A DNA stretch of 64,000 nucleotides from Aeromicrobium sp. PE09-221 (GTDB lineage: Bacteria; Actinomycetota; Actinomycetes; Propionibacteriales; Nocardioidaceae): positions 1 through 64,000 of the forward strand of contig NZ_MIJB01000003.1 of the NCBI RefSeq assembly GCF_002174305.1, given 5' to 3'. Within the stretch, counting starts at the first letter, position 1, and every line of letters starts with the position of its first letter. Of this stretch, positions 1-64,000 are shown in pieces. The position numbers were made by a program, and so were the translations under genes. Under the pieces are notes generated by a model, which saw only the letters and a list, made by a program, of their open reading frames with translations, made no database searches and was not told the origin of the DNA.

Positions 1-1220
1 AGCGCCGCCTGTCCGGGGGCGGGAGCATGATCGGGGGCCGGGGCGGTGCCGCCCCCGGACAGGCGGCGCTCGATGCGCTCGAGACGCGCTTGGAATCCCT
101 CGACCGAATTGTCCGCCCCGGGCACGAGGATCCGCGCGCACATCAGCTCCAGCATCAGCCGCGGGGCGGTGGCCCCCCGGAAGTCCACGAGGGCGGTGCT
201 GACGATATCCGCGGCACGGGTGAGCTCGGACGGCCCGAATCCCGAGGCCTGCTGCGCGAGACGCTCGCCACGATCCCCCGGGACATCGAGCAGGCCGGTC
301 TCGATCGCCGTGGGAACAGCCGCCAGGATCACCAGATCACGCAGTCGCTGCAGGAGATCCTCGGCGAAACGGCGTGGATCCTGGCCGGACTCGATCACCT
401 TGTCGACCACCGAGAACACCGTGCCGCCGTCACGAGCGGCGAAGGCGGAGACCGCTTCGTCGAGCAGCGAGTCCGGCGTGTAGCCGAGCAGCTGGACGGC
501 CAGCTCGTAGGTGACCCCCTCGGGTCCGGCACCACCGAGCAGCTGATCGAGCACGCTCAGGGTGTCGCGCACCGAGCCCGCGCCCGCACGCACCACCAGC
601 GGAAGGGCACGCGGGTCGAGGGTCACGCCCTCCGCGGAGCACAGCTGCATCAGATACTCGCCCAACTGCTTGGGCGGGACCAGACGGAAGGGGTAATGAT
701 GGGTCCGCGACCGGATCGTACCGATGACCTTGTCCGGCTCGGTGGTGGCGAAGATGAACTTCAAGTGGGGCGGCGGTTCCTCGACCAGCTTGAGCAGCGC
801 ATTGAAGCCCTGCGGCGAGACCATGTGGGCCTCGTCGATGATGTACACCTTGTACCGGCTGTTGACGGGCGCGAAGAACGCGCGCTCGCGCAGATCGCGG
901 GCATCGTCGACACCGCCGTGGCTCGCAGCGTCGATCTCGATGACGTCGACACTGCCCGGTCCTCCGCGAGCGAGGTCCCGGCAGCTCTGGCACTCCCCGC
1001 ACGGGTCGGCGATGGGTGCCTGCTCACAGTTGAGCGCGCGGGCCAGGATGCGCGCGCTCGTGGTCTTGCCGCATCCGCGCGGTCCGGAGAACAGATAGGC
1101 ATGGTTGACCCGATTGGCCGCGAGGGCGTGACGCAGGGGGTCGGTGACGTGCTCTTGGCCGATGACCTCGGCGAATGTCTCGGGCCGGTAGCGACGGTAC
1201 AGAGCCAGGGGTGCGTCCAC
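1..1220 (-). CDS. dnaX: DNA polymerase III subunit gamma/tau, 3' end missing
   Basis: This is the clamp-loader ATPase of the replisome, which loads the sliding clamp. The reading frame opens at a GTG and begins VDAPLALYRRYRPETF, the usual DnaX start. Walker A (GPRGCGKT) lies at about residues 46-53, a four-cysteine zinc module at C65, C74, C77 and C80, and the Walker B IDEAHM follows, then sensor-type sequence TIRSRTHHYPFRL. Only about 406 residues are present, so the C-terminal tau region lies beyond position 1. The call rests on motif content and order and is secure. No start upstream of the GTG looks better. Confidence 0.97.
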   Translation of the reverse strand, partial: MDAPLALYRRYRPETFAEVIGQEHVTDPLRHALAANRVNHAYLFSGPRGCGKTTSARILARALNCEQAPIADPCGECQSCRDLARGGPGSVDVIEIDAASHGGVDDARDLRERAFFAPVNSRYKVYIIDEAHMVSPQGFNALLKLVEEPPPHLKFIFATTEPDKVIGTIRSRTHHYPFRLVPPKQLGEYLMQLCSAEGVTLDPRALPLVVRAGAGSVRDTLSVLDQLLGGAGPEGVTYELAVQLLGYTPDSLLDEAVSAFAARDGGTVFSVVDKVIESGQDPRRFAEDLLQRLRDLVILAAVPTAIETGLLDVPGDRGERLAQQASGFGPSELTRAADIVSTALVDFRGATAPRLMLELMCARILVPGADNSVEGFQARLERIERRLSGGGTAPAPDHAPAPGQAA

Positions 1221-1272
1221 GCCACGAGCCTAACCGCCCCCGGGGACACGTCCGGCGTGGACCGAGGCCGGC

Positions 1273-2244
1273 TCAGGGCAGGTGACGATCGAGCCAGTCG
1301 CCGAGGACCTCATAGGCGTGGTCGCGAGCCTCCTTGCGGGAGAGGAAGACATCGTGGCGGGCGCCCGGGATCGGCACTGAGGTGACCTCGTCGCCGAGGC
1401 AGCCGGCCCAGCGGGCGATCTGACGCACGTCGAGTACGGCATCCGCGGTCTCGACCTCCTCGGTGTACCGGCTCACGATGCGCGAGCGGTCCGAACGCAG
1501 GACGAGGGACGGCACCCCGATGTCGAGCCCGCGGTGCAACCGGGCCTGACCCCGGCGGACCGCGTTGAGCCAGCCGACGGTCACCGGGAAGCCGCCAAGG
1601 GGCTTCCACGCCAGCTCATAGTCCCACTCGCCGCCCCGGGACGTGTGCAGACTCGATCCGTAAGCCTCCGCCTCGGGCAGCTGGAGGACGAGTCCCGGAC
1701 GCACCCGCGCGGCGAGCCGAATCGCCTGCGTGCCCACGCTCCGCATCCACGGCGCCCCCTGCAGGTCGAACCACGGACTGTTGAGCATGACCCCGGCGAC
1801 CGGCGGGTCAACCCTGCCCGCGCGGCGGCGGCGATCCAGCCACAGCGGGACGATGAGCCCACCGGTCGAATGCGCCGCGAGGTACACCGGGAGGCCCGTC
1901 TCCTCGTGGACGATGCGCAGCGACTCGTCGAGCTCGGCATCGTAGTACGCGAGATCGGAGACATAGTGCGCGGTGTGCCCGTCGCGCAGCGAGCGGCCGC
2001 ACTTGCGCAGATCCAGCGAGTAGAAGGCGACCCCCCGCTCGGCATAGAACTCGGCCATCTCGGTCTGGAAGAAGTAGTCGCTGAAGCCGTGCACGTATAT
2101 CACCGCGGCGCGTGGCGAACCCGTGAACACCCGCCGTACCAGAGTCGCCGTGATCGTGCCCTCGCCGTCGGGATCGTCGCCGAGCTCGATGATGTGCCGC
2201 TCGTACGGCTTCCCGAGCAGGTCGGTGGTCCAGTCGACGCGCAT
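1273..2244 (-). CDS. alpha/beta hydrolase (lysophospholipase / serine aminopeptidase S33-like)
   Basis: This 323-residue alpha/beta hydrolase is probably a cytoplasmic esterase or lipase-like enzyme. VIYVHGFSDYF forms the oxyanion strand and turn near residue 50. The nucleophile elbow AAHSTGGL carries the catalytic Ser, and the C-terminal GARHDVF supplies the His. The family includes monoglyceride lipases and lysophospholipases, but the sequence does not show the substrate. It lies 52 bp upstream of dnaX on the same strand, so the two may be co-transcribed. The start is ATG (MRVDWTTDLLG), with AAAGGA-like pairing just upstream. Confidence 0.88.
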   Translation of the reverse strand: MRVDWTTDLLGKPYERHIIELGDDPDGEGTITATLVRRVFTGSPRAAVIYVHGFSDYFFQTEMAEFYAERGVAFYSLDLRKCGRSLRDGHTAHYVSDLAYYDAELDESLRIVHEETGLPVYLAAHSTGGLIVPLWLDRRRRAGRVDPPVAGVMLNSPWFDLQGAPWMRSVGTQAIRLAARVRPGLVLQLPEAEAYGSSLHTSRGGEWDYELAWKPLGGFPVTVGWLNAVRRGQARLHRGLDIGVPSLVLRSDRSRIVSRYTEEVETADAVLDVRQIARWAGCLGDEVTSVPIPGARHDVFLSRKEARDHAYEVLGDWLDRHLP

Positions 2245-2306
2245 GTCCGTTCCTTTCGCCGTCGCCAGGATAGGCTTCCGCGCCTCACTGCGGCGGCACT
2301 TCGTGG

Positions 2307-2362
2307 AACCGATGACGATGCATCGGGGTCGCTATAGCCGCCGTAACGCATCGGCTTCGGTC
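2307..2362. repeat. intergenic repeat family A, copy 1
   Basis: This 56-bp unit contains GATGACGATGCATCGG, then GTCGC, a short spacer and GCATCGGCTTCGGT, so its ends form an imperfect inverted repeat around the word GATGCATCG. A second copy starts 64 bp downstream, and further copies lie near 19.0 and 20.1 kb. It sits between divergent genes. It is not coding; the short frames across it only exist because the repeat is duplicated. Confidence 0.85.
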
Positions 2363-2370
2363 TCGTAGCG

Positions 2371-2426
2371 AACCGATGACGATGCATCGGGGTCGCCATG
2401 GCCGCCACGATGCATCGGCTTCGGTC
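2371..2426. repeat. intergenic repeat family A, copy 2
   Basis: This is a near-identical tandem copy of the unit at 2307-2362, with changes only in the central spacer (CCATGGCCGCCACGA in place of CTATAGCCGCCGTAA). Divergence is limited to the middle while the GATGCATCG arms are kept, which suggests that the palindromic arms are what is maintained. Confidence 0.85.
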
Positions 2427-2470
2427 CCGCCCCGCGCCGTCATGAGGACGGTGCCCGGGGAAGGGTTAGG

Positions 2471-3358
2471 GTGCGGACTGTGGCTGCCGTCGACATCGTC
2501 GTGCCCTACTGGGGCGACCCGGACCTGCTCGCGCTCACCGTGGACTCGGTGCTGGCGCAAGATGACGACGACTGGACGCTGACGATCCTCGACGACCACT
2601 ACCCCGATCTCACCGCCTACGAGCGTTACCGCGAGCATCCGCGGATCAGCTATGTCCGCCACGAGGAGAACATCGGGATCACCGCCAACTTCGCCCAGGC
2701 GGCACAGCGGGCGACCGCCGACTATGTCTGCATCCCCGGCAGCGACGACCTCCTCGACCCCGGCTTCGTGCGCATCGTCAAGGGCGCGATCGAGCGACAC
2801 CCGGGTGTCGACGTGGTGCAGCCCGGCGTGCGCGTAGTCGACGAGCACGGGGACCCCTCGCGGCCGCTCGTCGACCGGGTCAAGCGGCAGTTGCTCGCGC
2901 CGCGCGGGGAGACCGTGCTCGCCGGCCAGGATCTCGCGACGAGCCTGATCCGCGGCAACTGGCTGTACTGGCCCTCCTTGACCTTCCGGACCGAGACCCT
3001 GCGTCGTCATGAGTTCCGCGACGGGTTCCCGGTGATCCAGGATCTCGCGCTGCTGATGGACATCGCCTTCGCCGGCGGCTCGCTCGTCTATGTCCCCGAG
3101 CAGGCCTTCGTCTACCGACGCCATGAGGGGAGCGCCTCGATGGCCGCGCTCACGGGAGGATCGCGGTTCCGCGACGAGAGGCGCTATTACCGCCTCGCAC
3201 GCCGACTGGCCGTCGAGCACGGGTGGAGACGCACCGCGCGGGCGGCCCGGGTGCGGATCTTCTCGCGACTGCATGCCGCGACAGTGCTGCCGGGGGCGTT
3301 GCTGCGCCGTGACCGCGCCGGCATCGCCTCCGCGGTCGCACACCTCGCGGGTCCGTGA
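2471..3358 (+). CDS. family 2 glycosyltransferase
   Basis: This cytoplasmic GT-A fold transferase of about 295 residues probably adds a sugar to an envelope polysaccharide or glycoconjugate. VDIVVPYWGDPDLLALTVDS at the N-terminus matches the nucleotide-sugar binding strand of family 2. YVCIPGSDDLLDP near residue 90 gives the DXD-like metal site, and the later PVIQDLALLMDIAF carries the acceptor-side acidic residues. The start is the GTG at 2471 or the GTG at 2480. It opens the polysaccharide gene block that runs to about 9.6 kb. The sugar and the linkage cannot be read from the sequence. Confidence 0.88.
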   Translation: MRTVAAVDIVVPYWGDPDLLALTVDSVLAQDDDDWTLTILDDHYPDLTAYERYREHPRISYVRHEENIGITANFAQAAQRATADYVCIPGSDDLLDPGFVRIVKGAIERHPGVDVVQPGVRVVDEHGDPSRPLVDRVKRQLLAPRGETVLAGQDLATSLIRGNWLYWPSLTFRTETLRRHEFRDGFPVIQDLALLMDIAFAGGSLVYVPEQAFVYRRHEGSASMAALTGGSRFRDERRYYRLARRLAVEHGWRRTARAARVRIFSRLHAATVLPGALLRRDRAGIASAVAHLAGP

Positions 3359-3377
3359 CCGGCGAGCGCGAGTGGGC

Positions 3378-3463
3378 GCGGTGGATCACGCACCTCTCGA
3401 CACCCGCTGACACGTGCGTAGGTCACCGCCGGCCCGGACGTGGGGTGCGTAGGTCACCGCCGG
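3378..3463. repeat. intergenic repeat family B, three units
   Basis: One unit reads GATCACGCACCTCTCGA (3384-3400), and two inverted units read GTGCGTAGGTCACCGCCGG (3414-3432 and 3445-3463). The units share the core ACCTACGCACCTCTCGA in either orientation. The stretch lies between two convergent glycosyltransferase genes, and the last unit runs into the 3' end of the second. The same word recurs at 31.1 kb. Paired inverted units could fold into a terminator-like hairpin. Confidence 0.8.
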
Positions 3464-4206
3464 CGACGGGCCTCGAGGGCGAGCCGGAGGAGCATGAGCC
3501 GGGCTCGCAACACCGGGACGATCGAGCGCGGCCGCGAGGTCGAGGCATTCGTCTCGTGGAGGCGGCGCCACACCACCACATCGTCGAGATGGCGGATCGA
3601 GCCGTCGACATTGGCGACCGTGGCGATCCACAGATCGTGGGACTCCGACAGATAGGGGGGCAACGGCAGCACCCGTTCCAGCACCTCACGGCGCAAGGCC
3701 ATCGCCGAGCCGAAATAGGGGATCACGCCCGCCCAGATGCGCAGCAGATTCCTCCGGTGCTGCCCAGACGTGCGCGACCGCAGCAGCCAGGGGCGACGGC
3801 GTACCGGTGACGGCAGCGGCCGGTGACCGTCGAGGTCGACGACATTGCCCACCGCGACCTCGGCATCGGTCAGCGCCGCGACGAGCGCCTCGACACGCCC
3901 CGGAGGCCATACATCGTCCTGATCGCTCAGCACCAGATAGGCGCCGCGAGCCATCCCCATCGCCTGCCCGAAAGCGCCGACATAGCCGAGATTGCGTTCG
4001 GTCCGCCGGACCGCGATGCGGGGGTCGTCGCGCCGCGCGAGCAGTTCCAGGGTCCCGTCCGTGCTGCCGTCGTCGACCACGACGACCTCGTCGGCATCCC
4101 CCAGCTGCGCGAGGATCGAGTCCAGCTGTTCGTCGAGATAAGCCTCGCCGTTGTAGGTGGCCAGGCAGACGCTCACGCGAATCCGGTCATCCGCTCGCTC
4201 ACCCAT
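3454..4206 (-). CDS. family 2 glycosyltransferase
   Basis: This 250-residue GT-A enzyme starts MGERADDRIRVSVCLATYNG. The first strand is VSVCLATYNGEAYLDEQLDS, VVVVDDGSTDGTLELL gives the nucleotide-binding acidic pair, and LVLSDQDDVWPPGR gives the DXD motif. This pattern is typical of rhamnosyl- and related transferases of O-antigen-like loci. The ATG at 4206 was chosen because the conserved fold begins just after it, although the frame stays open to 4434. It is divergent from the flippase gene, with 43 bp between the starts, so both may share a control region. Confidence 0.88.
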   Translation of the reverse strand: MGERADDRIRVSVCLATYNGEAYLDEQLDSILAQLGDADEVVVVDDGSTDGTLELLARRDDPRIAVRRTERNLGYVGAFGQAMGMARGAYLVLSDQDDVWPPGRVEALVAALTDAEVAVGNVVDLDGHRPLPSPVRRRPWLLRSRTSGQHRRNLLRIWAGVIPYFGSAMALRREVLERVLPLPPYLSESHDLWIATVANVDGSIRHLDDVVVWRRLHETNASTSRPRSIVPVLRARLMLLRLALEARRRR

Positions 4207-4235
4207 CGGTCCCCTCTCGCTGCGATGCCCCACCG

Positions 4236-4241
4236 TAGACT
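4236..4241 (+). promoter_or_regulatory. TAGACT -10 box of the flippase gene
   Basis: TAGACT ends 8 nt before the ATG at 4250, so transcription would start at or within a base or two of the start codon. This would give a leaderless mRNA, which is common in actinobacteria. There is no Shine-Dalgarno sequence between the box and the ATG, which agrees with that reading. Confidence 0.6.
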
Positions 4242-4249
4242 CCTCGATC

Positions 4250-5476
4250 ATGGGACGGTCGATCACCACGAGGCTAGCGGCTTTCACCGGCGGCCCGGTC
4301 CTCGCGGCGATCGCACCGCTGCTGATCATCCCCGTCATCACCCGCGCTACGGGCACCGGCGGGTGGGCGAGCTTCGCTGCCGGGCAGAGCGTCGGCCTGA
4401 TCGCCATGATCGTCCTGACCTTCGGCTGGGGCATCGTCGGACCCGTCCGGATCGCCCAGCACCCCGATCCCGCGGACCGGGCGCGGATCCTGCTCGAGAG
4501 CCTGGTGACGCGTGGCGTCGCCGCCGTGGTCGTCCTGCCCGCGTCCGCGCTCGTGGCCTCATGGGTGGCGACCCCGGACTACCGTCTCGCCGCCGCCGCG
4601 ATCGCCGTGGCGACCGCCGTGGCGGGGTTCACTCCGGCCTGGTTCTGCATCGGTGCCGGCCAGCCGGGGCTGCTGACGGTCTACGACGTGCTGCCGCGGC
4701 TCGGTGCCGCCGCCGCGGGCGCGGCGCTCATCCTGGTGACCGGCGAGATCGCCTGGTACGCGGTGGTGCTCACCCTCAGCTGCGTCATCGCCTTCGGCTG
4801 GCACGCCTGGGCGACCCTGCGCGGCCACGATCTCAGGCGGCTCGAGGCCGGCGAGATCCGCGTCGCCTTGCGCCGACAGGTGCCGACCGCGGCGATCGAC
4901 ACCGTCTCGAACAGCTACGGCTCGACACCCACCCCGATCGCGACCGGCAGTCTGGCGACCTCCGCCGCCGACAGCTTCGCGTCCGCGAACACGATGTACC
5001 GCTTCGGGCTGATCGCCGTCGTCGCCTTCGGGAACGCCTTCCAGGGCTGGGTACTGGAACCCGATGCGGAGGATCCGCGGGCCCGGCACAGACTGGCGAT
5101 CATCGCGCACGGTGCGCTCGGGGCGGCCGGAGGCATCGGACTTGCTGCACTGGGCCCATGGGCGAGCTCGATCGTCATGGGCGCCGACAATGCGGCGACC
5201 TGGACGGCCTCGGCGCTGTTCGGTGCCGCCTTCTTCGCGATCTCATCGACGACGCCGTTCATCCGCAATGTCATGATCCCGCACGGGCGGTATCGCTATG
5301 TCTTCGTCGTGACGTGCGTGTCCTCGCTGGTGGGTCTCTCGATCATGCTGGTCGGTGCCGCGATGAGCGCCATGGAGATCATCGCGGGGGGCATGGTGGC
5401 CGCCGAGCTGGTCATCATGGTCGCGATCGTCATCCCGGCGTGGCGCCTGCTCGCCGACAGCACTCGCGCCGCATAG
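4250..5476 (+). CDS. polysaccharide flippase (Wzx/MATE-like membrane protein)
   Basis: This 408-residue integral membrane protein probably flips a lipid-linked oligosaccharide across the cytoplasmic membrane. About ten to twelve hydrophobic segments are visible, beginning with VLAAIAPLLIIPVITRATG, the usual first helix of the oligosaccharide-flippase family. Later segments include LIAVVAFGNAFQGWVLEPDA and a C-terminal IMVAIVIPAWRLL. Its place among glycosyltransferase genes supports the role. The ATG at 4250 was chosen over upstream codons because of the leaderless promoter just before it. The glycan carried is unknown. Confidence 0.85.
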   Translation: MGRSITTRLAAFTGGPVLAAIAPLLIIPVITRATGTGGWASFAAGQSVGLIAMIVLTFGWGIVGPVRIAQHPDPADRARILLESLVTRGVAAVVVLPASALVASWVATPDYRLAAAAIAVATAVAGFTPAWFCIGAGQPGLLTVYDVLPRLGAAAAGAALILVTGEIAWYAVVLTLSCVIAFGWHAWATLRGHDLRRLEAGEIRVALRRQVPTAAIDTVSNSYGSTPTPIATGSLATSAADSFASANTMYRFGLIAVVAFGNAFQGWVLEPDAEDPRARHRLAIIAHGALGAAGGIGLAALGPWASSIVMGADNAATWTASALFGAAFFAISSTTPFIRNVMIPHGRYRYVFVVTCVSSLVGLSIMLVGAAMSAMEIIAGGMVAAELVIMVAIVIPAWRLLADSTRAA

Positions 5477-5535
5477 GGCTTGACTCGCACAGGGCGGCGG
5501 CACGGCGTCCTTCACCCGATCGCGGCCGGTGCGGG

Positions 5536-6492
5536 TCAGGGGCGGCCGGTCGGCTCGAGGGCCCAGCGAACGTCTCGCAGGCCGGGTTCCAGCTCCGCGG
5601 GGATGCGGCCCATCGCCGACCCTTTGCGTCCGTCGCGCCATCCGCGCCGCGTCGCGGCCCAGACCGGGCCGCGAGGACGCGCATAGCGCAGCACCTCGAC
5701 GAGGTGCAGGATCTCCATGACGGTCTCGACCGCGAGCCGGACGGGGAACCGCCGCCAGTACATACGATTGACGACCCGCCGGTTCCGCACCCGGTAGTAG
5801 TAGCGGAAGGGCGTGCTCAGTGTGATGATCGGCGGCAGCGGAGACCCGCGGAAGCCTCCCGAGAGGACCGGCCGGCGGTAGGCCGCGCCGAGGTGGTGGT
5901 GCAGCGCCACCCCGGGCGCCGCGATGGGCACCATCCCGGAGCTCAGCGCCCGCAGCTCCAGCTCCTCGTCGACGAGGTCGATGAAGAACTCCTCGCGCAT
6001 CGCCCCGATATGCTCCCAGGTAGAACGAGGAAGCAGCATGCCGGACTGGATCGTGCGGATGGCGACGAGCGTGCCGTCCTCGGCCGTCCGGCTCACCTGC
6101 CGGATCGTCGCCCAGAACTCCGGCACGACGAAAGCAGGATCGACTGCGCCCCGTGCCGTGGCCCGGTCGAGCTCCGCCGACAGGCCGGCGACGAAGTCCG
6201 GCGAGGGCAGCGAGTCCTGATCGAAGGTCACGACCCGATCGGCGCCGCCGTCGAAGGCGGCCTGGATGCCGCGGTTCAATGCCGCCGCGATGCCCGCGTT
6301 GCGCGGCTGCCGGAGAAGCTCGACATCATCTCGACCCTCGAGGGCGGCGAAGACCTCGAGATCCGGTACGGGCGTGCCATCGTCCACCACGACGACACGG
6401 ACGGTCTGGGCCGCGATCGCGTCGAGGTGCGTGAGCAGCGACGGGTCGGGGCCGAACACCGAGACCACGGCCCACGTGGCCTCATTCGTCAT
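5536..6492 (-). CDS. family 2 glycosyltransferase (rhamnosyltransferase-like)
   Basis: This 318-residue GT-A protein opens with TWAVVSVFGPDPSLLTHLDA, followed by VRVVVVDDGTPV and VVTFDQDSLPSPDF, the DXD-type motif characteristic of rhamnosyltransferases. YYYRVRNRRVVNRMYWRR near the C-terminus is typical of that subgroup. The ATG at 6492 overlaps the end of the DUF2304 gene by 11 bp, so translation is probably coupled in the order GT2, DUF2304, this gene. The final segment includes a 29-bp stretch duplicated at 43.6 kb. Confidence 0.87.
   Translation of the reverse strand: MTNEATWAVVSVFGPDPSLLTHLDAIAAQTVRVVVVDDGTPVPDLEVFAALEGRDDVELLRQPRNAGIAAALNRGIQAAFDGGADRVVTFDQDSLPSPDFVAGLSAELDRATARGAVDPAFVVPEFWATIRQVSRTAEDGTLVAIRTIQSGMLLPRSTWEHIGAMREEFFIDLVDEELELRALSSGMVPIAAPGVALHHHLGAAYRRPVLSGGFRGSPLPPIITLSTPFRYYYRVRNRRVVNRMYWRRFPVRLAVETVMEILHLVEVLRYARPRGPVWAATRRGWRDGRKGSAMGRIPAELEPGLRDVRWALEPTGRP
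5656..5684 (-). repeat. 29-bp sequence duplicated at 43632-43660
   Basis: Read on the minus strand, this piece of the glycosyltransferase gene starts ATGCGCGTCCTCGCGGCCCG and continues for nine more bases. It is identical to the plus strand of 43632-43660. Identity stops sharply at both ends. Here it encodes ARPRGPVWA within the enzyme; the other copy is intergenic. Confidence 0.8.
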
Positions 6493-6862
6493 CGGGAACC
6501 GCCTCCGGATCGTCGGTGGGTGCGACCCCGTCGGTGCGCCGCTCGAACTCGGCGCGCAGCAAGGTGACCTCCTCGGCGACCCGCCGGATCTCATCCTCGG
6601 CCCGCGACAGCTCCCAGGAGAGATGGAGGCAGACCCCGAGCAGCATCGCGATACCCATCGCGAAGAGCAGATTCGACGGCACCTGCACGCCGGCGACGGA
6701 GGAGAGCCAGCCGAGCAGACCCGGCACGAGCTCCAGGATCAGCATGGCGACGCCGATGACGATCCAGAGGACCGCGTACTTCTCCTGCAGCTGCCGCCGC
6801 AGCAGCATCGTGACGACCGCGGCGATGAACAGCACTGTGAGCGCGGTGATGGCGAGGAGCAT
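6482..6862 (-). CDS. DUF2304 domain membrane protein
   Basis: This 126-residue protein has three hydrophobic segments (ITALTVLFIAAVVTMLL, YAVLWIVIGVAMLILELVP and LLFAMGIAMLLGVCLHLSWE). A charged coiled-coil-like tail follows (LSRAEDEIRRVAEEVTLLRA). This is the layout of DUF2304 proteins, which are often encoded beside a dolichyl-phosphate-type glycosyltransferase. Here it shares one base with the end of such a gene and overlaps the following transferase gene by 11 bp. It may help dock or regulate the membrane-associated transferase, which is inference from context only. Confidence 0.85.
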   Translation of the reverse strand: MLLAITALTVLFIAAVVTMLLRRQLQEKYAVLWIVIGVAMLILELVPGLLGWLSSVAGVQVPSNLLFAMGIAMLLGVCLHLSWELSRAEDEIRRVAEEVTLLRAEFERRTDGVAPTDDPEAVPDDE

Positions 6863-7596
6863 CAGAGGGTTTCCTCCCGAGCGCCCATGGGCTGACGCAG
6901 GACCGCGAACACCAGCGCGAAGACCGAGCGGAACAGGTAGACCATCGCCCCGATCGGATGCTGGCTGGGATTGCCGTGGCGCCGCTGGCGCATCTCGACG
7001 GGCACCTGGGTCACTTTCAATCCGACCCCGAGGGCCGCGACGAGTGAGTCGATCGTGTCACCGAGATACTCGGCCGGGTAGTAGGTGACGTATTGCCGGA
7101 TCGCGCGTCGATTGGCCGCCCGGAATCCGGAGGTGACATCGGTGAGCCGCGTGCGCGCGAGCCGTGACAGAACCCACGCGAGCAGGACCATGGCCCATCG
7201 CCGAGGTCCCCGGACCGTGTATCCGCCGCGATCGGCGAAGCGCGCTCCGATCGAGATATCGGCCACCTCCAGGCCCTCGAGAACCCTCGCGATTTCGGTC
7301 GGATCGTGCTGCCCGTCCGCGTCGACCTGGATCGCGCGGTCGTAGTCGTGGCGCTCGGCGTAACGGAAGCCCGTCCGCATGGCGCCACCGACACCGAGAT
7401 TGAAGGGGAGCTGGAGCACCACCGCCCCCGCGGCACGCGCCTCGCGCGCCGTGTGGTCGGTGGATCCGTCGTCGACGACGACGACGTCGAAATCGGGCGT
7501 CGCCCGGAGGATCTCGCGCACGGTGCTGCCGATATTGGCCTCTTCGTTCCAGGCCGGGACGATCACCAGCGTGCGCGGCACGGCTGAGGCTGTCAT
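6862..7596 (-). CDS. polyprenyl-phosphate glycosyltransferase (DPM1-like, family 2)
   Basis: This 244-residue protein probably transfers a sugar from a nucleotide donor to polyprenyl phosphate at the inner face of the membrane. LVIVPAWNEEANIGSTVREI, VVVVDDGSTDHTARE, LPFNLGVGGAMRTGFRYA and IQVDADGQHDPTEI are the standard motifs of dolichyl-phosphate-mannose-synthase-like enzymes. There are no clear C-terminal membrane helices, so the adjacent DUF2304 protein may provide the membrane partner. The start is ATG (MTASAVPRTLVIVPA). It heads a three-gene set with overlapping ends. Confidence 0.9.
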   Translation of the reverse strand: MTASAVPRTLVIVPAWNEEANIGSTVREILRATPDFDVVVVDDGSTDHTAREARAAGAVVLQLPFNLGVGGAMRTGFRYAERHDYDRAIQVDADGQHDPTEIARVLEGLEVADISIGARFADRGGYTVRGPRRWAMVLLAWVLSRLARTRLTDVTSGFRAANRRAIRQYVTYYPAEYLGDTIDSLVAALGVGLKVTQVPVEMRQRRHGNPSQHPIGAMVYLFRSVFALVFAVLRQPMGAREETL

Positions 7597-7665
7597 GTCG
7601 CATTAGAGCCTAACGGCGTCGCTCCACCGGCGCTGGACCGCCACCGATGAATCGTTCGATACTCT

Positions 7666-9645
7666 TCAGCGCTCGCAGATCGTGACTCGCTCGAGGGTGA
7701 CATCGCCCTCACGCGCGATCTCCTCCACCACCGGCGGGCCGAGCCGGTTGAGCCCGCGGTACATCCAGGGATAGCGACCACGCTGGAAGTTCAGGACGTA
7801 GACATCGCCACCAAGGTCGTCGACGGCCTCACACACCCGATCGCGCACGCCTTCGTTGGCATCCGAACGGTTGAGCTGTGTGCGGATCGTCTCCTCGGAC
7901 TCGTTGGCGATCACATACATGTACGCGGGAGCGACGCGGATACCGGTCAGCGCGTAGACGAAGGGGGTGCCCGAGCGGGGCTCACCCATCAAGAGGGCGT
8001 CCTCGGGTACCAGTTCTGGGAGGCGCTGGAGCATCGCCCACTCGTCAGCATCGAGCAGGTACGAACGGTCGGTGATCGTGTAGGCCTCGCGAGCCCAGTG
8101 CAGCGCCGGGTTCACGGCACGGCTGTAGGCGACCAACATCCCGAGCACGATGATGACCGCCAGCGCGACCCGCGCGACCCGTCCGCGGGTCCGAGCCGAG
8201 TCCACACCGAGGCGACGCGCTGCCCAGGTGACTGCCGCCATCCACCAGCGCGCCAGCGCGACGAAGCCGATGATCGCCGGGGCCATCGCGCTCACGGCGG
8301 TGAGGGCCACCACGCGCAGGTTGTCCTGGAAGAAGACCCCGGAGACGAACCAGCGGAGATCACCATCGGGCCCTCCCACCGTGATCACGAACATCGCGCC
8401 GATGACGGCCCAGACCGCGACGAAGGCGAACCGCCGCTTGAGCACGAGCAGGACGAGCCCCACGATGATCGCCACCGACACCGAGACGGGGATCGGGCTG
8501 AACACCTGAGAGTTGGTGACCAGCTCCCAGGCCGCACCCGGCAGCTCGCGATAGGGCGCCCAGGGCGACTCGTCGCGCGGCGGCCGCATCACGGACCACG
8601 CCGCCGCTGTGACGGCGACCAGCGCGAGGGTCACCACAGCGGCGGTCACCAGCGCACGACCCCGCTGCGAGGACCGGACCGCCCATTCGAAGGCCGAGAC
8701 GGACGCGAGGATCACGGTCAGGAGAGCCCATACGAGGGCGGTGTTGGGGTGCGCCAGCAGGAGTCCGGGTAGCGACGCGCCCAGTACGAGGAGGGCGGTG
8801 CCGCGCGTGACCTCGGGCTGGACCCCGCGTACGCGCAGGAGGATGGCCGTGAGTCCCAGCATCACGGGCAGCAGCGACACACCGAGGAAGTTCGGATACA
8901 GCGTGCCGTAGTTGAGCAGGAGGAACGGGAAGGTGTGGAAGCAGCAGGCGAGTGCCGCACCTGCGACGACCGCCAGGATCCGGTGCCGGCTCACCACGAG
9001 CCCCAGGAACACGCAACCGCTCACCCAGCCGACCGTGGCGACGGCGATCATCAGCGCATTCGAGGCCTCGGGCAGGGTCACACCCGTGGTCTGGACGACG
9101 AGGGACAGGAAGCCGTGCCAGGCCGCCGGGTAGAGGCTCGCGACACCGTCGAGGCTCGCGAAGCCGGAGACGTGGAAGGCCGAGGCATTGCCGGTCTCGA
9201 GCGCGTAGCGGGTCGCGCCGAGGTGGAAAGCGTTGTCGAAGCGGATCGAGAAGGCCGACGGGGTTCCGGGGATCCGCGCCACCAGATAGGTCATGTAGAG
9301 CGATCCGAGGACCCAGGCGACCAGACCCGGCCAGGGCGAGGCTGGGCGACGGCGCCACGCCGGCGGACGCTCGAAGGCCCGCAGCCGCCGGACGAGGCGG
9401 TGCAGCGCCCACGCGACCAGGAGGAGGGCGGCCCAGGTCAACCCGACCGGCACGAGGCTCCAGCGCAGACCCACCCATGGCGCGAGGATGGCGGATCCGG
9501 CGACGACGGTCACGCTGATCGGCACGCCGGCCGCGAGGATGCCGAAACCGCGCACGCCGAGGACGGCCGCGAGCGTGGCACCGGGGAGCACCAGGAGGGC
9601 CGCCGCCACGATGACGGCCGGCCCCAGCATGATCCAGTCGAGCAC
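7666..9645 (-). CDS. large multipass membrane protein (DUF6541-like)
   Basis: This 659-residue protein has more than ten hydrophobic segments, starting with IMLGPAVIVAAALLVLPGA, and a soluble C-terminal domain of roughly 130 residues (from YTITDRSYLLDADEWAML to ERVTICER). The arrangement resembles the DUF6541 proteins and GT-C type membrane glycosyltransferases of actinobacteria. The chosen start is the GTG at 9645 (VLDWIMLGPA), because AAAGGA lies a few bases upstream; the ATG at 9630 is the alternative. It follows the other envelope genes. A role in envelope glycan assembly is inferred from context. Confidence 0.8.
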   Translation of the reverse strand: MLDWIMLGPAVIVAAALLVLPGATLAAVLGVRGFGILAAGVPISVTVVAGSAILAPWVGLRWSLVPVGLTWAALLLVAWALHRLVRRLRAFERPPAWRRRPASPWPGLVAWVLGSLYMTYLVARIPGTPSAFSIRFDNAFHLGATRYALETGNASAFHVSGFASLDGVASLYPAAWHGFLSLVVQTTGVTLPEASNALMIAVATVGWVSGCVFLGLVVSRHRILAVVAGAALACCFHTFPFLLLNYGTLYPNFLGVSLLPVMLGLTAILLRVRGVQPEVTRGTALLVLGASLPGLLLAHPNTALVWALLTVILASVSAFEWAVRSSQRGRALVTAAVVTLALVAVTAAAWSVMRPPRDESPWAPYRELPGAAWELVTNSQVFSPIPVSVSVAIIVGLVLLVLKRRFAFVAVWAVIGAMFVITVGGPDGDLRWFVSGVFFQDNLRVVALTAVSAMAPAIIGFVALARWWMAAVTWAARRLGVDSARTRGRVARVALAVIIVLGMLVAYSRAVNPALHWAREAYTITDRSYLLDADEWAMLQRLPELVPEDALLMGEPRSGTPFVYALTGIRVAPAYMYVIANESEETIRTQLNRSDANEGVRDRVCEAVDDLGGDVYVLNFQRGRYPWMYRGLNRLGPPVVEEIAREGDVTLERVTICER

Positions 9646-9742
9646 GCGGGCGTCCTTTCGATGAGTGCCGGGTCCCCGGCAGGCGGCCCGGACCCGGCTC
9701 GCCGGCCCGCCCCGCCTGTCGAAGGTAGCCGACGCCGCCACA

Positions 9743-11107
9743 ATGGAAGCCGTGGACACACCGAGGCGGACTCTGCGCATCATGGACCTCGCGCTCCGCG
9801 TCGGGGAGACACTCCTGGCCAATGGTGCGGGCACGGCCGATGTCCAGGCCACGATGTCCTCGATCTGCCACCATTTCGGCCTCCGTGGCGCCTATGTGGA
9901 TGTCACCTATGTGATGCTCACGGTGATGCATCAGGAGAGCATCGATGACGTCCCCCTCGCGCTGCGCCGCAATGTGAATCACCGGGAGACCGACTTCGAG
10001 GACCTCACCGATGTCGATCACCTCGTCCGGCGGCTGCTCTCCGATCACGTCGACCTGGACGAGGCACGCCGTGAGATCGCCACCATCTCCACGCGCGGTC
10101 ATACCCGTCCTCGCTGGTCCGTGATCACCAGCGGCGGCCTGCTGAGCGCCGGCGTCGCGTTCATGATCGGCGGAGACTGGATCGTCGCCCTCATCGCGAC
10201 CCTCGCGGCCTGGCTCATCGAGCTGACACGCTGGCGACTCGCGCGCTATCGGCTGCCCGACTTCTACGTGCAGATCGCGGGAGGACTCTGCGCCTCGCTG
10301 CTCGCGGTCGGCACGGCGGCGCTGCATGTGCCCGTCAACCCCTCGCTCGTGATCTCGGCCAATATCGTCGTGCTGCTCGCGGGACTCGGCTTCATCGGCG
10401 CGATCCAGGACGCGTTGACCGGCTACTACCTCACCGCGGGGGCCCGGATCTTCGAGGTGATGCTGTCGACCGCGGGCATCATCGTCGGGGTCAGCGGCGG
10501 CATCATGGTGGGCGGCTGGCTGGGCGTCGACATCTCCAACTCGACGACCCTGCCTCCGCTGTCCCAGCTACTGGCGGTGACCCTCGGCGGTGCCGTCGCC
10601 GCGATGACCTTCGCCCATTCGACCCACGCCCCGTGGCGGACTCTGCTGCCCATCGGGTTGATCGCCGGTATCGCCGCGTCGATCTTCGTGGCGGGTGTCA
10701 ATGCCGATGTCGACCGCGCCTTCCTCGCAGCGGTGGCGGCGGTGCTGATCGGCATCGTGAGCTACCCGGTCTCCCGCTGGTGCCGCGTGCCGGCGCTCGT
10801 CGTGGTGGTCTCCGCGATCGTCCCGCTGCTCCCGGGTCTGACGATCTACCGCGCACTCTCGCAGTTGGCGGAGAACAACCTGTCGGGCATCTTCCAGGGC
10901 ATCACGGCCACAGCCATCGCGGTGGCCCTGGCCGCCGGGGTCATCTTCGGGGAGTATCTGGCGCAGCCGCTGGCCCGCGAGACTCGTCGGCTGGAGCGCC
11001 GGCTGGCCGGTCCGCGCCTCGTCGGGCCGTTCCGGGACAAGGGGCGCCGCCGCCCCCGCCGCGCCGAGCAGAAGGGCGGCCCACGGCTCCGCCGGCGCCC
11101 CCGTTGA
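9743..11107 (+). CDS. ThrE-family threonine/serine exporter
   Basis: This protein of about 454 residues has the two-part ThrE layout. The cytoplasmic N-terminal half begins LALRVGETLLANGAGTADVQ and includes YVMLTVMHQ. A membrane half with about ten hydrophobic segments follows (for example VISANIVVLLAGLGFIGAIQ and LVVVVSAIVPLLPGLTIYRA). The ThrE family exports threonine and serine out of the cytoplasm. The ATG at 9743 is preferred, with GTG at 9752 as an alternative. The C-terminal tail is rich in Arg, Lys and Pro and is probably cytoplasmic. It is divergent from the large membrane protein gene with 97 bp between starts. Confidence 0.88.
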   Translation: MEAVDTPRRTLRIMDLALRVGETLLANGAGTADVQATMSSICHHFGLRGAYVDVTYVMLTVMHQESIDDVPLALRRNVNHRETDFEDLTDVDHLVRRLLSDHVDLDEARREIATISTRGHTRPRWSVITSGGLLSAGVAFMIGGDWIVALIATLAAWLIELTRWRLARYRLPDFYVQIAGGLCASLLAVGTAALHVPVNPSLVISANIVVLLAGLGFIGAIQDALTGYYLTAGARIFEVMLSTAGIIVGVSGGIMVGGWLGVDISNSTTLPPLSQLLAVTLGGAVAAMTFAHSTHAPWRTLLPIGLIAGIAASIFVAGVNADVDRAFLAAVAAVLIGIVSYPVSRWCRVPALVVVVSAIVPLLPGLTIYRALSQLAENNLSGIFQGITATAIAVALAAGVIFGEYLAQPLARETRRLERRLAGPRLVGPFRDKGRRRPRRAEQKGGPRLRRRPR

Positions 11108-11191
11108 GCGCACCCGACCACCGCGCTTTCGCGTGTCCGGAGCATCGGCTACCGTTCAGTAGCAAGCGCTCAGCCACGAGGGAGCACCACC

Positions 11192-12352
11192 ATGAGATTG
11201 CAGTTGTCGCCCGAGGACGAGAAGTTCGCCGCGGAGCTCCGGGAGTTCTTCACGACTCAGATTCCCGAGGAGATCCGCGAGACGGTCCGGGCCCGCCGCG
11301 AGCTGTCCAAGGAGCAGATGGTCGAGAGCCAGCGCATCCTCAACGACGCCGGGCTCGCGGTGCCGCATTGGCCCGCCGAGTGGGGTGGCAAGGACTGGAC
11401 CCAGCTCCAGCGTCACCTGTGGCATGAGGAGATGGCCCTCGCGTGCGTTCCCGCGCCGCTGACCTTCAACACCAATATGGTGGGCCCCGTCATCGCGGCC
11501 TTCGGCTCGCAGGAGCAGAAGGAGCGCTTTCTGCCCGCGACGGCCAGTCTCGACATCTGGTGGTCGCAGGGCTTCTCCGAGCCCGATGCCGGCTCCGACC
11601 TCGCCTCGCTGCGCACGGTCGCGGTCCGCGACGGCGACGAGTACGTGGTCAACGGGCAGAAGACCTGGACCACCCTCGGCCAGTACGGCGACTGGATCTT
11701 CACCCTGGTGCGCACCGACCCCGAGGCGCCGAAGAAGCAGCAGGGCATCAGCTTCCTGCTCATCGACATGACCACCCCCGGCCTCACGGTCCGCCCGATC
11801 GAGCTTCTGGACGGCGGACACGAGGTCAACGAGGTCTTCTTCGAGAATGTCCGCGTGCCGGCCGAGAACCTCGTGGGCGAGGAGAACAAGGGCTGGACGT
11901 ACGCCAAGTTCCTCCTCGGCAATGAGCGCACGGGCATCGCCTCGGTGGGTGCCACCAAGCGCAATCTCGCGACGGTCAAGGAGCACGCGATCGCGCTCGG
12001 ACTGCTGGAGGATCCCGCCTATGCCGGGCGGATCGCCGATCTGGAGAACGAGCTGCTGGCCCTTGAGCTGACGGCACTGCGTGTCGCGGGCAATTCCGCC
12101 GACGGCAAGCCCGATCCGGCCTCGTCGATCCTGAAGCTGCAGGGTTCTGTGCTGCAGCAGGCGGTCACCGAGCTCGCGGTCGACGTGGCCGGTCCCGCCT
12201 CGATCTCCTCGGGCGCAGGCGACGACAGCACCGTGCCCGAGTGGGCACGACTCGCCACACCGACCTACCTGAACTACCGCAAGACCTCCATCTACGGCGG
12301 GTCCAATGAGGTGCAGCGCACCATCATCGCCGGCACGATCCTAGGACTGTGA
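11192..12352 (+). CDS. acyl-CoA dehydrogenase, first of a pair
   Basis: This 386-residue FAD-dependent acyl-CoA dehydrogenase catalyses alpha,beta-desaturation of an acyl-CoA. WSQGFSEPDAGSDLASLRT is the substrate and FAD binding signature, VNGQKTWTTLGQYGDW follows, and KTSIYGGSNEVQRTIIAGTI is the C-terminal signature. The start at ATG 11192 follows GAGGGAGCACCACC. It lies 6 bp before a second, more divergent acyl-CoA dehydrogenase gene. In mycobacteria such adjacent pairs (FadE types used for sterol side chains and rings) form alpha2beta2 enzymes, so a heteromeric enzyme is likely. Confidence 0.93.
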   Translation: MRLQLSPEDEKFAAELREFFTTQIPEEIRETVRARRELSKEQMVESQRILNDAGLAVPHWPAEWGGKDWTQLQRHLWHEEMALACVPAPLTFNTNMVGPVIAAFGSQEQKERFLPATASLDIWWSQGFSEPDAGSDLASLRTVAVRDGDEYVVNGQKTWTTLGQYGDWIFTLVRTDPEAPKKQQGISFLLIDMTTPGLTVRPIELLDGGHEVNEVFFENVRVPAENLVGEENKGWTYAKFLLGNERTGIASVGATKRNLATVKEHAIALGLLEDPAYAGRIADLENELLALELTALRVAGNSADGKPDPASSILKLQGSVLQQAVTELAVDVAGPASISSGAGDDSTVPEWARLATPTYLNYRKTSIYGGSNEVQRTIIAGTILGL

Positions 12353-12358
12353 TCTGAC

Positions 12359-13510
12359 ATGGACTTCAGCATCGACTCCGAACAAGAGGCTCTGCAGGGC
12401 GCCGTTCGTGGCCTCATCACCAAGGCCTATGACTCCTCGGAGACCCGCCGCGAGGTGGTCAAGGCCGAGCCCGGCTACGGCGAGGGGACCTGGCGCAAGC
12501 TCGCCGAGATGGGCATCCTCGGCCTTCCCTTCGACGAGAAGCTCGGTGGTATGGGCGCCGGCCCGGTGGAGGTCTCCCTGGTCGCCGAGGAGCTCGGGCG
12601 CGTGCTCGCCCCCGAGCCCTTCGTCGAGTCCGTCGTGCTCGCGGGCGGTCTGATCGCCGCAGCCGCCGACGAAGCACAGGCAGCCGAGCTGCTCACACCC
12701 CTCGCTGAGGGTGCCAGCCTGCCGATCCTCGCCTGGTTCGAGGCCGGGCGTCGTTGGGACGCCACGCCGGCCGCGGTGACGGCGGCCTCCTCGGGCGACG
12801 CCTGGACCCTGTCCGGAGTCAAGGAGCCGGTCCCGTGGGGCGCCAGTGCCGATGTGCTCATCGTCAGCGCCGCGACTGAGGCGGGCACCGGCTTGTTCCT
12901 GGTCTCCGCCGATGCCGACGGTCTCGAGCGAGGCGGCTACACGACCCACGACGGCCTTCGCGCGGCTCGCGTGAGCTTCGACGGCACGCCGGCCACACCG
13001 CTCGGCGATGTGAGCGCCGACCAGTCCGCGCTGCTGGGCCGGGCACTCGACGCCGCTCGGATCGCCTACGCCCACGAGGCCGTGGGCGCGATGGAGACCG
13101 CGCTGCAGACGACGGTGGGCTACCTCAAGACCCGCAAGCAGTTCGGCGTCACGCTCAATAGCTTCCAAGCGCTCACCTTCCGGGCAGCCGACATGTACAC
13201 GGCGCTCGAGCTGGCGCGCAGCACCGCCGCATGGGCGACGATGGTCCTCGATGCCGCCACAGAGGGTGCCGAGGTCGATGTCACGGCGGCAGCGTCGCAG
13301 GCGGCCCTGCAGATCAGTCGCGCGGGACGTCACCTCGGCCAGGAGGCGATCCAGTTGCACGGCGGCATCGGCGTGACCGCCGAGTACAGCGTCGGTCACT
13401 ACACCAGCCGCCTCACGGCGATCGAGCACCTCATCGGCGACGGCGCCTACCACCGGGCCCGGCTGGCAGCGGCCGTGTCCGATCACGAGGTGCTCGACCC
13501 GATCGGCTGA
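12359..13510 (+). CDS. acyl-CoA dehydrogenase, second of a pair
   Basis: This 383-residue member of the family is less canonical than its partner upstream. The N-terminal and middle domains are recognisable (GILGLPFDEKLGGMGAGPVE, FGVTLNSFQALTFRAADMYT), and the C-terminus carries QLHGGIGVTAEYSVGHYTSR. It lacks the long SGG/GSNE C-terminal motif of the first subunit. The 6-bp spacing shows co-transcription with the first subunit, and unequal subunits of this kind occur in heteromeric FadE enzymes. The substrate is unknown. Confidence 0.92.
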   Translation: MDFSIDSEQEALQGAVRGLITKAYDSSETRREVVKAEPGYGEGTWRKLAEMGILGLPFDEKLGGMGAGPVEVSLVAEELGRVLAPEPFVESVVLAGGLIAAAADEAQAAELLTPLAEGASLPILAWFEAGRRWDATPAAVTAASSGDAWTLSGVKEPVPWGASADVLIVSAATEAGTGLFLVSADADGLERGGYTTHDGLRAARVSFDGTPATPLGDVSADQSALLGRALDAARIAYAHEAVGAMETALQTTVGYLKTRKQFGVTLNSFQALTFRAADMYTALELARSTAAWATMVLDAATEGAEVDVTAAASQAALQISRAGRHLGQEAIQLHGGIGVTAEYSVGHYTSRLTAIEHLIGDGAYHRARLAAAVSDHEVLDPIG

Positions 13511-13540
13511 GCCCGCACCGCACTCCCGGAACTCGCGTGG

Positions 13541-13739
13541 GCGGTGAGCTGTCAACCACCCCGGCACTCCAGCCCTGGTTGATCACTCACCGTCTCGCCT
13601 GCCCTGCGACGCATCGGTGAGCAGTCAACTTATCGCCGCCAGCTCCCCGGTTGACCAGTTACCGCCCTGCCATGGGACCGGGCGACGGTGAGGAGTCAAC
13701 CACCTCGCTGACCGGTTGATGCTTGACTGCTCACCGCCC
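13541..13739. repeat. alternating short repeat family C, six units
   Basis: Six units of the type CGGTGAGNNGTCAACCA (or its complement) occur in alternating orientation at 13541, 13576, 13614, 13648, 13684 and 13712. They lie between convergent genes, where they could pair into several alternative hairpins and act as a bidirectional terminator. The spacers between units are unrelated. No coding frame is supported here. Confidence 0.75.
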
Positions 13740-13753
13740 GCGGAGCGGCAGGT

Positions 13754-14056
13754 TCAGTGGCGGTTGCGGCGGGCGAGGAGGAGCACCACGAGTCCGAGAA
13801 CCAGTAGAGCGACCGCCACCAGCACGGCGATGAGGCCGACCTGAGTACCGGTGCCGGGCAGCCCAGCACCATCCACCGACATGGACGGACCGATATCGGC
13901 GGAGGCCGGAAGGGCTCCGCCGATCACCGCGAATGCGGCCATGAGGACGGCCATCAACCATCGCAGCGAACTGCGAGCCGAGAGCCGGCGAGGCACCGAC
14001 GGATGGACGATCTGACCCACGGCGACCCCTGGGGAGCTAGAGCGGGACCGGTACAT
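13754..14056 (-). CDS. very small LPxTG-type surface protein
   Basis: This 100-residue precursor has a signal-peptide-like segment at about residues 31-53, ending ALPASA. Only about a dozen further residues precede LPGTG (66-70), a hydrophobic segment (GLIAVLVAVALLVLGLVVLL) and the basic tail ARRNRH. This is a complete sortase sorting signal on almost no mature protein: if both cleavages occur, a peptide of about 16 residues would remain. It lies next to a full-length LPxTG surface protein gene on the same strand. Its function is not evident. Confidence 0.7.
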   Translation of the reverse strand: MYRSRSSSPGVAVGQIVHPSVPRRLSARSSLRWLMAVLMAAFAVIGGALPASADIGPSMSVDGAGLPGTGTQVGLIAVLVAVALLVLGLVVLLLARRNRH

Positions 14057-14116
14057 CGCCCCAGGCTACCTCGAACCTGCCGGGGTGGTTGCTTCATCCG
14101 CAGCACGGGAGACGAC

Positions 14117-14147
14117 GAAGGGCCGCGCGCCCCCGGCACGGCCCTTC
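14117..14147 (-). terminator. hairpin after the anchor-G surface protein gene
   Basis: GAAGGGCCG and CGGCCCTTC form a 9-bp stem around a 13-nt loop, 13 bp past the stop codon of the gene that ends at 14161. A long T tract is missing, as is usual for high-G+C actinobacteria. Either rho-independent-like termination or RNA 3' end protection is plausible. Confidence 0.55.
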
Positions 14148-14160
14148 AGTCAGGGAGCGA

Positions 14161-15705
14161 TCAGCTCAGGCTGAGCGGATCCTCATCGTCACCTCGGCGT
14201 CCGAGGAGGAGGTAGCCGATCCCCAGCAGCACGAGTCCGCCGAAGAACACGGGCGCGAGCAGCTCAGCGCCCGTCCTCGGCAGCAGGCCGCCGGGACCGG
14301 CTCCATCGTCGCCGCCGGGTTCGCCATCGCCGCCGTCGCAGTCCGTCGTGCACGCCGGGACCTGAGTGGCCGCGGTGTCGACGAGGCTGTTGCCGAGCAG
14401 CAGATCGGCGAGCTGCCCCTCCTCGCCCATCACGGCGAGCAGCTTCACCCGCAGCGCCGAGATCGACGCGGCGTGGTCGCTGAGCTGAACATCCCCGTTG
14501 TAGCGGGCAGCGTACTCGTTCGGGACGTTGACGAGGATCTGGGCGATACTCGCGAGCGCCTCGGTGAGCTGGTCGAGCGCACCCGCGAGCGGGGCGGCGA
14601 GCTGCTCGAGCGCGTTCTCGAGGTTCTCGCTGAGCAGGCCGAGCGCCTCGGCCAGCGGGCCGGTGAGCTGATCCAACGGGAGCTCAACGGGCGCGCCGCC
14701 GGGGGGTGTGACCGTGACCGTGAGCTGGCCGATGAGGTTCTCGACCGTGGTGACCAGCTGCCCCACCAGCTCGGGGAGCTTCTCCGCGAGCGCAGGGAGG
14801 ATCGTGTTCAGCAGGTCGGTGTTCTCGGGCAGGTTGTTCAGGTCCATCCCGAGGCTCTTCAGCAGCGTCTCCAGATCCACGACGATCGAACCGGTAGACA
14901 GGTCGAAGGAGATGCCGCTGTCGGTCGTGGCCTCGATGCCCTCGCTGATGGCGTTCAGACCGGAGACCTCGATCTTGCCGAGATCGGGCAGCTCGGCACA
15001 GGCCGCGTCCGGAAGCTGGAGGATGCCCAGCAGGGTGCTGCACAGCGCGGTGCCGCTGATCTCCAGCGTCTCGGGGATCTGCGCCTCACCCGCGCCGAGC
15101 CCGTTCGAGAGTGCCGCGAGTGCGGGCACCTCGAGCACGAGCCGGGAACCGGCGAGCGAGTAGCCGCGCGACAGCTCGCTGCCGGCATTCTCGTAGCGGG
15201 CCTGCGAGGTGACCGCGCCGAGATCGAGGCGCAGGTCGGCGATGTATTCGGTGAGTGGCTCGAGCGCACCACCCGATAAGGCCAGCGTGGCATTGCTGGT
15301 GGCGGGCTGCGACCCTCCGCCGGCGTGGATGATGCCGTCCTTCGTGACGGCGCCGCTGGCCGCATAGGCCAGGCCTGCGGCGCCCGTCTGCGCATATGAG
15401 CCCACTGCGCCGATCTCGCTGCCGAGCAGCGTGTCGCCCACCGGGATCGTCAGACGGTCGACGGCTTGCAGCGGGCTCTCGGTGAACTGCTCGCCTCCCT
15501 CGGGGAACTGCGAGGAGGCTCCCTCCTCCTCGACCCCGTCGCCGACGATGTTCACCAGCTCGCCGAGAGCGTTCTTGCCGGCCAGGAACTGCGACTCTGC
15601 GTACGACGAGTAGGCGACGGCATCGTCTGCCGTAGCGGGGAGCGGCGCGAGGACGAGCGCCGCACCGAGGCTCGCGGCCACCAGGCCGGATCCGAGATAC
15701 CTCAT
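14161..15705 (-). CDS. choice-of-anchor G family surface protein with LPRTG sorting signal
   Basis: This exported protein of about 514 residues has an N-terminal signal peptide (GLVAASLGAALVLAPLPATA) and a long ectodomain typical of 'choice-of-anchor G' proteins (AVAYSSYAESQFLAGKNALG near its start). A leucine-rich helical region (LAEALGLLSENLENALEQL and neighbours) follows. The C-terminus carries LPRTG at about residues 475-479, then a hydrophobic stretch and GRRGDDED. Sortase would link it to the cell wall. The ATG at 15705 was chosen because AAAGG lies just upstream. No sortase gene is in this window. Confidence 0.85.
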   Translation of the reverse strand: MRYLGSGLVAASLGAALVLAPLPATADDAVAYSSYAESQFLAGKNALGELVNIVGDGVEEEGASSQFPEGGEQFTESPLQAVDRLTIPVGDTLLGSEIGAVGSYAQTGAAGLAYAASGAVTKDGIIHAGGGSQPATSNATLALSGGALEPLTEYIADLRLDLGAVTSQARYENAGSELSRGYSLAGSRLVLEVPALAALSNGLGAGEAQIPETLEISGTALCSTLLGILQLPDAACAELPDLGKIEVSGLNAISEGIEATTDSGISFDLSTGSIVVDLETLLKSLGMDLNNLPENTDLLNTILPALAEKLPELVGQLVTTVENLIGQLTVTVTPPGGAPVELPLDQLTGPLAEALGLLSENLENALEQLAAPLAGALDQLTEALASIAQILVNVPNEYAARYNGDVQLSDHAASISALRVKLLAVMGEEGQLADLLLGNSLVDTAATQVPACTTDCDGGDGEPGGDDGAGPGGLLPRTGAELLAPVFFGGLVLLGIGYLLLGRRGDDEDPLSLS

Positions 15706-15797
15706 ATGTGTGCCTTTGTACGAGAACGGAACTAGTGACCGTCTCAACGACGCGCTCGGTCGGAGGTTACGCGCCTCACATCGGGATCTCGGAGGGT

Positions 15798-16493
15798 CTA
15801 ACCGTTCGTCTGGAGCACCGCCACGACCTTCTTGGCCGTCGCCTTGGCCGACCCGGGATTCTGACCGGTCACCAGGCTGCCGTCGGCGACCGTGTACGGA
15901 GCGAAGGGCAGCAGGGCCTTCTCATAGCGGGCACCGCGCTTCTTGGCCTCGTCCTCCGCGTTATAGGGCACGAGCTTGTCGACACGCGCGAGGATCTCCT
16001 CGCGCCAGGCGAAACCGGTCATCGCACGCCCGGCGATCAGATAGGAGCCGTCGGACAGCCGCGTGTTGAGCAGACCGCAGTAGCCGTGGCAGACCGAGGA
16101 GACGACCGCTCCGCGCTCGAAGAGCTCGCGCGTGATCCGCTGGAGGCCCTCGCTGTCCGGGAAGTCGTACATCACGGCGTGACCGCCGGTGAAGTAGATG
16201 GCATCGTAGCCGGCGGAGTCGACCTCCTCGGGACTCCGCGTGTTCTCCAGCAGTGCCATCTTGGCCGGATCGGCGCGCCAGGCCTTCGCCGTCTTGTCGT
16301 CATTGGGGAACTTCAGCGATCGCGGCTCCAGTGGAGAGGCGCCCCCGGCCGGGCTGACGATGGACTGCTCGTAGCCGTGCTCCTCGAACACCTCCCAGGC
16401 ATGGGTCAGTTCCGACAGCCACAGTCCGGTGGGATGGGACGGATCGTCGTAGTGGCCGACATTGGTCACCACGTGCAGGATGCGCTTGGTCAA
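15798..16493 (-). CDS. DJ-1/PfpI superfamily protein (class I glutamine amidotransferase-like, Hsp31 type)
   Basis: This 231-residue protein resembles Hsp31/DJ-1-type deglycases and glyoxalase III. The nucleophile elbow AVVSSVCHGYCGLL contains the Cys-His pair. IYFTGGHAVMYDFPD and the N-terminal VTNVGHYDD are the conserved loops, and TGFAWREE supplies the nearby Glu. Family members detoxify methylglyoxal or repair glycated proteins, but the substrate here is not proven. The start ATG (MTKRILHVVTN) has GAGAGAGG upstream. It stands alone, convergent with nothing close by. Confidence 0.88.
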   Translation of the reverse strand: MTKRILHVVTNVGHYDDPSHPTGLWLSELTHAWEVFEEHGYEQSIVSPAGGASPLEPRSLKFPNDDKTAKAWRADPAKMALLENTRSPEEVDSAGYDAIYFTGGHAVMYDFPDSEGLQRITRELFERGAVVSSVCHGYCGLLNTRLSDGSYLIAGRAMTGFAWREEILARVDKLVPYNAEDEAKKRGARYEKALLPFAPYTVADGSLVTGQNPGSAKATAKKVVAVLQTNG

Positions 16494-16735
16494 GGTCGAA
16501 CCTCTCTCGGGATGTCGCCGTCGGCGGCTCGGTCCCAGTGTCGCTCACCGGAGCGGCGAGCGCCGTGTTCCCGCGAAACGGGACGGACGTGACGTGGAAC
16601 GGTGTGAAGCATGCTGCTGGAGCGAGGCCTGGCGATGCCGGACTGCCAAGGGCAGATTCCGCCAGGTGTTGTGATAACTGCCTCTTGGCGAGGCGAGCCC
16701 CCGCCAACCCAGCCCACCACACACCAGCAAACGAC
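16494..16735. other. intergenic stretch without a recognised gene
   Basis: No reading frame here has a recognisable protein, and no known RNA fold was seen. The part next to 16494 must hold the promoter of the DJ-1-like gene. The rest (about 16560-16735) has no clear structure until the hairpin at 16736. Confidence 0.4.
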
Positions 16736-16763
16736 AAGAAGCCGTGCGATAGCACGGCTTCTT
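16736..16763 (-). terminator. strong hairpin, 12-bp stem
   Basis: AAGAAGCCGTGC and GCACGGCTTCTT pair around GATA. Read on the minus strand, the stem is followed by GTCGTTTG, which is moderately T-rich. It lies about 100 bp past the tRNA-Ser gene and would be a second, back-up terminator for that transcript. Confidence 0.6.
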
Positions 16764-16810
16764 GCGTCTCGGCGGAGGTAAACCCCCTCATCACTCACCC
16801 AACGAGAAAA

Positions 16811-16846
16811 CCAGCGCGACCGTCGAATTCACGACGGTCGCGCTGG
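16811..16846 (-). terminator. terminator of the tRNA-Ser gene, 15-bp stem
   Basis: CCAGCGCGACCGTCG and CGACGGTCGCGCTGG form a perfect stem around a 6-nt loop, 15 bp beyond the 3' end of tRNA-Ser. On the minus strand the stem is followed by TTTTCTCGTT, a good rho-independent tail. Confidence 0.75.
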
Positions 16847-16861
16847 CTTCTCATTTCCCAG

Positions 16862-16946
16862 CGGAGGATAGGGGATTCGAACCCCTGAGAGCTTTCACTC
16901 AACCCGCTTTCCAAGCGAGCGCACTAGGCCACTATGCGAATCCTCC
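16862..16946 (-). tRNA. tRNA-Ser (anticodon GGA)
   Basis: The 85-nt gene starts GGAGGATTCGCATAG on the minus strand. The acceptor arms GGAGGAT and ATCCTCC pair fully, the anticodon loop reads CTTGGAAAG, and a long variable arm is present, as in all serine tRNAs. The T arm contains GGGGTTCGAATCCCC. The discriminator base is G. CCA is not encoded. It reads UCC and UCU codons. Confidence 0.95.
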
Positions 16947-17017
16947 GCCGCCGATCGTACCGGGGTCGGTGACACGCGCTCGAATCGGCCCCACGGACGC
17001 GGCTGGAACCCGACACG

Positions 17018-17023
17018 TATGAT
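17018..17023 (+). promoter_or_regulatory. ffs: TATGAT -10 box of the SRP RNA gene
   Basis: TATGAT ends 7 bp before the expected 5' end of the SRP RNA, the right place for a -10 element. A convincing -35 was not identified. Confidence 0.6.
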
Positions 17024-17029
17024 GGGCGT

Positions 17030-17122
17030 CAGCCCCTCGCGTGGCGGCACATCACCCAACTCCCCCAGGGCAGGAATGCAGCAAGGGTCAGTGGTCCCTG
17101 CCGGGTGCGCGAGGGGTCCTTC
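17030..17122 (+). ncRNA. ffs: signal recognition particle RNA (bacterial small, 4.5S type)
   Basis: The RNA guides co-translational membrane targeting together with Ffh. The apical core reads CAGGGCAGGAATGCAGCAAG, then the conserved GGTCAGTGGTCCCTGCC side of the Ffh-binding domain. The outer stem pairs CCCCTCGCG near 17033 with CGCGAGGGG near 17110-17118. The ends are estimated from the stem and the upstream -10 box. It overlaps the 3' end of the GNAT gene on the other strand by a base or two. Confidence 0.93.
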
Positions 17123-17543
17123 ACGTCTGCGGCCGCCACACCATCCCGACACTGGCGGGCGCCGAGGGCACGAATCCGAGGGACTCGTACAGTCGCCGTC
17201 CCGGCGCATCGGCCAGCAACGTCACATAGGCCTCGCGCGGCGCCCGCGCGAGGATGTCGTCGAGCAGCCACCCCACCACGCGACGGCCCAGACCACGGCG
17301 CTGGAATCGCGGATCGGTGGCGATATCGGCGAGGTGGAAGTACCAGCCGCCGTCCCCGATCGTCCGGCCCATGGCGACGACCTCGCCCGATCCCGCCTCG
17401 CGGACGTGACAGAAGGACCAGCTGCCGGTCAGCACCGCACTCCCCTGATCGGGGCGCTTCGGGGACAACCCTGACACCGCCCGCAACCGCAGGTACTCCT
17501 CCAGTGCGGGAGGTCCGGTCACCAGCTCCAGTCGCTCGTCCAT
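17121..17543 (-). CDS. GNAT family N-acetyltransferase
   Basis: This 140-residue acetyl-CoA-dependent acetyltransferase carries motif A, ADIATDPRFQRRGLGRRVVG, where RRGLGR forms the pyrophosphate-binding loop. The C-terminal motif B is GRRLYESLGFVPS. Substrates of this small family vary and cannot be told from the sequence. It ends against the SRP RNA gene and is divergent from the VapB-like gene, with about 60 bp between starts. Confidence 0.88.
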   Translation of the reverse strand: MDERLELVTGPPALEEYLRLRAVSGLSPKRPDQGSAVLTGSWSFCHVREAGSGEVVAMGRTIGDGGWYFHLADIATDPRFQRRGLGRRVVGWLLDDILARAPREAYVTLLADAPGRRLYESLGFVPSAPASVGMVWRPQT

Positions 17544-17592
17544 GCGGACATCCTCCCAGCGCGCGGCACGCGAGCGACCGGGACCGGTCGCC

Positions 17593-17598
17593 TAGACT
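17593..17598 (+). promoter_or_regulatory. TAGACT -10 box, leaderless start
   Basis: TAGACT lies 6 bp upstream of the GTG at 17605, so the transcript should begin at or next to the start codon. No ribosome-binding sequence is present between them. Confidence 0.6.
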
Positions 17599-17604
17599 GA
17601 CGGC

Positions 17605-17910
17605 GTGATCTTCCGACGCGTGGGGGACGGTCGGCCGTACCCCGAACACCATCTGACCCAGAGCGACTGGGCTCAGATATCGCCGACCCAGGTCCGTCTC
17701 GACGATCTCACCACCACCAAGAAGGAGCTCGACCTCGCCACCCTGCTGGACGAGGACTCCACCTATTTCGGCGACCTGTTCGCCCATGTCGTGAGTTGGC
17801 GCGGCGAGATGTTCCTCGAGGACGGCCTGCACCGCGCCCTGCGCGCCGCCCTTCAACAGCGCACCATGCTGCATGCTCGCGTCTACTCCCCCGGAGGCAA
17901 GAAGTCGTGA
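17605..17910 (+). CDS. VapB-antitoxin-like protein without a toxin partner
   Basis: This 101-residue protein (MIFRRVGDGRPYPEHHLTQS, then QVRLDDLTTTKKELDLATLL) belongs to a family often labelled VapB-type antitoxin in corynebacteria and mycobacteria. No PIN-domain VapC gene is adjacent. The next gene instead encodes a LytR_C envelope protein and overlaps by 4 bp (GTGA), so the two are translationally coupled. A role in envelope or growth control alongside that partner is more likely than toxin neutralisation, but this is inference. Translation probably begins at the first base of a leaderless mRNA. Confidence 0.75.
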   Translation: MIFRRVGDGRPYPEHHLTQSDWAQISPTQVRLDDLTTTKKELDLATLLDEDSTYFGDLFAHVVSWRGEMFLEDGLHRALRAALQQRTMLHARVYSPGGKKS

Positions 17911-18437
17911 ACCGGCTCCAGCAGTCCCTCGTCCTCGTAGGCACCGCCGTCGTCTTCGTCGGCGGTGCGGTCCTCGGCACCCGGCTCCTGCTCGCACCGA
18001 CCGGGGCGGACTCCGATGACATCGCCACCTGTGAGACCCAGACGATCGCGGCGGGCGATCTCGTCCAGAGCAGCATGGTCACCGTCGACATCTTCAATGC
18101 CGGCGACACAGCGGGTCTCGCCAACCGGGTCCGTATCAATCTCGAGGACCGCGGCTTCCTCGGTGGGCGGATCGGCAACAGCGGCAGCGACGTCTCCCCC
18201 GCCAATGTCGCCATCCTCACCGAGAATCAGGACGATCCGACCGTCCAGCTGGTGGCACGCCAGTTCAACGGCGATGTCGAGTTCGCCGAACCCGATATCG
18301 ACATCGAGGACGCCGTGACGGTCATCCTCGGGTCGGGCTACCAGGACCTCCGCGCGGATGCTCCCACGGAGATCGAGGCCGGTCAGGAGACCAGTGTGTG
18401 CGTGCCGACCATCGATCTCGAGAATCCCGAGGGCTGA
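17907..18437 (+). CDS. LytR C-terminal-domain envelope protein
   Basis: This 176-residue protein has one N-terminal membrane helix (SLVLVGTAVVFVGGAVLGTR) and an extracytoplasmic LytR_C domain (VTVDIFNAGDTAGLANRVRI to VTVILGSGYQDL). The actinobacterial family includes proteins needed for cell-envelope integrity, and the domain is thought to act at the cell wall. Cysteines in ATCETQ and SVCVPT could form a disulfide bridge. The GTG start overlaps the previous stop by 4 bp. Confidence 0.85.
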   Translation: MNRLQQSLVLVGTAVVFVGGAVLGTRLLLAPTGADSDDIATCETQTIAAGDLVQSSMVTVDIFNAGDTAGLANRVRINLEDRGFLGGRIGNSGSDVSPANVAILTENQDDPTVQLVARQFNGDVEFAEPDIDIEDAVTVILGSGYQDLRADAPTEIEAGQETSVCVPTIDLENPEG

Positions 18438-18441
18438 CCCC

Positions 18442-18876
18442 TCAGCGCACGAGCGCCGCGAGGCGACGGACAGCGAACTCGTAGCCCTGGATCCCCGCCC
18501 CCGCGATGACGCACGTCGCGATATCGGAGACGAAGGAGCGGTGCCGGAACTTTTCGCGGGCATGCACATTCGATACGTGCACCTCCACGACCGGCAGTCC
18601 GACACCGGTGAGCGCGTCGCGCAGGACGACCGAGGTGTGCGTGAGCCCGCCGGGGTTGATGACGATGCCCGCGCAGTCGACGCGCGCCTCGTGGATGGCG
18701 TCGATCAGCACGCCCTCGTGGTTGCTCTGGACCGCCCGGATCTCGACGTGCTCCTCTGCGGCGACCCGCTCGGCGAGCGCTACGGCATCATCGAGGGTCT
18801 CATGGCCGTAGATCTGCGGCTCGCGCGTCCCGAGCAGATTCAGATTGGGTCCGTTGACCAGCAGAAGTCGCTTCAC
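18442..18876 (-). CDS. aroQ: type II 3-dehydroquinate dehydratase
   Basis: This 144-residue enzyme of the shikimate pathway dehydrates 3-dehydroquinate to 3-dehydroshikimate as a dodecamer. [20 protein letters not shown] contains the catalytic Arg and Tyr loop, [15 protein letters not shown] and [18 protein letters not shown] are signature segments, and [18 protein letters not shown] supplies the catalytic His. The length matches the family exactly from the GTG at 18876. It is convergent with the LytR_C gene, with 4 bp between stops. No other aro gene is close. Confidence 0.96.
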
Positions 18877-18989
18877 GATGTCGGTTCTCCGTTCTGCCGC
18901 TGGGCGAGTCGCATAGGCGGGCTGGGAACACCGTAGCCGTCGCAGCCGCCGCCACGCACCGGCTGGGCACCCGAGGCGTGGGCGACGCC

Positions 18990-19045
18990 GGACGGAAGTC
19001 GATGCGTTTCGGTCGCCAGGGCAGCCGTGATGCATCGTCTTCGGG
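18990..19045. repeat. intergenic repeat family A, copy 3
   Basis: This copy reads CGGACGGAAGTCGATGCGTT, then GGTCGCCAGGGCAGCC and TGATGCATCGTCTTCGG. The right arm matches the copies at 2.3 kb, and the left arm is diverged from GATGCATCG to GATGCGTTT. Confidence 0.8.
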
Positions 19046-19052
19046 TGCGAGG

Positions 19053-19115
19053 CGGACGGAAGTCGATGCGTTTCGGTCGCTATGGCAGCCGCAATGCATC
19101 GTCATCGGTCCCGCC
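19053..19115. repeat. intergenic repeat family A, copy 4
   Basis: This is a tandem copy of the previous unit at a 63-bp step. The spacer has the CTATGG variant seen in copies 1 and 2, so spacer variants mix among copies. It ends CATCGGTCCCGCC, as do copies 2 and 5. Confidence 0.8.
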
Positions 19116-19122
19116 GGATGCG

Positions 19123-19989
19123 TCAGAGCGGGGCGCCGGCGGCACGGAAGACGGCCCGGAGCTGACGTTCGACCTCATCGGGTTGGTGACGGATGGCGTA
19201 GGACGAGAAGATCAGGAGCCGATCACCGGCGATGACGAGCTCATTGGACCGGCGCAGGTCCGCATCCCATCGGTCGATCTGCTGGTGTTGCGCGCCATGC
19301 ACCTCGGCGGTGATCCTCCACCGCGCCCAATGGGCGTCAAGGTAATAGCGACCATCCGGCCCCTTACGGATCGCCTGACGCTCGGGGCGAGGGAAACCGG
19401 CCCGAGCACAGAGCTCGCCGAAGTCGACCTCGGGGAGCGAAGCGGCGCCGCCCGCGGCGTCGTGGATCGACTCGAGGATCAACCCGTGTCGACGGCACGG
19501 GCCACGGCGGGTCAGCGCGTCGTAGAGGCCGGCGGCGTTGATCAGCCCCTGCTGCACCGCCGCGATCACGTAGAGCCGGGCTGACCGATCGCTGACCGCC
19601 CATGCCGCCGCGTCGCACGCACTGCGCGCGACGCGGGTGCGACGGGGCGCGTGGAACGGATGGACGTCGAGGTCGGTCAACTCGGCGCTTCAATGGTACT
19701 CGACACCGTCGCGGTCCGGCCGGCGCGCGCCCTCGGGCAGCACCACCTGAATGGTCCGGGGTTCGGCGAGCGTCAAGCCGTCGCGGGCCAGCGCCGACGC
19801 TCCGGCGAGGGCCGCACGGGTGGGAGCCGCCGCAAGGGCGATCTCCTCCTGCTCGCTCGCGGAGAGCGCACCGTTGTGGGTAACGACGACGCCCCGCGCG
19901 GGACGCTGCCAGCGGCCGGCGGCGAGGGCGTGACGGACCTGTCCGCGCGTGTGGGTGGCGAGCAGATCGGCGATACGAGAGACGGCCAT
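19123..19989 (-). pseudogene. AbiEi/DUF559-type protein interrupted by an in-frame TGA
   Basis: The first 99 codons (MAVSRIADLLATHTRGQVRH to DRDGVEYH) resemble the winged-helix start of AbiEi-type and DUF559 proteins. TGA follows at 19690-19692, and the same frame then continues SAELTDLDVHPFHAPRRTR to the DUF559/Vsr-like C-terminus (ITAEVHGAQHQQIDRWDADL). A Trp codon (TGG) at the stop position would restore an ordinary protein of about 288 residues, so a single G-to-A change is the simplest cause. Re-initiation at an internal codon could still make the C-terminal part. Confidence 0.8.
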
Positions 19990-20077
19990 GCGACAACGCT
20001 GTCTACCCACCGACCCGCACACCACCTCCGTCATCGCTTCTGTGGACGACGTCAGCTCCCCCGCCCGCCTGTGGACA

Positions 20078-20140
20078 AATCGATGACGATGCGTTTGAGT
20101 CGCCAGGGCAACCACAACGCATCGACATCGGTCCCCGCCG
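20078..20140. repeat. intergenic repeat family A, copy 5
   Basis: This unit reads ATCGATGACGATGCGTTT, then GAGTCGCCAGGGCAACC and AACGCATCGACATCGGTCC. It lies just upstream of the broken DUF559-type gene and 18 bp from the end of coxG. The 5' arm matches copies 1 and 2, and the middle matches copy 3. Confidence 0.8.
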
Positions 20141-20157
20141 GAGGCGGGCTCGGGTGG

Positions 20158-20808
20158 TCAGCGGCGGAGGCGGCGCCAGAGGACGACGAGAGCCAGCACG
20201 CCGGCCCCGAGGGCGAGGTACTTGCCGTAGGCCTTGACCAGGGCCGGCAGCAGCGTGGTGCCGAGGTCGAGGGGCTCGTCCTCCGCCTCGGACGCGGCCG
20301 ACCTGCTCGCGGCGGCCGGCTGAGGGATCTCCTCCGTATTCTCCGTGCTCTCCGCCGCGGCGGGACCGAGCTTCGTTTTCAGGCAGTCGACGAACTGATC
20401 GAGCAGCTTGTCACTGACGTCCTGGATCATTCCCCGTCCGAACTGCGCCGGCTTTCCGGTGATCGAGAGCTCTGTCTCCACCCGCACCCGGGTGCCGTCG
20501 GGATCCTCACTGAGCGTGGCCACGACATCGGCGCCGGCCGTGCCGTTGCCGCGTTTGTCCTTGCCCTTCGCCTCGATCGACATGCGGTGGGCGGTCTCGT
20601 CCTTCTCCACGAAGGTCCCCGAGCCGTTGTACACGAGTGCGATCGGGCCGAGCTTGACCTTGACCGAACCCTCGAAACCGTCCTCATCGGCCGACGCGAC
20701 GGTCGCCCCCGGGAAGCACTGCGCCACGGACTCGATGTCATTGAGTGCCGTCCAGGTCTCGTCGACCGTGGCCGGAACCGTGAACTCATGGGTCAGCTGC
20801 ATCGCCAT
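20158..20808 (-). CDS. coxG: CoxG-like SRPBCC protein with C-terminal membrane anchor
   Basis: This 216-residue protein is a helix-grip SRPBCC domain (THEFTVPATVDETWTALNDI, CFPGATVASADEDGFEGSV), followed by a low-complexity linker and a C-terminal helix (LALGAGVLALVVLWRRLRR). CoxG proteins tether carbon-monoxide dehydrogenase to the membrane and bind a quinone, linking it to the respiratory chain. It is the last gene of the coxS-L-M-G operon here. The ATG at 20808 (MAMQL) has GGAGG six bases upstream, within the end region of coxM. Confidence 0.88.
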   Translation of the reverse strand: MAMQLTHEFTVPATVDETWTALNDIESVAQCFPGATVASADEDGFEGSVKVKLGPIALVYNGSGTFVEKDETAHRMSIEAKGKDKRGNGTAGADVVATLSEDPDGTRVRVETELSITGKPAQFGRGMIQDVSDKLLDQFVDCLKTKLGPAAAESTENTEEIPQPAAASRSAASEAEDEPLDLGTTLLPALVKAYGKYLALGAGVLALVVLWRRLRR

Positions 20809-20809
20809 C

Positions 20810-21664
20810 TCAGACCTCCGCCGCCGCGAGCACCGCACGACGCGTGAGCACCGAGGCCAGATGCCGGCGGTAGTCGGCATCCCCGTTCAGGTCCGTCGGT
20901 GGGTTCGTGCCATCAGCCGCGGCGGCCGCCGCCTGCCGTATGACCTCCTCGCTGGCCGGCATCCCGACGAGGGCCTCCTCGACCGCCCTCGCCCGCACGG
21001 GGGTGACATCCATATTCGTCAGCCCGACCCGAGCCTCGGCGATGGCGCCCCCAGCGGTGCGCACGGCGGCCGCCACCGCGACGATCGGCCACTGATGCGC
21101 CACCCGCACGAACTTCTCATAGTGGCCACCCCAGCCCGTATGCTTCGGGATCCGCACCTCGACCAGGAGCTCGTCATCGGCCATCGACGTGGTGAAGAAG
21201 TCGTCGAAGAAGTCGTCCGCGGCGATCGTGCGGCGGCCGCCCGGACCCGCAACGAGGAACTCCGCGCCGAGCGCGAGCACGGGCGCACCCAGATCGCCGG
21301 CCGGATCGGCATGGGAGAGCGCCCCACCGAAGGTGCCACGATGTCGCACCTGCGCGTCGGCGAGGTGCTCGATGGCCTTGGCGATCAACGCCACGTGCTC
21401 CCTGACCAACGGATCGCTGCTGACAGTGTGGTGGGTCGTCGTCGCGCCGATCACGAGCGCGTCACCGTCATCGCGGATACCGCGCAGCGCCTCGATACGG
21501 CCCACGTCGATGAGCACCTCGGGGGCGTTGAGTCGCATCCGCAGCACCGGTAGCAGGCTCTGCCCACCGGCGATGATCTTGGCATCATCGCCGTGCTCGG
21601 CGAGGGCGGCGACCGCCTCGTCGAGCGTGGTCGGGGCCAGATAGTCGAAGTCGGCGGGGATCAT
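20810..21664 (-). CDS. coxM: FAD-binding medium subunit of a CO-dehydrogenase/xanthine-dehydrogenase-type enzyme
   Basis: This 284-residue FAD subunit passes electrons from the 2Fe-2S clusters to the acceptor. IIAGGQSLLPVLRMRLNAPE is the first FAD motif, and TFGGALSHADPAGDLGAPVL is the second, with the usual TxGG motif. The C-terminal CO_deh_flav_C part is intact. The ATG at 21664 overlaps the large-subunit stop by 4 bp, which shows translational coupling. The electron acceptor is unknown. Confidence 0.92.
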   Translation of the reverse strand: MIPADFDYLAPTTLDEAVAALAEHGDDAKIIAGGQSLLPVLRMRLNAPEVLIDVGRIEALRGIRDDGDALVIGATTTHHTVSSDPLVREHVALIAKAIEHLADAQVRHRGTFGGALSHADPAGDLGAPVLALGAEFLVAGPGGRRTIAADDFFDDFFTTSMADDELLVEVRIPKHTGWGGHYEKFVRVAHQWPIVAVAAAVRTAGGAIAEARVGLTNMDVTPVRARAVEEALVGMPASEEVIRQAAAAAADGTNPPTDLNGDADYRRHLASVLTRRAVLAAAEV

Positions 21665-24072
21665 CGTGACGCTCCTTCCGTCGCGGCGGCCGCTTGGATC
21701 GCCTGCCACACCCTCTGCGGTGTACAGGGCATCCGCACATCGTCGACGCCCAGGTGCCGCACCGCATCGACGACCGCGTTGACCACGGCGGGAGTCGAGG
21801 CGATCGTGCCGGCTTCGCCGACCCCCTTGGTGCCGAGCGAATTGGTCAGCGAGGGTGTCACGGTGTGACCGAGATCGAAGTCGATGGTGTCGGCCGCGGT
21901 CGGCAGCAGATAGTCCACGAAGGAACCGCTGACGAGGGTGCCGGCATCGTCATAGACGGCCTCCTCCCAGAGTGCCTGCGCGATGCCCTGGACCAGGCCG
22001 CCGTGCACCTGACCGGCCACGATCAGCGGGTTGATCACCGTGCCGACATCGTCGACGCAGGTGTACTTGCGCATCCTGACGGCACCGGTCTCGGTGTCGA
22101 CCTCCATCGCACACAGATGGGTACCGTGCGGGTAGCTGAAGTTGACCGGGTCGTAGGTGGCATCGGAGTCCAGCGACGGCTCCATATCGTCCGGGAGATC
22201 GTGCGCGGCGAACACGGCGGCGGCGATCTCCCCGATCGCCATGCCCTGGCCCGTGCCGCGCACGTTGAAGCGGCCGGCGGAGAACTCGATGTCGTCGACC
22301 GAGGCCTCGAGCAGATGCGCGGCGACCAGCTTGGCCTTCGCGATCACCTTGTCGGAGGCCCTGACCAGCGCCTCGCCGCCGACCACGAGCGACCGGGACC
22401 CGTAGGTGTCCAGTCCCTTGGCGGCGATTTGCGTGTCGCCGTGCAGGACCTCCACGGCCTCGAACGGGACCCCGAGCCGGTCCGCGACGATCTGGCTGAA
22501 GGCCGTCTCGTGTCCCTGGCCGTGGGCCGAGGCGCCGGTGATCACCTCGACCGTCCCGGTGGCGAGCATGCGCACGGAGGCGTGCTCCCAGCCGCCGGCG
22601 CCGTAGTCGAGAGATCCCAGAACCCGCGACGGCGCGAGGCCGCACATCTCGGTGAAGGTGGAGACGCCGATGCCGAGCTGGACAGGATCGCCGCTCTCGC
22701 GGCGGCGCCGCTGCTCGGCGCGCAGCTCGGCGTAGCCGAACTTCTCCTTGGCGAGGGCGGTGGCGGCCTCGTAGTTGCCGGAGTCGTACTCCAGGCCGGC
22801 GACCGTGGTGAAGGGGAACTCCTCGTGCCCGATCCAGTTCTTCTCGCGCACCTCCAGCGGGTCGACGCCCAGTTCGGCGGCCAGCTCGTCCATCATCCGT
22901 TCGATGCCGAAGGTGGCCTCGGGTCGACCAGCACCGCGATAGGCGTCCGTCCATGTCTTGTTGGTGAGCACGGTCTGACACGCGAAGTGATAGGCGGGGA
23001 ACTTGTAGATCGCGTTGAACATGAACGCCCCGAGTACCGGCACGCCACCGCCGACGACGGCGACATAGGCTCCGAGGTCGGCCAGCAGCTCGACCTTCAA
23101 GCCGGTGACGGTGCCGTCCTTCTCGGCGCTGAGGGTGAGCTTCTGCCACTGGTCGCGGCCGTGGTGACCCGCCACCAGCGATTCGGACCGGGTCTCGGTG
23201 TACTTGACCGGCTTACCGAGCCGCCGGGCCAGCGCCCAGACGACCCACTCCTCCGGCGTGGTCTGCAGCTTGCCGCCGAAACCACCGCCGACATCCGGCG
23301 CGATCACCCGGATCTTGGACTCCGGCACGCCCGTGGTGGCGGCGAGCGCGAAGCGCACGATGTGCGGGATCTGCGTGGCGGACCACATCGTGAGTTGCTC
23401 GCCGGTCGGATCGACCACGACCGAGCGCGGCTCCATGAAGGCCGGGATCAACCGCTGCTGGCGGAACTCCCTTTCGATGACGACGCCATCAGCGCGGGCC
23501 TTGGCGATGGCCTCCTCGACATCTCCGCCGGTGCCGGCATCGGCGGAGTCGAACACCCAGAGGGCCGATTTGTTGGTACCGAGGTCGGGGTGGGCGATGG
23601 GACCGCCGGTCTCGTCAGCGGTCGCGGCCTCCTTGAGGTCGAGCGCGGCCGGCAGTTCCTCGTAGTCGACGTCGACGAGCTCGGCGGCGTCCCGCGCCGC
23701 CGTCGCCGTCCTGGCGACCACGACCGCGACGATCTCTCCGGCGAAGGCGACGCGGTCGGCCGGCATCGGCGAATGCGCCGGGGTGACCTGGTCGGGCGTG
23801 ATGGGCCAGGCGTTGATGCAGGCGCCCAGCTCCTCGCCGAAGTCCGCCCCGGTGAACACGGCGGTCACATTGGGTGAGGACGCCGCCTCACTGGTGTCGA
23901 TGCCGACGATCCTGGCGTGCGCGAAGGGACTGCGCACCATCGCCACGTGCAACATGCCCGGCAAGGTGATGTTGTCGGTCCAGCGGGTGCGCCCGGTGAT
24001 CAGGCGCTGGTCCTCCTTCCGGCGACGATCGCGACCGATCTCGGCGACGGGGGCCTCCTCGACGGCGGTCAT
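21661..24072 (-). CDS. molybdopterin-binding large subunit, form II CO-dehydrogenase-like
   Basis: This 803-residue large subunit has the Ald_Xan_dh_C2 layout: [20 protein letters not shown], the active-site loop [40 protein letters not shown] and a C-terminal [18 protein letters not shown]. The loop AYRGAGR marks form II enzymes. Proven form I CO dehydrogenase has AYXCSFR instead, so CO oxidation is not established and another hydroxylation substrate is possible. The start is ATG 24072, overlapping the small-subunit stop by 4 bp. Confidence 0.93.
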
Positions 24073-24536
24073 GACCGCACCTCCTTTGCCGCGGTGCGTA
24101 CGGCTTCGACGATGTTCTGATAACCGGTGCAGCGGCAGAGATTGCCCTCGAGGCCGATCCGGATCTGCTCCTCGCTGGGATCGGGGTTCTCGGCGAGGAG
24201 GTCGACCGACTGCATGATCATGCCCGGTGTGCAGTAACCGCATTGCAGGGCGTGGCATTCGTGGAACGCCCTCTGCACGGGATGGAGCTCGCCGTCGCTG
24301 GCGAGCCCCTCGATGGTGGTGGCCTCGGCTCCGTCGGCCTGCACGGCGAGGACGTTGCAGGACTTCACGCTCTGCCCGTCGAGGTGGACGGTGCAGGCGC
24401 CGCAGTTGCTGGTGTCGCAGCCCACCACGGTGCCCGTCTTGCCGAGGGTCTCGCGCAGGTAGTGCACCAGCAGGGTGCGGGGTGCGACATCGTCGCTGAC
24501 CGTGGCTCCGTCGACGGTCATCGTGATCCTGGTCAT
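24069..24536 (-). CDS. coxS: 2Fe-2S small subunit of a CO-dehydrogenase-type enzyme
   Basis: This 155-residue iron-sulfur subunit has the plant-type ferredoxin cluster motif [16 protein letters not shown] and the second, C-terminal motif [12 protein letters not shown] with CRCTGYQNI. Both clusters carry electrons from the molybdenum site to FAD. AGGAGG lies seven bases upstream of ATG 24536. It is the first gene of a four-gene operon (S, L, M, G). No CoxD/E/F-type maturation genes are in the window. Confidence 0.94.
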
Positions 24537-24658
24537 GGGGCGCCTCCTGAGCGTCGTCAGTGTGATGTGCCTCACAGTAGAACGCGGCAGGTTGGCGAAC
24601 GGTTGGCAAGGGAGCCCTTAGTCACCGCGAAGAGGTGACCCCCGCCTCCACCCCCCTG

Positions 24659-24749
24659 ACCACGAGTGGTGCAGATTCGCCCCCGAAACGCCGATGTCAG
24701 GGCGAATTCGCACCACTCGTGGTCGGATATGCACCACTCGCCGTCACCG
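24659..24749. repeat. inverted repeat family D
   Basis: ACCACGAGTGGTGCAGATTC (24659) faces GAATTCGCACCACTCGTGGT (24704-24723), and a third partial unit ATATGCACCACTCGCCGTCA begins at 24728. The word CACCACTCGTGGT is itself palindromic. The stretch lies between coxS and the GAF regulator gene, upstream of the cox operon. It could be a terminator for the regulator or a binding site for it. Confidence 0.75.
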
Positions 24750-24764
24750 GGTCCACGGGGTCGC

Positions 24765-26009
24765 TCACCGCGGATGACGTGACCGAGCGACGGCGAGGCG
24801 AGCCTTCAACAGGGCACGGCTGGGATGGGGTGCCGAGCCCATGGCCCGTAGGCCCGCCTCGATGACCTCGCCGTCGTGGGGGACGAGCTCGCTGTATCGC
24901 ACGACGGCCACCGGGTTCGGATCGGCGAGCAGCGCCTCACGTATCGCGACCGCGACGACCTCGCCCAGCTCCATCAACACCGGGGAGTCGGTCCCGGGCA
25001 TCAGGTCACCACCGTAGGCGTGGACCGCCTCGCTGACCCGTCCGGCCCGGAGCAGGTCGAGCACGGTCTCGACATCGGTCTGCACGGGCATCATCAGCCG
25101 GTACGGCCGCGACGCCAACTGCCCGGCGAGAGCGCTGCGCAGGTGTGAGACCTCGACCTTCAAGGTGGAGAGCGTGACCGCGGCATCGCCGTAGAGCAGC
25201 GCGTGCAGCTGGTCGAGACTGAGGCCGTCGGGGTGCAGCGCGAGCAGGGCGAGGATCTCGGTCTGCCGCCGGCTGAGCAGCAGTCGCGTCCCGTCCAGCC
25301 GCACCGCGACGGCGCCGAGCAGGGTGAGATCCAGCCCCGGCTCTCCGAGCTCCGGCTCGTCCGCGGCGGCAGGAGCACCGCGCACCGGCAGAGCGGACTC
25401 GACGAGCCGGGCGAGCACCCGCGCCGTGGCCAGCCCGATCGGATGGGTGCGGTCCCAGGTCGTCGAGAGATCGATGACCCCGAGCTGCTCCCCCGTGACG
25501 GGGTCGTGCACCGGGGCCGCCCAGCACACCCAGTTGTGCACCATCGGCGCATAGTGCTCAGCGCTGAACACCATGCTCGGGGCGCCGAGCCGATTGGCCA
25601 GGTCGAGCGCATTGGTGCCGACGGAGCTGTCGTCCCAGCGACCCGCCGGAACGAAGTTGACGCTCTCGGCCTTGCGACGCATGACGCGACCCCCGTAGGT
25701 CCACAGGATCCGGCTCTCGGGATCGGTGATCGCGACGACGAGGTCGCCGTCCTCCGCGGTGCGGCGGAGCTCGGCCTCGATCCGTTCCACCGCGGCCTGC
25801 AGAGGCGACTCGCGCCAGTAGGCCAGCGCTTCGCCCTCGTCGGACAACGGCGCTTCCCCGATCCGGTCGACGGCGGCCCGCTCGGAGCGCCGCCAGCTGC
25901 TCAGGATCTCGGGCCGCACCAGGTCTTCGGCCGCGTCGCCCTGCTCGACGAAGGACGTCCAGGCGCGCATCGCCCGCACGCGCATCGCCTGAAGCTCCGC
26001 CTGCTCCAT
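24765..26009 (-). CDS. GAF-domain transcriptional regulator with C-terminal winged helix and BTAD-like region
   Basis: This 414-residue protein begins with the segment typical of AcoR-like regulators (RPEILSSWRRSERAAVDRIG). A GAF domain follows (SVNFVPAGRWDDSSVGTNAL, MVHNWVCWAAPVHDPVTGEQ). There is no sigma-54 AAA domain. Instead the C-terminus has a winged-helix part (LTLLGAVAVRLDGTRLLLSR, LSTLKVEVSHLRSALAGQL) and a helical tail resembling the activation region of SARP/BTAD regulators. It lies on the same strand directly upstream of the cox operon, so control of that operon in response to a small ligand is likely. Confidence 0.8.
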   Translation of the reverse strand: MEQAELQAMRVRAMRAWTSFVEQGDAAEDLVRPEILSSWRRSERAAVDRIGEAPLSDEGEALAYWRESPLQAAVERIEAELRRTAEDGDLVVAITDPESRILWTYGGRVMRRKAESVNFVPAGRWDDSSVGTNALDLANRLGAPSMVFSAEHYAPMVHNWVCWAAPVHDPVTGEQLGVIDLSTTWDRTHPIGLATARVLARLVESALPVRGAPAAADEPELGEPGLDLTLLGAVAVRLDGTRLLLSRRQTEILALLALHPDGLSLDQLHALLYGDAAVTLSTLKVEVSHLRSALAGQLASRPYRLMMPVQTDVETVLDLLRAGRVSEAVHAYGGDLMPGTDSPVLMELGEVVAVAIREALLADPNPVAVVRYSELVPHDGEVIEAGLRAMGSAPHPSRALLKARLAVARSRHPR

Positions 26010-26031
26010 GGATCAACTCTAGCCAGATGTG

Positions 26032-26077
26032 GCCAGTTGTGGCCGGTTTCGATCCCCTGGGATGGGCCACAACTGGC
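26032..26077. promoter_or_regulatory. 13-bp-arm palindrome upstream of the GAF regulator gene
   Basis: GCCAGTTGTGGCC (26032-26044) and GGCCACAACTGGC (26065-26077) are perfect inverted arms 20 bp apart, and a third partial copy, AGATGTGGCC, precedes the left arm. The site lies 23 bp upstream of the regulator start, between that gene and the end of the flavoprotein gene. An operator or a terminator are both possible. Confidence 0.55.
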
Positions 26078-26103
26078 GAGATCTGGGACGGAGTCGCGCG
26101 AGG

Positions 26104-27690
26104 CTAGCCCAGCAGGATGCCGGGGTTGAGGATGCCGGCCGGGTCGAGCTCGCGCTTGGCCCCGGCGAGCGCCGCGGCGAAGAGGTCGGGACGCTGGCGG
26201 TCGTACCAAGGCCGGTGGTCACGGCCGACCGCGTGATGGTGCGTGATCGTGCCGCCCGCCGTGTTGATCGCCTCGCTCACCGCGGCCTTGATCTCGTCCC
26301 ACTGCTCGACCGTGCTACCCCACGTGCCCGCGGCGTAGATCCCGAAGTAGGGGGCGGGTCCGTCGGGGTAGACGTGCGTGAACCGGCAGGTGACCACGCC
26401 GGGCAGTCCGAGCGAGCGCATCGCCGCCTCCGCGGCGGTCGTGACCGCGGCGCGTAACTCGTCGTAGCGATCCCAGGTGCACGCGGTCTCGAAGGTCTCG
26501 ACGATCATGGACCGCGCCGCGAGCGCGTCGCGCTGGTAGGGCATGCGCAGGAAGGCCGATCGCCAGGCATCCGATGCTCCGCTGCGGGCGACTGCGTCGG
26601 CGCTGCCGGTGTAGCGCGGTGGCTCGGCGAGGACGCCGCCCTGGTCCCGGCAGATCTCGACCGCACGCTCCATCCACGGCTCCAGCGGATGGTCGGCGGA
26701 TTCGAAGCCCAGCACGAGGATCGCCGAGGACGCACCCGCGTTGATGGTCGCCTCGGTTGCGTCGAGGAAGCGACAGTTCGCCGGTTGCAGTCCAGACTGG
26801 GTGATCGCGCGCACCGCCCGCACACCGGCGGCCTCGTCGGCGAAGGAGACGGTGGCAGCGGCACGCCAGCGCGGGCGTTCCCGTATCCGCATCCAGGCCC
26901 GCGTCACGATGCCGAGCGCGCCCTCGGACCCGAGGATCAGCCGATCCGGTGAGGGCCCCGCTCCCGACCCCGGCAGCCGTCTCGACTCCATCGTGCCGCT
27001 GGGCGTGACGGTCCGGATCGACTCGACGAGGTCGTCGATGTGCGTGGACCCGGTGGCGAAGTGGCCGCCCGCACGAGTCGCGATCCACCCGCCGAGGGTC
27101 GAGAACTCGAAAGACTGCGGATAGAAGCGCAGGGTGTGGCCGTGGGGGCGCAGCTGCGCCTCCAGCGCCGGACCGAGCACCCCGGCCTCGATCAGCGCCG
27201 ACTGGCTGGTGTCGTCGACCTCGAGCACCCGCGACATCGTCCGCAGGTCGAGGCTCACCGCTCCCGCATCGTGGTCGAAGCGCGGTTCCACGCCTCCGAC
27301 CACCGAGGTCCCTCCGCCGAAGGGCACCACGGCGATGCCCGCCTCGGAACACCAGTCCAGCAGCGCGACCACATCCTCCTCGCTCCGCGGCCGGGCGACG
27401 AGATCCGGCACGTGCTCGACCTGCCCGAGCAGGGCCCGCACCACATCACGGAAGGCCTGGCCGTGCGCGTGCGCCAGCCGGTCGACATGATCATCGGAAC
27501 AGAGGTGTGCGAGGCTCGCCGGAGCCTCGACCCGCGAGGCCGGCACGGCGATGCTGCGCGGCTCCGGAGGCTCATGTGCAGTCAGATCGGCTCCGGGAAG
27601 GAGCTGAGCGACGGTCGCCGCCAGGTCGTCGGCATCGGACCGACTCAAGGCGTCCTCGGTCGTCCCCCATCCCCACCACGAGCGGCCCAT
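26104..27690 (-). CDS. FAD-binding oxidase, alkyldihydroxyacetonephosphate-synthase-like
   Basis: This 528-residue flavoprotein has a PCMH-type FAD-binding domain (VVPFGGGTSVVGGVEPRF, TLGGWIATRAGGHFATGSTH) and the cap and C-terminal domain of alkyl-DHAP synthases (CRFTHVYPDGPAPYFGIYAA, ITHHHAVGRDHRPWYDRQRP with a His cluster). That family forms ether lipids in eukaryotes; bacterial members are poorly characterised and may oxidise hydroxy acids. The ATG at 27690 follows AGGAGG. It is divergent from a TetR gene, which probably regulates it. Confidence 0.88.
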   Translation of the reverse strand: MGRSWWGWGTTEDALSRSDADDLAATVAQLLPGADLTAHEPPEPRSIAVPASRVEAPASLAHLCSDDHVDRLAHAHGQAFRDVVRALLGQVEHVPDLVARPRSEEDVVALLDWCSEAGIAVVPFGGGTSVVGGVEPRFDHDAGAVSLDLRTMSRVLEVDDTSQSALIEAGVLGPALEAQLRPHGHTLRFYPQSFEFSTLGGWIATRAGGHFATGSTHIDDLVESIRTVTPSGTMESRRLPGSGAGPSPDRLILGSEGALGIVTRAWMRIRERPRWRAAATVSFADEAAGVRAVRAITQSGLQPANCRFLDATEATINAGASSAILVLGFESADHPLEPWMERAVEICRDQGGVLAEPPRYTGSADAVARSGASDAWRSAFLRMPYQRDALAARSMIVETFETACTWDRYDELRAAVTTAAEAAMRSLGLPGVVTCRFTHVYPDGPAPYFGIYAAGTWGSTVEQWDEIKAAVSEAINTAGGTITHHHAVGRDHRPWYDRQRPDLFAAALAGAKRELDPAGILNPGILLG

Positions 27691-27705
27691 CGCCCACCTC
27701 CTGAT

Positions 27706-27749
27706 CTGACACATGAGTAAGTTACGTAGGCGTCAGTCCACCGTAGACT
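27706..27749. promoter_or_regulatory. divergent control region with TAGACT -10 box
   Basis: TAGACT at 27744-27749 lies 6 bp before the TetR ATG, giving a near-leaderless transcript. Upstream, CTGAC (27706) and GTCAG (27732-27736) frame a dyad around GTTACGTAGG that could be the TetR operator shared with the flavoprotein gene. The dyad is imperfect, so this part is tentative. Confidence 0.45.
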
Positions 27750-27755
27750 GGCGTC

Positions 27756-28349
27756 ATGCGCAAGCCCCCTCCTCCACGTGTGGGCACGAAGGGCGTCCCT
27801 AGGGCCGACCGGGAGGCCGAGATCCTCGATGCGGCCTGTCGCGAGTTCGGCGAGCAGGGCTACCGGCACGCATCCGTCGCCCGAATCGCCGCCGCCTGTG
27901 AGATCTCGCGGGCCCTGGTCTACGAATACTTCGGATCGCGCGACGGGCTGCACGCGGCCTGCGCCCGCTTCATCGGCGATCCGCTGGTGGCCGCCGTCAC
28001 CGCCGCGCAGACCAGCGCGGACCCTGATGAGCGCGCCCGGGCGACGATCACCGCGATCCTGACTCGCCTGGAGGAGCGCCGCTTCGACTGGCAGGTGATC
28101 TACGACCCGACCGTCCCGCCGGATGCCGCCGGCCACGATCTCCTCCAGGACTATCGCGCGGCACTGAACCGCCTGGGAGCCGAGGGGGTGCGCGCCGTGA
28201 GCGACACCACCGACGATCTGGACCTCAGTCTGCTGACCCAGCTCTGGTATGGAACCGTCACGTCGACCATCGCGTGGTGGCAACGCCATCCCGAGGAGAC
28301 CGCCGCCTCGCTCGCCGAGCGGTGGCAACGGCTCCTCGCGATGCGGTGA
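27756..28349 (+). CDS. TetR family transcriptional regulator
   Basis: This 197-residue protein has an N-terminal helix-turn-helix (ILDAACREFGEQGYRHASVA, then ISRALVYEYFGSRDGLHAAC) and a ligand domain of normal length. TetR proteins usually repress a neighbouring divergent gene, here the FAD-binding oxidase. The ligand is unknown. Downstream genes for DUF202 proteins follow on the same strand after 63 bp and may be separate. Confidence 0.9.
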   Translation: MRKPPPPRVGTKGVPRADREAEILDAACREFGEQGYRHASVARIAAACEISRALVYEYFGSRDGLHAACARFIGDPLVAAVTAAQTSADPDERARATITAILTRLEERRFDWQVIYDPTVPPDAAGHDLLQDYRAALNRLGAEGVRAVSDTTDDLDLSLLTQLWYGTVTSTIAWWQRHPEETAASLAERWQRLLAMR

Positions 28350-28412
28350 CGGGGAGAGGCCCCATCGTCACCGCTCCCGGACCGCACGGGTCGTCGCAGC
28401 TAAGGTGGCAGC

Positions 28413-28787
28413 GTGAGTGCTGACGAGGGTCGCGGACGCATCGCGCGTTGGATGCTCCCCGGGGGTACGGAGCCCGATCCCCGGTTCACGCTCGCCAACG
28501 AACGCACCTTCCTGGCCTGGATCCGCACGGCGCTCGCCTTCATCGCGGCGGGCGTCGCCCTCGAGGCCTTCGGCGGCGACCTCTTCCACGACGACCTCCG
28601 GCTGGCGGCCTCTCTCACCGCCGTGGTCATCGGCCTCGTCATAGCGGTGACATCGCTCTTCCGCTGGCGCCGGGTCGAATCGAGCCTGCGGCACCAGACA
28701 CCCCTGCCGTGGCCGGCTCTGTTGCCGCTCTTGGCACTCGGCACCGCCCTCGCGGCCGGTGTGGTGCTCGGCCTGGTCCTCGCCTGA
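28413..28787 (+). CDS. DUF202 (YidH-like) membrane protein
   Basis: This 124-residue protein has three hydrophobic segments (TALAFIAAGVALEAF, ASLTAVVIGLVIAV and LALGTALAAGVVLGLVLA), preceded by the DUF202 signature FTLANERTFLAWIRT. Its molecular role is unknown. The GTG start is preceded by a TAAGGT -10-like box. The next gene encodes a second, shorter DUF202 protein 13 bp downstream, a common pairing. Confidence 0.88.
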   Translation: MSADEGRGRIARWMLPGGTEPDPRFTLANERTFLAWIRTALAFIAAGVALEAFGGDLFHDDLRLAASLTAVVIGLVIAVTSLFRWRRVESSLRHQTPLPWPALLPLLALGTALAAGVVLGLVLA

Positions 28788-28800
28788 CGGTGATGGTGAG

Positions 28801-29094
28801 ATGACCGCGGAGACACAGCCAGAGCGCACCACGCTCGCCTGGTCGCGCACCACGCTGGCGCTGCTCATGGTGAGCGCCCTCTTCCTGCGATGGCTGCCGA
28901 CCGCCGGCTGGATCGCCATCCTCCCGGTGGTGGTGAGCGCCCTTTTCGCGCTCGCGATCGTGACAGCGCGGCGGCGCGAGCCGATGCCGCTGATCGAGAC
29001 GGCGGCCGACCTCGCCATCGCCCGCATCACGCTGACCACCTTCGCGACCGCGCTGCTCGCGGTGACCGCCCTCGTCACCGTGTCGTTCGCCTGA
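28801..29094 (+). CDS. short DUF202 membrane protein
   Basis: This 97-residue protein carries the same family signature (QPERTTLAWSRTTLALL) and three hydrophobic segments, ending LLAVTALVTVSFA. The ATG at 28801 gives the natural N-terminus just before the signature; a GTG at 28759 is less likely. It forms an operon with the longer DUF202 gene. The two may assemble as a heteromeric membrane protein, which is inference. Confidence 0.86.
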   Translation: MTAETQPERTTLAWSRTTLALLMVSALFLRWLPTAGWIAILPVVVSALFALAIVTARRREPMPLIETAADLAIARITLTTFATALLAVTALVTVSFA

Positions 29095-29124
29095 CCGCTG
29101 GCCCTCCCCGACTGGACCGCAATG

Positions 29125-29141
29125 TGACATCATCGATGTCA
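29125..29141. promoter_or_regulatory. 17-bp palindrome touching the hydrolase start codon
   Basis: TGACATC ATC GATGTCA is a perfect dyad with 7-bp arms. Its last base is the A of the ATG at 29141. A repressor bound here would block the start directly. No matching site was seen elsewhere in the window. Confidence 0.5.
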
Positions 29142-30028
29142 TGGTCAACCCACCCGCCTTGAGCGACGTCACCCACCGCGACGTGCTGGTCGGCGAGGTC
29201 CGGCTGCATATCGCCGAGGCCGGCACCGAGCATGCGGGGCCCACCCTGGTGCTCGTACACGGCTGGCCGCAACACTGGTGGATCTGGCGTGAGGTCCTCC
29301 CTCGATTGGCGCAGCGGCATCACGTGGTAGCCGTGGACCTGCGCGGACACGGCTGGAGCGAAGCGGTGTCGCCCGAGGCCGGAGCCTACGACAAGCGCGT
29401 CATCGCCCGCGAGCTGCTCGAGCTGTGCGACGTGCTCGAATTGGACCGGCCCGTGCTCGTCGGGCACGACTGGGGCGGGTGGGTGTCGTTGCTCGCCGCC
29501 TCCATCGCACCCGGACGAGTGCGCGGTGTGGTCGCGACCGCGATCATCGCCCCTTGGGCGCCGATCCCGTGGCGCGACCTATGGCGCTTCGGTTATCAAC
29601 TCATCGCCGGCGGACCGCTCGGCTACGCCGCCCACCGACGGTTCAAACAGCGCTTCCTGCGTCTGGTCTTCAAGCTCGGCGCAGGCGGTGGCCGCCGGCT
29701 GACCACCGATGAGAAGAAGGTCTATCTGACCCGCTACCGCGACCCGGCCCGCGTACGGGCCGGCGTCGCCATGTATCGACAGTTCCTCCTCCATGAGATG
29801 CCCGATCTCCGGCGCGGCCTCTACACGAGCCGGCCGCCCGCCGATCTCCCGGTGCTGCTGCTGCCGGGGCGCGACGATGCCGTGCTGACGCCGCGCCTCG
29901 TGCGCCGTGCCGAGGGACCCTCCGTCGAGGTGAGGACGATCGAGAACGCGGGGCACTGGGTGCCCGAACAGCGGCCGGACGCGCTGGCCGAGCAGATCGA
30001 GGGTTTCGTCGCGGCCCTGGCAGACTGA
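29141..30028 (+). CDS. alpha/beta hydrolase, epoxide-hydrolase-like
   Basis: This 295-residue alpha/beta hydrolase has VLVHGWPQHWWIWREVLPRL as the HGxP oxyanion segment and VLVGHDWGGWVSLLAA as the nucleophile elbow, with Asp rather than Ser as nucleophile. This is the pattern of epoxide hydrolases and haloalkane dehalogenases. The C-terminal ENAGHWVPEQRPDAL carries the catalytic His. A cap domain lies between (residues of about 130-220). It would hydrolyse an epoxide or halide of unknown identity. The palindrome over its start suggests dedicated regulation. Confidence 0.88.
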   Translation: MVNPPALSDVTHRDVLVGEVRLHIAEAGTEHAGPTLVLVHGWPQHWWIWREVLPRLAQRHHVVAVDLRGHGWSEAVSPEAGAYDKRVIARELLELCDVLELDRPVLVGHDWGGWVSLLAASIAPGRVRGVVATAIIAPWAPIPWRDLWRFGYQLIAGGPLGYAAHRRFKQRFLRLVFKLGAGGGRRLTTDEKKVYLTRYRDPARVRAGVAMYRQFLLHEMPDLRRGLYTSRPPADLPVLLLPGRDDAVLTPRLVRRAEGPSVEVRTIENAGHWVPEQRPDALAEQIEGFVAALAD

Positions 30029-30032
30029 GCGG

Positions 30033-31085
30033 GTGCTGTCGCCCGGCGTCTGGATCCCCCTCGCAGTCGCCATCGGGCTGTTCACGGTCAGTGTCGTGCG
30101 GGAACCGCGGCGTCTGCGCCCCGCCCTGTACCTGCTGATCGCCGTCCAGCTGGGCGTCCTCTCCCTCCTGGGAGATGTCCTCGACCTCGCGTCGCGCTGG
30201 GGTGATGACCTCACCGCCGCATGGATCCTGCTCGGGCTGCTGCTCGTCGGCGTCCTGACGGTGAGCATCCTCGGGGTGTTCCTGGTGGTGAACGGGGTGA
30301 CGATGCTTCGCCGGGAGGGGCGCGGCCCAGCCACGTTCGTCTCCCTCGCACTGGGTCTGGTGGTCGTGGGCTATGTCGCCCTCGCGGCGACCGCCGTGTC
30401 GGGGACCGCGCCGCGGGCGATCGCGTGGACCTTCTTCCTCGGTCTCCCGTTGCTCTATCTCGGCTGGGTCTTCACGGCCTTCCTGCTGTACTCCTCGATC
30501 TATCTGTGGTGGAACCGTCGCTGGGGAAGGCCGGTTGACGCGGTGATCGCCCTGGGCGCGGGGTTACGCCGCGGCGAGGAGATCACCCCGCTGCTCGCAT
30601 CCCGGCTCGACCGAGCCCGGGTCGTTGCCGAGCGCTCTCGCTCCGCGGGTCGAGATCCGGTCATCGTCGTCTCGGGGGGACAGGGCCCCGACGAGCGCAT
30701 CAGTGAGGCCGAGGCGATGGCGCGCTATCTGTCGGACCAGGGGGTTCCGGAGACTCACCTGCTGCGCGAGGACCGATCGACAACGACCGAGGAGAATCTC
30801 GCCTTCTCCGCCCGTGTCCTCGCCGACCGGGCGCCCCGACGGGTCGCGGTAGTGACGAATAACTACCACGCCTTCCGTGCCGCCACGCTGATGCGCGGCG
30901 CGGGCCTGCCCGGCTACGCGGTCGGATCGCCCACCGCGCGGTACTTCTGGCCGAGTGCGACGGTCCGGGAGTATCTAGCTCTCTTGCGCGATCATCGCTG
31001 GATCAACGGCGTCATCCTCGCGGTGCTCTCGCTGCCGATGTTGTGGTCGATCGGCTACGCCCTGCTCGACGGCGTCCGCAGGTGA
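30033..31085 (+). CDS. YdcF/DUF218 family membrane protein
   Basis: This 350-residue protein has four to five N-terminal hydrophobic segments (for example ALYLLIAVQLGVLSLLG and FLGLPLLYLGWVFTAFLLYS) and a C-terminal DUF218 domain (VDAVIALGAGLRRGEE, VIVVSGGQGPDERISEAEAM, DRSTTTEENLAFSA, VVTNNYHAFRA). DUF218 proteins include SanA and ElyC, which affect envelope integrity. The domain probably lies outside or at the membrane. The GTG start is 5 bp after the hydrolase stop, so the two genes form an operon. Confidence 0.9.
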   Translation: MLSPGVWIPLAVAIGLFTVSVVREPRRLRPALYLLIAVQLGVLSLLGDVLDLASRWGDDLTAAWILLGLLLVGVLTVSILGVFLVVNGVTMLRREGRGPATFVSLALGLVVVGYVALAATAVSGTAPRAIAWTFFLGLPLLYLGWVFTAFLLYSSIYLWWNRRWGRPVDAVIALGAGLRRGEEITPLLASRLDRARVVAERSRSAGRDPVIVVSGGQGPDERISEAEAMARYLSDQGVPETHLLREDRSTTTEENLAFSARVLADRAPRRVAVVTNNYHAFRAATLMRGAGLPGYAVGSPTARYFWPSATVREYLALLRDHRWINGVILAVLSLPMLWSIGYALLDGVRR

Positions 31086-31110
31086 AGTCTCCCGCACCGC
31101 GCGCCCGCGG

Positions 31111-31192
31111 GCGGTGACTTACGCACCTCTCGAGCTCGTCGGCGGTGGGCTACGCACCTCTCGACCCGATTGAGAGGTGCGTAGGTCACCGC
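31111..31192. repeat. intergenic repeat family B, second locus, three units
   Basis: GCGGTGACTTACGCACCTCT at 31111 and GCGGTGGGCTACGCACCTCT at 31142 are direct units. GAGAGGTGCGTAGGTCACCG at 31172 is inverted, so the last two can form a long hairpin. The sequence is the same word as at 3.4 kb. It lies between ydcF and the adenosine deaminase gene. Confidence 0.8.
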
Positions 31193-31244
31193 AGCCACGT
31201 GCGGGATCACGACCGACCGTGTGGGCCGGTGCGATGATGAGACG

Positions 31245-32255
31245 GTGAGCCTCGACTCCTTCATCGCCGGCCTGCCGAAGGCCGAGCTGCACGTCCATCA
31301 CGTGGGCTCGGCGTCACCGCGCGCCGTCGCCGAGTTGGCCGCCCGCCATGCCGGCGACACTCCGGTGCCGACTGACCCGGGACAGCTCGCCGAGTACTTC
31401 ACCTTCACCGATTTCGCGCATTTCATCGAGGTGTACCTCTCGGTCGTCGACCTGCTGCGCACCCCCGAGGACATCTGGACCCTGACCTACGAGGTCGCCC
31501 GCGATCTCGTCGGCCAGAACGTGCGCTACGCCGAGCTGACGATGACGCCGTACACCTCCATCGTGCGGGGCATCGCAGCCGAGGCCTATGTCGAGGCGAT
31601 CGAGGACGCCCGACGTACTGCCGAGCGCGACCTCGGCCTGACGCTGCGCTGGTGCTTCGACATCCCCGGCGAGTCCGGCATCGAGGCCGCCGATGTCACC
31701 CTCGACACCGCGCTGCGGCTCCGGCCCGAGGGGCTCGTCTCGTTCGGCCTGGGAGGTCCGGAGATCGGCGTGCCGCGACCCCAGTTCGCCCCGCACTTCG
31801 AGCAGGCGGTGGCCGTCGGACTCCACTCCGTCCCGCATGCGGGTGAGTCCACCGGCCCGGAGACGATCTGGGACGCGGTCCGACACCTGCGCGCCGAGCG
31901 CATCGGCCACGGGATCACGGCGGCCGAGGACCCGGAGTTGCTGGCGCATCTCACCGAGAACCACATCGTGCTCGAGGTCTGCCCGACATCCAATGTGCGC
32001 ACGCGCTCCACGCCCTCACTCGACGAGCATCCGCTCCCGGCGATCGTCGCCGCAGGCGTGCCGGTCACCATCAACTCCGACGACCCGCCGATGTTCGAGA
32101 CGACGCTGAACCATGAGTACGCCATCGCCGCGGACCTGCTCGGATTGGACCGGCGCGGGATCGCCGACCTCGCGCGCGCCGCGGTCGAGGCGAGCTTCGC
32201 ACCCGAGGAGGTCCGGTCGGGACTCCTGCACGAGATCGCGTCCTACGCGGGTTGA
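31245..32255 (+). CDS. add: adenosine deaminase
   Basis: This 336-residue TIM-barrel metallo-deaminase converts adenosine to inosine (or a related amino-purine). KAELHVHHVGSAS carries the first metal His pair in place of the usual HxHxxG. VGLHSVPHAGESTG gives the His and substrate loop, ERIGHGI the next His, and TINSDDPPMFETTLNHEY the catalytic Asp pair. The GTG at 31245 (VSLDSFIAGLPKAEL) begins exactly at the conserved N-terminus. Related deaminases of adenine or other purines are possible, because HVHHVG is slightly unusual. Confidence 0.88.
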   Translation: MSLDSFIAGLPKAELHVHHVGSASPRAVAELAARHAGDTPVPTDPGQLAEYFTFTDFAHFIEVYLSVVDLLRTPEDIWTLTYEVARDLVGQNVRYAELTMTPYTSIVRGIAAEAYVEAIEDARRTAERDLGLTLRWCFDIPGESGIEAADVTLDTALRLRPEGLVSFGLGGPEIGVPRPQFAPHFEQAVAVGLHSVPHAGESTGPETIWDAVRHLRAERIGHGITAAEDPELLAHLTENHIVLEVCPTSNVRTRSTPSLDEHPLPAIVAAGVPVTINSDDPPMFETTLNHEYAIAADLLGLDRRGIADLARAAVEASFAPEEVRSGLLHEIASYAG

Positions 32256-33046
32256 TGACCCGCCTGCAGTGGTACACGCTGACGATCGCCGCGTTCGCGC
32301 TGGTGGCCTGCGGCGGGGAGGAACAGGGCGTCGGCGCTCTGCGGGGCGGCGTGGTCGACTACCAGCTCGGCGGCGCCTACGAGCCGGACGACGAGGTCAC
32401 GATCGTGGTCCGCGATCGCACCGACGAGCCCGACCCGTCGCGCTACTCGATCTGCTATGTCAATGCCTTCCAGACCCAACCGGACGAGCGCGACACGATC
32501 GCACGGGAGCATCCCCAGCTGCTGCTGACCGGGCCCGATGGACCGGTGACCGACCCGGACTGGCCCGATGAGCAGCTCTTCGACCTGTCCACGTCCGAGC
32601 TGCGGAATGAGGTGCTCGGGATCGTCGAGCCGTGGATCGCCGGATGCGCCGAGGACGGCTTCGCGGCGGTCGAGGCCGACAACCTGGATGCCTGGACCCG
32701 CTCGCAGGGTCTCTACACGCGTGAGGATGCCGAGGCCTTCTCCGAACGGCTCACGGAGCTGGCCCATGAGCACGGGCTCGCGATCGGCCAGAAGAATGCC
32801 GCGGAGGTCGACGGGCCCTCGCTCGGCTTCGACTTCGCCGTCACCGAGGAGTGCGCCGTCTTCGACGAATGCCGCACCTTCTCCGATCTCTACGGCGAGC
32901 GGGTCATCGAGATCGAGTACACCGATAACGGCCGCGAGGCCTTCGTCGAGGCCTGCCGCGACCGCTATGACGAACACCCGATCACTCTGTGCGACCGCGA
33001 CCTGGTGCGGGCCGGCGAGAAGGGCCACGTCTTCGAGACCTGCTGA
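32255..33046 (+). CDS. GH114-type (endo alpha-1,4-polygalactosaminidase) lipoprotein
   Basis: This 263-residue exported lipoprotein has a signal peptide ending in the lipobox LVAC (WYTLTIAAFALVAC), so it would be anchored to the outer face of the membrane. The rest is a GH114-like barrel: GGVVDYQLGGAYEP at the start, YSICYVNAFQTQPDERD, GFAAVEADNLDAW and IGQKNAAE, which are typical segments. The family cleaves galactosamine polymers of cell-surface or biofilm polysaccharide. The ATG shares one base with the add stop codon, so the two genes are coupled, although no functional link is obvious. Confidence 0.82.
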   Translation: MTRLQWYTLTIAAFALVACGGEEQGVGALRGGVVDYQLGGAYEPDDEVTIVVRDRTDEPDPSRYSICYVNAFQTQPDERDTIAREHPQLLLTGPDGPVTDPDWPDEQLFDLSTSELRNEVLGIVEPWIAGCAEDGFAAVEADNLDAWTRSQGLYTREDAEAFSERLTELAHEHGLAIGQKNAAEVDGPSLGFDFAVTEECAVFDECRTFSDLYGERVIEIEYTDNGREAFVEACRDRYDEHPITLCDRDLVRAGEKGHVFETC

Positions 33047-33049
33047 GTG

Positions 33050-33332
33050 AGCGTCAGCCGTCGATGCTACTGCCGATAACGCGCATCGTCGCGAGGACAT
33101 CACCGGATACAGACGCGCCATGAGGGCGCTGAGCTCATCGGCCCGCCCACGCGTGAGCGCGGCAGGATCGGCGAGCCGGCGCTCGTCGCGTAGCCGATCG
33201 AGCAGCGCGGAGTCGCGGAGACCGAGCGCATGGGTCGTGACGGCGATGGGCTCCAGTCCGAGCCGGCGGAGGACGACATTGGCCGCGAGATTGTCGCTCA
33301 CCGCGCCGATCAGGGTGCAGAGATCAGCGCCA
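33050..33332 (-). pseudogene. class A beta-lactamase-like remnant
   Basis: Read on the minus strand, the fragment gives DLCTLIGAVSDNLAANVVLR, then RLGLEPIAVTTHALGLRDSA. SDN is the second catalytic motif of class A beta-lactamases, and the flanking residues fit that family. The SxxK part, the KTG part and any signal peptide are missing. Near 33100 the sequence shifts frame: DVLATMRVIGSSIDG continues the likeness in another frame. The fragment starts right after the stop of the LLM oxidoreductase gene. Confidence 0.65.
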
Positions 33333-34346
33333 GCCCAGGCCGGGAGCGACGTGGGTGAGGATCGAGTCCAGCACGTGGGCGTTGTAATCCACGCCGAGGG
33401 TGTTCGGCACGGTCAGCAGGAGCGTGTCGGCCGCGGCGATCGCCTCATCCTCGCGCAGCTGCTCCACGAGGGCATCGGGCTCATCGGCATAGGAGCGCCC
33501 GAAGACCGAGCGGGTGTTGTCGATGTACCCGAACTGATCGGCACGGTCACCGCTGCCGAGGAAATAGCGACGGTCCAGATCGCTGGTGATCGCGAAGATC
33601 GACCGCGAGACCGAGACCCGCGGCTCGAAGCCGTGATCGTGCTGGGCCCACTCCTCGCGGAAGGCGTCGATCTGCTTACGCTGCTGCACGTGGAAGGGCT
33701 CACCCGATTCGTCGTCCTTCAGCGTCGAGCTCATCAGGTTCATGCCCTTCTGGGCGGCCCAGCGTGCGGTCGCATCGGACCCGGCGCCCCACCAGATGCG
33801 CTCACGCAGACCCTCCGAGTACGGCTCGATACGCAGAAGGCCGGGCGGATTGGGGAACATCGGCCGCGGATTGGGCTCGGCGAACTGCCGTCCGGTGAGC
33901 ACGTCCAACGCGACCTCGGTATGGCGCCGTGCCATATCGGCGTCGGACTCGCCCTCGGCGGGCTGATAGCCGAAGTAGCGCCAGCCGTCGATGACCTGCT
34001 CGGGTGATCCGCGGCTGATGCCGAGCTGGAGACGGCCGCCGGCGATGAGGTCGGCAGCGCCGGCGTCCTCGGCGAAGGCGAGCGGATTGGCGTAGCGCAT
34101 GTCGATCACGCCTGTGCCGATCTCGATGCGCGAGGTGCGGGCACCCATGGCGGCGAGCAGCGGGAAGGGCGATCCGAGCTGGCGTGCGAAGTGATGCACG
34201 CGCACGTAGGCGCCGTCGACACCGATCTCCTCGGCCGCGACCGCCAGCTCGATCGACTGATTCAGCGCATCGGCGGCGGTCCGCACCTGAGAACCGGGGG
34301 CCGGCTGCCAGTGCCCGAAGGACAGGAATCCGATCTTCTTCGTCAC
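33324..34346 (-). CDS. LLM class flavin-dependent oxidoreductase
   Basis: This 340-residue luciferase-like monooxygenase fold protein uses FMN or F420. FGHWQPAPGSQVRTAADALN and ARQLGSPFPLLAAMGARTSR carry the N-terminal features, RLQLGISRGSPEQVIDGW is a typical loop, and HVLDSILTHVAPGLGWR is the normal C-terminus. The GTG at 34346 (VTKKIGFLSFG) is chosen because the fold begins there; the frame runs on upstream to 34568 through decayed DNA. It is the only intact gene in a decaying stretch. The substrate is unknown. Confidence 0.85.
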   Translation of the reverse strand: MTKKIGFLSFGHWQPAPGSQVRTAADALNQSIELAVAAEEIGVDGAYVRVHHFARQLGSPFPLLAAMGARTSRIEIGTGVIDMRYANPLAFAEDAGAADLIAGGRLQLGISRGSPEQVIDGWRYFGYQPAEGESDADMARRHTEVALDVLTGRQFAEPNPRPMFPNPPGLLRIEPYSEGLRERIWWGAGSDATARWAAQKGMNLMSSTLKDDESGEPFHVQQRKQIDAFREEWAQHDHGFEPRVSVSRSIFAITSDLDRRYFLGSGDRADQFGYIDNTRSVFGRSYADEPDALVEQLREDEAIAAADTLLLTVPNTLGVDYNAHVLDSILTHVAPGLGWR

Positions 34347-34539
34347 ATGAGGAACAACGGAACGAGCGCGTGCGGTATTCCGCAGGCGGCGGTGTCGCCC
34401 ACGGACCATCTCCAGGAGCTCGGCGAGCGCCTCCGTCCGGTTCTCGATGATCAAGCCAGGAAAAGCGCGAGCTCTCTTCCGGGATCCGGGATCGTTCCTG
34501 CGCGGGAAGCGCCGCCCACTGCGCGGCGAGTCGTTCGGC

Positions 34540-34866
34540 GTCCGGGGTGTCGAGGTCGTGGCGCACACGCGTCACTCCGCCAGCGCGTCTGCAGCACGCA
34601 GGACAGTGCCCCGGCGGTCACGCACAGCAGCACGGGAGCCAGGTAAGGTTGCCACTCCGACATATTCCAGTCCGCCGCCTTGCTCGGCATCAGGATCATC
34701 GCGATGACTCCGGCGACGACGCTGATGGCCGCGGCCGCCACTCCATTCGGGAGTTCGGCCAGCCCTTCCGCACCCACACGACGTGCATGAGGACGAGACC
34801 GACGAGGGCGATCGCGAATCCGATCGCTGTGAACGGGTAGCGCGAACCTCGCGTCGAAGTCGTACG
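34540..34866 (-). pseudogene. frameshifted membrane protein remnant
   Basis: Hydrophobic sequence is spread over two frames. YDFDARFALPFTAIGFAIAL and VGLVLMHVVWVRKGW lie in one frame (about 34866-34765). LPNGVAAAAISVVAGVIAMI and WQPYLAPVLLCVTAGALSC lie in the next (about 34755-34580). Joined, they would make a three-helix membrane protein. No start or known family could be assigned. The stretch 34347-34540 holds further short open fragments without recognisable content. Confidence 0.5.
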
Positions 34867-34867
34867 T

Positions 34868-35095
34868 GATGCGCGCTACGAAATGGCTTCATCGACCAGC
34901 ACGAGGCCGCGGCACCGGCGGCCTATCCCGCCATGCATCATCTGACCCGGCTGATGAGACAGGCCGGCGACGCGGACCGTCTCCATCTGTGGGCGGGAAC
35001 CGGGTGGCGGCACGCAGAGCTCCGCGGCCGATGTCATCGCGCATGTGGCCCACGCACTGTCACCTTCGGGACGACTCATCCGGAGCACGCCACGT
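34868..35095 (+). pseudogene. C-terminal remnant of a nitronate monooxygenase
   Basis: The plus strand reads ALRNGFIDQHEAAAPAAYPA, then MHHLTRLMRQAGDADRLHLW and AGTGWRHAEL. It then shifts frame to SSAADVIAHVAHALSPSGRL. This matches the end of nitronate monooxygenases (2-nitropropane dioxygenase family), whose C-terminus has a VHLWAGQG-type motif. The FMN-binding body of the enzyme is absent. It lies opposite and between other remnants, ending against the aminotransferase gene. Confidence 0.6.
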
Positions 35096-35099
35096 CGGG

Positions 35100-36233
35100 T
35101 CATCGACGGATCCGGGCGATGCCCCTGACGGCGCGTTCCAGCAGCTCGGGTGTGGTCGCGTAGTTGAGCCGAGCGTGCCGCTCGCCGCCGGGACCGAAGG
35201 ACAGTCCGGAGCTCAGCGCGACCCGTCCGCGCTCGAGAATGGGTGCGGCAGGGTCATCGCCGAACAGACCGCCGAAGTCGAGCCAGGCGAGGTAACACCC
35301 GTCTCCGCCCGCCCACCCGACATCGGGGAGGTGCTCGTCGAGCAGCTCGCGCAGGAGTCGCCGGTTCTCGGTCAGGTCCGCGACGACCGCATCGAGCCAG
35401 GCGTCTCCATCGGTCAGGGCCGCGGTTTGCGCGACCAGCCCGAACTGGCTCGCCCCGAAGGTGACGACAGGAGGGATGGCCGCCAGCTCGTGGACGGCAT
35501 CGGCGCCGGCAATCAGCAGACCGGCCTTGAGACCGGCGAGGTTGAAAGCCTTCGATGCCGACGTGGCCACGAAGGCGGACGCGCTCCCACGGACGGCGAG
35601 GTAGGGCACGAAGCCGTGCGGCACTAGCGGGGCGTGGATCTCGTCCACCACGACCCGGGCTCCCCGTTCGGCGGAGATACGTGCGACCGCCTCGAGCTCG
35701 TCGCGAGTATGCACGGCACCGGTCGGATTGTGCGGGCTGCACAGCAGATGGGCGGCGCCGGGTCCCAGCCCGGCGAGGACCTCGTCGAGACGATCGAGAT
35801 CGAGTCGGCCATCGCGACCGAGGGGTGCGGTCTCCACTCTCCGACCGGCCCACTCGATGACCTCGTAGAAGGGCGGATAGACCGGCGGATTCACCACGAC
35901 GGCGGCACCTGGTTCGGTGACGAGCCGGATCGCCGTAGCCAACCCGGTGAGCACGTCGGCGACCTCGATGACCGCATCGTCGGTCACAGCCCACTGCCAC
36001 CGCCGCCGCGCGAACTCGGCGAAGGCCTCCCGATAGGGACCCACCACGCCATACCCCGCATCGCCGCGCGCGACGAGCTCGCCGAGGGCCTCGCTGACGG
36101 CTGCGGGAGGGCGTGCGTCCATCTCGGCGATCCACAACGGCAGCACGTCCTCGGGGTACTGCGACCATTTGACGCTCGTGCGATGGCGGAGGTCGGCTTC
36201 GGTGAACTCACGCAGCGGATGCATGGGACCCAT
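35100..36233 (-). CDS. MalY/PatB-type aminotransferase (probable cystathionine beta-lyase)
   Basis: This 377-residue fold-type I PLP enzyme has VKWSQYPEDVLPLWIAEMDA at the N-terminus, which is characteristic of the MalY/PatB group. LLCSPHNPTGAVHTRDEL is the substrate and cofactor loop, RVVVDEIHAPLVPHG holds the PLP-ring Asp, and ATSASKAFNLAGLKAG holds the Schiff-base Lys. It probably cleaves cystathionine or a cysteine conjugate to a thiol, pyruvate and ammonia, in the cytosol. The ATG at 36233 (MGPMHPLREFTEADL) fits the family start. Confidence 0.9.
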   Translation of the reverse strand: MGPMHPLREFTEADLRHRTSVKWSQYPEDVLPLWIAEMDARPPAAVSEALGELVARGDAGYGVVGPYREAFAEFARRRWQWAVTDDAVIEVADVLTGLATAIRLVTEPGAAVVVNPPVYPPFYEVIEWAGRRVETAPLGRDGRLDLDRLDEVLAGLGPGAAHLLCSPHNPTGAVHTRDELEAVARISAERGARVVVDEIHAPLVPHGFVPYLAVRGSASAFVATSASKAFNLAGLKAGLLIAGADAVHELAAIPPVVTFGASQFGLVAQTAALTDGDAWLDAVVADLTENRRLLRELLDEHLPDVGWAGGDGCYLAWLDFGGLFGDDPAAPILERGRVALSSGLSFGPGGERHARLNYATTPELLERAVRGIARIRR

Positions 36234-36319
36234 CTTCACCGGTCCGACCGCGAGAGGCCGGGGCGCAGGGCGGTGGCGAGCCCCCGCGGGCCGCCGAACG
36301 CACCACACGAAGGCGACGA

Positions 36320-36325
36320 TATGAT
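36320..36325 (+). promoter_or_regulatory. TATGAT -10 box of the lipoprotein gene
   Basis: TATGAT lies 37 bp before the ATG at 36363. GGAGGGAAACCCCC gives a good ribosome-binding site in between, so this unit has an ordinary leader, unlike the TAGACT genes. Confidence 0.55.
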
Positions 36326-36362
36326 CCGCTTGTATCACACACGACTTCGGAGGGAAACCCCC

Positions 36363-37046
36363 ATGAAACGACACCAGCGCCTCGCTGGAGCCGCCGCCGC
36401 TACCGTGCTCGCGACCTTCGGCCTGGCTGCCTGCGGCAGCGACGATGCCGACGAGCCCGAGAGCTCCGAGACCACCCCGGTCGAGGAGACCGAGGAGACC
36501 GAGGCCGCCCCGGCCGCCGAGGGCACTCCGTCGTGGGCCGCCGAGCCGACCGAGGGTGGCGAGCTGATCTCCACCATCGAGGCGGGCGATGTCACGGTCG
36601 AGGTGTACCAGATGGGCACCGCGCCGGCTCCCAAGGACGGCAACTGGGTCGACCCCGACACCAACGAGCCGCTGATCGCCGAGGGCGATGACCTCGTCTT
36701 CCTCAACTATGTGGTCACCAATAACGGCGACCCGATCGATCTCGGCTCCAGCCTCGTCGACGTGTCCGCACGCTACGACGACTGGGAGTACATGCAGGGC
36801 ATGGGCGGCATCACCGACTCGGCGCTGGCCGAGGAGATGGGCATCGTCACCAGCCCCATCGCCGAGATCGCCGACCCAACCGTCTACACGCTCGGCACCG
36901 GTGAGAGCTATTCCTTCGGCGAGAACTTCCACTACCAGGCCGATTCGCCGATCACCTTCGATGTCACGATCACGCCGGTCGACGAGAACGGCGACCTGAT
37001 CCACGACGACAAGATCGAGGCCGAGGGTACGGGCACCGTCGCCTGA
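36363..37046 (+). CDS. secreted lipoprotein of unknown function
   Basis: This 227-residue lipoprotein has a signal peptide ending in the lipobox LAAC (AAATVLATFGLAAC). An acidic, Glu/Ala-rich linker follows (about residues 25-60: ESSETTPVEETEETEA), then a beta-rich domain (GELISTIEAGDVTVEVYQMG, DDLVFLNYVVTNNGDPIDL) that resembles the DUF4352-like immunoglobulin fold. It would be anchored outside the membrane. No motif reveals a function. It is a single-gene unit with its own promoter and terminator. Confidence 0.8.
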   Translation: MKRHQRLAGAAAATVLATFGLAACGSDDADEPESSETTPVEETEETEAAPAAEGTPSWAAEPTEGGELISTIEAGDVTVEVYQMGTAPAPKDGNWVDPDTNEPLIAEGDDLVFLNYVVTNNGDPIDLGSSLVDVSARYDDWEYMQGMGGITDSALAEEMGIVTSPIAEIADPTVYTLGTGESYSFGENFHYQADSPITFDVTITPVDENGDLIHDDKIEAEGTGTVA

Positions 37047-37060
37047 TCTCCTCCCTACGA

Positions 37061-37087
37061 GGCCCGGACCACCCCGTGGTCCGGGCC
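37061..37087 (+). terminator. rho-independent-type terminator
   Basis: GGCCCGGACCAC and GTGGTCCGGGCC form a perfect 12-bp stem with a CCC loop, 14 bp after the lipoprotein stop. TTCGTCAT follows. It is a clear end of the single-gene unit. Confidence 0.85.
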
Positions 37088-37132
37088 TTCGTCATCTCCG
37101 CGCAGGTGCGGCATCGGTTCCTGTCCCCGCGA

Positions 37133-37138
37133 TAGACT
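37133..37138 (+). promoter_or_regulatory. TAGACT -10 box of the LysR gene
   Basis: TAGACT lies 25 bp before the GTG at 37163. GGAGG at 37150-37154 is 8 bp before that GTG, and this spacing decides the start over the GTG at 37154. Confidence 0.55.
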
Positions 37139-37162
37139 GCTACGTCGACGGAGGTGAGCGCG

Positions 37163-38104
37163 GTGGAAACGGCACGAGAGCGTTCGCCGGCGACCAAGCG
37201 CGAGCACATCACCGGACACGCCTTCACCCTCGTGCAGTTGAGGTACTTCGCCGCGGCAGCCGAAGAGGGCACCATGACCGGCGCCTCGAAAGTGCTCATG
37301 GTGTCTCAGTCAGCGATCTCCACGGCGGTGGCACAACTCGAACACGAACTCGGCGTCCAGTTATTCGTCCGTCATCATGCCCGCGGCTTGACGCTGACGA
37401 CCGCCGGGGAGGACTTCCTGCGCGAGGTACGTCCCTTCCTGGCTCATGCGGCCGATCTCGAGGATTCGACCCGAGGGGTCGGCCGTGCCGTGGTGGGCGA
37501 CCTCGTCGTGGGCTGTTTCGCCACTCTCGCACCCTTTCGACTCCCACGGGCCATCGCCGCATTCGAGGAGCGATACTCCCGTGCCCGAGTACGCGTCATC
37601 GAGGGCCAGCACGCACAGCTCAAAGACTCACTGCGCGAGGGCCGCTGCGAGGTCGCGCTCATGTACGGCTATGACGTCGACGATCTCCATCACGCGGTCA
37701 TCGACTCGCTCGATCCGTACGTGATCGTACCTACGGATCACCGGCTCGCCGGTCGCGGATCCGTATCGCTGGAGGAGTTGGTCGAAGAGCCCATGGTGCT
37801 GCTCGACCTTCCCCACACCCGGGACTACTTCCTCTCGCTTTTCCGCGCTCGTGGTCTCAGCGAGCCCACCGTGCGGTTCCGCAGTCCCGGCTTCGAGACC
37901 GTGCGCTCGATGGTGGCGCACGGACAGGGCTTCGCGCTGCTCAACCAGCGACCCGCCAACGACCTCACCTATGACGGTGCCGCTGTTACAGCCGTGCAAC
38001 TTTCTGATGACATCCGCCCGCTCGACATCGTGGTGGCGTGGAGCGGAGCCACGCGCCGTACCCGGCGCGCGCAGGCATTTATCGACTTGATGCGTCACGG
38101 CTGA
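37163..38104 (+). CDS. LysR family transcriptional regulator
   Basis: This 313-residue regulator has an N-terminal winged helix (LVQLRYFAAAAEEGTMTGAS, VSQSAISTAVAQLEHELGVQ) and a periplasmic-binding-like effector domain (VVGDLVVGCFATLAPFRLPR onward). LysR regulators usually control adjacent genes in response to a metabolite. It precedes the MHS transporter on the same strand. An inverted-repeat sequence occurs before the transporter gene, before ridA and, in weaker form, before the flavin monooxygenase gene; this protein is the best candidate to bind it. Confidence 0.93.
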   Translation: METARERSPATKREHITGHAFTLVQLRYFAAAAEEGTMTGASKVLMVSQSAISTAVAQLEHELGVQLFVRHHARGLTLTTAGEDFLREVRPFLAHAADLEDSTRGVGRAVVGDLVVGCFATLAPFRLPRAIAAFEERYSRARVRVIEGQHAQLKDSLREGRCEVALMYGYDVDDLHHAVIDSLDPYVIVPTDHRLAGRGSVSLEELVEEPMVLLDLPHTRDYFLSLFRARGLSEPTVRFRSPGFETVRSMVAHGQGFALLNQRPANDLTYDGAAVTAVQLSDDIRPLDIVVAWSGATRRTRRAQAFIDLMRHG

Positions 38105-38142
38105 GCTTCTGCATTGGCATTGCCGATACAAGAAGCCAATTA

Positions 38143-38158
38143 ATCTTGTTTTACAGAT
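38143..38158 (+). promoter_or_regulatory. putative operator upstream of the transporter gene
   Basis: ATCTTGTTTTACAGAT lies 60 bp before the ATG at 38218. It differs by one extra base from the complement of the perfect dyad at 39599-39613. It is a candidate binding site for the LysR-type regulator encoded just upstream. Confidence 0.55.
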
Positions 38159-38217
38159 CCCATGGCTCAACTCACTATGGACTGAGCATTGCCCACGTCA
38201 CATCAGCGGAGTTGACC

Positions 38218-39588
38218 ATGCCCCAGGAAAATCGCGATCGCGAGAGCCGCGTCGACGACGAGTCGACCCAGGCCGGCCTACGCAAGAGTCTCGTCGCAGG
38301 CTCCGTAGGTGTCTTCGTCCACTGGTTCGACTGGGCGGTGTACGCCTACCTCGCTACGACGATGGCGAAGATCTTCTTCCCCGAGCAGGACGGCAGCGCC
38401 GGCCTGCTCTCGGTCTTCGCCGTGTTCGCCATCGCCTTCTTCGTCCGTCCCGTCGGGTCGGTGCTGTTCGGCTACATCGGCGACCGCTACGGCCGGAAGA
38501 AGACCCTGTCGATCGTCATCATCACGATGGCCGCCGGGACGCTCATGCTCGGCCTGCTGCCCTCCTACGACTCGGTCGGCATCCTCGCACCGATCCTGCT
38601 GGTCGTCGCGCGCATCATCCAAGGGCTCGCCGCCGGCGGCGAGTTCGGTTCAGCCGCCGCATTCCTGGCGGAGCATTCCCCCGCCAAGCGTCGCGGCTTC
38701 GGTTGCTCCTGGATCGAGTTCGGCTCGGTGCTCGGCTTCCTCGCGGCGTCCTTCGCCGTCTGGCTGCTCCACGCCGTCCTCACCGACGCCCAGGTGCTCG
38801 AGTGGGGTTGGCGGATCCCCTTCCTGCTGACCGTGCCCATGGCCTTCGTCGGCCTCTACATCCGCCTGAGGATCGAGGACACCCCCGAGTACCGGGCGCT
38901 CGAGAAGCTCCAGACCGTGGCCGAGCAGCCTGTGCGTGAGGTCTTCCGCAGCAATGGCAAGCAGTTCGCCCAGACCGTGGGCATCGAGACCTTCATGAAC
39001 GCCACGTTCTACATCGTCCTGGTCTATCTGCTGACCTATCAGGAGGAGATCGTCGGTCTCACCTCCACCCAGGCCGCGTTGCTGTCCTCCGTGGCCTCGC
39101 TGGTCGCCATCGGCATCATCCCGTTGTCGGGCATGGCCTCGGACCGCGTCGGACGCAAGCCCATCCTCCGGGCTGCCGGCGTGCTCCTCACCCTGGGTGC
39201 CGTTCCGCTGTTCATGCTCATGCGGACCGGCACGCTCAGCGCGGGCTTCATCGCCACCTTCGGCTTGGCGGCCATCCTCGCCCTCATCCTCGGCACCCAC
39301 GCCTCCACCGTCGCCGAGTTGTTCCCGACCCGCACGCGCCAGAGCGGACTGTCGATGGCCTACAGCGTCGCGGGTGCCTTCTTCGCCGGCACCCTGCCAT
39401 ATATCAACACCTATCTGATCGATGTCACCGGCAACGACCTCGTCCCGGCCTTCTCCCTCGTGGTGATCGGTCTCATCGGCCTCGTCACCGTCGCGACCAT
39501 TCCGGAGACCAAGGGGTCGGATCTGCTGCACGCCTCCGACCGCGCCGGGTCCTCGAGCCCCGATAACGAGGTCGTCGCGCGGCCTTAG
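38218..39588 (+). CDS. MFS transporter, metabolite:H+ symporter (MHS) type
   Basis: This 456-residue permease has twelve predicted membrane helices. VHWFDWAVYAYLATTMAKIF at helix 1 and PVGSVLFGYIGDRYGRKKTL at the helix 2-3 loop are signatures of the MHS group (KgtP, ShiA, ProP), which import organic acids, betaines or amino acids with protons. AAGGEFGSAAAFLAEHSPA is another conserved segment. The start is ATG 38218. The transporter probably imports the substrate of the RidA-DUF1028-M20 genes that follow. Confidence 0.93.
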   Translation: MPQENRDRESRVDDESTQAGLRKSLVAGSVGVFVHWFDWAVYAYLATTMAKIFFPEQDGSAGLLSVFAVFAIAFFVRPVGSVLFGYIGDRYGRKKTLSIVIITMAAGTLMLGLLPSYDSVGILAPILLVVARIIQGLAAGGEFGSAAAFLAEHSPAKRRGFGCSWIEFGSVLGFLAASFAVWLLHAVLTDAQVLEWGWRIPFLLTVPMAFVGLYIRLRIEDTPEYRALEKLQTVAEQPVREVFRSNGKQFAQTVGIETFMNATFYIVLVYLLTYQEEIVGLTSTQAALLSSVASLVAIGIIPLSGMASDRVGRKPILRAAGVLLTLGAVPLFMLMRTGTLSAGFIATFGLAAILALILGTHASTVAELFPTRTRQSGLSMAYSVAGAFFAGTLPYINTYLIDVTGNDLVPAFSLVVIGLIGLVTVATIPETKGSDLLHASDRAGSSSPDNEVVARP

Positions 39589-39598
39589 TCGCTCGATC

Positions 39599-39620
39599 AT
39601 CTGTAAAACAGATGCAATAG
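39599..39620. promoter_or_regulatory. perfect dyad operator upstream of ridA
   Basis: ATCTGTAAAACAGAT (39599-39613) is a perfect inverted repeat, ATCTGT-AAA-ACAGAT, followed by GCAATAG. It lies just past the transporter stop and 115 bp before ridA. The complementary strand reads TTGCATCTGTTTTACAGATG. It is the best-formed of three related sites. Confidence 0.65.
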
Positions 39621-39727
39621 GCCGGGATCATGTGTTGGACGAATAGCATGGTCCCGGCCGATGCTGTAACCACATCCACATCCGCCGCACCGGCGAGACG
39701 AAGCCGGCGAAGGGAGTCCGAAGACAT

Positions 39728-40192
39728 ATGGCCGCACACGAGGTGCCCGCCACCACGCACAGCATCGTCGCGGGAGGACATACCCGTATCCGCCCGTTCA
39801 ACACGCGCGATACGTACCCGGAGCAGAACCTGGACAACGACCTCTGCCAAGCGGTCGTCGCCGGTGACACGGTCTACGTCCGTGGACAAATCGGCCAGAA
39901 CCTCGACACCAGCGCGTCGGTCGGCATCGGCGACGTGGAGGCGCAGACCGAGCAAGCGATGAGCAATATCGAGATGCTCCTGCACGAGGCCGGCAGCAGC
40001 ATGGAGCACCTCGTGAAGCTGACGATCTACCTCATCGATCCGCGCTACCGCGAGACCGTCTACCGCACGATCGGCCGGTGGACCAAGGGCGTGCACCCCA
40101 TCTCCACCGGCCTCATCGTGTCGGCCCTGGCGCGCCCGGAGTGGCTCGTCGAGGTCGACGCGATCGCCGTAATCCCCGAGGGGGCGCAGTGA
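39728..40192 (+). CDS. RidA (YjgF/YER057c/UK114) family protein
   Basis: This 154-residue protein has the RidA fold. QAVVAGDTVYVRGQIGQNLD, IEMLLHEAGSSMEHLVKLTI and HPISTGLIVSALARPEWLVE are the conserved segments, including the active-site Arg and Glu. RidA enzymes hydrolyse reactive enamine/imine intermediates to ketoacids and ammonia. Its position with an M20 amidohydrolase and a DUF1028 gene suggests that it acts on an unstable nitrogen compound in a catabolic route. GGGAGTCCG precedes the ATG. Confidence 0.92.
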   Translation: MAAHEVPATTHSIVAGGHTRIRPFNTRDTYPEQNLDNDLCQAVVAGDTVYVRGQIGQNLDTSASVGIGDVEAQTEQAMSNIEMLLHEAGSSMEHLVKLTIYLIDPRYRETVYRTIGRWTKGVHPISTGLIVSALARPEWLVEVDAIAVIPEGAQ

Positions 40193-40857
40193 CCTTCTCC
40201 GTCCTCGGCACCGATGACACCGGTGCGGTCGGCATGGCCGTCACATCCTCGAGTCCAGCGGTCGCGGCACGATGCGTCCACCTGCGCCCCAGGATCGGCG
40301 GTGCTTCATCACAGAATGTCACCGACCCCCGCCTCGGTCCCGCGCTGCTCGACGCCCTGGAAGCGGGGGCCGAGCCGGAGAAGGCGCTCCAGAGCGTGAC
40401 CCGTGATCGCGAGCACATCGAGCATCGCCAGCTCACCGTTCTCGCGGCAGGTGGCGAGGGAGCCGCCTATTCCGGGGCCGCGTCGCTCGGCACCCATCAT
40501 GACGCCACGGGCGCCCATGTGGTGGCCGCCGGCAATATGCTCGCGACCCCTGAAGTGATCGATGCGGTCGTCACGGCCTTCGAGACATCGTCAGGCGAGC
40601 TGGAGACACGCCTCCTCACCGCACTCGAAGCGGGACTGGCCGCCGGCGGCGAAGCAGGTCCAGTGCACTCAGCGGGCCTGTCCGTGGTGCGCGACGTGGA
40701 CTGGCGGGTCACCGACCTGCGCGTGGACTGGCACGACGAGCCCATCGCCGAGCTGGGCCGCCTGGTCGAGCGGTGGATGCCGCAGCGCGACGACTATGTG
40801 ACCCGGGGCCTCGACCCCACCCAGGCACCGTCCTACGGAGTACCCGGCGATGAATGA
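40189..40857 (+). CDS. DUF1028 family protein (Ntn-hydrolase-like)
   Basis: This 222-residue protein begins VTFSVLGTDDTGAVGMAVTS, the typical DUF1028 start. TQSVTRDREHIEHRQLTVLA-like sequence and GTHHDATGAHVVAAGNMLAT follow. The family has an N-terminal-nucleophile-hydrolase-like fold, but no reaction is proven for it. The GTG overlaps the ridA stop by 4 bp, and its own end overlaps the M20 gene by 8 bp, so the three are tightly coupled and probably act together. After removal of an initiator Met the Thr at position 2 would be the candidate nucleophile; this is inference. Confidence 0.9.
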   Translation: MTFSVLGTDDTGAVGMAVTSSSPAVAARCVHLRPRIGGASSQNVTDPRLGPALLDALEAGAEPEKALQSVTRDREHIEHRQLTVLAAGGEGAAYSGAASLGTHHDATGAHVVAAGNMLATPEVIDAVVTAFETSSGELETRLLTALEAGLAAGGEAGPVHSAGLSVVRDVDWRVTDLRVDWHDEPIAELGRLVERWMPQRDDYVTRGLDPTQAPSYGVPGDE

Positions 40858-41986
40858 CCTCACGGGCCCCCGCGAACGAGTGGCGGCGCAGGTTCGCGCC
40901 GATACCGAGCGGCTCATCGCGTTATCGGAGCGGTTACACGCCCATCCGGAGATTGCCTGGCAGGAGCACCGCGCCGCCCGCTGGGTCGCCGAGCCGCTCG
41001 CCGACGCCGGATTCTCGGTAACGGAGAAGTATCTGGGCCTCGAGACGGCATTCCTCGCCACCTACGGCTCAGGGCCGTTCCGTCTCGGCCTCTGCGCGGA
41101 ATACGATGCGCTGCCCGGCCTCGGGCATGCCTGCGGCCACAACCTCATCTCGGCGATCACGGTCGGCGCCGCGCGTGCCCTCGCCCCGGTGGCCGATGAG
41201 CTCGGACTCACCATCGAGGTCTACGGCACGCCCGCGGAGGAGGGCGGCGGAGGCAAGATCGAGATGCTCGACCGGGGCGCGTTCGCAGGTCTGGACCTGG
41301 CGATGATGGCCCATCCGGCCCCTGTCGACGTCGCGGAGGCTCGTCCCTTCGCCGTCTCGCATTCCCATGTCTCCTACCGGGGGAAGTCGGCCCACGCCGC
41401 CGCCTACCCCGAACAGGGCGTTAACGCCGCAGATGCCTTCACAGTGGCGCAGGTGGCCATAGGCCTGTTGCGTCAACAGCTGCCCCCATCGGTGCGGGTA
41501 CACGGTGTCATGACCAATGGCGGCGAGGCGCCCAATGCCATTCCGGCGCATACCGAGGGCCGCTGGTACGTGCGCGCGGAATCGCTGGCTGAGCTTGCCG
41601 AGGTGGAGTCGAAGGTATGGCGGTGCTTCGAGGCCGGTGCGATCGCGACCGGAGCGGAGCTCACGATCGAGCCCGAGAGCAAACCGTATGCGGAGTTCCG
41701 TACCGATGAGGCGGCCCTCTCGGCCTATGTGGCGAATGCACGGCGCCTGGGCCGCGAGTTCGTGAGTGGTGCGGTGGCAGCACGGATGAACCGTGCGTCG
41801 ACCGATATGGGCAATGTGTCCCAGCTGGTGCCCGCGATCCATCCCTATGTGGGCATCAACTCGGGCTCGGCGTCGAATCACCAGCCTGAGTTCGCCGCAC
41901 ACTGCATCGGCCCCGATGCCGAGCGGGCGCTGTTCGACGCGGCCACCGCTCTGGCCTGGACCGCACTCGACACCGTCTCCGGCTGA
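40850..41986 (+). CDS. M20 family amidohydrolase (M20D, AbgB-like)
   Basis: This 378-residue zinc amidohydrolase is related to AbgB and N-acyl-amino-acid amidohydrolases. RLGLCAEYDALPGLGHACGH carries a metal His, EVYGTPAEEGGGGKIEMLD the catalytic Glu, and DLAMMAHPAP another metal His. SGSASNHQPEF near the C-terminus supplies a further His. The dimerisation domain begins at SYRGKSAHAAAYPEQGVNA. It would cleave an amide bond of the imported substrate. A convergent hairpin terminator follows the stop. Confidence 0.92.
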   Translation: MNDLTGPRERVAAQVRADTERLIALSERLHAHPEIAWQEHRAARWVAEPLADAGFSVTEKYLGLETAFLATYGSGPFRLGLCAEYDALPGLGHACGHNLISAITVGAARALAPVADELGLTIEVYGTPAEEGGGGKIEMLDRGAFAGLDLAMMAHPAPVDVAEARPFAVSHSHVSYRGKSAHAAAYPEQGVNAADAFTVAQVAIGLLRQQLPPSVRVHGVMTNGGEAPNAIPAHTEGRWYVRAESLAELAEVESKVWRCFEAGAIATGAELTIEPESKPYAEFRTDEAALSAYVANARRLGREFVSGAVAARMNRASTDMGNVSQLVPAIHPYVGINSGSASNHQPEFAAHCIGPDAERALFDAATALAWTALDTVSG

Positions 41987-42030
41987 CCCCTTCTCGGTCT
42001 CCGGCCGAGCGGCGTCCGCCACGGACATGA

Positions 42031-42072
42031 CGGAGGGGGAGGGATCGCTACTACGCGATCCCTCCCCCTCCG
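42031..42072. terminator. bidirectional terminator, 18-bp stem
   Basis: CGGAGGGGGAGGGATCGC and GCGATCCCTCCCCCTCCG form a perfect stem around TACTAC between the convergent M20 and flavin monooxygenase genes. It can stop transcription from both sides. Confidence 0.85.
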
Positions 42073-42083
42073 GTCACCGTGGG

Positions 42084-43340
42084 TCAGTGCCGGGAGCGAC
42101 GATAAGCCAGGTAGCCGCGCTGGGTGCCGATGTGATCGGCGATGTGCTTGGCATCGTGCCACACGCCCCAGATGAAGCTGGACCCTCGACGCGAGAGCCA
42201 GGGCAACCCGACGAAGTAGACGCCGGGCTCCGCGGACACCCCGCGCCGGTGCGAGGGCCGCCCGGACTCGTCGAGGGCGCCGACCTGCAACCACGAGTAG
42301 TCGGTGGCGAAGCCGGTGGCCCAGAGGATCGTGGTGACACCGGCCGCCCGGAGATCCAGTTCGCGCACCGGCTCGGTCATGCACGCCGGATCGGGGAGGA
42401 ACTCACGCGCCTGCGGCTCCTCGGGAAGATCAAGGCCGTTGCGTTCGAGGTACGCATCGGCAGCATCGAGAAGCTCGAGATACTTGGCATCACCCTCGGC
42501 GATAGTGCGAGCCAGGTCGTCGGCGAAGCCGAGAGTGCCGTCACGGTAGGTGCCGGTGAGGCCGACGAGGGTGATCCCCTTGGCCGCGAGCTCACGGAAG
42601 TCGACCGTCCGTCCGCCGTGAGCGCCGCTCACCGCGATCGTGACGTGTTCGGCACCCTTGGGCGGGGTCTCGGCATCCCAGCGACCGAGCACACCGAGCC
42701 ACCAGCAGAAGTCGCGATCGCGGTAGCTGCGTGGTGGACGGTCGTGAGGCCCCACCGAGAGGTAGACCTCGCGTCCGGCAGCCCTCAGCTCGTCGGCGAT
42801 CTGCACGCCGGACGACCCGGCACCGACCACGAGCACGCCGCCTTCCGGCAGCTGATCGGGGTTTCTATAGGAGCTGGAATGCAGTTGGTGCACAGGGGCG
42901 TCGCGGGGCACGATCGGCGGGATCACCGGCTTCTGGAAAGGGCCGGTCGCGGCGACGACGAAGCGTGCGGTATAGGTGCCGTCGCTCGTCTCCGCGGTGA
43001 AGCCCGGGCCACCGGGGTTGCGACGCACCGAGGTCACCTCGACCCCCGTGCGAATCGGCGCGTCGAACTTCTGCGCATAGTCGGCGAAGTACTGCGCCAC
43101 CTGCTCCTTCGGCGCGAAATCATCGGGCCCGACCTCGGCGAACTCCATGCTCGGGAATCGGTCGTGCCAGGCCGGTCCATTGGCCACCAGCGAGTCCCAG
43201 CGCTCTGAGCGCCAACGCTCGGCGATGCGTCCCCGTTCGAGCACGACATGCCGCACTCCGCCGGAGCTCAGGTGCTCGCTCATCGCGACACCGGCCTGAC
43301 CGCCGCCGACGACGAGGACCTCCACGTCGTGCTTCGACAT
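42084..43340 (-). CDS. flavin-containing monooxygenase-like oxidoreductase
   Basis: This 418-residue class B flavoprotein has VLVVGGGQAGVAMSEHLSSG for FAD near the N-terminus. VLVVGAGSSGVQIADELRAA for NAD(P)H lies at about residues 165-185, and TILWATGFATDYSWLQ is the C-terminal ATG motif. The FxGxxxHxxxY/F fingerprint of classical Baeyer-Villiger and FMO enzymes is not clear: here DAPVHQLHSSSYRN stands in its place, so it belongs to the CzcO-like group. It is convergent with the M20 gene and may share its operator, so it may act on the same compound. Confidence 0.88.
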   Translation of the reverse strand: MSKHDVEVLVVGGGQAGVAMSEHLSSGGVRHVVLERGRIAERWRSERWDSLVANGPAWHDRFPSMEFAEVGPDDFAPKEQVAQYFADYAQKFDAPIRTGVEVTSVRRNPGGPGFTAETSDGTYTARFVVAATGPFQKPVIPPIVPRDAPVHQLHSSSYRNPDQLPEGGVLVVGAGSSGVQIADELRAAGREVYLSVGPHDRPPRSYRDRDFCWWLGVLGRWDAETPPKGAEHVTIAVSGAHGGRTVDFRELAAKGITLVGLTGTYRDGTLGFADDLARTIAEGDAKYLELLDAADAYLERNGLDLPEEPQAREFLPDPACMTEPVRELDLRAAGVTTILWATGFATDYSWLQVGALDESGRPSHRRGVSAEPGVYFVGLPWLSRRGSSFIWGVWHDAKHIADHIGTQRGYLAYRRSRH

Positions 43341-43452
43341 CTTTCACCTCCACTGTGCCCATACCGCTCGGCGTGGGCTCGACCGCGCTTTCCGCGCTTG
43401 CATCGATTCTCGGAGCCCTCACTAGAAGTGTCCAACAGATACTACTGAGCTT

Positions 43453-43471
43453 TTGCATCGCTTCAGCAGAT
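43453..43471 (+). promoter_or_regulatory. putative third operator, upstream of the flavin monooxygenase gene
   Basis: TTGCATCGCTTCAGCAGAT has the same frame of matches (TTGCATC, TT, CAGAT) as the dyad at 39599-39620 read on its other strand. It lies about 112 bp upstream of the ATG at 43340. The match is weaker than for the other two sites. Confidence 0.4.
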
Positions 43472-43631
43472 ACAGTCTCGGCTTCCCGCGATCATCGGTC
43501 TTTGTGCTGGCGGTGGAGTTCGTGACACTCCTTGGACCGACGCTCCTGCTCCTGGTGCCGTTGACGGGACGGTGTGGACGCTCATCTCCCTGGACAACCA
43601 CGATTTCTCGGCGCCACCAGGTCCCGTCGCG

Positions 43632-43660
43632 ATGCGCGTCCTCGCGGCCCGGTCTGGGCC
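43632..43660 (+). repeat. 29-bp copy of a glycosyltransferase gene segment
   Basis: It begins ATGCGCGTCCTCGCGGCCCG and is identical over 29 bases to the minus strand of 5656-5684, 38 kb away. This copy is in non-coding DNA between two minus-strand genes. Its flanks do not match. How it arose is not evident. Confidence 0.75.
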
Positions 43661-43695
43661 CTTCTCTACTGGACGCATCGGTGAACGGGCCGGGC

Positions 43696-43746
43696 GGTCG
43701 CGTGGGTGGGCGGCAAGATCCCTTGTTCACTCCCACCCACGCGACC
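43696..43746. terminator. hairpin past the substrate-binding protein gene
   Basis: GGTCGCGTGGGTGGG and CCCACCCACGCGACC are 15-bp perfect arms around a 21-nt loop containing CAAGATCCCTTGTTC, which can itself form a small stem. It lies 2 bp past the stop of the gene ending at 43749. No T tract follows on the minus strand. Confidence 0.6.
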
Positions 43747-43748
43747 GG

Positions 43749-44933
43749 TCACGGGGCCGTGACCTCCATGCTCTCGGCGGCATCACCCAGCCGGTTCGTC
43801 TCGAGGGTCCTCAGGAATCCGGGGGCGGACGGATCGATGACCTGGATGAGGGAAGCGCGCGAGGGCGGCTCGGCGTCCTCGCCGTAGCTCACGTCCGGGA
43901 CCAGCCCGAGCAGGTCGACCAGACCGAGGGAGTGCCGGGCCTCGCTGATGCCCTCGCGAGAGAGGTCTCCCTCCTCGATCGCCTTCTCCAGGATCTTCGA
44001 CTGCAGCATGGCGACCGCGTAGCCGTAGCTGAAGTAGACACTCGGGTTCTGTGCCGGGGCGTACGTGTCGCGATCCTCGATGAGCTGCTTCATGCCCTCG
44101 GAGTCCTCGTCGCCCCAGGGCGCGGCGAACATCGTGACGATGGTTCCTTCGAGCGCCTGGGCGACCGGGGTCGGCGTGCCGTCGGGGGTGCCGTCACTGG
44201 TCATCAGCTGCTCGATGAAAGCCGGTCCGAAGAACAGCCACTGGGGCGTGAAGCCCTGACTGGCCGCGGTGCCCACGATCGGGCCGGACGCCGACGGAAG
44301 TCCGACGACCACCACGACATCGGCACCGGAAGACTTGAGGCTCTGGACCTGCGCGGTGAAGTCGGTGTCGCCGGCCTTGTACGCCTGGCGGCCGGCGTCC
44401 TCGAACTCGTACTCGTCCAGGGCGGCCTCGAAGCCGCGGATGCCGTCGGCTCCGAGCTCGTCGTTCTGGTAGACGATGCCGACCTTGAGGTCCTTCTCGC
44501 CACCCTCTGTCACGTAGTCGATGCCATTGGCGACGTCGAGGGAGTACGGCGTGCCGAGCGGAGCCAGCGTGGGATCCACGCTCCAGATGGAATCCATCGA
44601 CTGCGGCGTGCTGATGAGGTCGTCGCGCGCCAGAAGGCCCTGGATGGCCTTCGTGGTGGGGCTGCCGAAGGAGGTCAGCAGCGCCGACTGGTCCTTGAGC
44701 TCGTTGTACGACTGGACGTGGAGCTGGGTCTGGTAGCCAGCATCCTTGTCGTCGAAGTCCACCGTCCACCCATCGATCCCGCCGCGATCGTTGAACGCTT
44801 CCCAGAACACACGCATGCCCTCGACGTTGTTCTTGCTCAGCGCTGCCGCTGGACCGCTGGTGGCCGAGATCGACCCGATGGTGATGACCTTGTTGTCGAC
44901 GTCGACGCCCGGACCGCCGGAGACGTCACCCAT
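43749..44933 (-). CDS. branched-chain amino acid-type ABC substrate-binding protein, signal peptide lost
   Basis: This Peripla_BP_6-type binding protein (VITIGSISATSGPAAALSKN, GMRVFWEAFNDRGGIDGW, KVGIVYQNDELGADGIRG, SSGADVVVVVGLPSASGP) is about 394 residues from its first Met. Such proteins are exported lipoproteins, but here no signal peptide or lipobox exists: the conserved mature region starts almost at once (MGDVSGGPGVDVDNKV). The frame is open upstream through a livF fragment to 45236, so a chimera of 495 residues could be made. Either product would stay in the cytoplasm and is probably non-functional for uptake. Confidence 0.82.
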   Translation of the reverse strand: MGDVSGGPGVDVDNKVITIGSISATSGPAAALSKNNVEGMRVFWEAFNDRGGIDGWTVDFDDKDAGYQTQLHVQSYNELKDQSALLTSFGSPTTKAIQGLLARDDLISTPQSMDSIWSVDPTLAPLGTPYSLDVANGIDYVTEGGEKDLKVGIVYQNDELGADGIRGFEAALDEYEFEDAGRQAYKAGDTDFTAQVQSLKSSGADVVVVVGLPSASGPIVGTAASQGFTPQWLFFGPAFIEQLMTSDGTPDGTPTPVAQALEGTIVTMFAAPWGDEDSEGMKQLIEDRDTYAPAQNPSVYFSYGYAVAMLQSKILEKAIEEGDLSREGISEARHSLGLVDLLGLVPDVSYGEDAEPPSRASLIQVIDPSAPGFLRTLETNRLGDAAESMEVTAP

Positions 44934-45236
44934 CGGCGTGCTTGCGTGCGTGGGTTGAACGCGCCGAGGGTCAGGTTCTCCGCGACGGTGAGGTCGGTGA
45001 AGATCCTTCGTCCCTCGAGCGACCTTGCCCCGGAGGAAGGACAGGAGACCACCGAGAGAACGGAGGATCGTCGACTTGCCGGCTCCGTTGGCTCCGAGCA
45101 AAGCCACGGACTCGCCGGCATCGACAGTGAGGTCGACATGCTGGACTCCGACGACGGATCCCCCATAGGTGACCCGCAATCCGGCAACGCTGAGTAGCGC
45201 GTCCGACCCGTGGTCGGCGCGCTGATGACCGCGCAT
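44934..45236 (-). pseudogene. livF-type ATPase fragment with internal deletion, joined to the binding protein gene
   Basis: The first part reads LSVAGLRVTYGGSVVGVQHV and LLGANGAGKSTILRSLGGLL (Walker A) in the frame that continues into the binding protein. At about 45025 the likeness to LivF jumps to the next frame, SLEGRRIFTDLTVAENLTLG, a segment that normally lies about 25 residues further on. The ABC signature, Walker B and all permease genes are missing. At least one deletion removed the middle, and another removed the rest of the transporter together with the signal peptide of the binding protein. Confidence 0.75.
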
Positions 45237-45240
45237 CAGG

Positions 45241-46857
45241 TCAGTCCTGAGGGAGTGGCGCGAGTTCGCCGGAGACGATGGATTCGCGGAGGCGGAACTT
45301 CTGCAGCTTGCCCATGGCGTTGGTGGGGAGCTCGTCGGCGACGTACCAGGCCTTGGGCGTCTTGTGCGGTGCCAGGTGCGTGCGGACGAAGTCGTGCAGC
45401 TCCTGCCCTGTGGGCGTCACATCGGAGGAGAGGGAGACGACGGCGGCGACGGACTCGCCCCACCGTTCATCGGGAACGCCGACGACGATCGCGGTCGCGA
45501 TCGCCTCGTGCTGGATCAGGACGTCCTCGACCTCGCGCGGGTAGATGTTCTCGCCACCCCGGATGACCATGTCCTTGAGTCGTCCGGTGACACGCAGGTA
45601 ACCCCGCTCGTCGAGCGTGCCGAGGTCGCCGGTGTGCAGCCAGCCGTCGGCATCGATGGTCTCGGCGGTCTGGTCGGGCATGTTGTAGTACCCCAGCATC
45701 TGCTGGTAACCCCGTGCGCAGATCTCGCCCACCTCGCCCAGGGCGACGACCTCGCCGGTCAGCGGGTCGAGAACCGCGATCTCGACGTTCCACAGCGGCC
45801 GCCCCACGGTGTGGCACTTGTCGTCGGTGCTGTCGTCGGGACTGGTCTGGGCGATGATCGGGCTCAGCTCGGTCTGGCCATACACCGTAGTGAAGCGGAC
45901 ACCGAACCTGTCTTCGACGGCCGTCACCACGTCCGGCGGGACCGTGTCGCCTCCGGAGAGCACGACCTCGAGTCGCGAGAAATCGTAGCTGTCGAAATCG
46001 GGGTGAGCCAGGAGTCCACGCAGCATGGCCGGAACCCCGAGGTAGTGGTCGGCACCCCATGTCACGATCGAGTCCAACACCAGCGTGGGATCGAACAGCT
46101 CGCAGAGCACGAGAGTGCCGCGCTGGGTGATCGTGCCCAGGCCGGCCATACCGCAGCCCGCGGTGTGGAACAGCGGCATCGCAGAGACCCACACCGTGGC
46201 CTCGGAGCTTTGAGCGCGACGGTGGATGTAGCTGGCGTTGGTCAGCATGGCGCGGTGGCCGAGGCGGGCGCCCTTGGGGAAGCCCGTCGTGCCGGAGGTG
46301 TACTGCAGCTGGGCTGCGGAGCCGGGATCGACCGTAGGCAGGTCGCGATCATCGCTGTGGTTGTCGCGGATCTGATCGAGCCAGCCTTCGAAGGGAATCT
46401 GCTCGCGGACGCCCTTGAGCTGGGGGAGGACCTCGTTCAGGATGGCGCCCATGTCGGTGCCGCGGAAACCGGCCGCGTAGGCGATGCCGACGGAGTCGGA
46501 CTGGTCCAGGAGGTACGCCAGCTCGGCGCCACGCAGGGCGGGATTGGCCGTGACGAGGACGAGTCCGGCGAGGGCCGCGCCATGTTGGAGCACGACCCAC
46601 TCCGGCACGTTCGGGGCCCAGACGGCGATGTGCTCACCGGGCTCGAATCGCTCCAACAACCACTGCGCGGCGTGCTCGGCGTCGGACAGGAGCTCGGCAT
46701 AGGTCCAGGTGCGCGGTTCACGCTCGGGCGCGACGGACACCAGGGCGGTCCGGTCAGGAACCTCAGCGGCGACCCGGCGCAGCAGATCCCCGATGCTGAG
46801 GTCCAGGATCGGAGCAGACTCGTCCGGCGCGACCAGGGAGGTCGTCAGCATCGTCAT
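45241..46857 (-). CDS. AMP-binding acyl-CoA ligase
   Basis: This 538-residue ANL-family enzyme activates a carboxylic acid as acyl-AMP and then acyl-CoA. LQYTSGTTGFPKGARLGHRA is the P-loop (motif I), FTTVYGQTELSPII motif II, DADGWLHTGDLGTLDERGYL motif III and GRLKDMVIRGGENIYPREVE the hinge. PTNAMGKLQKFRLRE carries the catalytic Lys. CAGGAG lies eight to nine bases before ATG 46857 (MTMLTT). It is divergent from an enoyl-CoA hydratase gene, with paired 18-bp palindromes between them. The acid is unknown. Confidence 0.93.
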   Translation of the reverse strand: MTMLTTSLVAPDESAPILDLSIGDLLRRVAAEVPDRTALVSVAPEREPRTWTYAELLSDAEHAAQWLLERFEPGEHIAVWAPNVPEWVVLQHGAALAGLVLVTANPALRGAELAYLLDQSDSVGIAYAAGFRGTDMGAILNEVLPQLKGVREQIPFEGWLDQIRDNHSDDRDLPTVDPGSAAQLQYTSGTTGFPKGARLGHRAMLTNASYIHRRAQSSEATVWVSAMPLFHTAGCGMAGLGTITQRGTLVLCELFDPTLVLDSIVTWGADHYLGVPAMLRGLLAHPDFDSYDFSRLEVVLSGGDTVPPDVVTAVEDRFGVRFTTVYGQTELSPIIAQTSPDDSTDDKCHTVGRPLWNVEIAVLDPLTGEVVALGEVGEICARGYQQMLGYYNMPDQTAETIDADGWLHTGDLGTLDERGYLRVTGRLKDMVIRGGENIYPREVEDVLIQHEAIATAIVVGVPDERWGESVAAVVSLSSDVTPTGQELHDFVRTHLAPHKTPKAWYVADELPTNAMGKLQKFRLRESIVSGELAPLPQD

Positions 46858-46995
46858 CTCAGATCTCCTGACCGTGGATGTGGGAGAGGAAGGAGTGGGG
46901 GTGGGACACGTGGGGCATGGGCACGGTCGCTCCTTGCAATGTCTGGGTCTTGGGCACGGACGGAATCCGCATCGTATGGCAGGGGTCACACTTTC

Positions 46996-47013
46996 ACAGA
47001 CCGGCTGGACTGT
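46996..47013. promoter_or_regulatory. 18-bp palindrome 1 in the divergent promoter region
   Basis: ACAGACCGGCTGGACTGT matches the dyad at 47070-47087 in 14 of 18 positions, with the right arm TGGACTGT identical. It lies 139 bp upstream of the ligase start and may bind the same regulator as site 2. Confidence 0.65.
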
Positions 47014-47069
47014 CAAAGAGTTGTGAAGAATTCTTTCCCGCCGCGCCCCACGATGGCCCCGTGCCGTTG

Positions 47070-47087
47070 ACAGTCCATCTGGACTGT
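47070..47087. promoter_or_regulatory. 18-bp palindrome 2 in the divergent promoter region
   Basis: ACAGTCCATCTGGACTGT is a perfect dyad (ACAGTCCA-TC-TGGACTGT), 63 bp upstream of the enoyl-CoA hydratase ATG. The two sites are 74 bp apart centre to centre, close to seven helical turns. The TetR protein encoded at 51.0-51.6 kb, in the same gene set, is the likely ligand. Confidence 0.7.
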
Positions 47088-47149
47088 GAAACTCTCACGT
47101 AGTTCACGCCACGCCAGGGCACCCGCCTGGCCGATCCTGGAAGGTGTCC

Positions 47150-48040
47150 ATGACACGCGACTTCTCGACGCTCACCTACGAGGTGCGCGACCGCAAGGCC
47201 TACATCACCCTCAATCGTCCCGATCGCCTGAACGCCATCACCCACGAGATGGGCGAGGACATCCGCGCGGCGGTCACCGCCGCGGACCACGATCCCGACG
47301 TGCGCGTCATCGTGATCCAGGGCGCCGGTCGCGCGTTCAGCTCCGGCTACGACCTCAAGATGTACGCCGAGGGCCGCGAGTCCCATCAGGGCGAGGTCTG
47401 GGATCCGATCCAGGACTTCCAGATGATGAAGACCAACACCGATAACTTCTTCACGCTGTGGCGGTCGCTGAAGCCGACCATCGCCAAGGTTCGCGGTTTC
47501 GCGGTCGCCGGCGGCAGCGACATCGCCCTGTCGGCCGACCTGCTCGTCATGGCCGAAGACGCGCGCATCGGCTACATGCCCTCGCGCATCTGGGGTTGCC
47601 CCACCACCGCGATGTGGGTCTATCGCCTCGGCGCCGCCCGGGCCAAGCGCATGCTCCTGACCGGTGACACCATCGACGGGAACAAGGCCCTCGAGTGGGG
47701 ACTGGCCATCGAGGCCGTCCCCGAGGCCGACCTCGATGACGCCGTCGAAGCGCTCGCCGATCGCATGGCCGGTGTCCCGATCAACCAGCTCGTCATGCAG
47801 AAGCTCATGGTCAACCAGGCGTACGACAACATGGGCCTGCAGAGCACGCAGACCATCGCCACCCTCTTCGACGGCGTGACCCGGCACTCCCCCGAGGGTC
47901 GTTGGTTCGTGGACTTCGCACAGAAGCACGGGTTCGATGCCGCCGTGAAGTGGCGCGACCAGGGTCGCTTCATCCCCGACGGCGGGGGCGACCTGCCCAG
48001 CGACGCCGACATCGCCGGCCTCGACGGTCAGCAGGCCTGA
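47150..48040 (+). CDS. enoyl-CoA hydratase/isomerase family protein
   Basis: This 296-residue crotonase-fold protein has the oxyanion-hole segments GAGRAFSSGYDLKMYAEGRE and KPTIAKVRGFAVAGGSDIAL. The IGYMPSRIWGCPTTAMWVYR region follows, where the catalytic Glu of hydratases (as in GxPE) is replaced, so a non-hydratase reaction of the superfamily is possible. GGAAGG lies a few bases before ATG 47150, which decides it over the GTG at 47144. It is the first gene of a plus-strand operon. Confidence 0.9.
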   Translation: MTRDFSTLTYEVRDRKAYITLNRPDRLNAITHEMGEDIRAAVTAADHDPDVRVIVIQGAGRAFSSGYDLKMYAEGRESHQGEVWDPIQDFQMMKTNTDNFFTLWRSLKPTIAKVRGFAVAGGSDIALSADLLVMAEDARIGYMPSRIWGCPTTAMWVYRLGAARAKRMLLTGDTIDGNKALEWGLAIEAVPEADLDDAVEALADRMAGVPINQLVMQKLMVNQAYDNMGLQSTQTIATLFDGVTRHSPEGRWFVDFAQKHGFDAAVKWRDQGRFIPDGGGDLPSDADIAGLDGQQA

Positions 48041-48117
48041 CCTCGCCACGGCCCCTGGAGCACGCCGTCACGTGCGCTCCGGGGGCCGTCCCGGCGAACC
48101 GGGGAGAAGCCCATCCC

Positions 48118-48198
48118 ATGGTCCACCTCGACGGCACTACCGCGATCGTGACCGACACGAGCAAGGCGATGTCGTCCCACCTGACCAAGAAGCCCTGA
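48118..48198 (+). pseudogene. possible 5' remnant of an SDR gene
   Basis: This 26-codon frame, MVHLDGTTAIVTDTSKAMSS and a short tail, resembles the first strand and glycine loop of short-chain dehydrogenases (TAIVTGASxGIG), with the glycines lost. It has a ribosome-binding site (GGGGAGAAG) and stops 16 bp before the intact SDR gene. It could be a decayed paralogue or a short leader peptide. Confidence 0.35.
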
Positions 48199-48214
48199 AG
48201 GGAGCGGAGTGACT

Positions 48215-48988
48215 ATGACTCTGCAAGACAAGAATGTCGTCGTCACCGGCGCAGGACGAGGGATCGGGCGCGCGATCGCCGAGGCCGCCGCCGCCCAGGG
48301 TGCCCGTGTCGTCGTCAGCGACGTCGACCAGGCCGCCGCTACCGAGGTGGCCGACACCACGGGCGGGATCGCCATCGCCGCCGACCTCAGCAAGGCGGCC
48401 GAACCCGAGCGGCTCGTGCTCGAGGCCATCGCGACCCTGGACCGCATTGACGTGTTCTTCGGTAACGCCGGTGTCGATCTCGGCGCGGGATGGCAGGTCG
48501 AGGACCGGCTCTGGGACGTCGCCATGGGCGTCAACCTGATGGCTCACGTCCGCGCCGCCCGCGAGCTCATCCCCCACTGGCTGAAGGCCGGCGGCGGGCA
48601 CTACGTCGTGACCGCCAGCGCGGCCGGACTGCTCAGCATGGTCGGCAACGCTCCGTACTCGGTCTCCAAGCACGCGGCCGTCGCCTTCGCCGAGTGGTTG
48701 TCGATCTCCTACGCCAGCCGGGACATCAAGGTTCAAGCCATCTGTCCCCAGGGAGTCAACACTCAGATGCTCCAGGACTCCGGAGCCGTCAAGGATCTGC
48801 TTTCCCACGACGCCCTGCTCGAGCCCCGTGACGTGGCAGGCCAGGCCATCGCAGCGCTCAGCACCGATGCCTTCTACGTGCTGCCGCATCCTTCCGTCGC
48901 GGACTACGCCCTCGCTCGGGTTAGGACACCGGACGCATGGCTCACCGGCATGAGCCGCCTTAGTGATCGAGTATTCGGCGATGCCTGA
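48215..48988 (+). CDS. SDR family oxidoreductase
   Basis: This 257-residue classical short-chain dehydrogenase has VVVTGAGRGIGRAIAEAAAA (NAD(P)-binding glycine motif), FFGNAGVDLG (NAG), VTASAAGLLSMVGNAPYSVS and YSVSKHAAVA (catalytic Ser, Tyr and Lys), then ICPQGVNTQM. Asp in VVSDVDQ after the second strand suggests NAD preference. ATG 48215 follows GGAG at good spacing; GTG 48209 is possible. It would oxidise a hydroxyacyl or alcohol intermediate of this cluster. Confidence 0.92.
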   Translation: MTLQDKNVVVTGAGRGIGRAIAEAAAAQGARVVVSDVDQAAATEVADTTGGIAIAADLSKAAEPERLVLEAIATLDRIDVFFGNAGVDLGAGWQVEDRLWDVAMGVNLMAHVRAARELIPHWLKAGGGHYVVTASAAGLLSMVGNAPYSVSKHAAVAFAEWLSISYASRDIKVQAICPQGVNTQMLQDSGAVKDLLSHDALLEPRDVAGQAIAALSTDAFYVLPHPSVADYALARVRTPDAWLTGMSRLSDRVFGDA

Positions 48989-49286
48989 GACGGTGGACCC
49001 GAACAGCCCACTCGAGCTGGAGATGCGGGGACCCGAGTCCTCCGGACGCATCAGCATCGAGATGACCCGGACTCTCGCGGCCCTCCACCCGCTCGACCCA
49101 CACACGGCGGGGCTCGGAGGCTTTGGCCGATCCGAGGGATTCCTCAACCGACAGCCCAGGCTCTGGCGTACTCAGATGGGTGCCTTTCGACCCCGCACTC
49201 CCGCCGAGCCACCCGACGGGTTCGGATCCAACCTCGGGCCGGCGCATCTCGAGCTCACCGCCATGACCCAACCCGCCAGAACATGA
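48981..49286 (+). pseudogene. remnant of an aminoglycoside-phosphotransferase-family gene
   Basis: Within this 101-codon frame, ISIEMTRTLAALHPLDPHTA and GLGGFGRSEGFLNRQPRLWR match an internal segment of APH-fold phosphotransferases of the ACAD10/11-associated type (normally RTLAALHAVDPxAVGLGDFG). Neither the ATP-binding lobe nor the catalytic HGD/DxE motifs are present, and the ends do not resemble the family. It overlaps the SDR stop by 8 bp and the next gene by 4 bp (ATGA), so translation through it may still couple the neighbours. Confidence 0.65.
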
Positions 49287-50035
49287 CGACGCACGGCCCG
49301 ATCAGCTCACAGTTCGAGCACCTCATGGTCGAAGAGGTCGACGACGCGATCGTCCTGATCACGCTCGACCGACCTCCGGTCAACGCTGTCAATCACACGA
49401 TGTACCGCGAGCTCGCCACCGCCTTCGGCGAGATCGCGACGCCGCAGACCGGTGCGCGAGCGGTCGTCGTGACAGGTCGCGGTCGCCACTTCTGTGCCGG
49501 GAACGATCTTGCAGAACTCGCCGAGTTCAACGCGCGCAATGCCGAGGAGCGTCTCAGCCGACTTCGCCGGGTGTTGTGGAGCGTCTACGACTGCGACCTT
49601 CCTGTCATCGCTGCGGTGCATGGCGGTGTCGTCGGGGCCGGCGTGGGTATCGCCGCCTCGAGCGACGCCATCATCGCCACCGCAGACGCGCGATTCTCCA
49701 TTCCCGAGCTCGCCGCCGGCCTGATCGGCGGTGCCAGCCACATGCGCCGCCTCGCGCCTGATCTGGCCGTCCGGCGGATGGTACTGACCGGCGAGCCCAT
49801 CGACGCCAGCACACTCCGTCATTGGGGGTCCGTCGAGCGCGTTGTGCCCCGCGACCTCCTGATCCCCACCGCCGTCGACCTCGCCAGAACGATGACCAAG
49901 CACCCGCCCGACATGCTCAAGGCCGCGAAGCGCGCCATGCGAGTCACCGAGTACGCCGACCTCAAGACCGGATATCACAGCGAGCACCTCCACGCTCTCG
50001 AGGTCATCGAAGACCGCCAGGGCCCACAGGCATGA
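49283..50035 (+). CDS. enoyl-CoA hydratase/isomerase
   Basis: This 250-residue crotonase-family protein has VVVTGRGRHFCAGNDLAELA and LPVIAAVHGGVVGAGVGIAA, the two oxyanion-hole segments. ARFSIPELAAGLIGGASHMR carries the Glu of the active hydratase and isomerase group. It probably hydrates an enoyl-CoA in the same pathway as the ligase and SDR. The ATG at 49283 and the next gene both use ATGA overlaps, showing coupled translation along the operon. Confidence 0.92.
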   Translation: MTTHGPISSQFEHLMVEEVDDAIVLITLDRPPVNAVNHTMYRELATAFGEIATPQTGARAVVVTGRGRHFCAGNDLAELAEFNARNAEERLSRLRRVLWSVYDCDLPVIAAVHGGVVGAGVGIAASSDAIIATADARFSIPELAAGLIGGASHMRRLAPDLAVRRMVLTGEPIDASTLRHWGSVERVVPRDLLIPTAVDLARTMTKHPPDMLKAAKRAMRVTEYADLKTGYHSEHLHALEVIEDRQGPQA

Positions 50036-51021
50036 CCGAGACGCCCATCGAGGTCGCCGAGGGGGTCCACCTCATCCGCCTTCCCGTCCCGCTGCACGGG
50101 CTCACCAGCGTCAACGTGTACGCCATCGAAGGCGACGACGGGATCACGATGATCGACGGAGGATAGGACTCCGACGAGGGCCTGGCCGATCTGACGGCAG
50201 CGCTGAGAATGATCGGACACGCCGTGCAGGACGTACGCCGATTCCTGGTCACGCACGTCCACGGTGACCACTACTCGCTGGCATCCCGTGTCCGCTCGAT
50301 CACCGGTGCCGAGACGTACCTCGGCGAAGGGGAACGTCAGTCGCTTCGCGCGATCACTGAAGCCGATATCGACGAGCGCATGCGCCAGGCACTCCGAGAC
50401 GCCGGGGCTCAGACTCTCGCCGACAGCTGGGAGCCGCACGAGCTCGGCACACCGGACTCATGGGCAGATCCCTCGGCCTGGATCAAGGACGGTCACGAGA
50501 TCGACCTCGGAAATCGAACATTGCTGACGGTCACCACACCTGGCCACACCCTCGGACACTGCATCTTCGTCGATCCCTCCACGGCGCTGACTTTCACCGG
50601 CGATCACGTACTGCCCAGGATCACCCCGTCGGTGGGCTTCGAGGCCTTCATCAGAGACAACCCTCTGCGGGACTACATCCGATCGCTGCAGCGACTGCTT
50701 ACCCGTCCCGACACGCGGCTTCTTCCTGCTCATGGAGACCCATGCGACTCCACGCATGCGCGGGTCTCAGAGCTACTGGCCCATCATGAGTCACGGCTGG
50801 CCGAGACGCTGGCAGCCGCGGCGGGAGCGGGCCCGAGTACTCCCTTCGAGATCGCCGCACGGCTCACGTGGACGCGACGACGGCGGTCGTTCACGGCGTT
50901 GGGTCCGAACGACGCCTCACTCGCGACGATGGAGACCCGAGCACATCTCGAAGCACTGTGCGATCGCCTGCTGGTGCACAAGGTGTCGACCGACGCTCGC
51001 GATGCCTATGCCGTTGCCTGA
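50032..51021 (+). pseudogene. MBL-fold hydrolase interrupted by an in-frame TAG
   Basis: Codons 1-44 read MTETPIEVAEGVHLIRLPVP to ITMIDGG, then TAG at 50164-50166. The same frame then continues DSDEGLADLTAALRMIGHAV and the metal site VTHVHGDHYS, with TGDHVLPRITPS and LLPAHGDP following. A Trp codon (TGG) at the stop gives the normal MIDGGW of the family, so a G-to-A change is the simplest cause. A protein restarting at ATG 50209 would keep most metal ligands but lack the first strands. Confidence 0.8.
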
Positions 51022-51039
51022 CCCCGCGCGGCCGCTCGA

Positions 51040-51636
51040 TCAAACAGCACCCTGATGTTCGCGCAACATCGACTCGAACCAGTGATCCACGATCTTGCGT
51101 GCTCCACTGCGATCGGGACGGAACACCCGAGTCACCTCGATACCGCGCAGCATCGCCATCAACGACTCGAACGCCACCCACGAGTCCTCCGAGCTGTCGA
51201 AGGCCGAGTATCGATCGAACACCCCTCTCAGCGCGGCACCCAACTTCCGTTCCGCGGGCTGGAGCGCTGCCAGGAGATCGGGATCGGTCCGGGCAGCCGT
51301 CCACAGCTCCATGGCCGCTTGGAAAGGTGGGCCACTCTGCGCCTCAACGATCGCGTCCACCACCCGCCGCAGCGCGTCATCTGATCCATCAACCTCTTCG
51401 GCGACCTGCTGGATCGCAGCCAGGCGAATGTCGGCGATGTGATGGATCGCCGCGACGAACAGCTCGGCCTTCGAACCGAAGTGGTGCAGCAGGGCGCCCC
51501 GGGACACCCCGCAGCGGTCCTGGATGCGCTGCGTCGTGGTGCCGGCATAACCGTGCTCGACGAGACTCATCATCGCCGCATCGAGAAGCGCAGCACGAGT
51601 ACGAGCGAGCTGCTCCTTGCGAGTGACTGCGGCCAT
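51040..51636 (-). CDS. TetR family transcriptional regulator
   Basis: This 198-residue regulator has its helix-turn-helix in LLDAAMMSLVEHGYAGTTTQ and CGVSRGALLHHFGSKAELFV. It is convergent with the MBL pseudogene and belongs to the acyl-CoA gene set, so it probably represses that set through the palindromes at 46996 and 47070, with an acyl-CoA as a likely inducer. The ATG at 51636 (MAAVTRKEQL) is the best start. Confidence 0.92.
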   Translation of the reverse strand: MAAVTRKEQLARTRAALLDAAMMSLVEHGYAGTTTQRIQDRCGVSRGALLHHFGSKAELFVAAIHHIADIRLAAIQQVAEEVDGSDDALRRVVDAIVEAQSGPPFQAAMELWTAARTDPDLLAALQPAERKLGAALRGVFDRYSAFDSSEDSWVAFESLMAMLRGIEVTRVFRPDRSGARKIVDHWFESMLREHQGAV

Positions 51637-51678
51637 GGCTGAACTGTATCGTCGTGAGGGCCGACACAGCGAGGGCCG

Positions 51679-51707
51679 CGTGATCGTGCTCACCGAGCAC
51701 GATCACG
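51679..51707. promoter_or_regulatory. 29-bp perfect palindrome between the TetR and Lrp genes
   Basis: CGTGATCGTGCTC, ACC, GAGCACGATCACG is a perfect dyad with 13-bp arms, 42 bp upstream of the TetR start and 148 bp upstream of the Lrp start. It has no T tract. It is better explained as an operator for one of the two regulators than as a terminator, since the flanking genes diverge. Confidence 0.55.
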
Positions 51708-51854
51708 CCCGACGGGCTGCAGATGCTCGAGCTGCCCTCGGCGTGACCGGCGAGGACGTGCGCGCCGCGACCGAGCCACCCGTGCTCCGACCGTCCGATC
51801 CTCACACGCGCCAGGCATACTGAACGGCACGATGTCCCGACCGCGAAGGCTCGC

Positions 51855-52379
51855 ATGTCCATCTCCATCGACCACCTCGACGCCCAGATCATCGCGCTCC
51901 TCAGCGAGAACGCCAGACGCGGCCCGGTCGAGCTCTCCGCGGCGCTCGGCGTGGCCCGCAACACCGTCCAAGCCCGCATCCGTCGCCTGGAGGAGTCGGG
52001 CGTGCTCGACGGCTTCACCCCGCGGGTCTGCCTGCCTCGGGCCGGCGTGGGCGTTGAGGCCTTCGCCGCGCTCGCCCTGGAGCAGGGCCGGCTGGACGAC
52101 GTGATCCGCGAGCTGCGGGAGATTCCGAATATCCTCGAGATCCACGCGACGACGGGCCGCGAGGATCTCCTGGCTCGCGTCGCCACGCAGGACAACGCCG
52201 CCCTGCAGACCCTGATGCAGCGCATCCTGGCCATCCCCGGTGTGAGCCACTCCAACACGACCCTGTGCCTCACCACGCCGCTGTCCTACCGGGTACAACC
52301 CCTGCTCGACCAGGTGACGCGGGCGGCGGGCTGGGGGCGTTCCACCCCGCGGCCTGACCTCGGGACCGGCAAGGGGTGA
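51855..52379 (+). CDS. Lrp/AsnC family transcriptional regulator
   Basis: This 174-residue regulator has an N-terminal winged helix (IDHLDAQIIALLSENARRGP, GVARNTVQARIRRLEESGVL) and a C-terminal RAM/AsnC ligand domain (VEAFAALALEQGRLDDVIRE, ILEIHATTGREDLLARVATQ). Lrp-type proteins sense amino acids. It is convergent with the amino-acid degradation genes that follow, so it is a good candidate to control them. Confidence 0.92.
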   Translation: MSISIDHLDAQIIALLSENARRGPVELSAALGVARNTVQARIRRLEESGVLDGFTPRVCLPRAGVGVEAFAALALEQGRLDDVIRELREIPNILEIHATTGREDLLARVATQDNAALQTLMQRILAIPGVSHSNTTLCLTTPLSYRVQPLLDQVTRAAGWGRSTPRPDLGTGKG

Positions 52380-52418
52380 CATGCCGCCCAGCCCGGTTGA
52401 CCGGCCCCGGGCCGTGAG

Positions 52419-55400
52419 TCAGACGCCGAGACGCTCGACGAGCGCGGCGCGCTCGGCGTCGTACGTCCGAACCGAGCGCAGCTTGACGTCCTCGTAGCCT
52501 CGCACATGGTCGGGCAGCTCGGCCAACCGCACGACATCGTCATGGTTCTCGACGTCAAGCACCTCGAGGCACGCGTCGATCGTCCGCTCGTACTCCTCGA
52601 CCAGACGGCGCTCCACCCGCCGCACCTCGGCACGACCGAACGGATCGAGCCGCGTGCCGCGCAGCCAGCGCATCCGGACAAGCGACGAGAACACCGGACC
52701 GAACCAGGGTCCGAGCGTCAGCTTGCGCCGCATCCCCATCGCGCGCAGCGTCGGCGGATGCAGACGCCACGCGACTCGGGCATCCGTTCCGAACGTCGCG
52801 GCCACCTCGGCGTCGACCTCGTCAGCGCGCGCCAGACGGGCAACCTCGTACTCGTCCTTGTACGCCATCAGCTTGTAAGCATACGTGGCGACGGCCTCGG
52901 CCAGCACGGTCGAGCCCCCGACCCGGTCGCGCTCGGCGACGCGTACCCGCTCGACCAGCTGCTCGTAGCGTAGCGCGTACCGCGCGTCCTGATAGGCGAC
53001 GAGGTCGTGACGGCGCACGCGCACAAGCCGTTCGAGTTCCGAGCCGGCCTCGGCCTTCACGACCGTGCTGACCGGCGTCACGACGGGAGTCGAGACCTCC
53101 CGCAACGACCCGAGCAGCGCGTCGAGGGCCGGACGGTCTGCTACCCACTGTCGCCCACGGCGAAACGCCTGGACGTTGGTTTCGACGGCGACCCCGTTGA
53201 GGGCGATCGACTCCTCGAGCGCGGCGGCAGAGACCGGCAGCCGTCCCGACTGATACGCGATGCCCAGCAGGAACATGTTGACGAACTGCTCGGCCCCGAA
53301 CAGGCCCTCGGCGTAACTGCGCGCGTCGAACGTCAGCACCCGGTCGGCCGACGTGCGGTCGAGGATTGGGGCCAGGGCGTCGTCGACGTCCGGGAACGAT
53401 ACCGACGGGTCGCTGACCATGGCCCCGGTCGGGACGGGTGACGTCGAGACGACGGCGGTGCCGGTCGGGGACAGGACGCCCACGTTGCGCGGATCGGCCG
53501 CGACGAGCAGGTCGTAGCCGAGGTAGAGGTCGCACCCGCCGGCGGCGATCTTGTTGCCGCCGGCGATCGGCTCGTCCGAGACCTTCACGTCCGACACGAC
53601 AGCGCCACCCTTCTGCGCGAGACCGGTCTGGTCGAGCGTCCGCACGTGCCGGCCCGACAGGACCGCGGCGATCGCCAGCACCTGCGATGTCGTGACGACG
53701 CCCGTGCCGCCGACGCCCATCAGGCGCGTCGTGTGGACGTGCCCGAGCTCGGCCAACACCGGATCTGGCAGCTCGTCGACGGTCAGCGACGCCAGCGCGG
53801 CCCGGCGCGTCGGGCCCGACCGTGGGGTGACCGTCATGAAGGCCGGGCAGTCGCCCGACAGGCACGTCAGGTCGGTGTTGCACGAACTCTGGTGGATCGT
53901 CGTCTTGCGTCCGAACTCCGTCTGCACCGGGTGTACCGAGAGGCAGTTCGACTTCTCGCCACAGTCACCGCACCCCTCACAGAGGCGCTCGTTGATCATG
54001 ACCGCCTCGGTCGGCTTCGGGGCCTTGCCGCGCTTGCGCTTGCGGCGCAGCTCCGTGGCGCACTCCTGCTCGTGGATCAGCACCGTGGTGCCGGGCGTCG
54101 CCGCTAGCACCTCCTGCGCCTCGGCGATGCGCTCGCGCGGCCACACGTCGAGATCGCGCGGCAGCCCCGTGCGACGCAGGGCCTTGACCTCCGAGGTCGT
54201 GACGATGATCCGCGCCACGCCCTCCGACCGCAGGTTCTGCACCATCGCCGCGACGTCCATCTCGCCGACGGCGTCCTGACCGCCCGTCATCGCGACCGTG
54301 GAGTTATAGAGGATCCGGTAGGTGATGTTGTGGCCCGACGCCACCGACGCGCGGATCGCGAGGCTGCCCGAGTGGTGGAACGTGCCGTCGCCCAGGTTCT
54401 GCACGAAGTGCGGCGCGTCGACAAACGGGGCCATCCCGATCCATTGGGTGCCCTCGCCGCCCATCTGGGTCAGCCCGACCACGTCGCCGACCTGCTTGGG
54501 GTCCATCAGCAGGACCATCGCGTGGCAGCCTATGCCCGCGCCCTGCACCGAGTCAGGCGCCGGCCGGGTCGACGTGTTGTGCGGGCAACCGGAGCAGTAA
54601 TAGGGCGCGCGCTGGATCAGCGGCAGATGCAACCGCTCGCGCGCGAAGGCGCGCGTCCGCTCGTCGAGCCACGCGGTCACGCCCGGCAGGCCGTCGACGT
54701 GCTCGAGTCGCTTGGCCAGCCCGAGCGTCACGGTGTCGACGTCGAGCTCCCCGTGCGCCGCGAACAGCGCGCTGCCATCCGGAGCGCTCTTGCCGCTCAC
54801 GGTCGGCGTCAAGGCGCTGCCGTACAGCGCGTCGCGGATCATCGTCTCCACGAACGCGCGCTTCTCCTCCACCACGACGATCTCGTCGAGACCCACCGCG
54901 AAGTCCCGGATCTGCTGCGGGTCGAGAGGCCAGAGGACGTCGAGCTTCAGGACGCGGACACGGTCGGAACGCTGGTCGTCGCCGGCCAGGCACAACCGAG
55001 TGAGCGCCTCGCGCACGTCGAGATAGGTTTTGCCGGACGTCACGATGCCGACCGTCGCGTCGGCCGGTCCGGTGGCGCGGTTCAGGTCATTGAGGCGGAT
55101 GTAGTCGGTCACGATCCGCATGCGCGTCGTCATGAAGTCGCGCTCAAGCGGGCCGAGCGTGGGCTGGAGCAGCTTTGCCGTCGGCGTGTGCTGGCACGCA
55201 CCGACGGGCATGACCGGCTCGATCGCGTCGGCGAGCAGGTCGACCGAGGCCGAGCCGTCCGCGACCGAGGTCACGATCTTGAGTGACGTCCACAGGCCCG
55301 ACGCGCGCGACATCGCGACCGCGTGCTGGCCCAGGGTCAGGATCTCGGCAGGATCGGCGGGGTACAGCACGGGCATGCCGAGGTCGGCCAGCGCATGCTC

Positions 55401-55904
55401 CGAGGCACACGGGACGGTGGAGGACTTGGCCGCCGGGTCGTCGCCGACGAACGCGACAGCACCACCCCGCGGATGAGTGCCCATGAGGTTGGCGTGTCGC
55501 AGGGCGTCGGTGGCCCGGTCGAGCCCGGGCGCCTTGCCGTACCAGTACCCGACGACTCCCTCGACCTGCGACTCGAGCTCGCCGATGAGCTGCGAGCCCT
55601 GCACGGCGGTGGCGGCGAGCTCCTCGTTGAGCCCCTGCTCCAACACGATGTCGTGCGCCTCGAGCAGCTTCGCCTGCCGCATCAGCTCGAGGTCGTAGCC
55701 GCCCAGCGGCGATCCCTCGTACCCGCTGATGAACGTGCCGATGCTCGCGCCGGCAGCACGGTCGGCACGCGCCTGATCGATGGCCACACGCGCGAGGGCC
55801 TGGATCCCGGTCAGGTGGACCCGGCCTGATCGACGCTCATAGCGGTCGTCGAGCGAGAAGTCGTGCGGGGCGAGCTCGCCGACCCGCTCGGGCGTGGTGG
55901 TCAT
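52419..55904 (-). CDS. indolepyruvate ferredoxin oxidoreductase, alpha-beta fusion
   Basis: This 1161-residue 2-oxoacid:ferredoxin oxidoreductase decarboxylates arylpyruvates or branched 2-oxoacids to acyl-CoA with reduced ferredoxin. The order is the N-terminal pyrimidine domain (FISGYEGSPLGGYDLELMRQ), the TPP domain (YCSGCPHNTSTRP, MGGEGTQWIGMAPFV, LGDGTFHHSGSLAIRA), the cysteine-rich part CEGCGDCGEKSNC, and the gamma-type domain (TRLMGVGGTGVVTTSQVLAI). This matches the large single-chain enzymes of actinobacteria and proteobacteria. ATG 55904 overlaps the dehydrogenase stop by 4 bp. Confidence 0.93.
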   Translation of the reverse strand: MTTTPERVGELAPHDFSLDDRYERRSGRVHLTGIQALARVAIDQARADRAAGASIGTFISGYEGSPLGGYDLELMRQAKLLEAHDIVLEQGLNEELAATAVQGSQLIGELESQVEGVVGYWYGKAPGLDRATDALRHANLMGTHPRGGAVAFVGDDPAAKSSTVPCASEHALADLGMPVLYPADPAEILTLGQHAVAMSRASGLWTSLKIVTSVADGSASVDLLADAIEPVMPVGACQHTPTAKLLQPTLGPLERDFMTTRMRIVTDYIRLNDLNRATGPADATVGIVTSGKTYLDVREALTRLCLAGDDQRSDRVRVLKLDVLWPLDPQQIRDFAVGLDEIVVVEEKRAFVETMIRDALYGSALTPTVSGKSAPDGSALFAAHGELDVDTVTLGLAKRLEHVDGLPGVTAWLDERTRAFARERLHLPLIQRAPYYCSGCPHNTSTRPAPDSVQGAGIGCHAMVLLMDPKQVGDVVGLTQMGGEGTQWIGMAPFVDAPHFVQNLGDGTFHHSGSLAIRASVASGHNITYRILYNSTVAMTGGQDAVGEMDVAAMVQNLRSEGVARIIVTTSEVKALRRTGLPRDLDVWPRERIAEAQEVLAATPGTTVLIHEQECATELRRKRKRGKAPKPTEAVMINERLCEGCGDCGEKSNCLSVHPVQTEFGRKTTIHQSSCNTDLTCLSGDCPAFMTVTPRSGPTRRAALASLTVDELPDPVLAELGHVHTTRLMGVGGTGVVTTSQVLAIAAVLSGRHVRTLDQTGLAQKGGAVVSDVKVSDEPIAGGNKIAAGGCDLYLGYDLLVAADPRNVGVLSPTGTAVVSTSPVPTGAMVSDPSVSFPDVDDALAPILDRTSADRVLTFDARSYAEGLFGAEQFVNMFLLGIAYQSGRLPVSAAALEESIALNGVAVETNVQAFRRGRQWVADRPALDALLGSLREVSTPVVTPVSTVVKAEAGSELERLVRVRRHDLVAYQDARYALRYEQLVERVRVAERDRVGGSTVLAEAVATYAYKLMAYKDEYEVARLARADEVDAEVAATFGTDARVAWRLHPPTLRAMGMRRKLTLGPWFGPVFSSLVRMRWLRGTRLDPFGRAEVRRVERRLVEEYERTIDACLEVLDVENHDDVVRLAELPDHVRGYEDVKLRSVRTYDAERAALVERLGV

Positions 55905-56998
55905 ACGCCGACACCCGCCAGGTGGCACTCCTCGGCCGCTGCCCTCAGTCGCGCCTCGGCCACCTGGTCGGCGGCGGCTCCCGGGGTGATGGCCTGCTCG
56001 CCGGAGAGGCGCAGGATCCCCTCGACGGTGTCGAAGATCGACTCGACCTGCTGGCGGACGTCGGCCCGCGTGAGTCGCTGGCGCTCACCGGCGACCTGGA
56101 TCAGACCGCCGGCGTTGGCCACGTAGTCGGGCACCCAGCGGATGCCACGGCGCGTCAGCAGCAGCTCGACGTCGGCCGTGGAGAGCTGGTTGTTGGCGGC
56201 ACCGCACACGATCTGGGCCTGCAGGCTCTCGGCCGTCGAGGGCGTCAGGGTGGCGCCCATCGCGCACGGTGCGTACACGTCGACCGGCACACGCAGCACG
56301 TCGTCGACCAGGTCGACATCGGGAAAGTCGACCTCGACCCGCTGTCGCGCCTGCGCGGAGACGTCGGTCGCGACCACGCGCGCGCCGGCAGCCACCAGGA
56401 GCGACACGAGGTGGTAGCCGACCTTGCCGAGTCCTTCCACGCCCACAGACCGGCCGTCGAGGGTCTCACTGCCCCAGACGTTCTGAGCCGCTGCGCGCAA
56501 GGAGGAGAAGACGCCGAGCGCTGTCATGGGCGCGCTGTCGCCGGAGCCACCGACGGCCTCGGTGCGAGCCACGACGTGCGCGGTGGAGCGGCCGATGACG
56601 TCCATGTCCTGCGACGTCGTGCCGACGTCACCGGCGGTGATGTAGCTGCCGCCGAGGCTCTCGACCAAACGGCCGTAGGCCTCGAGCAGCTGATCGGACT
56701 TCACGACAGCCGGGTCGCCGATGATCACGGCCTTGCCACCGCCCAGGTCGAGTCCGGAGGTCGCGGCCTTGTAGGTCATGCCACGCGAGAGGCGCAGGAC
56801 ATCCTCGAGTGCGCGCTCCTCGTCGACGTACGGGTAGAAGCGCGTCCCGCCGAGCGCGGGACCGAGGGTCGTGTCGTGGATCGCGATGATCGCGCGCAGT
56901 CCCGTCTCACGATCGTGCCCGAACAGGACACGCTCGTGCGAGCGAATGCCGTCCGGATCGCTCCCGAAGATGTGGGGTCGGTTCTCGCTGCTGGCCAC
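55901..56998 (-). CDS. Glu/Leu/Phe/Val dehydrogenase (leucine-dehydrogenase-like)
   Basis: This 365-residue NAD-dependent amino acid dehydrogenase oxidatively deaminates a branched-chain or aromatic amino acid to its 2-oxoacid. LGPALGGTRFYPYVDEERAL and GLDLGGGKAVIIGDP hold the substrate loop with its catalytic Lys, GGSYITAGDVGTTSQDMDVI follows, and VEGLGKVGYHLVSLLVAAGA is the NAD motif. The GTG at 56998 (VASSENRPH) has GAGGAG six bases upstream, which decides it over the Met at 57031. The 4-bp overlap with the ferredoxin oxidoreductase gene implies a two-step pathway. Confidence 0.92.
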   Translation of the reverse strand: MASSENRPHIFGSDPDGIRSHERVLFGHDRETGLRAIIAIHDTTLGPALGGTRFYPYVDEERALEDVLRLSRGMTYKAATSGLDLGGGKAVIIGDPAVVKSDQLLEAYGRLVESLGGSYITAGDVGTTSQDMDVIGRSTAHVVARTEAVGGSGDSAPMTALGVFSSLRAAAQNVWGSETLDGRSVGVEGLGKVGYHLVSLLVAAGARVVATDVSAQARQRVEVDFPDVDLVDDVLRVPVDVYAPCAMGATLTPSTAESLQAQIVCGAANNQLSTADVELLLTRRGIRWVPDYVANAGGLIQVAGERQRLTRADVRQQVESIFDTVEGILRLSGEQAITPGAAADQVAEARLRAAAEECHLAGVGV

Positions 56999-57360
56999 GG
57001 TGGTCTCCTCGCGCTGCTGCTCGTTGTCCATTCCCGGTTCGGTGGAACCGCTGTCCCACACCAGGGTTGTAAAGTTCAACGAGACGGTCAACAGATGTGC
57101 GATCTACTATGCGGATGGTTCAGTTCACCGGCGAATCACCGGTGTGAGATGAACCACAGGCGCAGTTCCGCGACCCTCGACTCCGCCATGCCAGAAGGCC
57201 GAGAGGAGCCCTCGTGCACATCGGCGGGGGCGTTCGAGATCGCGAGCTTCGGCAGGGCATCGCCGGTAGGCGAGCCTCCTGCCCGTCTGACGCCACAGCA
57301 AAGCGCTGCCGGCCGCTAGGATCGCGGCCGACAGCGCTCGCTGGTGCACGAACTGCGAAG
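56999..57360. other. intergenic region upstream of the dehydrogenase gene
   Basis: This stretch of 362 bp holds the promoter of the dehydrogenase operon. GTTGTAAAGTTCAAC (57066-57080) is a short dyad (GTTG and CAAC ends) about 68 bp upstream of the GTG start and could be an operator. The rest (57130-57360) is high-G+C, has no recognisable gene or RNA, and lies past the peptidase stop. Confidence 0.4.
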
Positions 57361-59346
57361 CTAGGAAGGACGGGGTGGCTCGACTGGCATGTAGGTGTCG
57401 AACCACTGGACGACTCGGGTGAGGAAGTCGATCATCGCCGGGTAGGCACGGACCCCGTGGCCCTCCTGTGGATAGATGGCCAGGGCCGAATCGACGCCGT
57501 GGCCCGTCAACGCCTGGTGGAACTCCCGCGCCTGCGTCGGCGGCGTGCACCGGTCCAGCGCTCCGGCGACATTGAGACAGGGCGTTCGGACCTTGCTGGC
57601 CTGCAGGACCGGACTCCGCGTGTGCGCGAGGCTGCCCGGGACCTCCGGGTCCGAGCGGAGGAAGGCGTTGCCCCAACCGGCGATGTTGCTCGTAAACGAC
57701 TGGCTGTACCAGTCCGTCACCGGACTGATCGGCACCGCGGCCGCGAACCGTTGATCCTGGGTCACCAGCCACGACGACATGAATCCGCCGTAGCTGCCGC
57801 CGATGAGCCCGACCCGTCTCGGGTCGGCGATGCCTCGTTCGACCAGCGCGTCGACTCCCGACAGGAAGTCGCCGGTGTCGGCACCCCCCATGTCGCCGAC
57901 GACCCGCTGGGCGAAGTCCTGACCGCGCCCCCCGCTGCCGCGCGGGTTCGGGCTCAGCACGGCATATCCGCGCGCCACCAGGAGCGGGACCCACGGATAG
58001 TTCATCGACCACGAGTTCTGAAAGGCCCAGATCGGTCCGCCATGGATGTTTACGACCAGCGGGAACGGGCCCGAGCCGTCCGGTACGCACAGCATGCCCT
58101 CGATCTCCAGCCCGTCAGGCGCCGTCCAGGTCACCGCCTCTGCCGTGCCGCCCACCGACATCAGGTATTCCGTGCCGGGATGGGACACCGTCGCCAGCAC
58201 CTCGGGCACGCCCTCGCTCACGACCACGACCTGCTGCGGAACCGCGTACGCATCCTCGATGACCGCGAAAGTGTCGACCGTCGCGAATGAGCCGGCCGGA
58301 TACCGGAATCCGCACGAATGCGGGGTCGAGTACCGCTCCGTCGCGCGTCCCGTGCCGGCGTCATAGGTGCCGACGACGGTGTCGAGCCCGCGTATGCCGA
58401 AGTAGCCCAGCTCGTGCTCGCCGATCCAGTCGACGGCGGTCACATCGGTCCGCATGGTGTCGATGGTGGAGCGCTTACCCGACTCGAGGTCGAGCACGAT
58501 CAGGTCACCGGCAACGACCCAGCGATCGCTGCAGATGGCCTGGACGACGCTGGCGAAGCGCCCATCGGCAGATCCACCCGGTAGTCCGAGCTGCACGTCG
58601 CTGCGCAGCAGCTCGGTCGTCTCGCCGGAGTCCAGGTCGAGCGCGGTCAGCACGGCACCGTACCAGTCGTCCTCTGCCGGCGCCTCGCTCGTGACGGCCA
58701 CGACGCGCCTCGGTCCGCACCACTGCGCCTCCCAGCAGTTCATGCCGTCCGGAGACACTCGCGAGGCCTGCCCCGTGTCGGGCGAACACACCCACAGGGA
58801 CCGCCACGCCGTCTCCGGGACGCCACTCTCGACCTCCGGGTGCCAGTCAGGGAGGTCGTCCGACGCCGCGTGGGTGACCCCAGAACCCTGACCTCCCGAC
58901 AAGTCGGCACCGAGACCGGCGACACCGAGCAGGATGCTCCGTCCGTCCGGTGACCAGTGCAGGTACTCCACCGTGCCGTCCACACGCCCGGCCCTCCGGG
59001 GAGAGCGCGGGTCCTCACCGTCGGCGATGAACAGCTGAAACTCACCTTCGACGTCGCGGTCGGACAGGTATGCCACCTGGCGACCGTCAGGAGAGTAGCG
59101 ACCGTGACGCGCCGACCCCTGCGAGCCCGAGATGGACTCGAACCCGCCGCCGCGCACCTGGTACACCGACGTCCGCGGCAGCCCTTCCAGTTCGTCACGG
59201 ACCGAACCCGTCACCAGAGGAGTCCGGGCGGTCGGGACGAGGTGGACGTCGGCGACCTCGTGCACCCGGCCGAAGGCGGGCTCGTGCAGTCGACGGCAAT
59301 GGGTCTCGACCGCCTCGTACTCGGCGGTACCTCTGACATCACGCAT
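57361..59346 (-). CDS. S9 family peptidase (prolyl-oligopeptidase-type)
   Basis: This 661-residue serine peptidase has an N-terminal beta-propeller of WD40-like TolB-type blades (GRYSPDGRQVAYLSDRDVEG, YLHWSPDGRSILLGVAGLGA) and a C-terminal alpha/beta hydrolase domain. The nucleophile lies in VGLIGGSYGGFMSSW, the Asp in NVAGALDRCTPPTQAREF and the His in IYPQEGHGVRAYPA. No signal peptide is seen, so it acts in the cytoplasm on short peptides. It follows a flavoenzyme and a peptide-type ABC importer on the same strand, so it probably processes imported peptides. Confidence 0.9.
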   Translation of the reverse strand: MRDVRGTAEYEAVETHCRRLHEPAFGRVHEVADVHLVPTARTPLVTGSVRDELEGLPRTSVYQVRGGGFESISGSQGSARHGRYSPDGRQVAYLSDRDVEGEFQLFIADGEDPRSPRRAGRVDGTVEYLHWSPDGRSILLGVAGLGADLSGGQGSGVTHAASDDLPDWHPEVESGVPETAWRSLWVCSPDTGQASRVSPDGMNCWEAQWCGPRRVVAVTSEAPAEDDWYGAVLTALDLDSGETTELLRSDVQLGLPGGSADGRFASVVQAICSDRWVVAGDLIVLDLESGKRSTIDTMRTDVTAVDWIGEHELGYFGIRGLDTVVGTYDAGTGRATERYSTPHSCGFRYPAGSFATVDTFAVIEDAYAVPQQVVVVSEGVPEVLATVSHPGTEYLMSVGGTAEAVTWTAPDGLEIEGMLCVPDGSGPFPLVVNIHGGPIWAFQNSWSMNYPWVPLLVARGYAVLSPNPRGSGGRGQDFAQRVVGDMGGADTGDFLSGVDALVERGIADPRRVGLIGGSYGGFMSSWLVTQDQRFAAAVPISPVTDWYSQSFTSNIAGWGNAFLRSDPEVPGSLAHTRSPVLQASKVRTPCLNVAGALDRCTPPTQAREFHQALTGHGVDSALAIYPQEGHGVRAYPAMIDFLTRVVQWFDTYMPVEPPRPS

Positions 59347-59426
59347 GAGTGGATCGGACTCCTTCGTTCGGGATTTGCACTGGATCCCGTCGTCACGGTT
59401 GGACCGTACCGACGGAGCGTTACTAG

Positions 59427-60734
59427 TCAGCCCATGACCGTCCCGGTCGTGCTTGAACGGCTGCGCCGTCGCGAGAAGGCACCCAGGTCGATCTCGAGGC
59501 CCGTGTGAACGCCGGTGTAGACCACTGGCAGCGTGTCGTGGTCAGCGCCGTGCTCGACCTCGTCGATCAGCGTCCTCATCATGCATCCGACCACCGGAGC
59601 ATTCTTGAACTGGTTACCGCTCGTGCCCATGGCGACGTAGTACCCCGCTAGGTCCGTGCGGTCGTAGATCGGGGTCCAGTCGTCCGAGACGTCATAGACA
59701 CCCGCCACTCCTCGAGGCCGGTTGGGAACTCCCAGGTCCGGGAGTCGGCGTGCGGCACGGGTCACCTGCGCCTCGAAGACGGCGCTCGTCGGCTGGAGGT
59801 GCGCGTCGTCCGGGTCGTCCAGCCACTCAAACGGATCGCATGCCGGCTCGGTGCCACCGATCAGCAACGAACCACCCACGTCGGATCGGAAGTAGGTTCC
59901 CAGGTCCATGTCGGCCACAGCGGGGCGGGGTTGCGTCGCGTCACCTGTTCCACCCGGCGCAACCACATGGGCGACCTCCTGCCGCATCGGGCGCACGCTG
60001 ACCGTGAAGTCACCCCCGACACCCGCCAGCTCGTTGAGCCCTCCCGACCACGGGCCGGCGGCATTGACGACGATCGACGCCCAGATGGTCGAACCGTCGT
60101 CCAGCTCCACGCCGCTCACCCGATCTCCTGACCGGTGGACAGCCGCGACGGTGCTCTGGAATCGGAACCGTGCTCCCTCGCGGACTGCTGCGGCGGCGAG
60201 ATTCTGCGCGGCGAGCTGCGGATCGCTGACGTGACCGGCGTCGGGTGTGAACACGCCGCCGAGGGTCTGCGTCGCGTCGTGCCAGAAGCGAGGGTCGTCG
60301 AGTCTTCGCGGCGGCCAGTACCTCCCGACGTCCAGACCCGGCACCCGGGACGCGAGCTCAGCACTGTCCCACTCCTCGTAGGGCACCCCGAGTTCTTCGA
60401 ACAACGGGACGTAGGCCGAGCGCGGCGCGGCATCGACGTCGAGCATGACCAGACCGGTCCGCACGTACCGGGCGACATCGCCCACGTCGTGACCGAGATG
60501 GGCCGACCATGATGCCCAGCCGGCGTAGGACTCCCAGGCCGCCGCGACACCGGCGGCGGTCGAGAAGTTGAAGCGCACGACCGCGCTCGACGCGCTGGTC
60601 GACCCGAGTCCCGCCCCGCCCGCTCGATCGACGACGACGACCTGTCGTCCCGACCTCGTCAGTTCCAGCGCGATCGATGACCCGATCACTCCTGCGCCGA
60701 CGACGATGGCGTCGGCAGTCTCCTTGTCAGGCAC
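59427..60734 (-). CDS. FAD-dependent oxidoreductase, DAO (glycine/D-amino acid oxidase) type
   Basis: This 435-residue DAO-family flavoenzyme has AIVVGAGVIGSSIALELTRS for FAD at the N-terminus. VVVNAAGPWSGGLNELAG is in the middle and YYVAMGTSGNQFKNAPVVG near the C-terminus, as in sarcosine oxidase and D-amino acid dehydrogenase relatives. It would oxidise an N-methyl or D-amino acid released from the imported peptide. It lies 80 bp upstream of the peptidase gene and 138 bp downstream of the transporter ATPase gene. Confidence 0.88.
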   Translation of the reverse strand: MPDKETADAIVVGAGVIGSSIALELTRSGRQVVVVDRAGGAGLGSTSASSAVVRFNFSTAAGVAAAWESYAGWASWSAHLGHDVGDVARYVRTGLVMLDVDAAPRSAYVPLFEELGVPYEEWDSAELASRVPGLDVGRYWPPRRLDDPRFWHDATQTLGGVFTPDAGHVSDPQLAAQNLAAAAVREGARFRFQSTVAAVHRSGDRVSGVELDDGSTIWASIVVNAAGPWSGGLNELAGVGGDFTVSVRPMRQEVAHVVAPGGTGDATQPRPAVADMDLGTYFRSDVGGSLLIGGTEPACDPFEWLDDPDDAHLQPTSAVFEAQVTRAARRLPDLGVPNRPRGVAGVYDVSDDWTPIYDRTDLAGYYVAMGTSGNQFKNAPVVGCMMRTLIDEVEHGADHDTLPVVYTGVHTGLEIDLGAFSRRRSRSSTTGTVMG

Positions 60735-60872
60735 TCACTGTCCTCCTCGAGCGTCACACGTTCGTCATCTGGAGTCTGGTCCGCGACGGCTCGCCCGGCA
60801 TCGGACCACAGTCACGTTCGCGACCAGACCGACACGACACCTGTTGCCCAGGGGACCGGTGTCATGTCGACC

Positions 60873-62612
60873 TCAGTCCAGCCAGCTCCGCTTGCCCGTG
60901 GGCACCGCCGCCACGAGGTTGCGGGTGTACTCGTGCGAGGGCGCGTCGATCACGTCCTCCGTGCTGCCACGCTCGACCACCTCGCCCTCGCAGACGACGA
61001 CGAGGTCCTGGGTGACCTGCCGCGCCACGGCCAGGTCATGGGTGATGAACAGCATGGAGATCCCGCGCTCGGCCGTTCTCCGGAACACCTCCAGGATCTC
61101 GAGCTGCACGGACGCGTCGAGCGCGGCCACTGGCTCGTCACAGACCAGCAGCCGCGGCCGCATCGCCAACGCACGGGCGATCGCGACACGCTGCCGTTGA
61201 CCGCCTGACAGCTTGCCGGGTTGCCGGGAGGCGAGGGCGAGGTCCAGCTGCACCTCGTCGAGGAGAGCCTCGACCTCGTCGGCGATCTCCGCGCGACTGC
61301 CCCGCGTGCCGGCGAGTCGCAGGCGCTGACCGACGGCCTCCGCCAATGTGAAGCCAACGGTGTGGGACGGGTTGAGCGAGGCGTACGGGTCCTGGAAGAC
61401 GCACTGGATCGCGCGGGTCGCGGCACCGCGTGCGGTCGTCGTCAGCGCCGACCGATCGCTGATGTCGATCGAGCCCTCGCTGTCGCTCGTCAGCTCGATG
61501 GTTCCAGCGTCCGCCGTCACGAGCCCCAAGACGCACCGAGCAAGCGTGGTCTTGCCCGACCCCGACCCACCGACGATGCCGACGCTCCGACCCTCCCCGA
61601 CCACCAGGTCGACGCCCTGCAGCGCCTGCTTGACCGATGAGCGACGGCCTCCGCCGTAAGCCTTCCTCAGGCCCGTCACCCTCAGCAGGTCGCCGCTCTT
61701 CGCGGAAACGCGGGAGGGATGGTCGCTGATGGGGGCAGGGTCGAGCGCTGGCCGTGGCACTGGGCGTAGCTGCACGAGCCGCTCACGCACGGGAACCTCG
61801 GAGGCGAGCAACTGCGCCGTGTAGGAGTGAGCAGGGTCATTCCCGATCTGAGCCGCAGTGCCGGACTCCACGATCTCGCCGTGCCGCATCACGAGAACGC
61901 GGTCACTCATCGACAGCGCGACCCGGAGGTCGTGGGTGATCAACAGCAGACTCATGCCGCGTGCACGTTGACTCTGCTGCAGCAGCTGCAGGAGGCGACG
62001 TTGCGACGTCGCGTCGAGTGCCGTGGTCGGCTCGTCGGCCATCAGCACCGCTGGATCCCGGGCGATCGCGGCGGCGAGGGCCACGCGCTGTCGCATGCCG
62101 CCGGACAACTCGAAGGGATACCGCTCCTCGATCTCGCCGAGGCCCACCTGTTCGAGCCGTTCCCTGACCTGGTCCGCGATCGCGGCACCGGGCGGGGACC
62201 CGCCGGCGGTGATGCTCTCCGCGAGGTGAGTGCCCACGGTCGTGAGCGGGTTCAGGATCGTGAACGGGTCTTGGAGCAGGAGACTGATCATTGCCCCCGA
62301 GACCGCACGGCGCTCCCGGTCGCCGAGCCGCAGCAGCGGTTGCGTCCCCAGCCGGCAGTCGCCCGACGCGCTCAACCCGGCCGGCAGCACGCCCATGAGC
62401 GCTTTGGCCGTCATGGACTTTCCGCTGCCGGACTCTCCGATGAGCGCCACGGTCTCGCCCGGCGCGACGTCGAAGCTGATTCCCTTGAGGATCTCCGCAC
62501 CGGCCGTGTCCGTGACCCGCAGGTCGCGGACCGTCAGAACTCCATCGTCAGGACCGGCTGGTTCGCCGTCCCGCACCTCGCGATGCTGTCGCGTCGACGT
62601 GTCGGTCATCAT
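60873..62612 (-). CDS. dipeptide/oligopeptide ABC transporter, fused double ATPase
   Basis: This single 579-residue chain contains two complete ATP-binding domains (DppD-DppF type). Domain 1 has VALIGESGSGKSMTAKALMG (Walker A), FELSGGMRQRVALAAAIARD (signature) and VLMADEPTTALD (Walker B). Domain 2 has VGIVGGSGSGKTTLARCVLG, GKLSGGQRQRVAIARALAMR and LLVCDEPVAALD. Most Opp/Dpp systems use two separate ATPases, while fused forms occur in some actinobacteria. ATG 62612 overlaps the permease stop by 4 bp. Confidence 0.94.
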   Translation of the reverse strand: MMTDTSTRQHREVRDGEPAGPDDGVLTVRDLRVTDTAGAEILKGISFDVAPGETVALIGESGSGKSMTAKALMGVLPAGLSASGDCRLGTQPLLRLGDRERRAVSGAMISLLLQDPFTILNPLTTVGTHLAESITAGGSPPGAAIADQVRERLEQVGLGEIEERYPFELSGGMRQRVALAAAIARDPAVLMADEPTTALDATSQRRLLQLLQQSQRARGMSLLLITHDLRVALSMSDRVLVMRHGEIVESGTAAQIGNDPAHSYTAQLLASEVPVRERLVQLRPVPRPALDPAPISDHPSRVSAKSGDLLRVTGLRKAYGGGRRSSVKQALQGVDLVVGEGRSVGIVGGSGSGKTTLARCVLGLVTADAGTIELTSDSEGSIDISDRSALTTTARGAATRAIQCVFQDPYASLNPSHTVGFTLAEAVGQRLRLAGTRGSRAEIADEVEALLDEVQLDLALASRQPGKLSGGQRQRVAIARALAMRPRLLVCDEPVAALDASVQLEILEVFRRTAERGISMLFITHDLAVARQVTQDLVVVCEGEVVERGSTEDVIDAPSHEYTRNLVAAVPTGKRSWLD

Positions 62613-63463
62613 TCCGCCTTCCCTCGGGACAGTCGGGAGGAGATCGCGTCACCGAGCACGGTCGCGGACAGCGCCGCGACCACGATGAGGATGGCCGGGG
62701 CGATCGCTCCCCAAGGATTGAGCTCGAGGAACTCGCGGTTCTCGGTCAGCATGCGTCCCCACTCCGGCGACCCGATGGGAGCACCGAGCCCGAGGAATGA
62801 CAGGGTCGACAGCCCGACCAGCGCAGCGACGAACTCCAACAGCGCGCTCGCGACCACGGTGGGCATAATGTTCGGCAGCAGGTGCACCGCCATGATCCGT
62901 GGCTTGGACATGCCGAGCGACTCCGCCGCCTCCACATACGGCAGGTGGCGCTGGCCCAGGACGGCCGAACGGATCATGCGGGTCCCGGCGGGGGCCGACA
63001 GCACGATCAGCATCACGACCGCACCCCAGTAGCCACCCCCGACCATCCCGACGAAGATGATGATGACGAGGAGGGCGGGCGCCGCGTAGAGCAGATCGAC
63101 CAAGCGCATGATGACGGCCTCGACTCGCCCCCCGAAGTAGCCCGCGGCGAGCCCGAGCGTGATCGACAGCGCCGACCCACCCACCATGACCACGACCGGG
63201 CCGACCAGCGCCGCCTGCGTGCCTTCGATGAGACGACCCAGGATGTCGCGACCGAGAGCATCGGTCCCCAGCAGATGGCCGTCTCCCGGGGGACGCGAGG
63301 GCGAAAGAAGATCCTGGGTGTGCGGATCGAACGGATTGAGCCACGGCCCGAGGAGCGCGCAGGCCGCCAGGACGACCGTCACGAGGACGCACCCGAGGGT
63401 CAGCGGCGAGAACCACCGTCGGTTCCGTCGCGACGGGACGGTCACGATCACATCGGTGCTCAT
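62609..63463 (-). CDS. ABC transporter permease (DppC/OppC type)
   Basis: This 284-residue inner permease has an N-terminal helix (LTLGCVLVTVVLAACALLGP), the periplasmic DPHTQDLLSPSRPPGDGHLL segment, GTDALGRDILGRLIEG (a DppC hallmark) and five further helices. The EAA loop lies near EAAESLGMSKPRIMAVHLLP, where the ATPase docks. It overlaps both flanking genes by 4 bp. Substrates of this group are peptides, nickel or opines, and none is specified. Confidence 0.93.
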   Translation of the reverse strand: MSTDVIVTVPSRRNRRWFSPLTLGCVLVTVVLAACALLGPWLNPFDPHTQDLLSPSRPPGDGHLLGTDALGRDILGRLIEGTQAALVGPVVVMVGGSALSITLGLAAGYFGGRVEAVIMRLVDLLYAAPALLVIIIFVGMVGGGYWGAVVMLIVLSAPAGTRMIRSAVLGQRHLPYVEAAESLGMSKPRIMAVHLLPNIMPTVVASALLEFVAALVGLSTLSFLGLGAPIGSPEWGRMLTENREFLELNPWGAIAPAILIVVAALSATVLGDAISSRLSRGKAE

Positions 63464-64000
63464 GCCACCATCGCCTTCCGGAGCCTGGGGTCAACGAGCA
63501 GATACACCACGTCGCAGATCAGGTTGATCAGAAGGATGAATGCCGCCATCAGCAGAGCGAGCGCCTGGATCACCGGCACGTCCTTCGTATTGACGGCGCC
63601 CACCAGCTGAGACCCGATGCCGGGAAGGGAGAAGACCTGCTCTACCACCACGGCTCCCGTCAGAAAGAAGGCGACGATGGCCCCCACCGACGTGATGACG
63701 GGCAGCGAGCTGTTCCGCAACCGGTAGCGTCCCCACACCAGACGACGCGGCAGCCCCCGGGTGCTCGCGAACGTCATGTAGTCGGCGTGGGTGACCGACA
63801 TGGTCGCCGCCCGGGTCTGGCGGAACACGATCGCCGCGACACTGACCGTCAGGGCGAGCGCGGGCAGGGTCAGATGGTGCAGACGGTCGAGGAGATCGTC
63901 CGATCCGCCGCCGTAGACCGGGAACCAACCCAGCACGATGCCGAAGACATAGAGCATCACGATGCCGATCACGAACGCCGGTGCGCCGAAGCCGAACGTG
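63460..64000 (-). CDS. ABC transporter permease (DppB/OppB type), 5' part beyond the window
   Basis: This C-terminal part of at least 180 residues belongs to the outer permease. GIVLGWFPVYGGG, LTLPALALTVSVAAIVFRQT, DYMTFASTRGLPRRLVWGRY (EAA loop) and EQVFSLPGIGSQLVGAVNTK are standard DppB segments. It ends in the usual VYLLVDPRLRKAMVA. The start lies past position 64000. A substrate-binding protein gene would be expected further upstream. Confidence 0.92.
   Translation of the reverse strand, partial: TFGFGAPAFVIGIVMLYVFGIVLGWFPVYGGGSDDLLDRLHHLTLPALALTVSVAAIVFRQTRAATMSVTHADYMTFASTRGLPRRLVWGRYRLRNSSLPVITSVGAIVAFFLTGAVVVEQVFSLPGIGSQLVGAVNTKDVPVIQALALLMAAFILLINLICDVVYLLVDPRLRKAMVA

Follow-up and report, generated by a model that had tools for sequence, protein, structure and literature searches.

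Which compound is consumed by a gene cluster that combines a regulator and a transporter with four enzyme classes, and what ties its genes together? We addressed these questions in Aeromicrobium sp. PE09-221 (GCF_002174305.1), using positions 1-64,000 of contig NZ_MIJB01000003.1. This whole 64-kb stretch is hereafter called the window, and searches of the organism's own genome covered 3,999,456 bases (4.0 Mb). A previous sequence-only reading had described six genes, all of which were recovered here with coordinates and profile matches:

37154..38104, + strand: LysR-type regulator, HinK-like (Pfam HTH_1 and LysR_substrate)
38218..39588, + strand: MHS-family MFS transporter (TIGR00883 metabolite/H+ symporter, 373.9 bits, below the cut-off of 443.45)
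39728..40192, + strand: RidA/L-PSP protein, putative HinL equivalent (Pfam PF01042)
40189..40857, + strand: DUF1028 protein, putative HinH equivalent (PF06267, 210.7 bits)
40850..41986, + strand: peptidase M20, a TIGR01891-type amidohydrolase (191.1 bits, cut-off 153.75)
42084..43340, - strand: flavin monooxygenase (FMO), putative HinF equivalent (TIGR04046-like, 354.5 bits, below the cut-off of 498.35)

The RidA and DUF1028 genes overlap by 4 bp, and the DUF1028 and M20 genes by 8 bp. Neither the FMO nor the transporter reaches the cut-off of the NCBIfam model nearest to it.

Imidazole-4-acetate (ImAA) is a breakdown product of histamine, and the gene content of this cluster points to its degradation. 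An FAD monooxygenase, a RidA-like protein, a putative HinH amidase (DUF1028) and a candidate M20-type deformylase are all found together. The hin2 operon (hinFLHG) of Pseudomonas putida U and PA5393-PA5390 of P. aeruginosa encode these four enzyme classes in an identical order (PMC8231116, PMC6467879). According to a figure legend in PMC8231116, HinFLHG convert ImAA into aspartic acid during histamine catabolism in Pseudomonas. As annotated in PMC6467879, HinF is an FAD-monooxygenase (EC 1.14.13.5), HinL an enamine deaminase, HinH an amidase listed with no EC number and HinG an amidase of EC 3.5.1.8. The cluster is most probably an ImAA utilisation module of lower histamine catabolism, equivalent to hinFLHG and equipped with its own HinK-like regulator and transporter. 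The equivalence with HinF, HinL, HinH and HinG is drawn from how the genes are ordered, from published annotation and from the spacing of locus tags in a different strain, rather than from comparison with P. putida sequences. Unlike hinFLHG, the cluster is split into two transcription units, its M20 enzyme belongs to another subfamily, transporter and regulator genes adjoin it, and its upstream operator element did not turn up in the scan of proteobacterial loci.

Each protein can be given a putative role in this pathway. The MHS symporter would import ImAA together with a proton, and the FMO (HinF), as imidazoleacetate 4-monooxygenase (EC 1.14.13.5), would convert the ImAA ring into imidazolone-acetate. 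The DUF1028 protein (HinH), as an N-terminal-threonine Ntn amidohydrolase, would open the lactam ring to give N-formimino-L-aspartate, from which the RidA-family protein (HinL) would form N-formyl-L-aspartate and ammonia in the role of an N-formiminoaspartate deiminase. The M20 enzyme, in the place of HinG, would deformylate this product to L-aspartate, and an aspartate ammonia-lyase encoded elsewhere in the genome would yield fumarate. This scheme agrees with the logic of import, oxygenation, amide cleavage and imine handling that had been proposed from the sequence.

Imidazolone ring opening in histidine breakdown is performed by HutI, a metal enzyme unrelated to DUF1028. The structure model of the DUF1028 protein (pLDDT 95.3) matched 2imh first in Foldseek, followed by proteasome/HslV chains (E 5e-5 to 4e-4, TM about 0.4-0.5, a distant similarity). 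The entry 2imh is SPO2555, a protein of the same Pfam family and fold whose function is not given and which shares only 32% identity with the window protein. Met1-Thr2 was present in all 40 aligned DUF1028 proteins (of 83 at hand), making Thr2 the putative nucleophile. Coupling of DUF1028 to RidA, suggested earlier from this one locus, is upheld by their adjacency in 79/82 loci.

This locus set comprises 53 loci with an M20 enzyme of the actinobacterial type and 29 others. MHS genes occurred in 29/53 of the former vs 0/29 of the latter. The FMO was present in 75/82 loci and adjacent to RidA in 53/82. ArgE-type M20 enzymes were found in 25/82 loci, and both types together only in locus L064. 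Against the ArgE-like protein of proteobacterial locus L073, which was taken as the HinG type, the window M20 enzyme aligned at 26% over 93 aa (E 0.013); it gave no full-length alignment, and HinG orthology was not recognised. This suggests that formylaspartate deformylase in these bacteria would be an enzyme different from HinG. The RidA subfamily is nearly invariant, with Leu140 in 82/83 proteins at what we take to be the catalytic Arg position of archetypal RidA. These RidA features point to a pathway enzyme, and the proposed clean-up of a reactive enamine or imine appears doubtful.

The assignment of HinH to DUF1028 was aided by Brevibacterium. Locus L060, from a different Brevibacterium, has the order AspA-FMO-LysR-RidA-DUF1028-M20-MHS-ALDH. 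The tags given for strain L261 in PMC6467879 (HinI 10895, HinF 10890, HinL 10880, HinH 10875, HinD 10860) fit this eight-gene order if they step by five, which would place HinH on DUF1028. In that annotation, HinG is put on the ArgE-like EB834_09805, outside the cluster; the in-cluster M20 enzyme seems a better candidate for this step. The Brevibacterium strains grew on histamine, and the authors, in their account of the putative pathway, did not prove that these genes were responsible (PMC6467879).

The remaining steps of the histamine route are covered by genes adjoining the cluster in other genomes. Adjoining families, of which one representative each was inspected, included ALDH (44 of the 82 loci), class III aminotransferase (25), aspartase/fumarase-family lyase (18), APC permease (17) and Cu amine oxidase (12). 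An annotated Arthrobacter plasmid carries ALDH, primary-amine oxidase, LysR, FMO, RidA, DUF1028, M20 and aspartate ammonia-lyase genes together, and amine oxidase, ALDH and aspartase-type genes stand beside the core in Brevibacterium L060 and Amycolatopsis L017, L020 and L021. In the Aeromicrobium genome itself, searches for an amine-oxidising front end (HinC aminotransferase, Cu amine oxidase, histamine dehydrogenase) found none, and an unrelated enzyme may serve instead. No Cu amine oxidase (PF01179) was detected, the best match to a HinC-type aminotransferase was 39% identical and covered only residues 46-374 of 477, and the best TMADH-like match reached 30%, its query being presumed to represent histamine dehydrogenase. 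This suggests that the organism may import ImAA itself and that histamine may not be a substrate. With middling confidence, we suggest that DUF1028 represents a novel Ntn threonine hydrolase class acting in imidazolone ring opening, and that actinobacteria combined it with a non-orthologous M20 deformylase and a HinK-like switch of paired operator elements 31 bp apart, which would form a free-standing ImAA-scavenging regulon independent of histamine oxidation.

The second question concerns regulation. Three similar sites had been quoted before, and all three stand letter for letter at 38143-38158, 39599-39613 and 43453-43471. In many other actinobacteria, the same genes are preceded by the palindrome and, exactly 31 bp 3' of it, by a second element, ATCTGTTGGACAG, which overlaps a -35-like box. 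Below, RBS denotes the upstream and ABS the downstream operator element at all three window promoters:

38113..38127, + strand: MHS promoter, RBS: ATTGGCATTGCCGAT; a weak element (PWM 21.4), previously overlooked
38144..38158, + strand: MHS promoter, ABS: TCTTGTTTTACAGAT, at the exact 31-bp spacing 3' of its RBS; the earlier site 1 is ATCTTGTTTTACAGAT, 38143-38158
39599..39613, + strand: ridA promoter, RBS: ATCTGTAAAACAGAT, identical to the earlier site 2; PWM 40.4, the highest in the window
39630..39644, + strand: ridA promoter, ABS: ATGTGTTGGACGAAT, at the 31-bp spacing 3' of its RBS
43457..43471, - strand: FMO promoter, RBS: ATCTGCTGAAGCGAT, at the 31-bp spacing from its ABS; PWM 37.7, inside the earlier site 3
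43453-43471: the earlier site 3, TTGCATCGCTTCAGCAGAT, which contains the RBS of the FMO promoter
43426..43440, - strand: FMO promoter, ABS: ATCTGTTGGACACTT, previously overlooked
43406..43411, - strand: FMO promoter, candidate -10: GAGAAT, separated by 18 bp from TTGGAC (43435-43430)

The two elements are thus exactly 31 bp apart at 3/3 window promoters. All three quoted sites are operator-related, as supposed, but they are not equivalent: site 1 is an ABS, while sites 2 and 3 are RBS elements. Ranked with a matrix trained on other genomes, the three promoters come first in the 64 kb, the transporter promoter being third and clearly weaker; its pair is also the weakest, departing from the consensus elements at 3 and 5 positions as counted by eye. 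Across an alignment of 29 promoters from other loci, the block of the candidate FMO -10 is at least 50% conserved, and no comparably clear -10 was seen at the ridA promoter.

By itself, the bare palindrome is statistically ordinary. ATCTG-N5-CAGAT, the search for which had been proposed earlier, occurs exactly once in the genome, at the ridA site, vs 0.83 places expected from base composition and none for a reversed control. With up to one mismatch it occurs at 25 places (about 34 expected; reversed control 6), and in the window once, at least one match being found in 75/100 shuffles. At 15 of the 24 other one-mismatch genome places, the ones checked, there was no partner at 31 bp (at least 8/15 mismatches either way). 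ATSTGTTGGAC has four genome places, two inside the cluster.

Comparative counts give strong support. Among 99 regions upstream of FMO or RidA from 53 actinobacterial loci, the window excluded, 35 had the motif within one mismatch, vs 4/470 other upstream regions taken from those loci and a mean of 0.83 (maximum 3) in 30 shuffles of the 99 regions; the motif being common in unrelated promoters, named beforehand as fatal to the idea, was not observed. Pairs at offset 31 with up to 5 mismatches were found in 29/99 test regions, 3/470 others and none of 30 shuffles, the ABS having been derived from the same loci in which they were counted. Other offsets from 16 to 60 gave at most 6/99. The 70/99 regions that had no such pair are probably explained in part by ridA often lying inside an operon. 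The palindrome is very probably a real operator, and the shared-operator claim holds: by matrix ranking and comparative counts, one family precedes three transcription units (MHS; ridA-DUF1028-M20; FMO) with five of the six genes, lysR adjoining them.

The adjacent LysR protein is called from a GTG start; its HTH match does not begin until residue 27, and the true start may lie further on. Its best PDB relatives are 6m5f and 3fzv (E about 5e-66), followed by 2ql3, an uncharacterised LysR domain (6e-32), and OxyR (6e-23). The title of 6m5f is HinK (P. aeruginosa PA0218), also of the LysR family and 36-37% identical over the protein; among solved structures, HinK is clearly the nearest to it. 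With ImAA present, HinK reportedly binds the promoters of hinD and hinF, and its ImAA affinity was low as measured, 1.56 mM (PMC8231116). We propose that a LysR tetramer would occupy the RBS and the ABS 31 bp downstream, over the -35-like box, and that ImAA binding would alter the ABS contact and switch on the three promoters. Upstream of 25 FMO genes from loci without the actinobacterial M20, scanned for the RBS only, none had fewer than 2 mismatches and 3 had 2, so the RBS is not supported as a general HinK site.

That another regulator owns the shared sites seems quite improbable. The lysR promoter has none of the top 12 matrix matches in the window and so shows no sign of autoregulation; against this, the motif has the T-N11-A dyad form that is the consensus for LysR-type regulators (PMC10912698), it occurs in two copies 31 bp apart with one over a -35-like box, and 47/53 actinobacterial-M20 loci have a LysR of this (broad) cluster within the fetched flanks. 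A different substrate, i.e., another imidazole or small N-heterocycle acid to which ImAA is merely analogous, is likewise improbable. The front end missing from our searches would fit it, as would proteobacterial RidA-DUF1028-ArgE relatives accompanied by quinone oxidoreductase, GST, dehydroquinase-like and hydroxypyruvate-reductase genes, which suggest that the core may be re-used; the HinK-like regulator and the histamine genes beside the core on the Arthrobacter plasmid and in the Brevibacterium and Amycolatopsis loci speak for ImAA.

Closer to our reading, the pathway may be right with its middle steps swapped or shared: RidA (HinL) would act on the first imidazolone/hydroxyimidazole product by tautomerisation or ring hydration, and DUF1028 on the formimino or a later C-N bond. 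The bare label 'amidase' for HinH and 'enamine deaminase' for HinL (PMC6467879) would allow this. Leu140 also leaves deiminase activity of RidA unassured. However, for an Ntn amidohydrolase an amide (lactam) bond is a more fitting target than a formimine, and RidA chemistry suits a C=N bond; the swap is a tentative possibility. The original proposal, an undescribed regulon for N-acyl amino acids, ureides or pterin- and folate-like (pteridine) amides, finds some footing in the hydrolase-like M20 and DUF1028 proteins and in the shared operator, but is hardly credible given the gene-for-gene match to the hinFLHG imidazoleacetate branch and the neighbouring histamine genes, which put ImAA in place of those substrates.

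The ImAA module thus looks like the actinobacterial version of a pathway known in kind. What would be new is DUF1028 as HinH, its modelled fold being Ntn-like and its Thr2 conserved, along with an M20 enzyme apparently not orthologous to HinG, the MHS transporter and a putative two-element operator. A Pfam family of 'unknown function' would gain a defined reaction that can be tested, within a named pathway, and a precise candidate operator is supplied for an actinobacterial metabolite switch. Imidazoleacetate catabolism would extend to many actinobacteria; a 2021 review relays the view of authors in 2018 that hin genes were absent from sequenced Gram-positive bacteria (PMC8231116), and the 2019 Brevibacterium paper found a putative histamine pathway (PMC6467879).

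For the final step, a candidate aspartate ammonia-lyase was located on contig C106 of the Aeromicrobium genome, with 65% identity to the aspartase-type protein of L017, and is probably an aspartase rather than a fumarase. Its gene adjoins open frames resembling amino-acid biosynthesis genes.

The six genes that the sequence-only reading had joined into one system were all recovered as described by gene and domain checks of the window, which has a G+C content of 68.6% over 64 kb within a source genome of 4.0 Mb. The three operator sites quoted with them matched the window sequence to the last letter. The genes are arranged as follows:

37154-38104 (+), LysR-type regulator
38218-39588 (+), MHS transporter
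39728-40192 (+), RidA protein
40189-40857 (+), DUF1028 protein
40850-41986 (+), M20 protein
42084-43340 (-), flavin monooxygenase (FMO)

The ridA, DUF1028 and M20 genes overlap one another and, judging by this layout, would form a single unit, which the FMO gene faces from the opposite strand. The pathway had been proposed as undescribed; instead, it is known in kind, and the order FMO-RidA-DUF1028-M20 is that of hinF-L-H-G in Pseudomonas. According to PMC8231116, HinFLHG convert imidazole-4-acetate (ImAA) into aspartic acid. PMC6467879 describes HinF as a FAD-monooxygenase (EC 1.14.13.5), HinL as an enamine deaminase, HinH as an amidase and HinG as EC 3.5.1.8. The Brevibacterium L261 locus tags in that paper fit locus L060, from another Brevibacterium, position by position if the tags step by five, and HinH would therefore be the DUF1028 protein. 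The same source names as HinG an ArgE-like gene that lies apart from the cluster; the M20 gene inside the cluster (L060) seems to be a better candidate. Among the literature matches listed, with most subscription papers outside the scope, no paper linking DUF1028 by name to this pathway was found. What is new and testable here is the actinobacterial variant, the function of DUF1028 and the architecture of the operator.

The best solved relative of the DUF1028 protein (model pLDDT 95.3) was 2imh, a DUF1028 protein (SPO2555) deposited with no function given, followed by proteasome and HslV chains (E from 5e-5, TM about 0.4-0.5). On the predicted model, the fold is Ntn-like. Met1-Thr2 was invariant in 40 aligned proteins of the 83 at hand, which suits a putative N-terminal threonine nucleophile. 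We propose that the DUF1028 protein would open the imidazolone ring; alternatively, DUF1028 and RidA may exchange or share their two steps. The RidA subfamily to which 39728-40192 belongs is nearly frozen, with many positions identical in 83/83 proteins. Leu140, present in 82/83, occupies what we take to be the position of the catalytic Arg of archetypal RidA, and the chemistry of this subfamily may differ from the archetype.

The regulator points to the same pathway. The best PDB matches of the window LysR were 6m5f/3fzv (E about 5e-66), followed by 2ql3, an uncharacterised Rhodococcus LysR domain (6e-32), and OxyR (6e-23); 6m5f, titled HinK of P. aeruginosa, was also a match to a model of the protein (mean pLDDT 87.2). 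With ImAA present, HinK reportedly binds the promoters of hinD and hinF, although its measured affinity for ImAA is only 1.56 mM (PMC8231116). We infer that the window LysR binds the operator discussed below.

The proposed motif, ATCTG-N5-CAGAT, carries no weight as stand-alone evidence, since its counts are about what chance would give. It occurs exactly at one place in the genome (0.83 expected) and with at most one mismatch at 25 places (about 34 expected; 6 for a reversed control pattern). Within the window itself there was a single match at the same tolerance, and 75/100 shuffles had at least one. The support for a shared operator came from comparing promoters across genomes. Relatives were found by a profile search from an alignment of three DUF1028 proteins, and 82 loci were compared: the best 80 of at least 509 confirmed, plus two relatives, one of the same genus and one of the same order. 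Genes were called by codon usage (G+C-rich DNA yields false open frames), and only upstream regions of at least 200 bases were counted. The actinobacterial M20 was present in 53/82 of these loci (best 80 of at least 509, plus two), the remaining 29 being all proteobacterial by title. In these 53 loci, drawn from the same best 80 plus two, the motif with at most one mismatch lay upstream of FMO or RidA in 35/99 regions and upstream of unlabelled genes in 4/470, so it is not common in unrelated promoters. Dinucleotide shuffling of the FMO/RidA regions (30 shuffles) gave a mean of 0.83 of 99 and a maximum of 3.

In the comparison loci, a second element, ATCTGTTGGACAGAT (ABS), follows the matches to the upstream element (RBS) at an exact spacing of 31 bp. 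For a LysR activator, one expects a recognition site paired with an activation site that lies about three helical turns off and overlaps the -35 box. In a scan of offsets 28-35, 31 was the best in 35/35 listed regions (at most five mismatches overall; 2 in the window), four of which were upstream of other labelled genes (permease, aminotransferase, aspartase-type and lysR). Across offsets 16-60, pairs with at most five mismatches occurred in 29/99 regions at offset 31 and in at most 6/99 at any other (6 at 55), a count that is not blind, as the element was derived from the same loci, and that is guarded by the comparison with other offsets and other regions. Among other upstream regions such pairs were found in 3/470, every one at offset 31. 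Together, the enrichment upstream of FMO and RidA and the fixed 31-bp pairs support well the operator shared across the cluster.

A matrix was trained on 29 RBS-ABS pairs from other genomes, which were picked via the motif first seen in the window and are thus not fully independent of it. Its best scores in the window were 40.4 (39599, +), 37.7 (43471, -), 26.0 (39644, -; a palindrome shadow) and 21.4 (38113, +), followed by 10.3 (again a shadow) and 8.5. The top sites are the cluster's three promoters, which would serve five of the six genes, that of the MHS gene being clearly weaker, and the lysR promoter had no site among the top 12 hits. At the FMO promoter, TTGGAC within the ABS is followed, after 18 bp, by the block GAGAAT, and the two look like a -35/-10 pair; across the 29 training promoters, an aggat block is conserved at 50% or more. 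At the ridA promoter no clear -10 was seen. Upstream of 25 FMO genes from loci without the actinobacterial M20, the RBS was not found (best 2-4 mismatches). No description of this operator was found among the literature matches listed, most subscription papers being outside the scope.

Further regulon members in this genome received no support, as 0/15 checked RBS places (of 24 others with one mismatch) had an ABS partner 31 bp away (8-15/15 mismatches, either direction). The ABS core occurs at four places (1.1 expected), two of them outside the cluster. Both lie inside long stop-free frames, which gives no verdict on coding because the real sites also sit in such frames.

The M20 of the window differs from that of Pseudomonas-type loci, which is ArgE-like. 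In the comparison set (best 80 of at least 509, plus two), the actinobacterial M20 (53/82) and the ArgE-like M20 (25/82) occurred together only in L064, and MHS transporters were present in 29/53 loci with the former and 0/29 others. The actinobacterial M20 is probably a replacement of the deformylase, since the two types are nearly exclusive and the window M20 gave no useful alignment with an ArgE-like M20.

Neighbouring genes, assigned to Pfam families with one representative each, agree with the hin assignment and would supply the rest of the route. Among the 82 loci (best 80 of at least 509, plus two), these included ALDH (44), class III aminotransferase (25), a lyase of the aspartase/fumarase family (18; the two are not separable by Pfam), APC permease (17) and Cu amine oxidase (12). 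In the same set, an aminotransferase, amine oxidase or TMADH-like oxidoreductase was found in 32/53 loci with the actinobacterial M20 and in 11/29 others. On plasmids the lyase is annotated as aspartate ammonia-lyase: an Arthrobacter plasmid encodes every step from primary-amine oxidase to this enzyme side by side, and a Pseudonocardia plasmid carries LysR-MFS-FMO-RidA-DUF1028-M20-aspartate ammonia-lyase. Meanwhile, searches of the genome of Aeromicrobium sp. PE09-221 for Cu amine oxidase, aminotransferase and TMADH-like matches found no histamine front end, and an aspartase-type gene lies away from the cluster, which makes scavenging of imidazoleacetate made by others the likeliest role.

DUF1028 was present in 6/58 relatives searched and in 2/37 genomes of the genus (this one and G036), some of the 37 being incomplete. 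Identities to L012, a Nocardioidaceae locus, were 86% (RidA), 82% (M20), 82% (MHS), 74% (LysR), 74% (FMO) and 73% (DUF1028); to G045, a genome of the same order, they were 76% (RidA), 70% (M20), 47% (LysR), 75% (FMO) and 59% (DUF1028). Horizontal acquisition of the cluster is possible, as suggested by its patchy occurrence in the genus and by most proteins being closer to L012, although the FMO, about equally near to both, runs counter to this pattern.

The DUF1028 family is often carried by plasmids: relatives were found on 267/72,556 PLSDB records (Klebsiella 105, Rhizobium 22), all 267 below 60% identity to the window protein. Eight proteobacterial loci (L095, L097, L098, L099, L058, L073, L082, L084) have RidA-DUF1028-ArgE sets near an ABC transporter, with varying extras (quinone oxidoreductase, GST, type II dehydroquinase-like protein, hydroxypyruvate reductase, PhyH), possibly the same core serving another substrate. 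L096 (a Klebsiella plasmid), L012, L014, L019, L039, L040 and L075 are variants in which a GMC oxidoreductase is accompanied by an NCS1 permease, several also with ALDH; entry via an alcohol such as imidazole-ethanol would fit. An Amidohydro_3 protein recurs in nine loci (L012, L023, L037, L038, L055, L063, L065, L070, L087) and adjoins an NCS1 permease in six of these. One open frame of the window, 43749-45236 (-), lies upstream of the FMO promoter and combines the first portion of an ABC ATPase (2-52 of 137 profile positions) with a periplasmic-binding-protein domain. A branched-chain-type transporter that has decayed or become fused is one possible reading; a start further in, without the ATPase portion, is a possible alternative.
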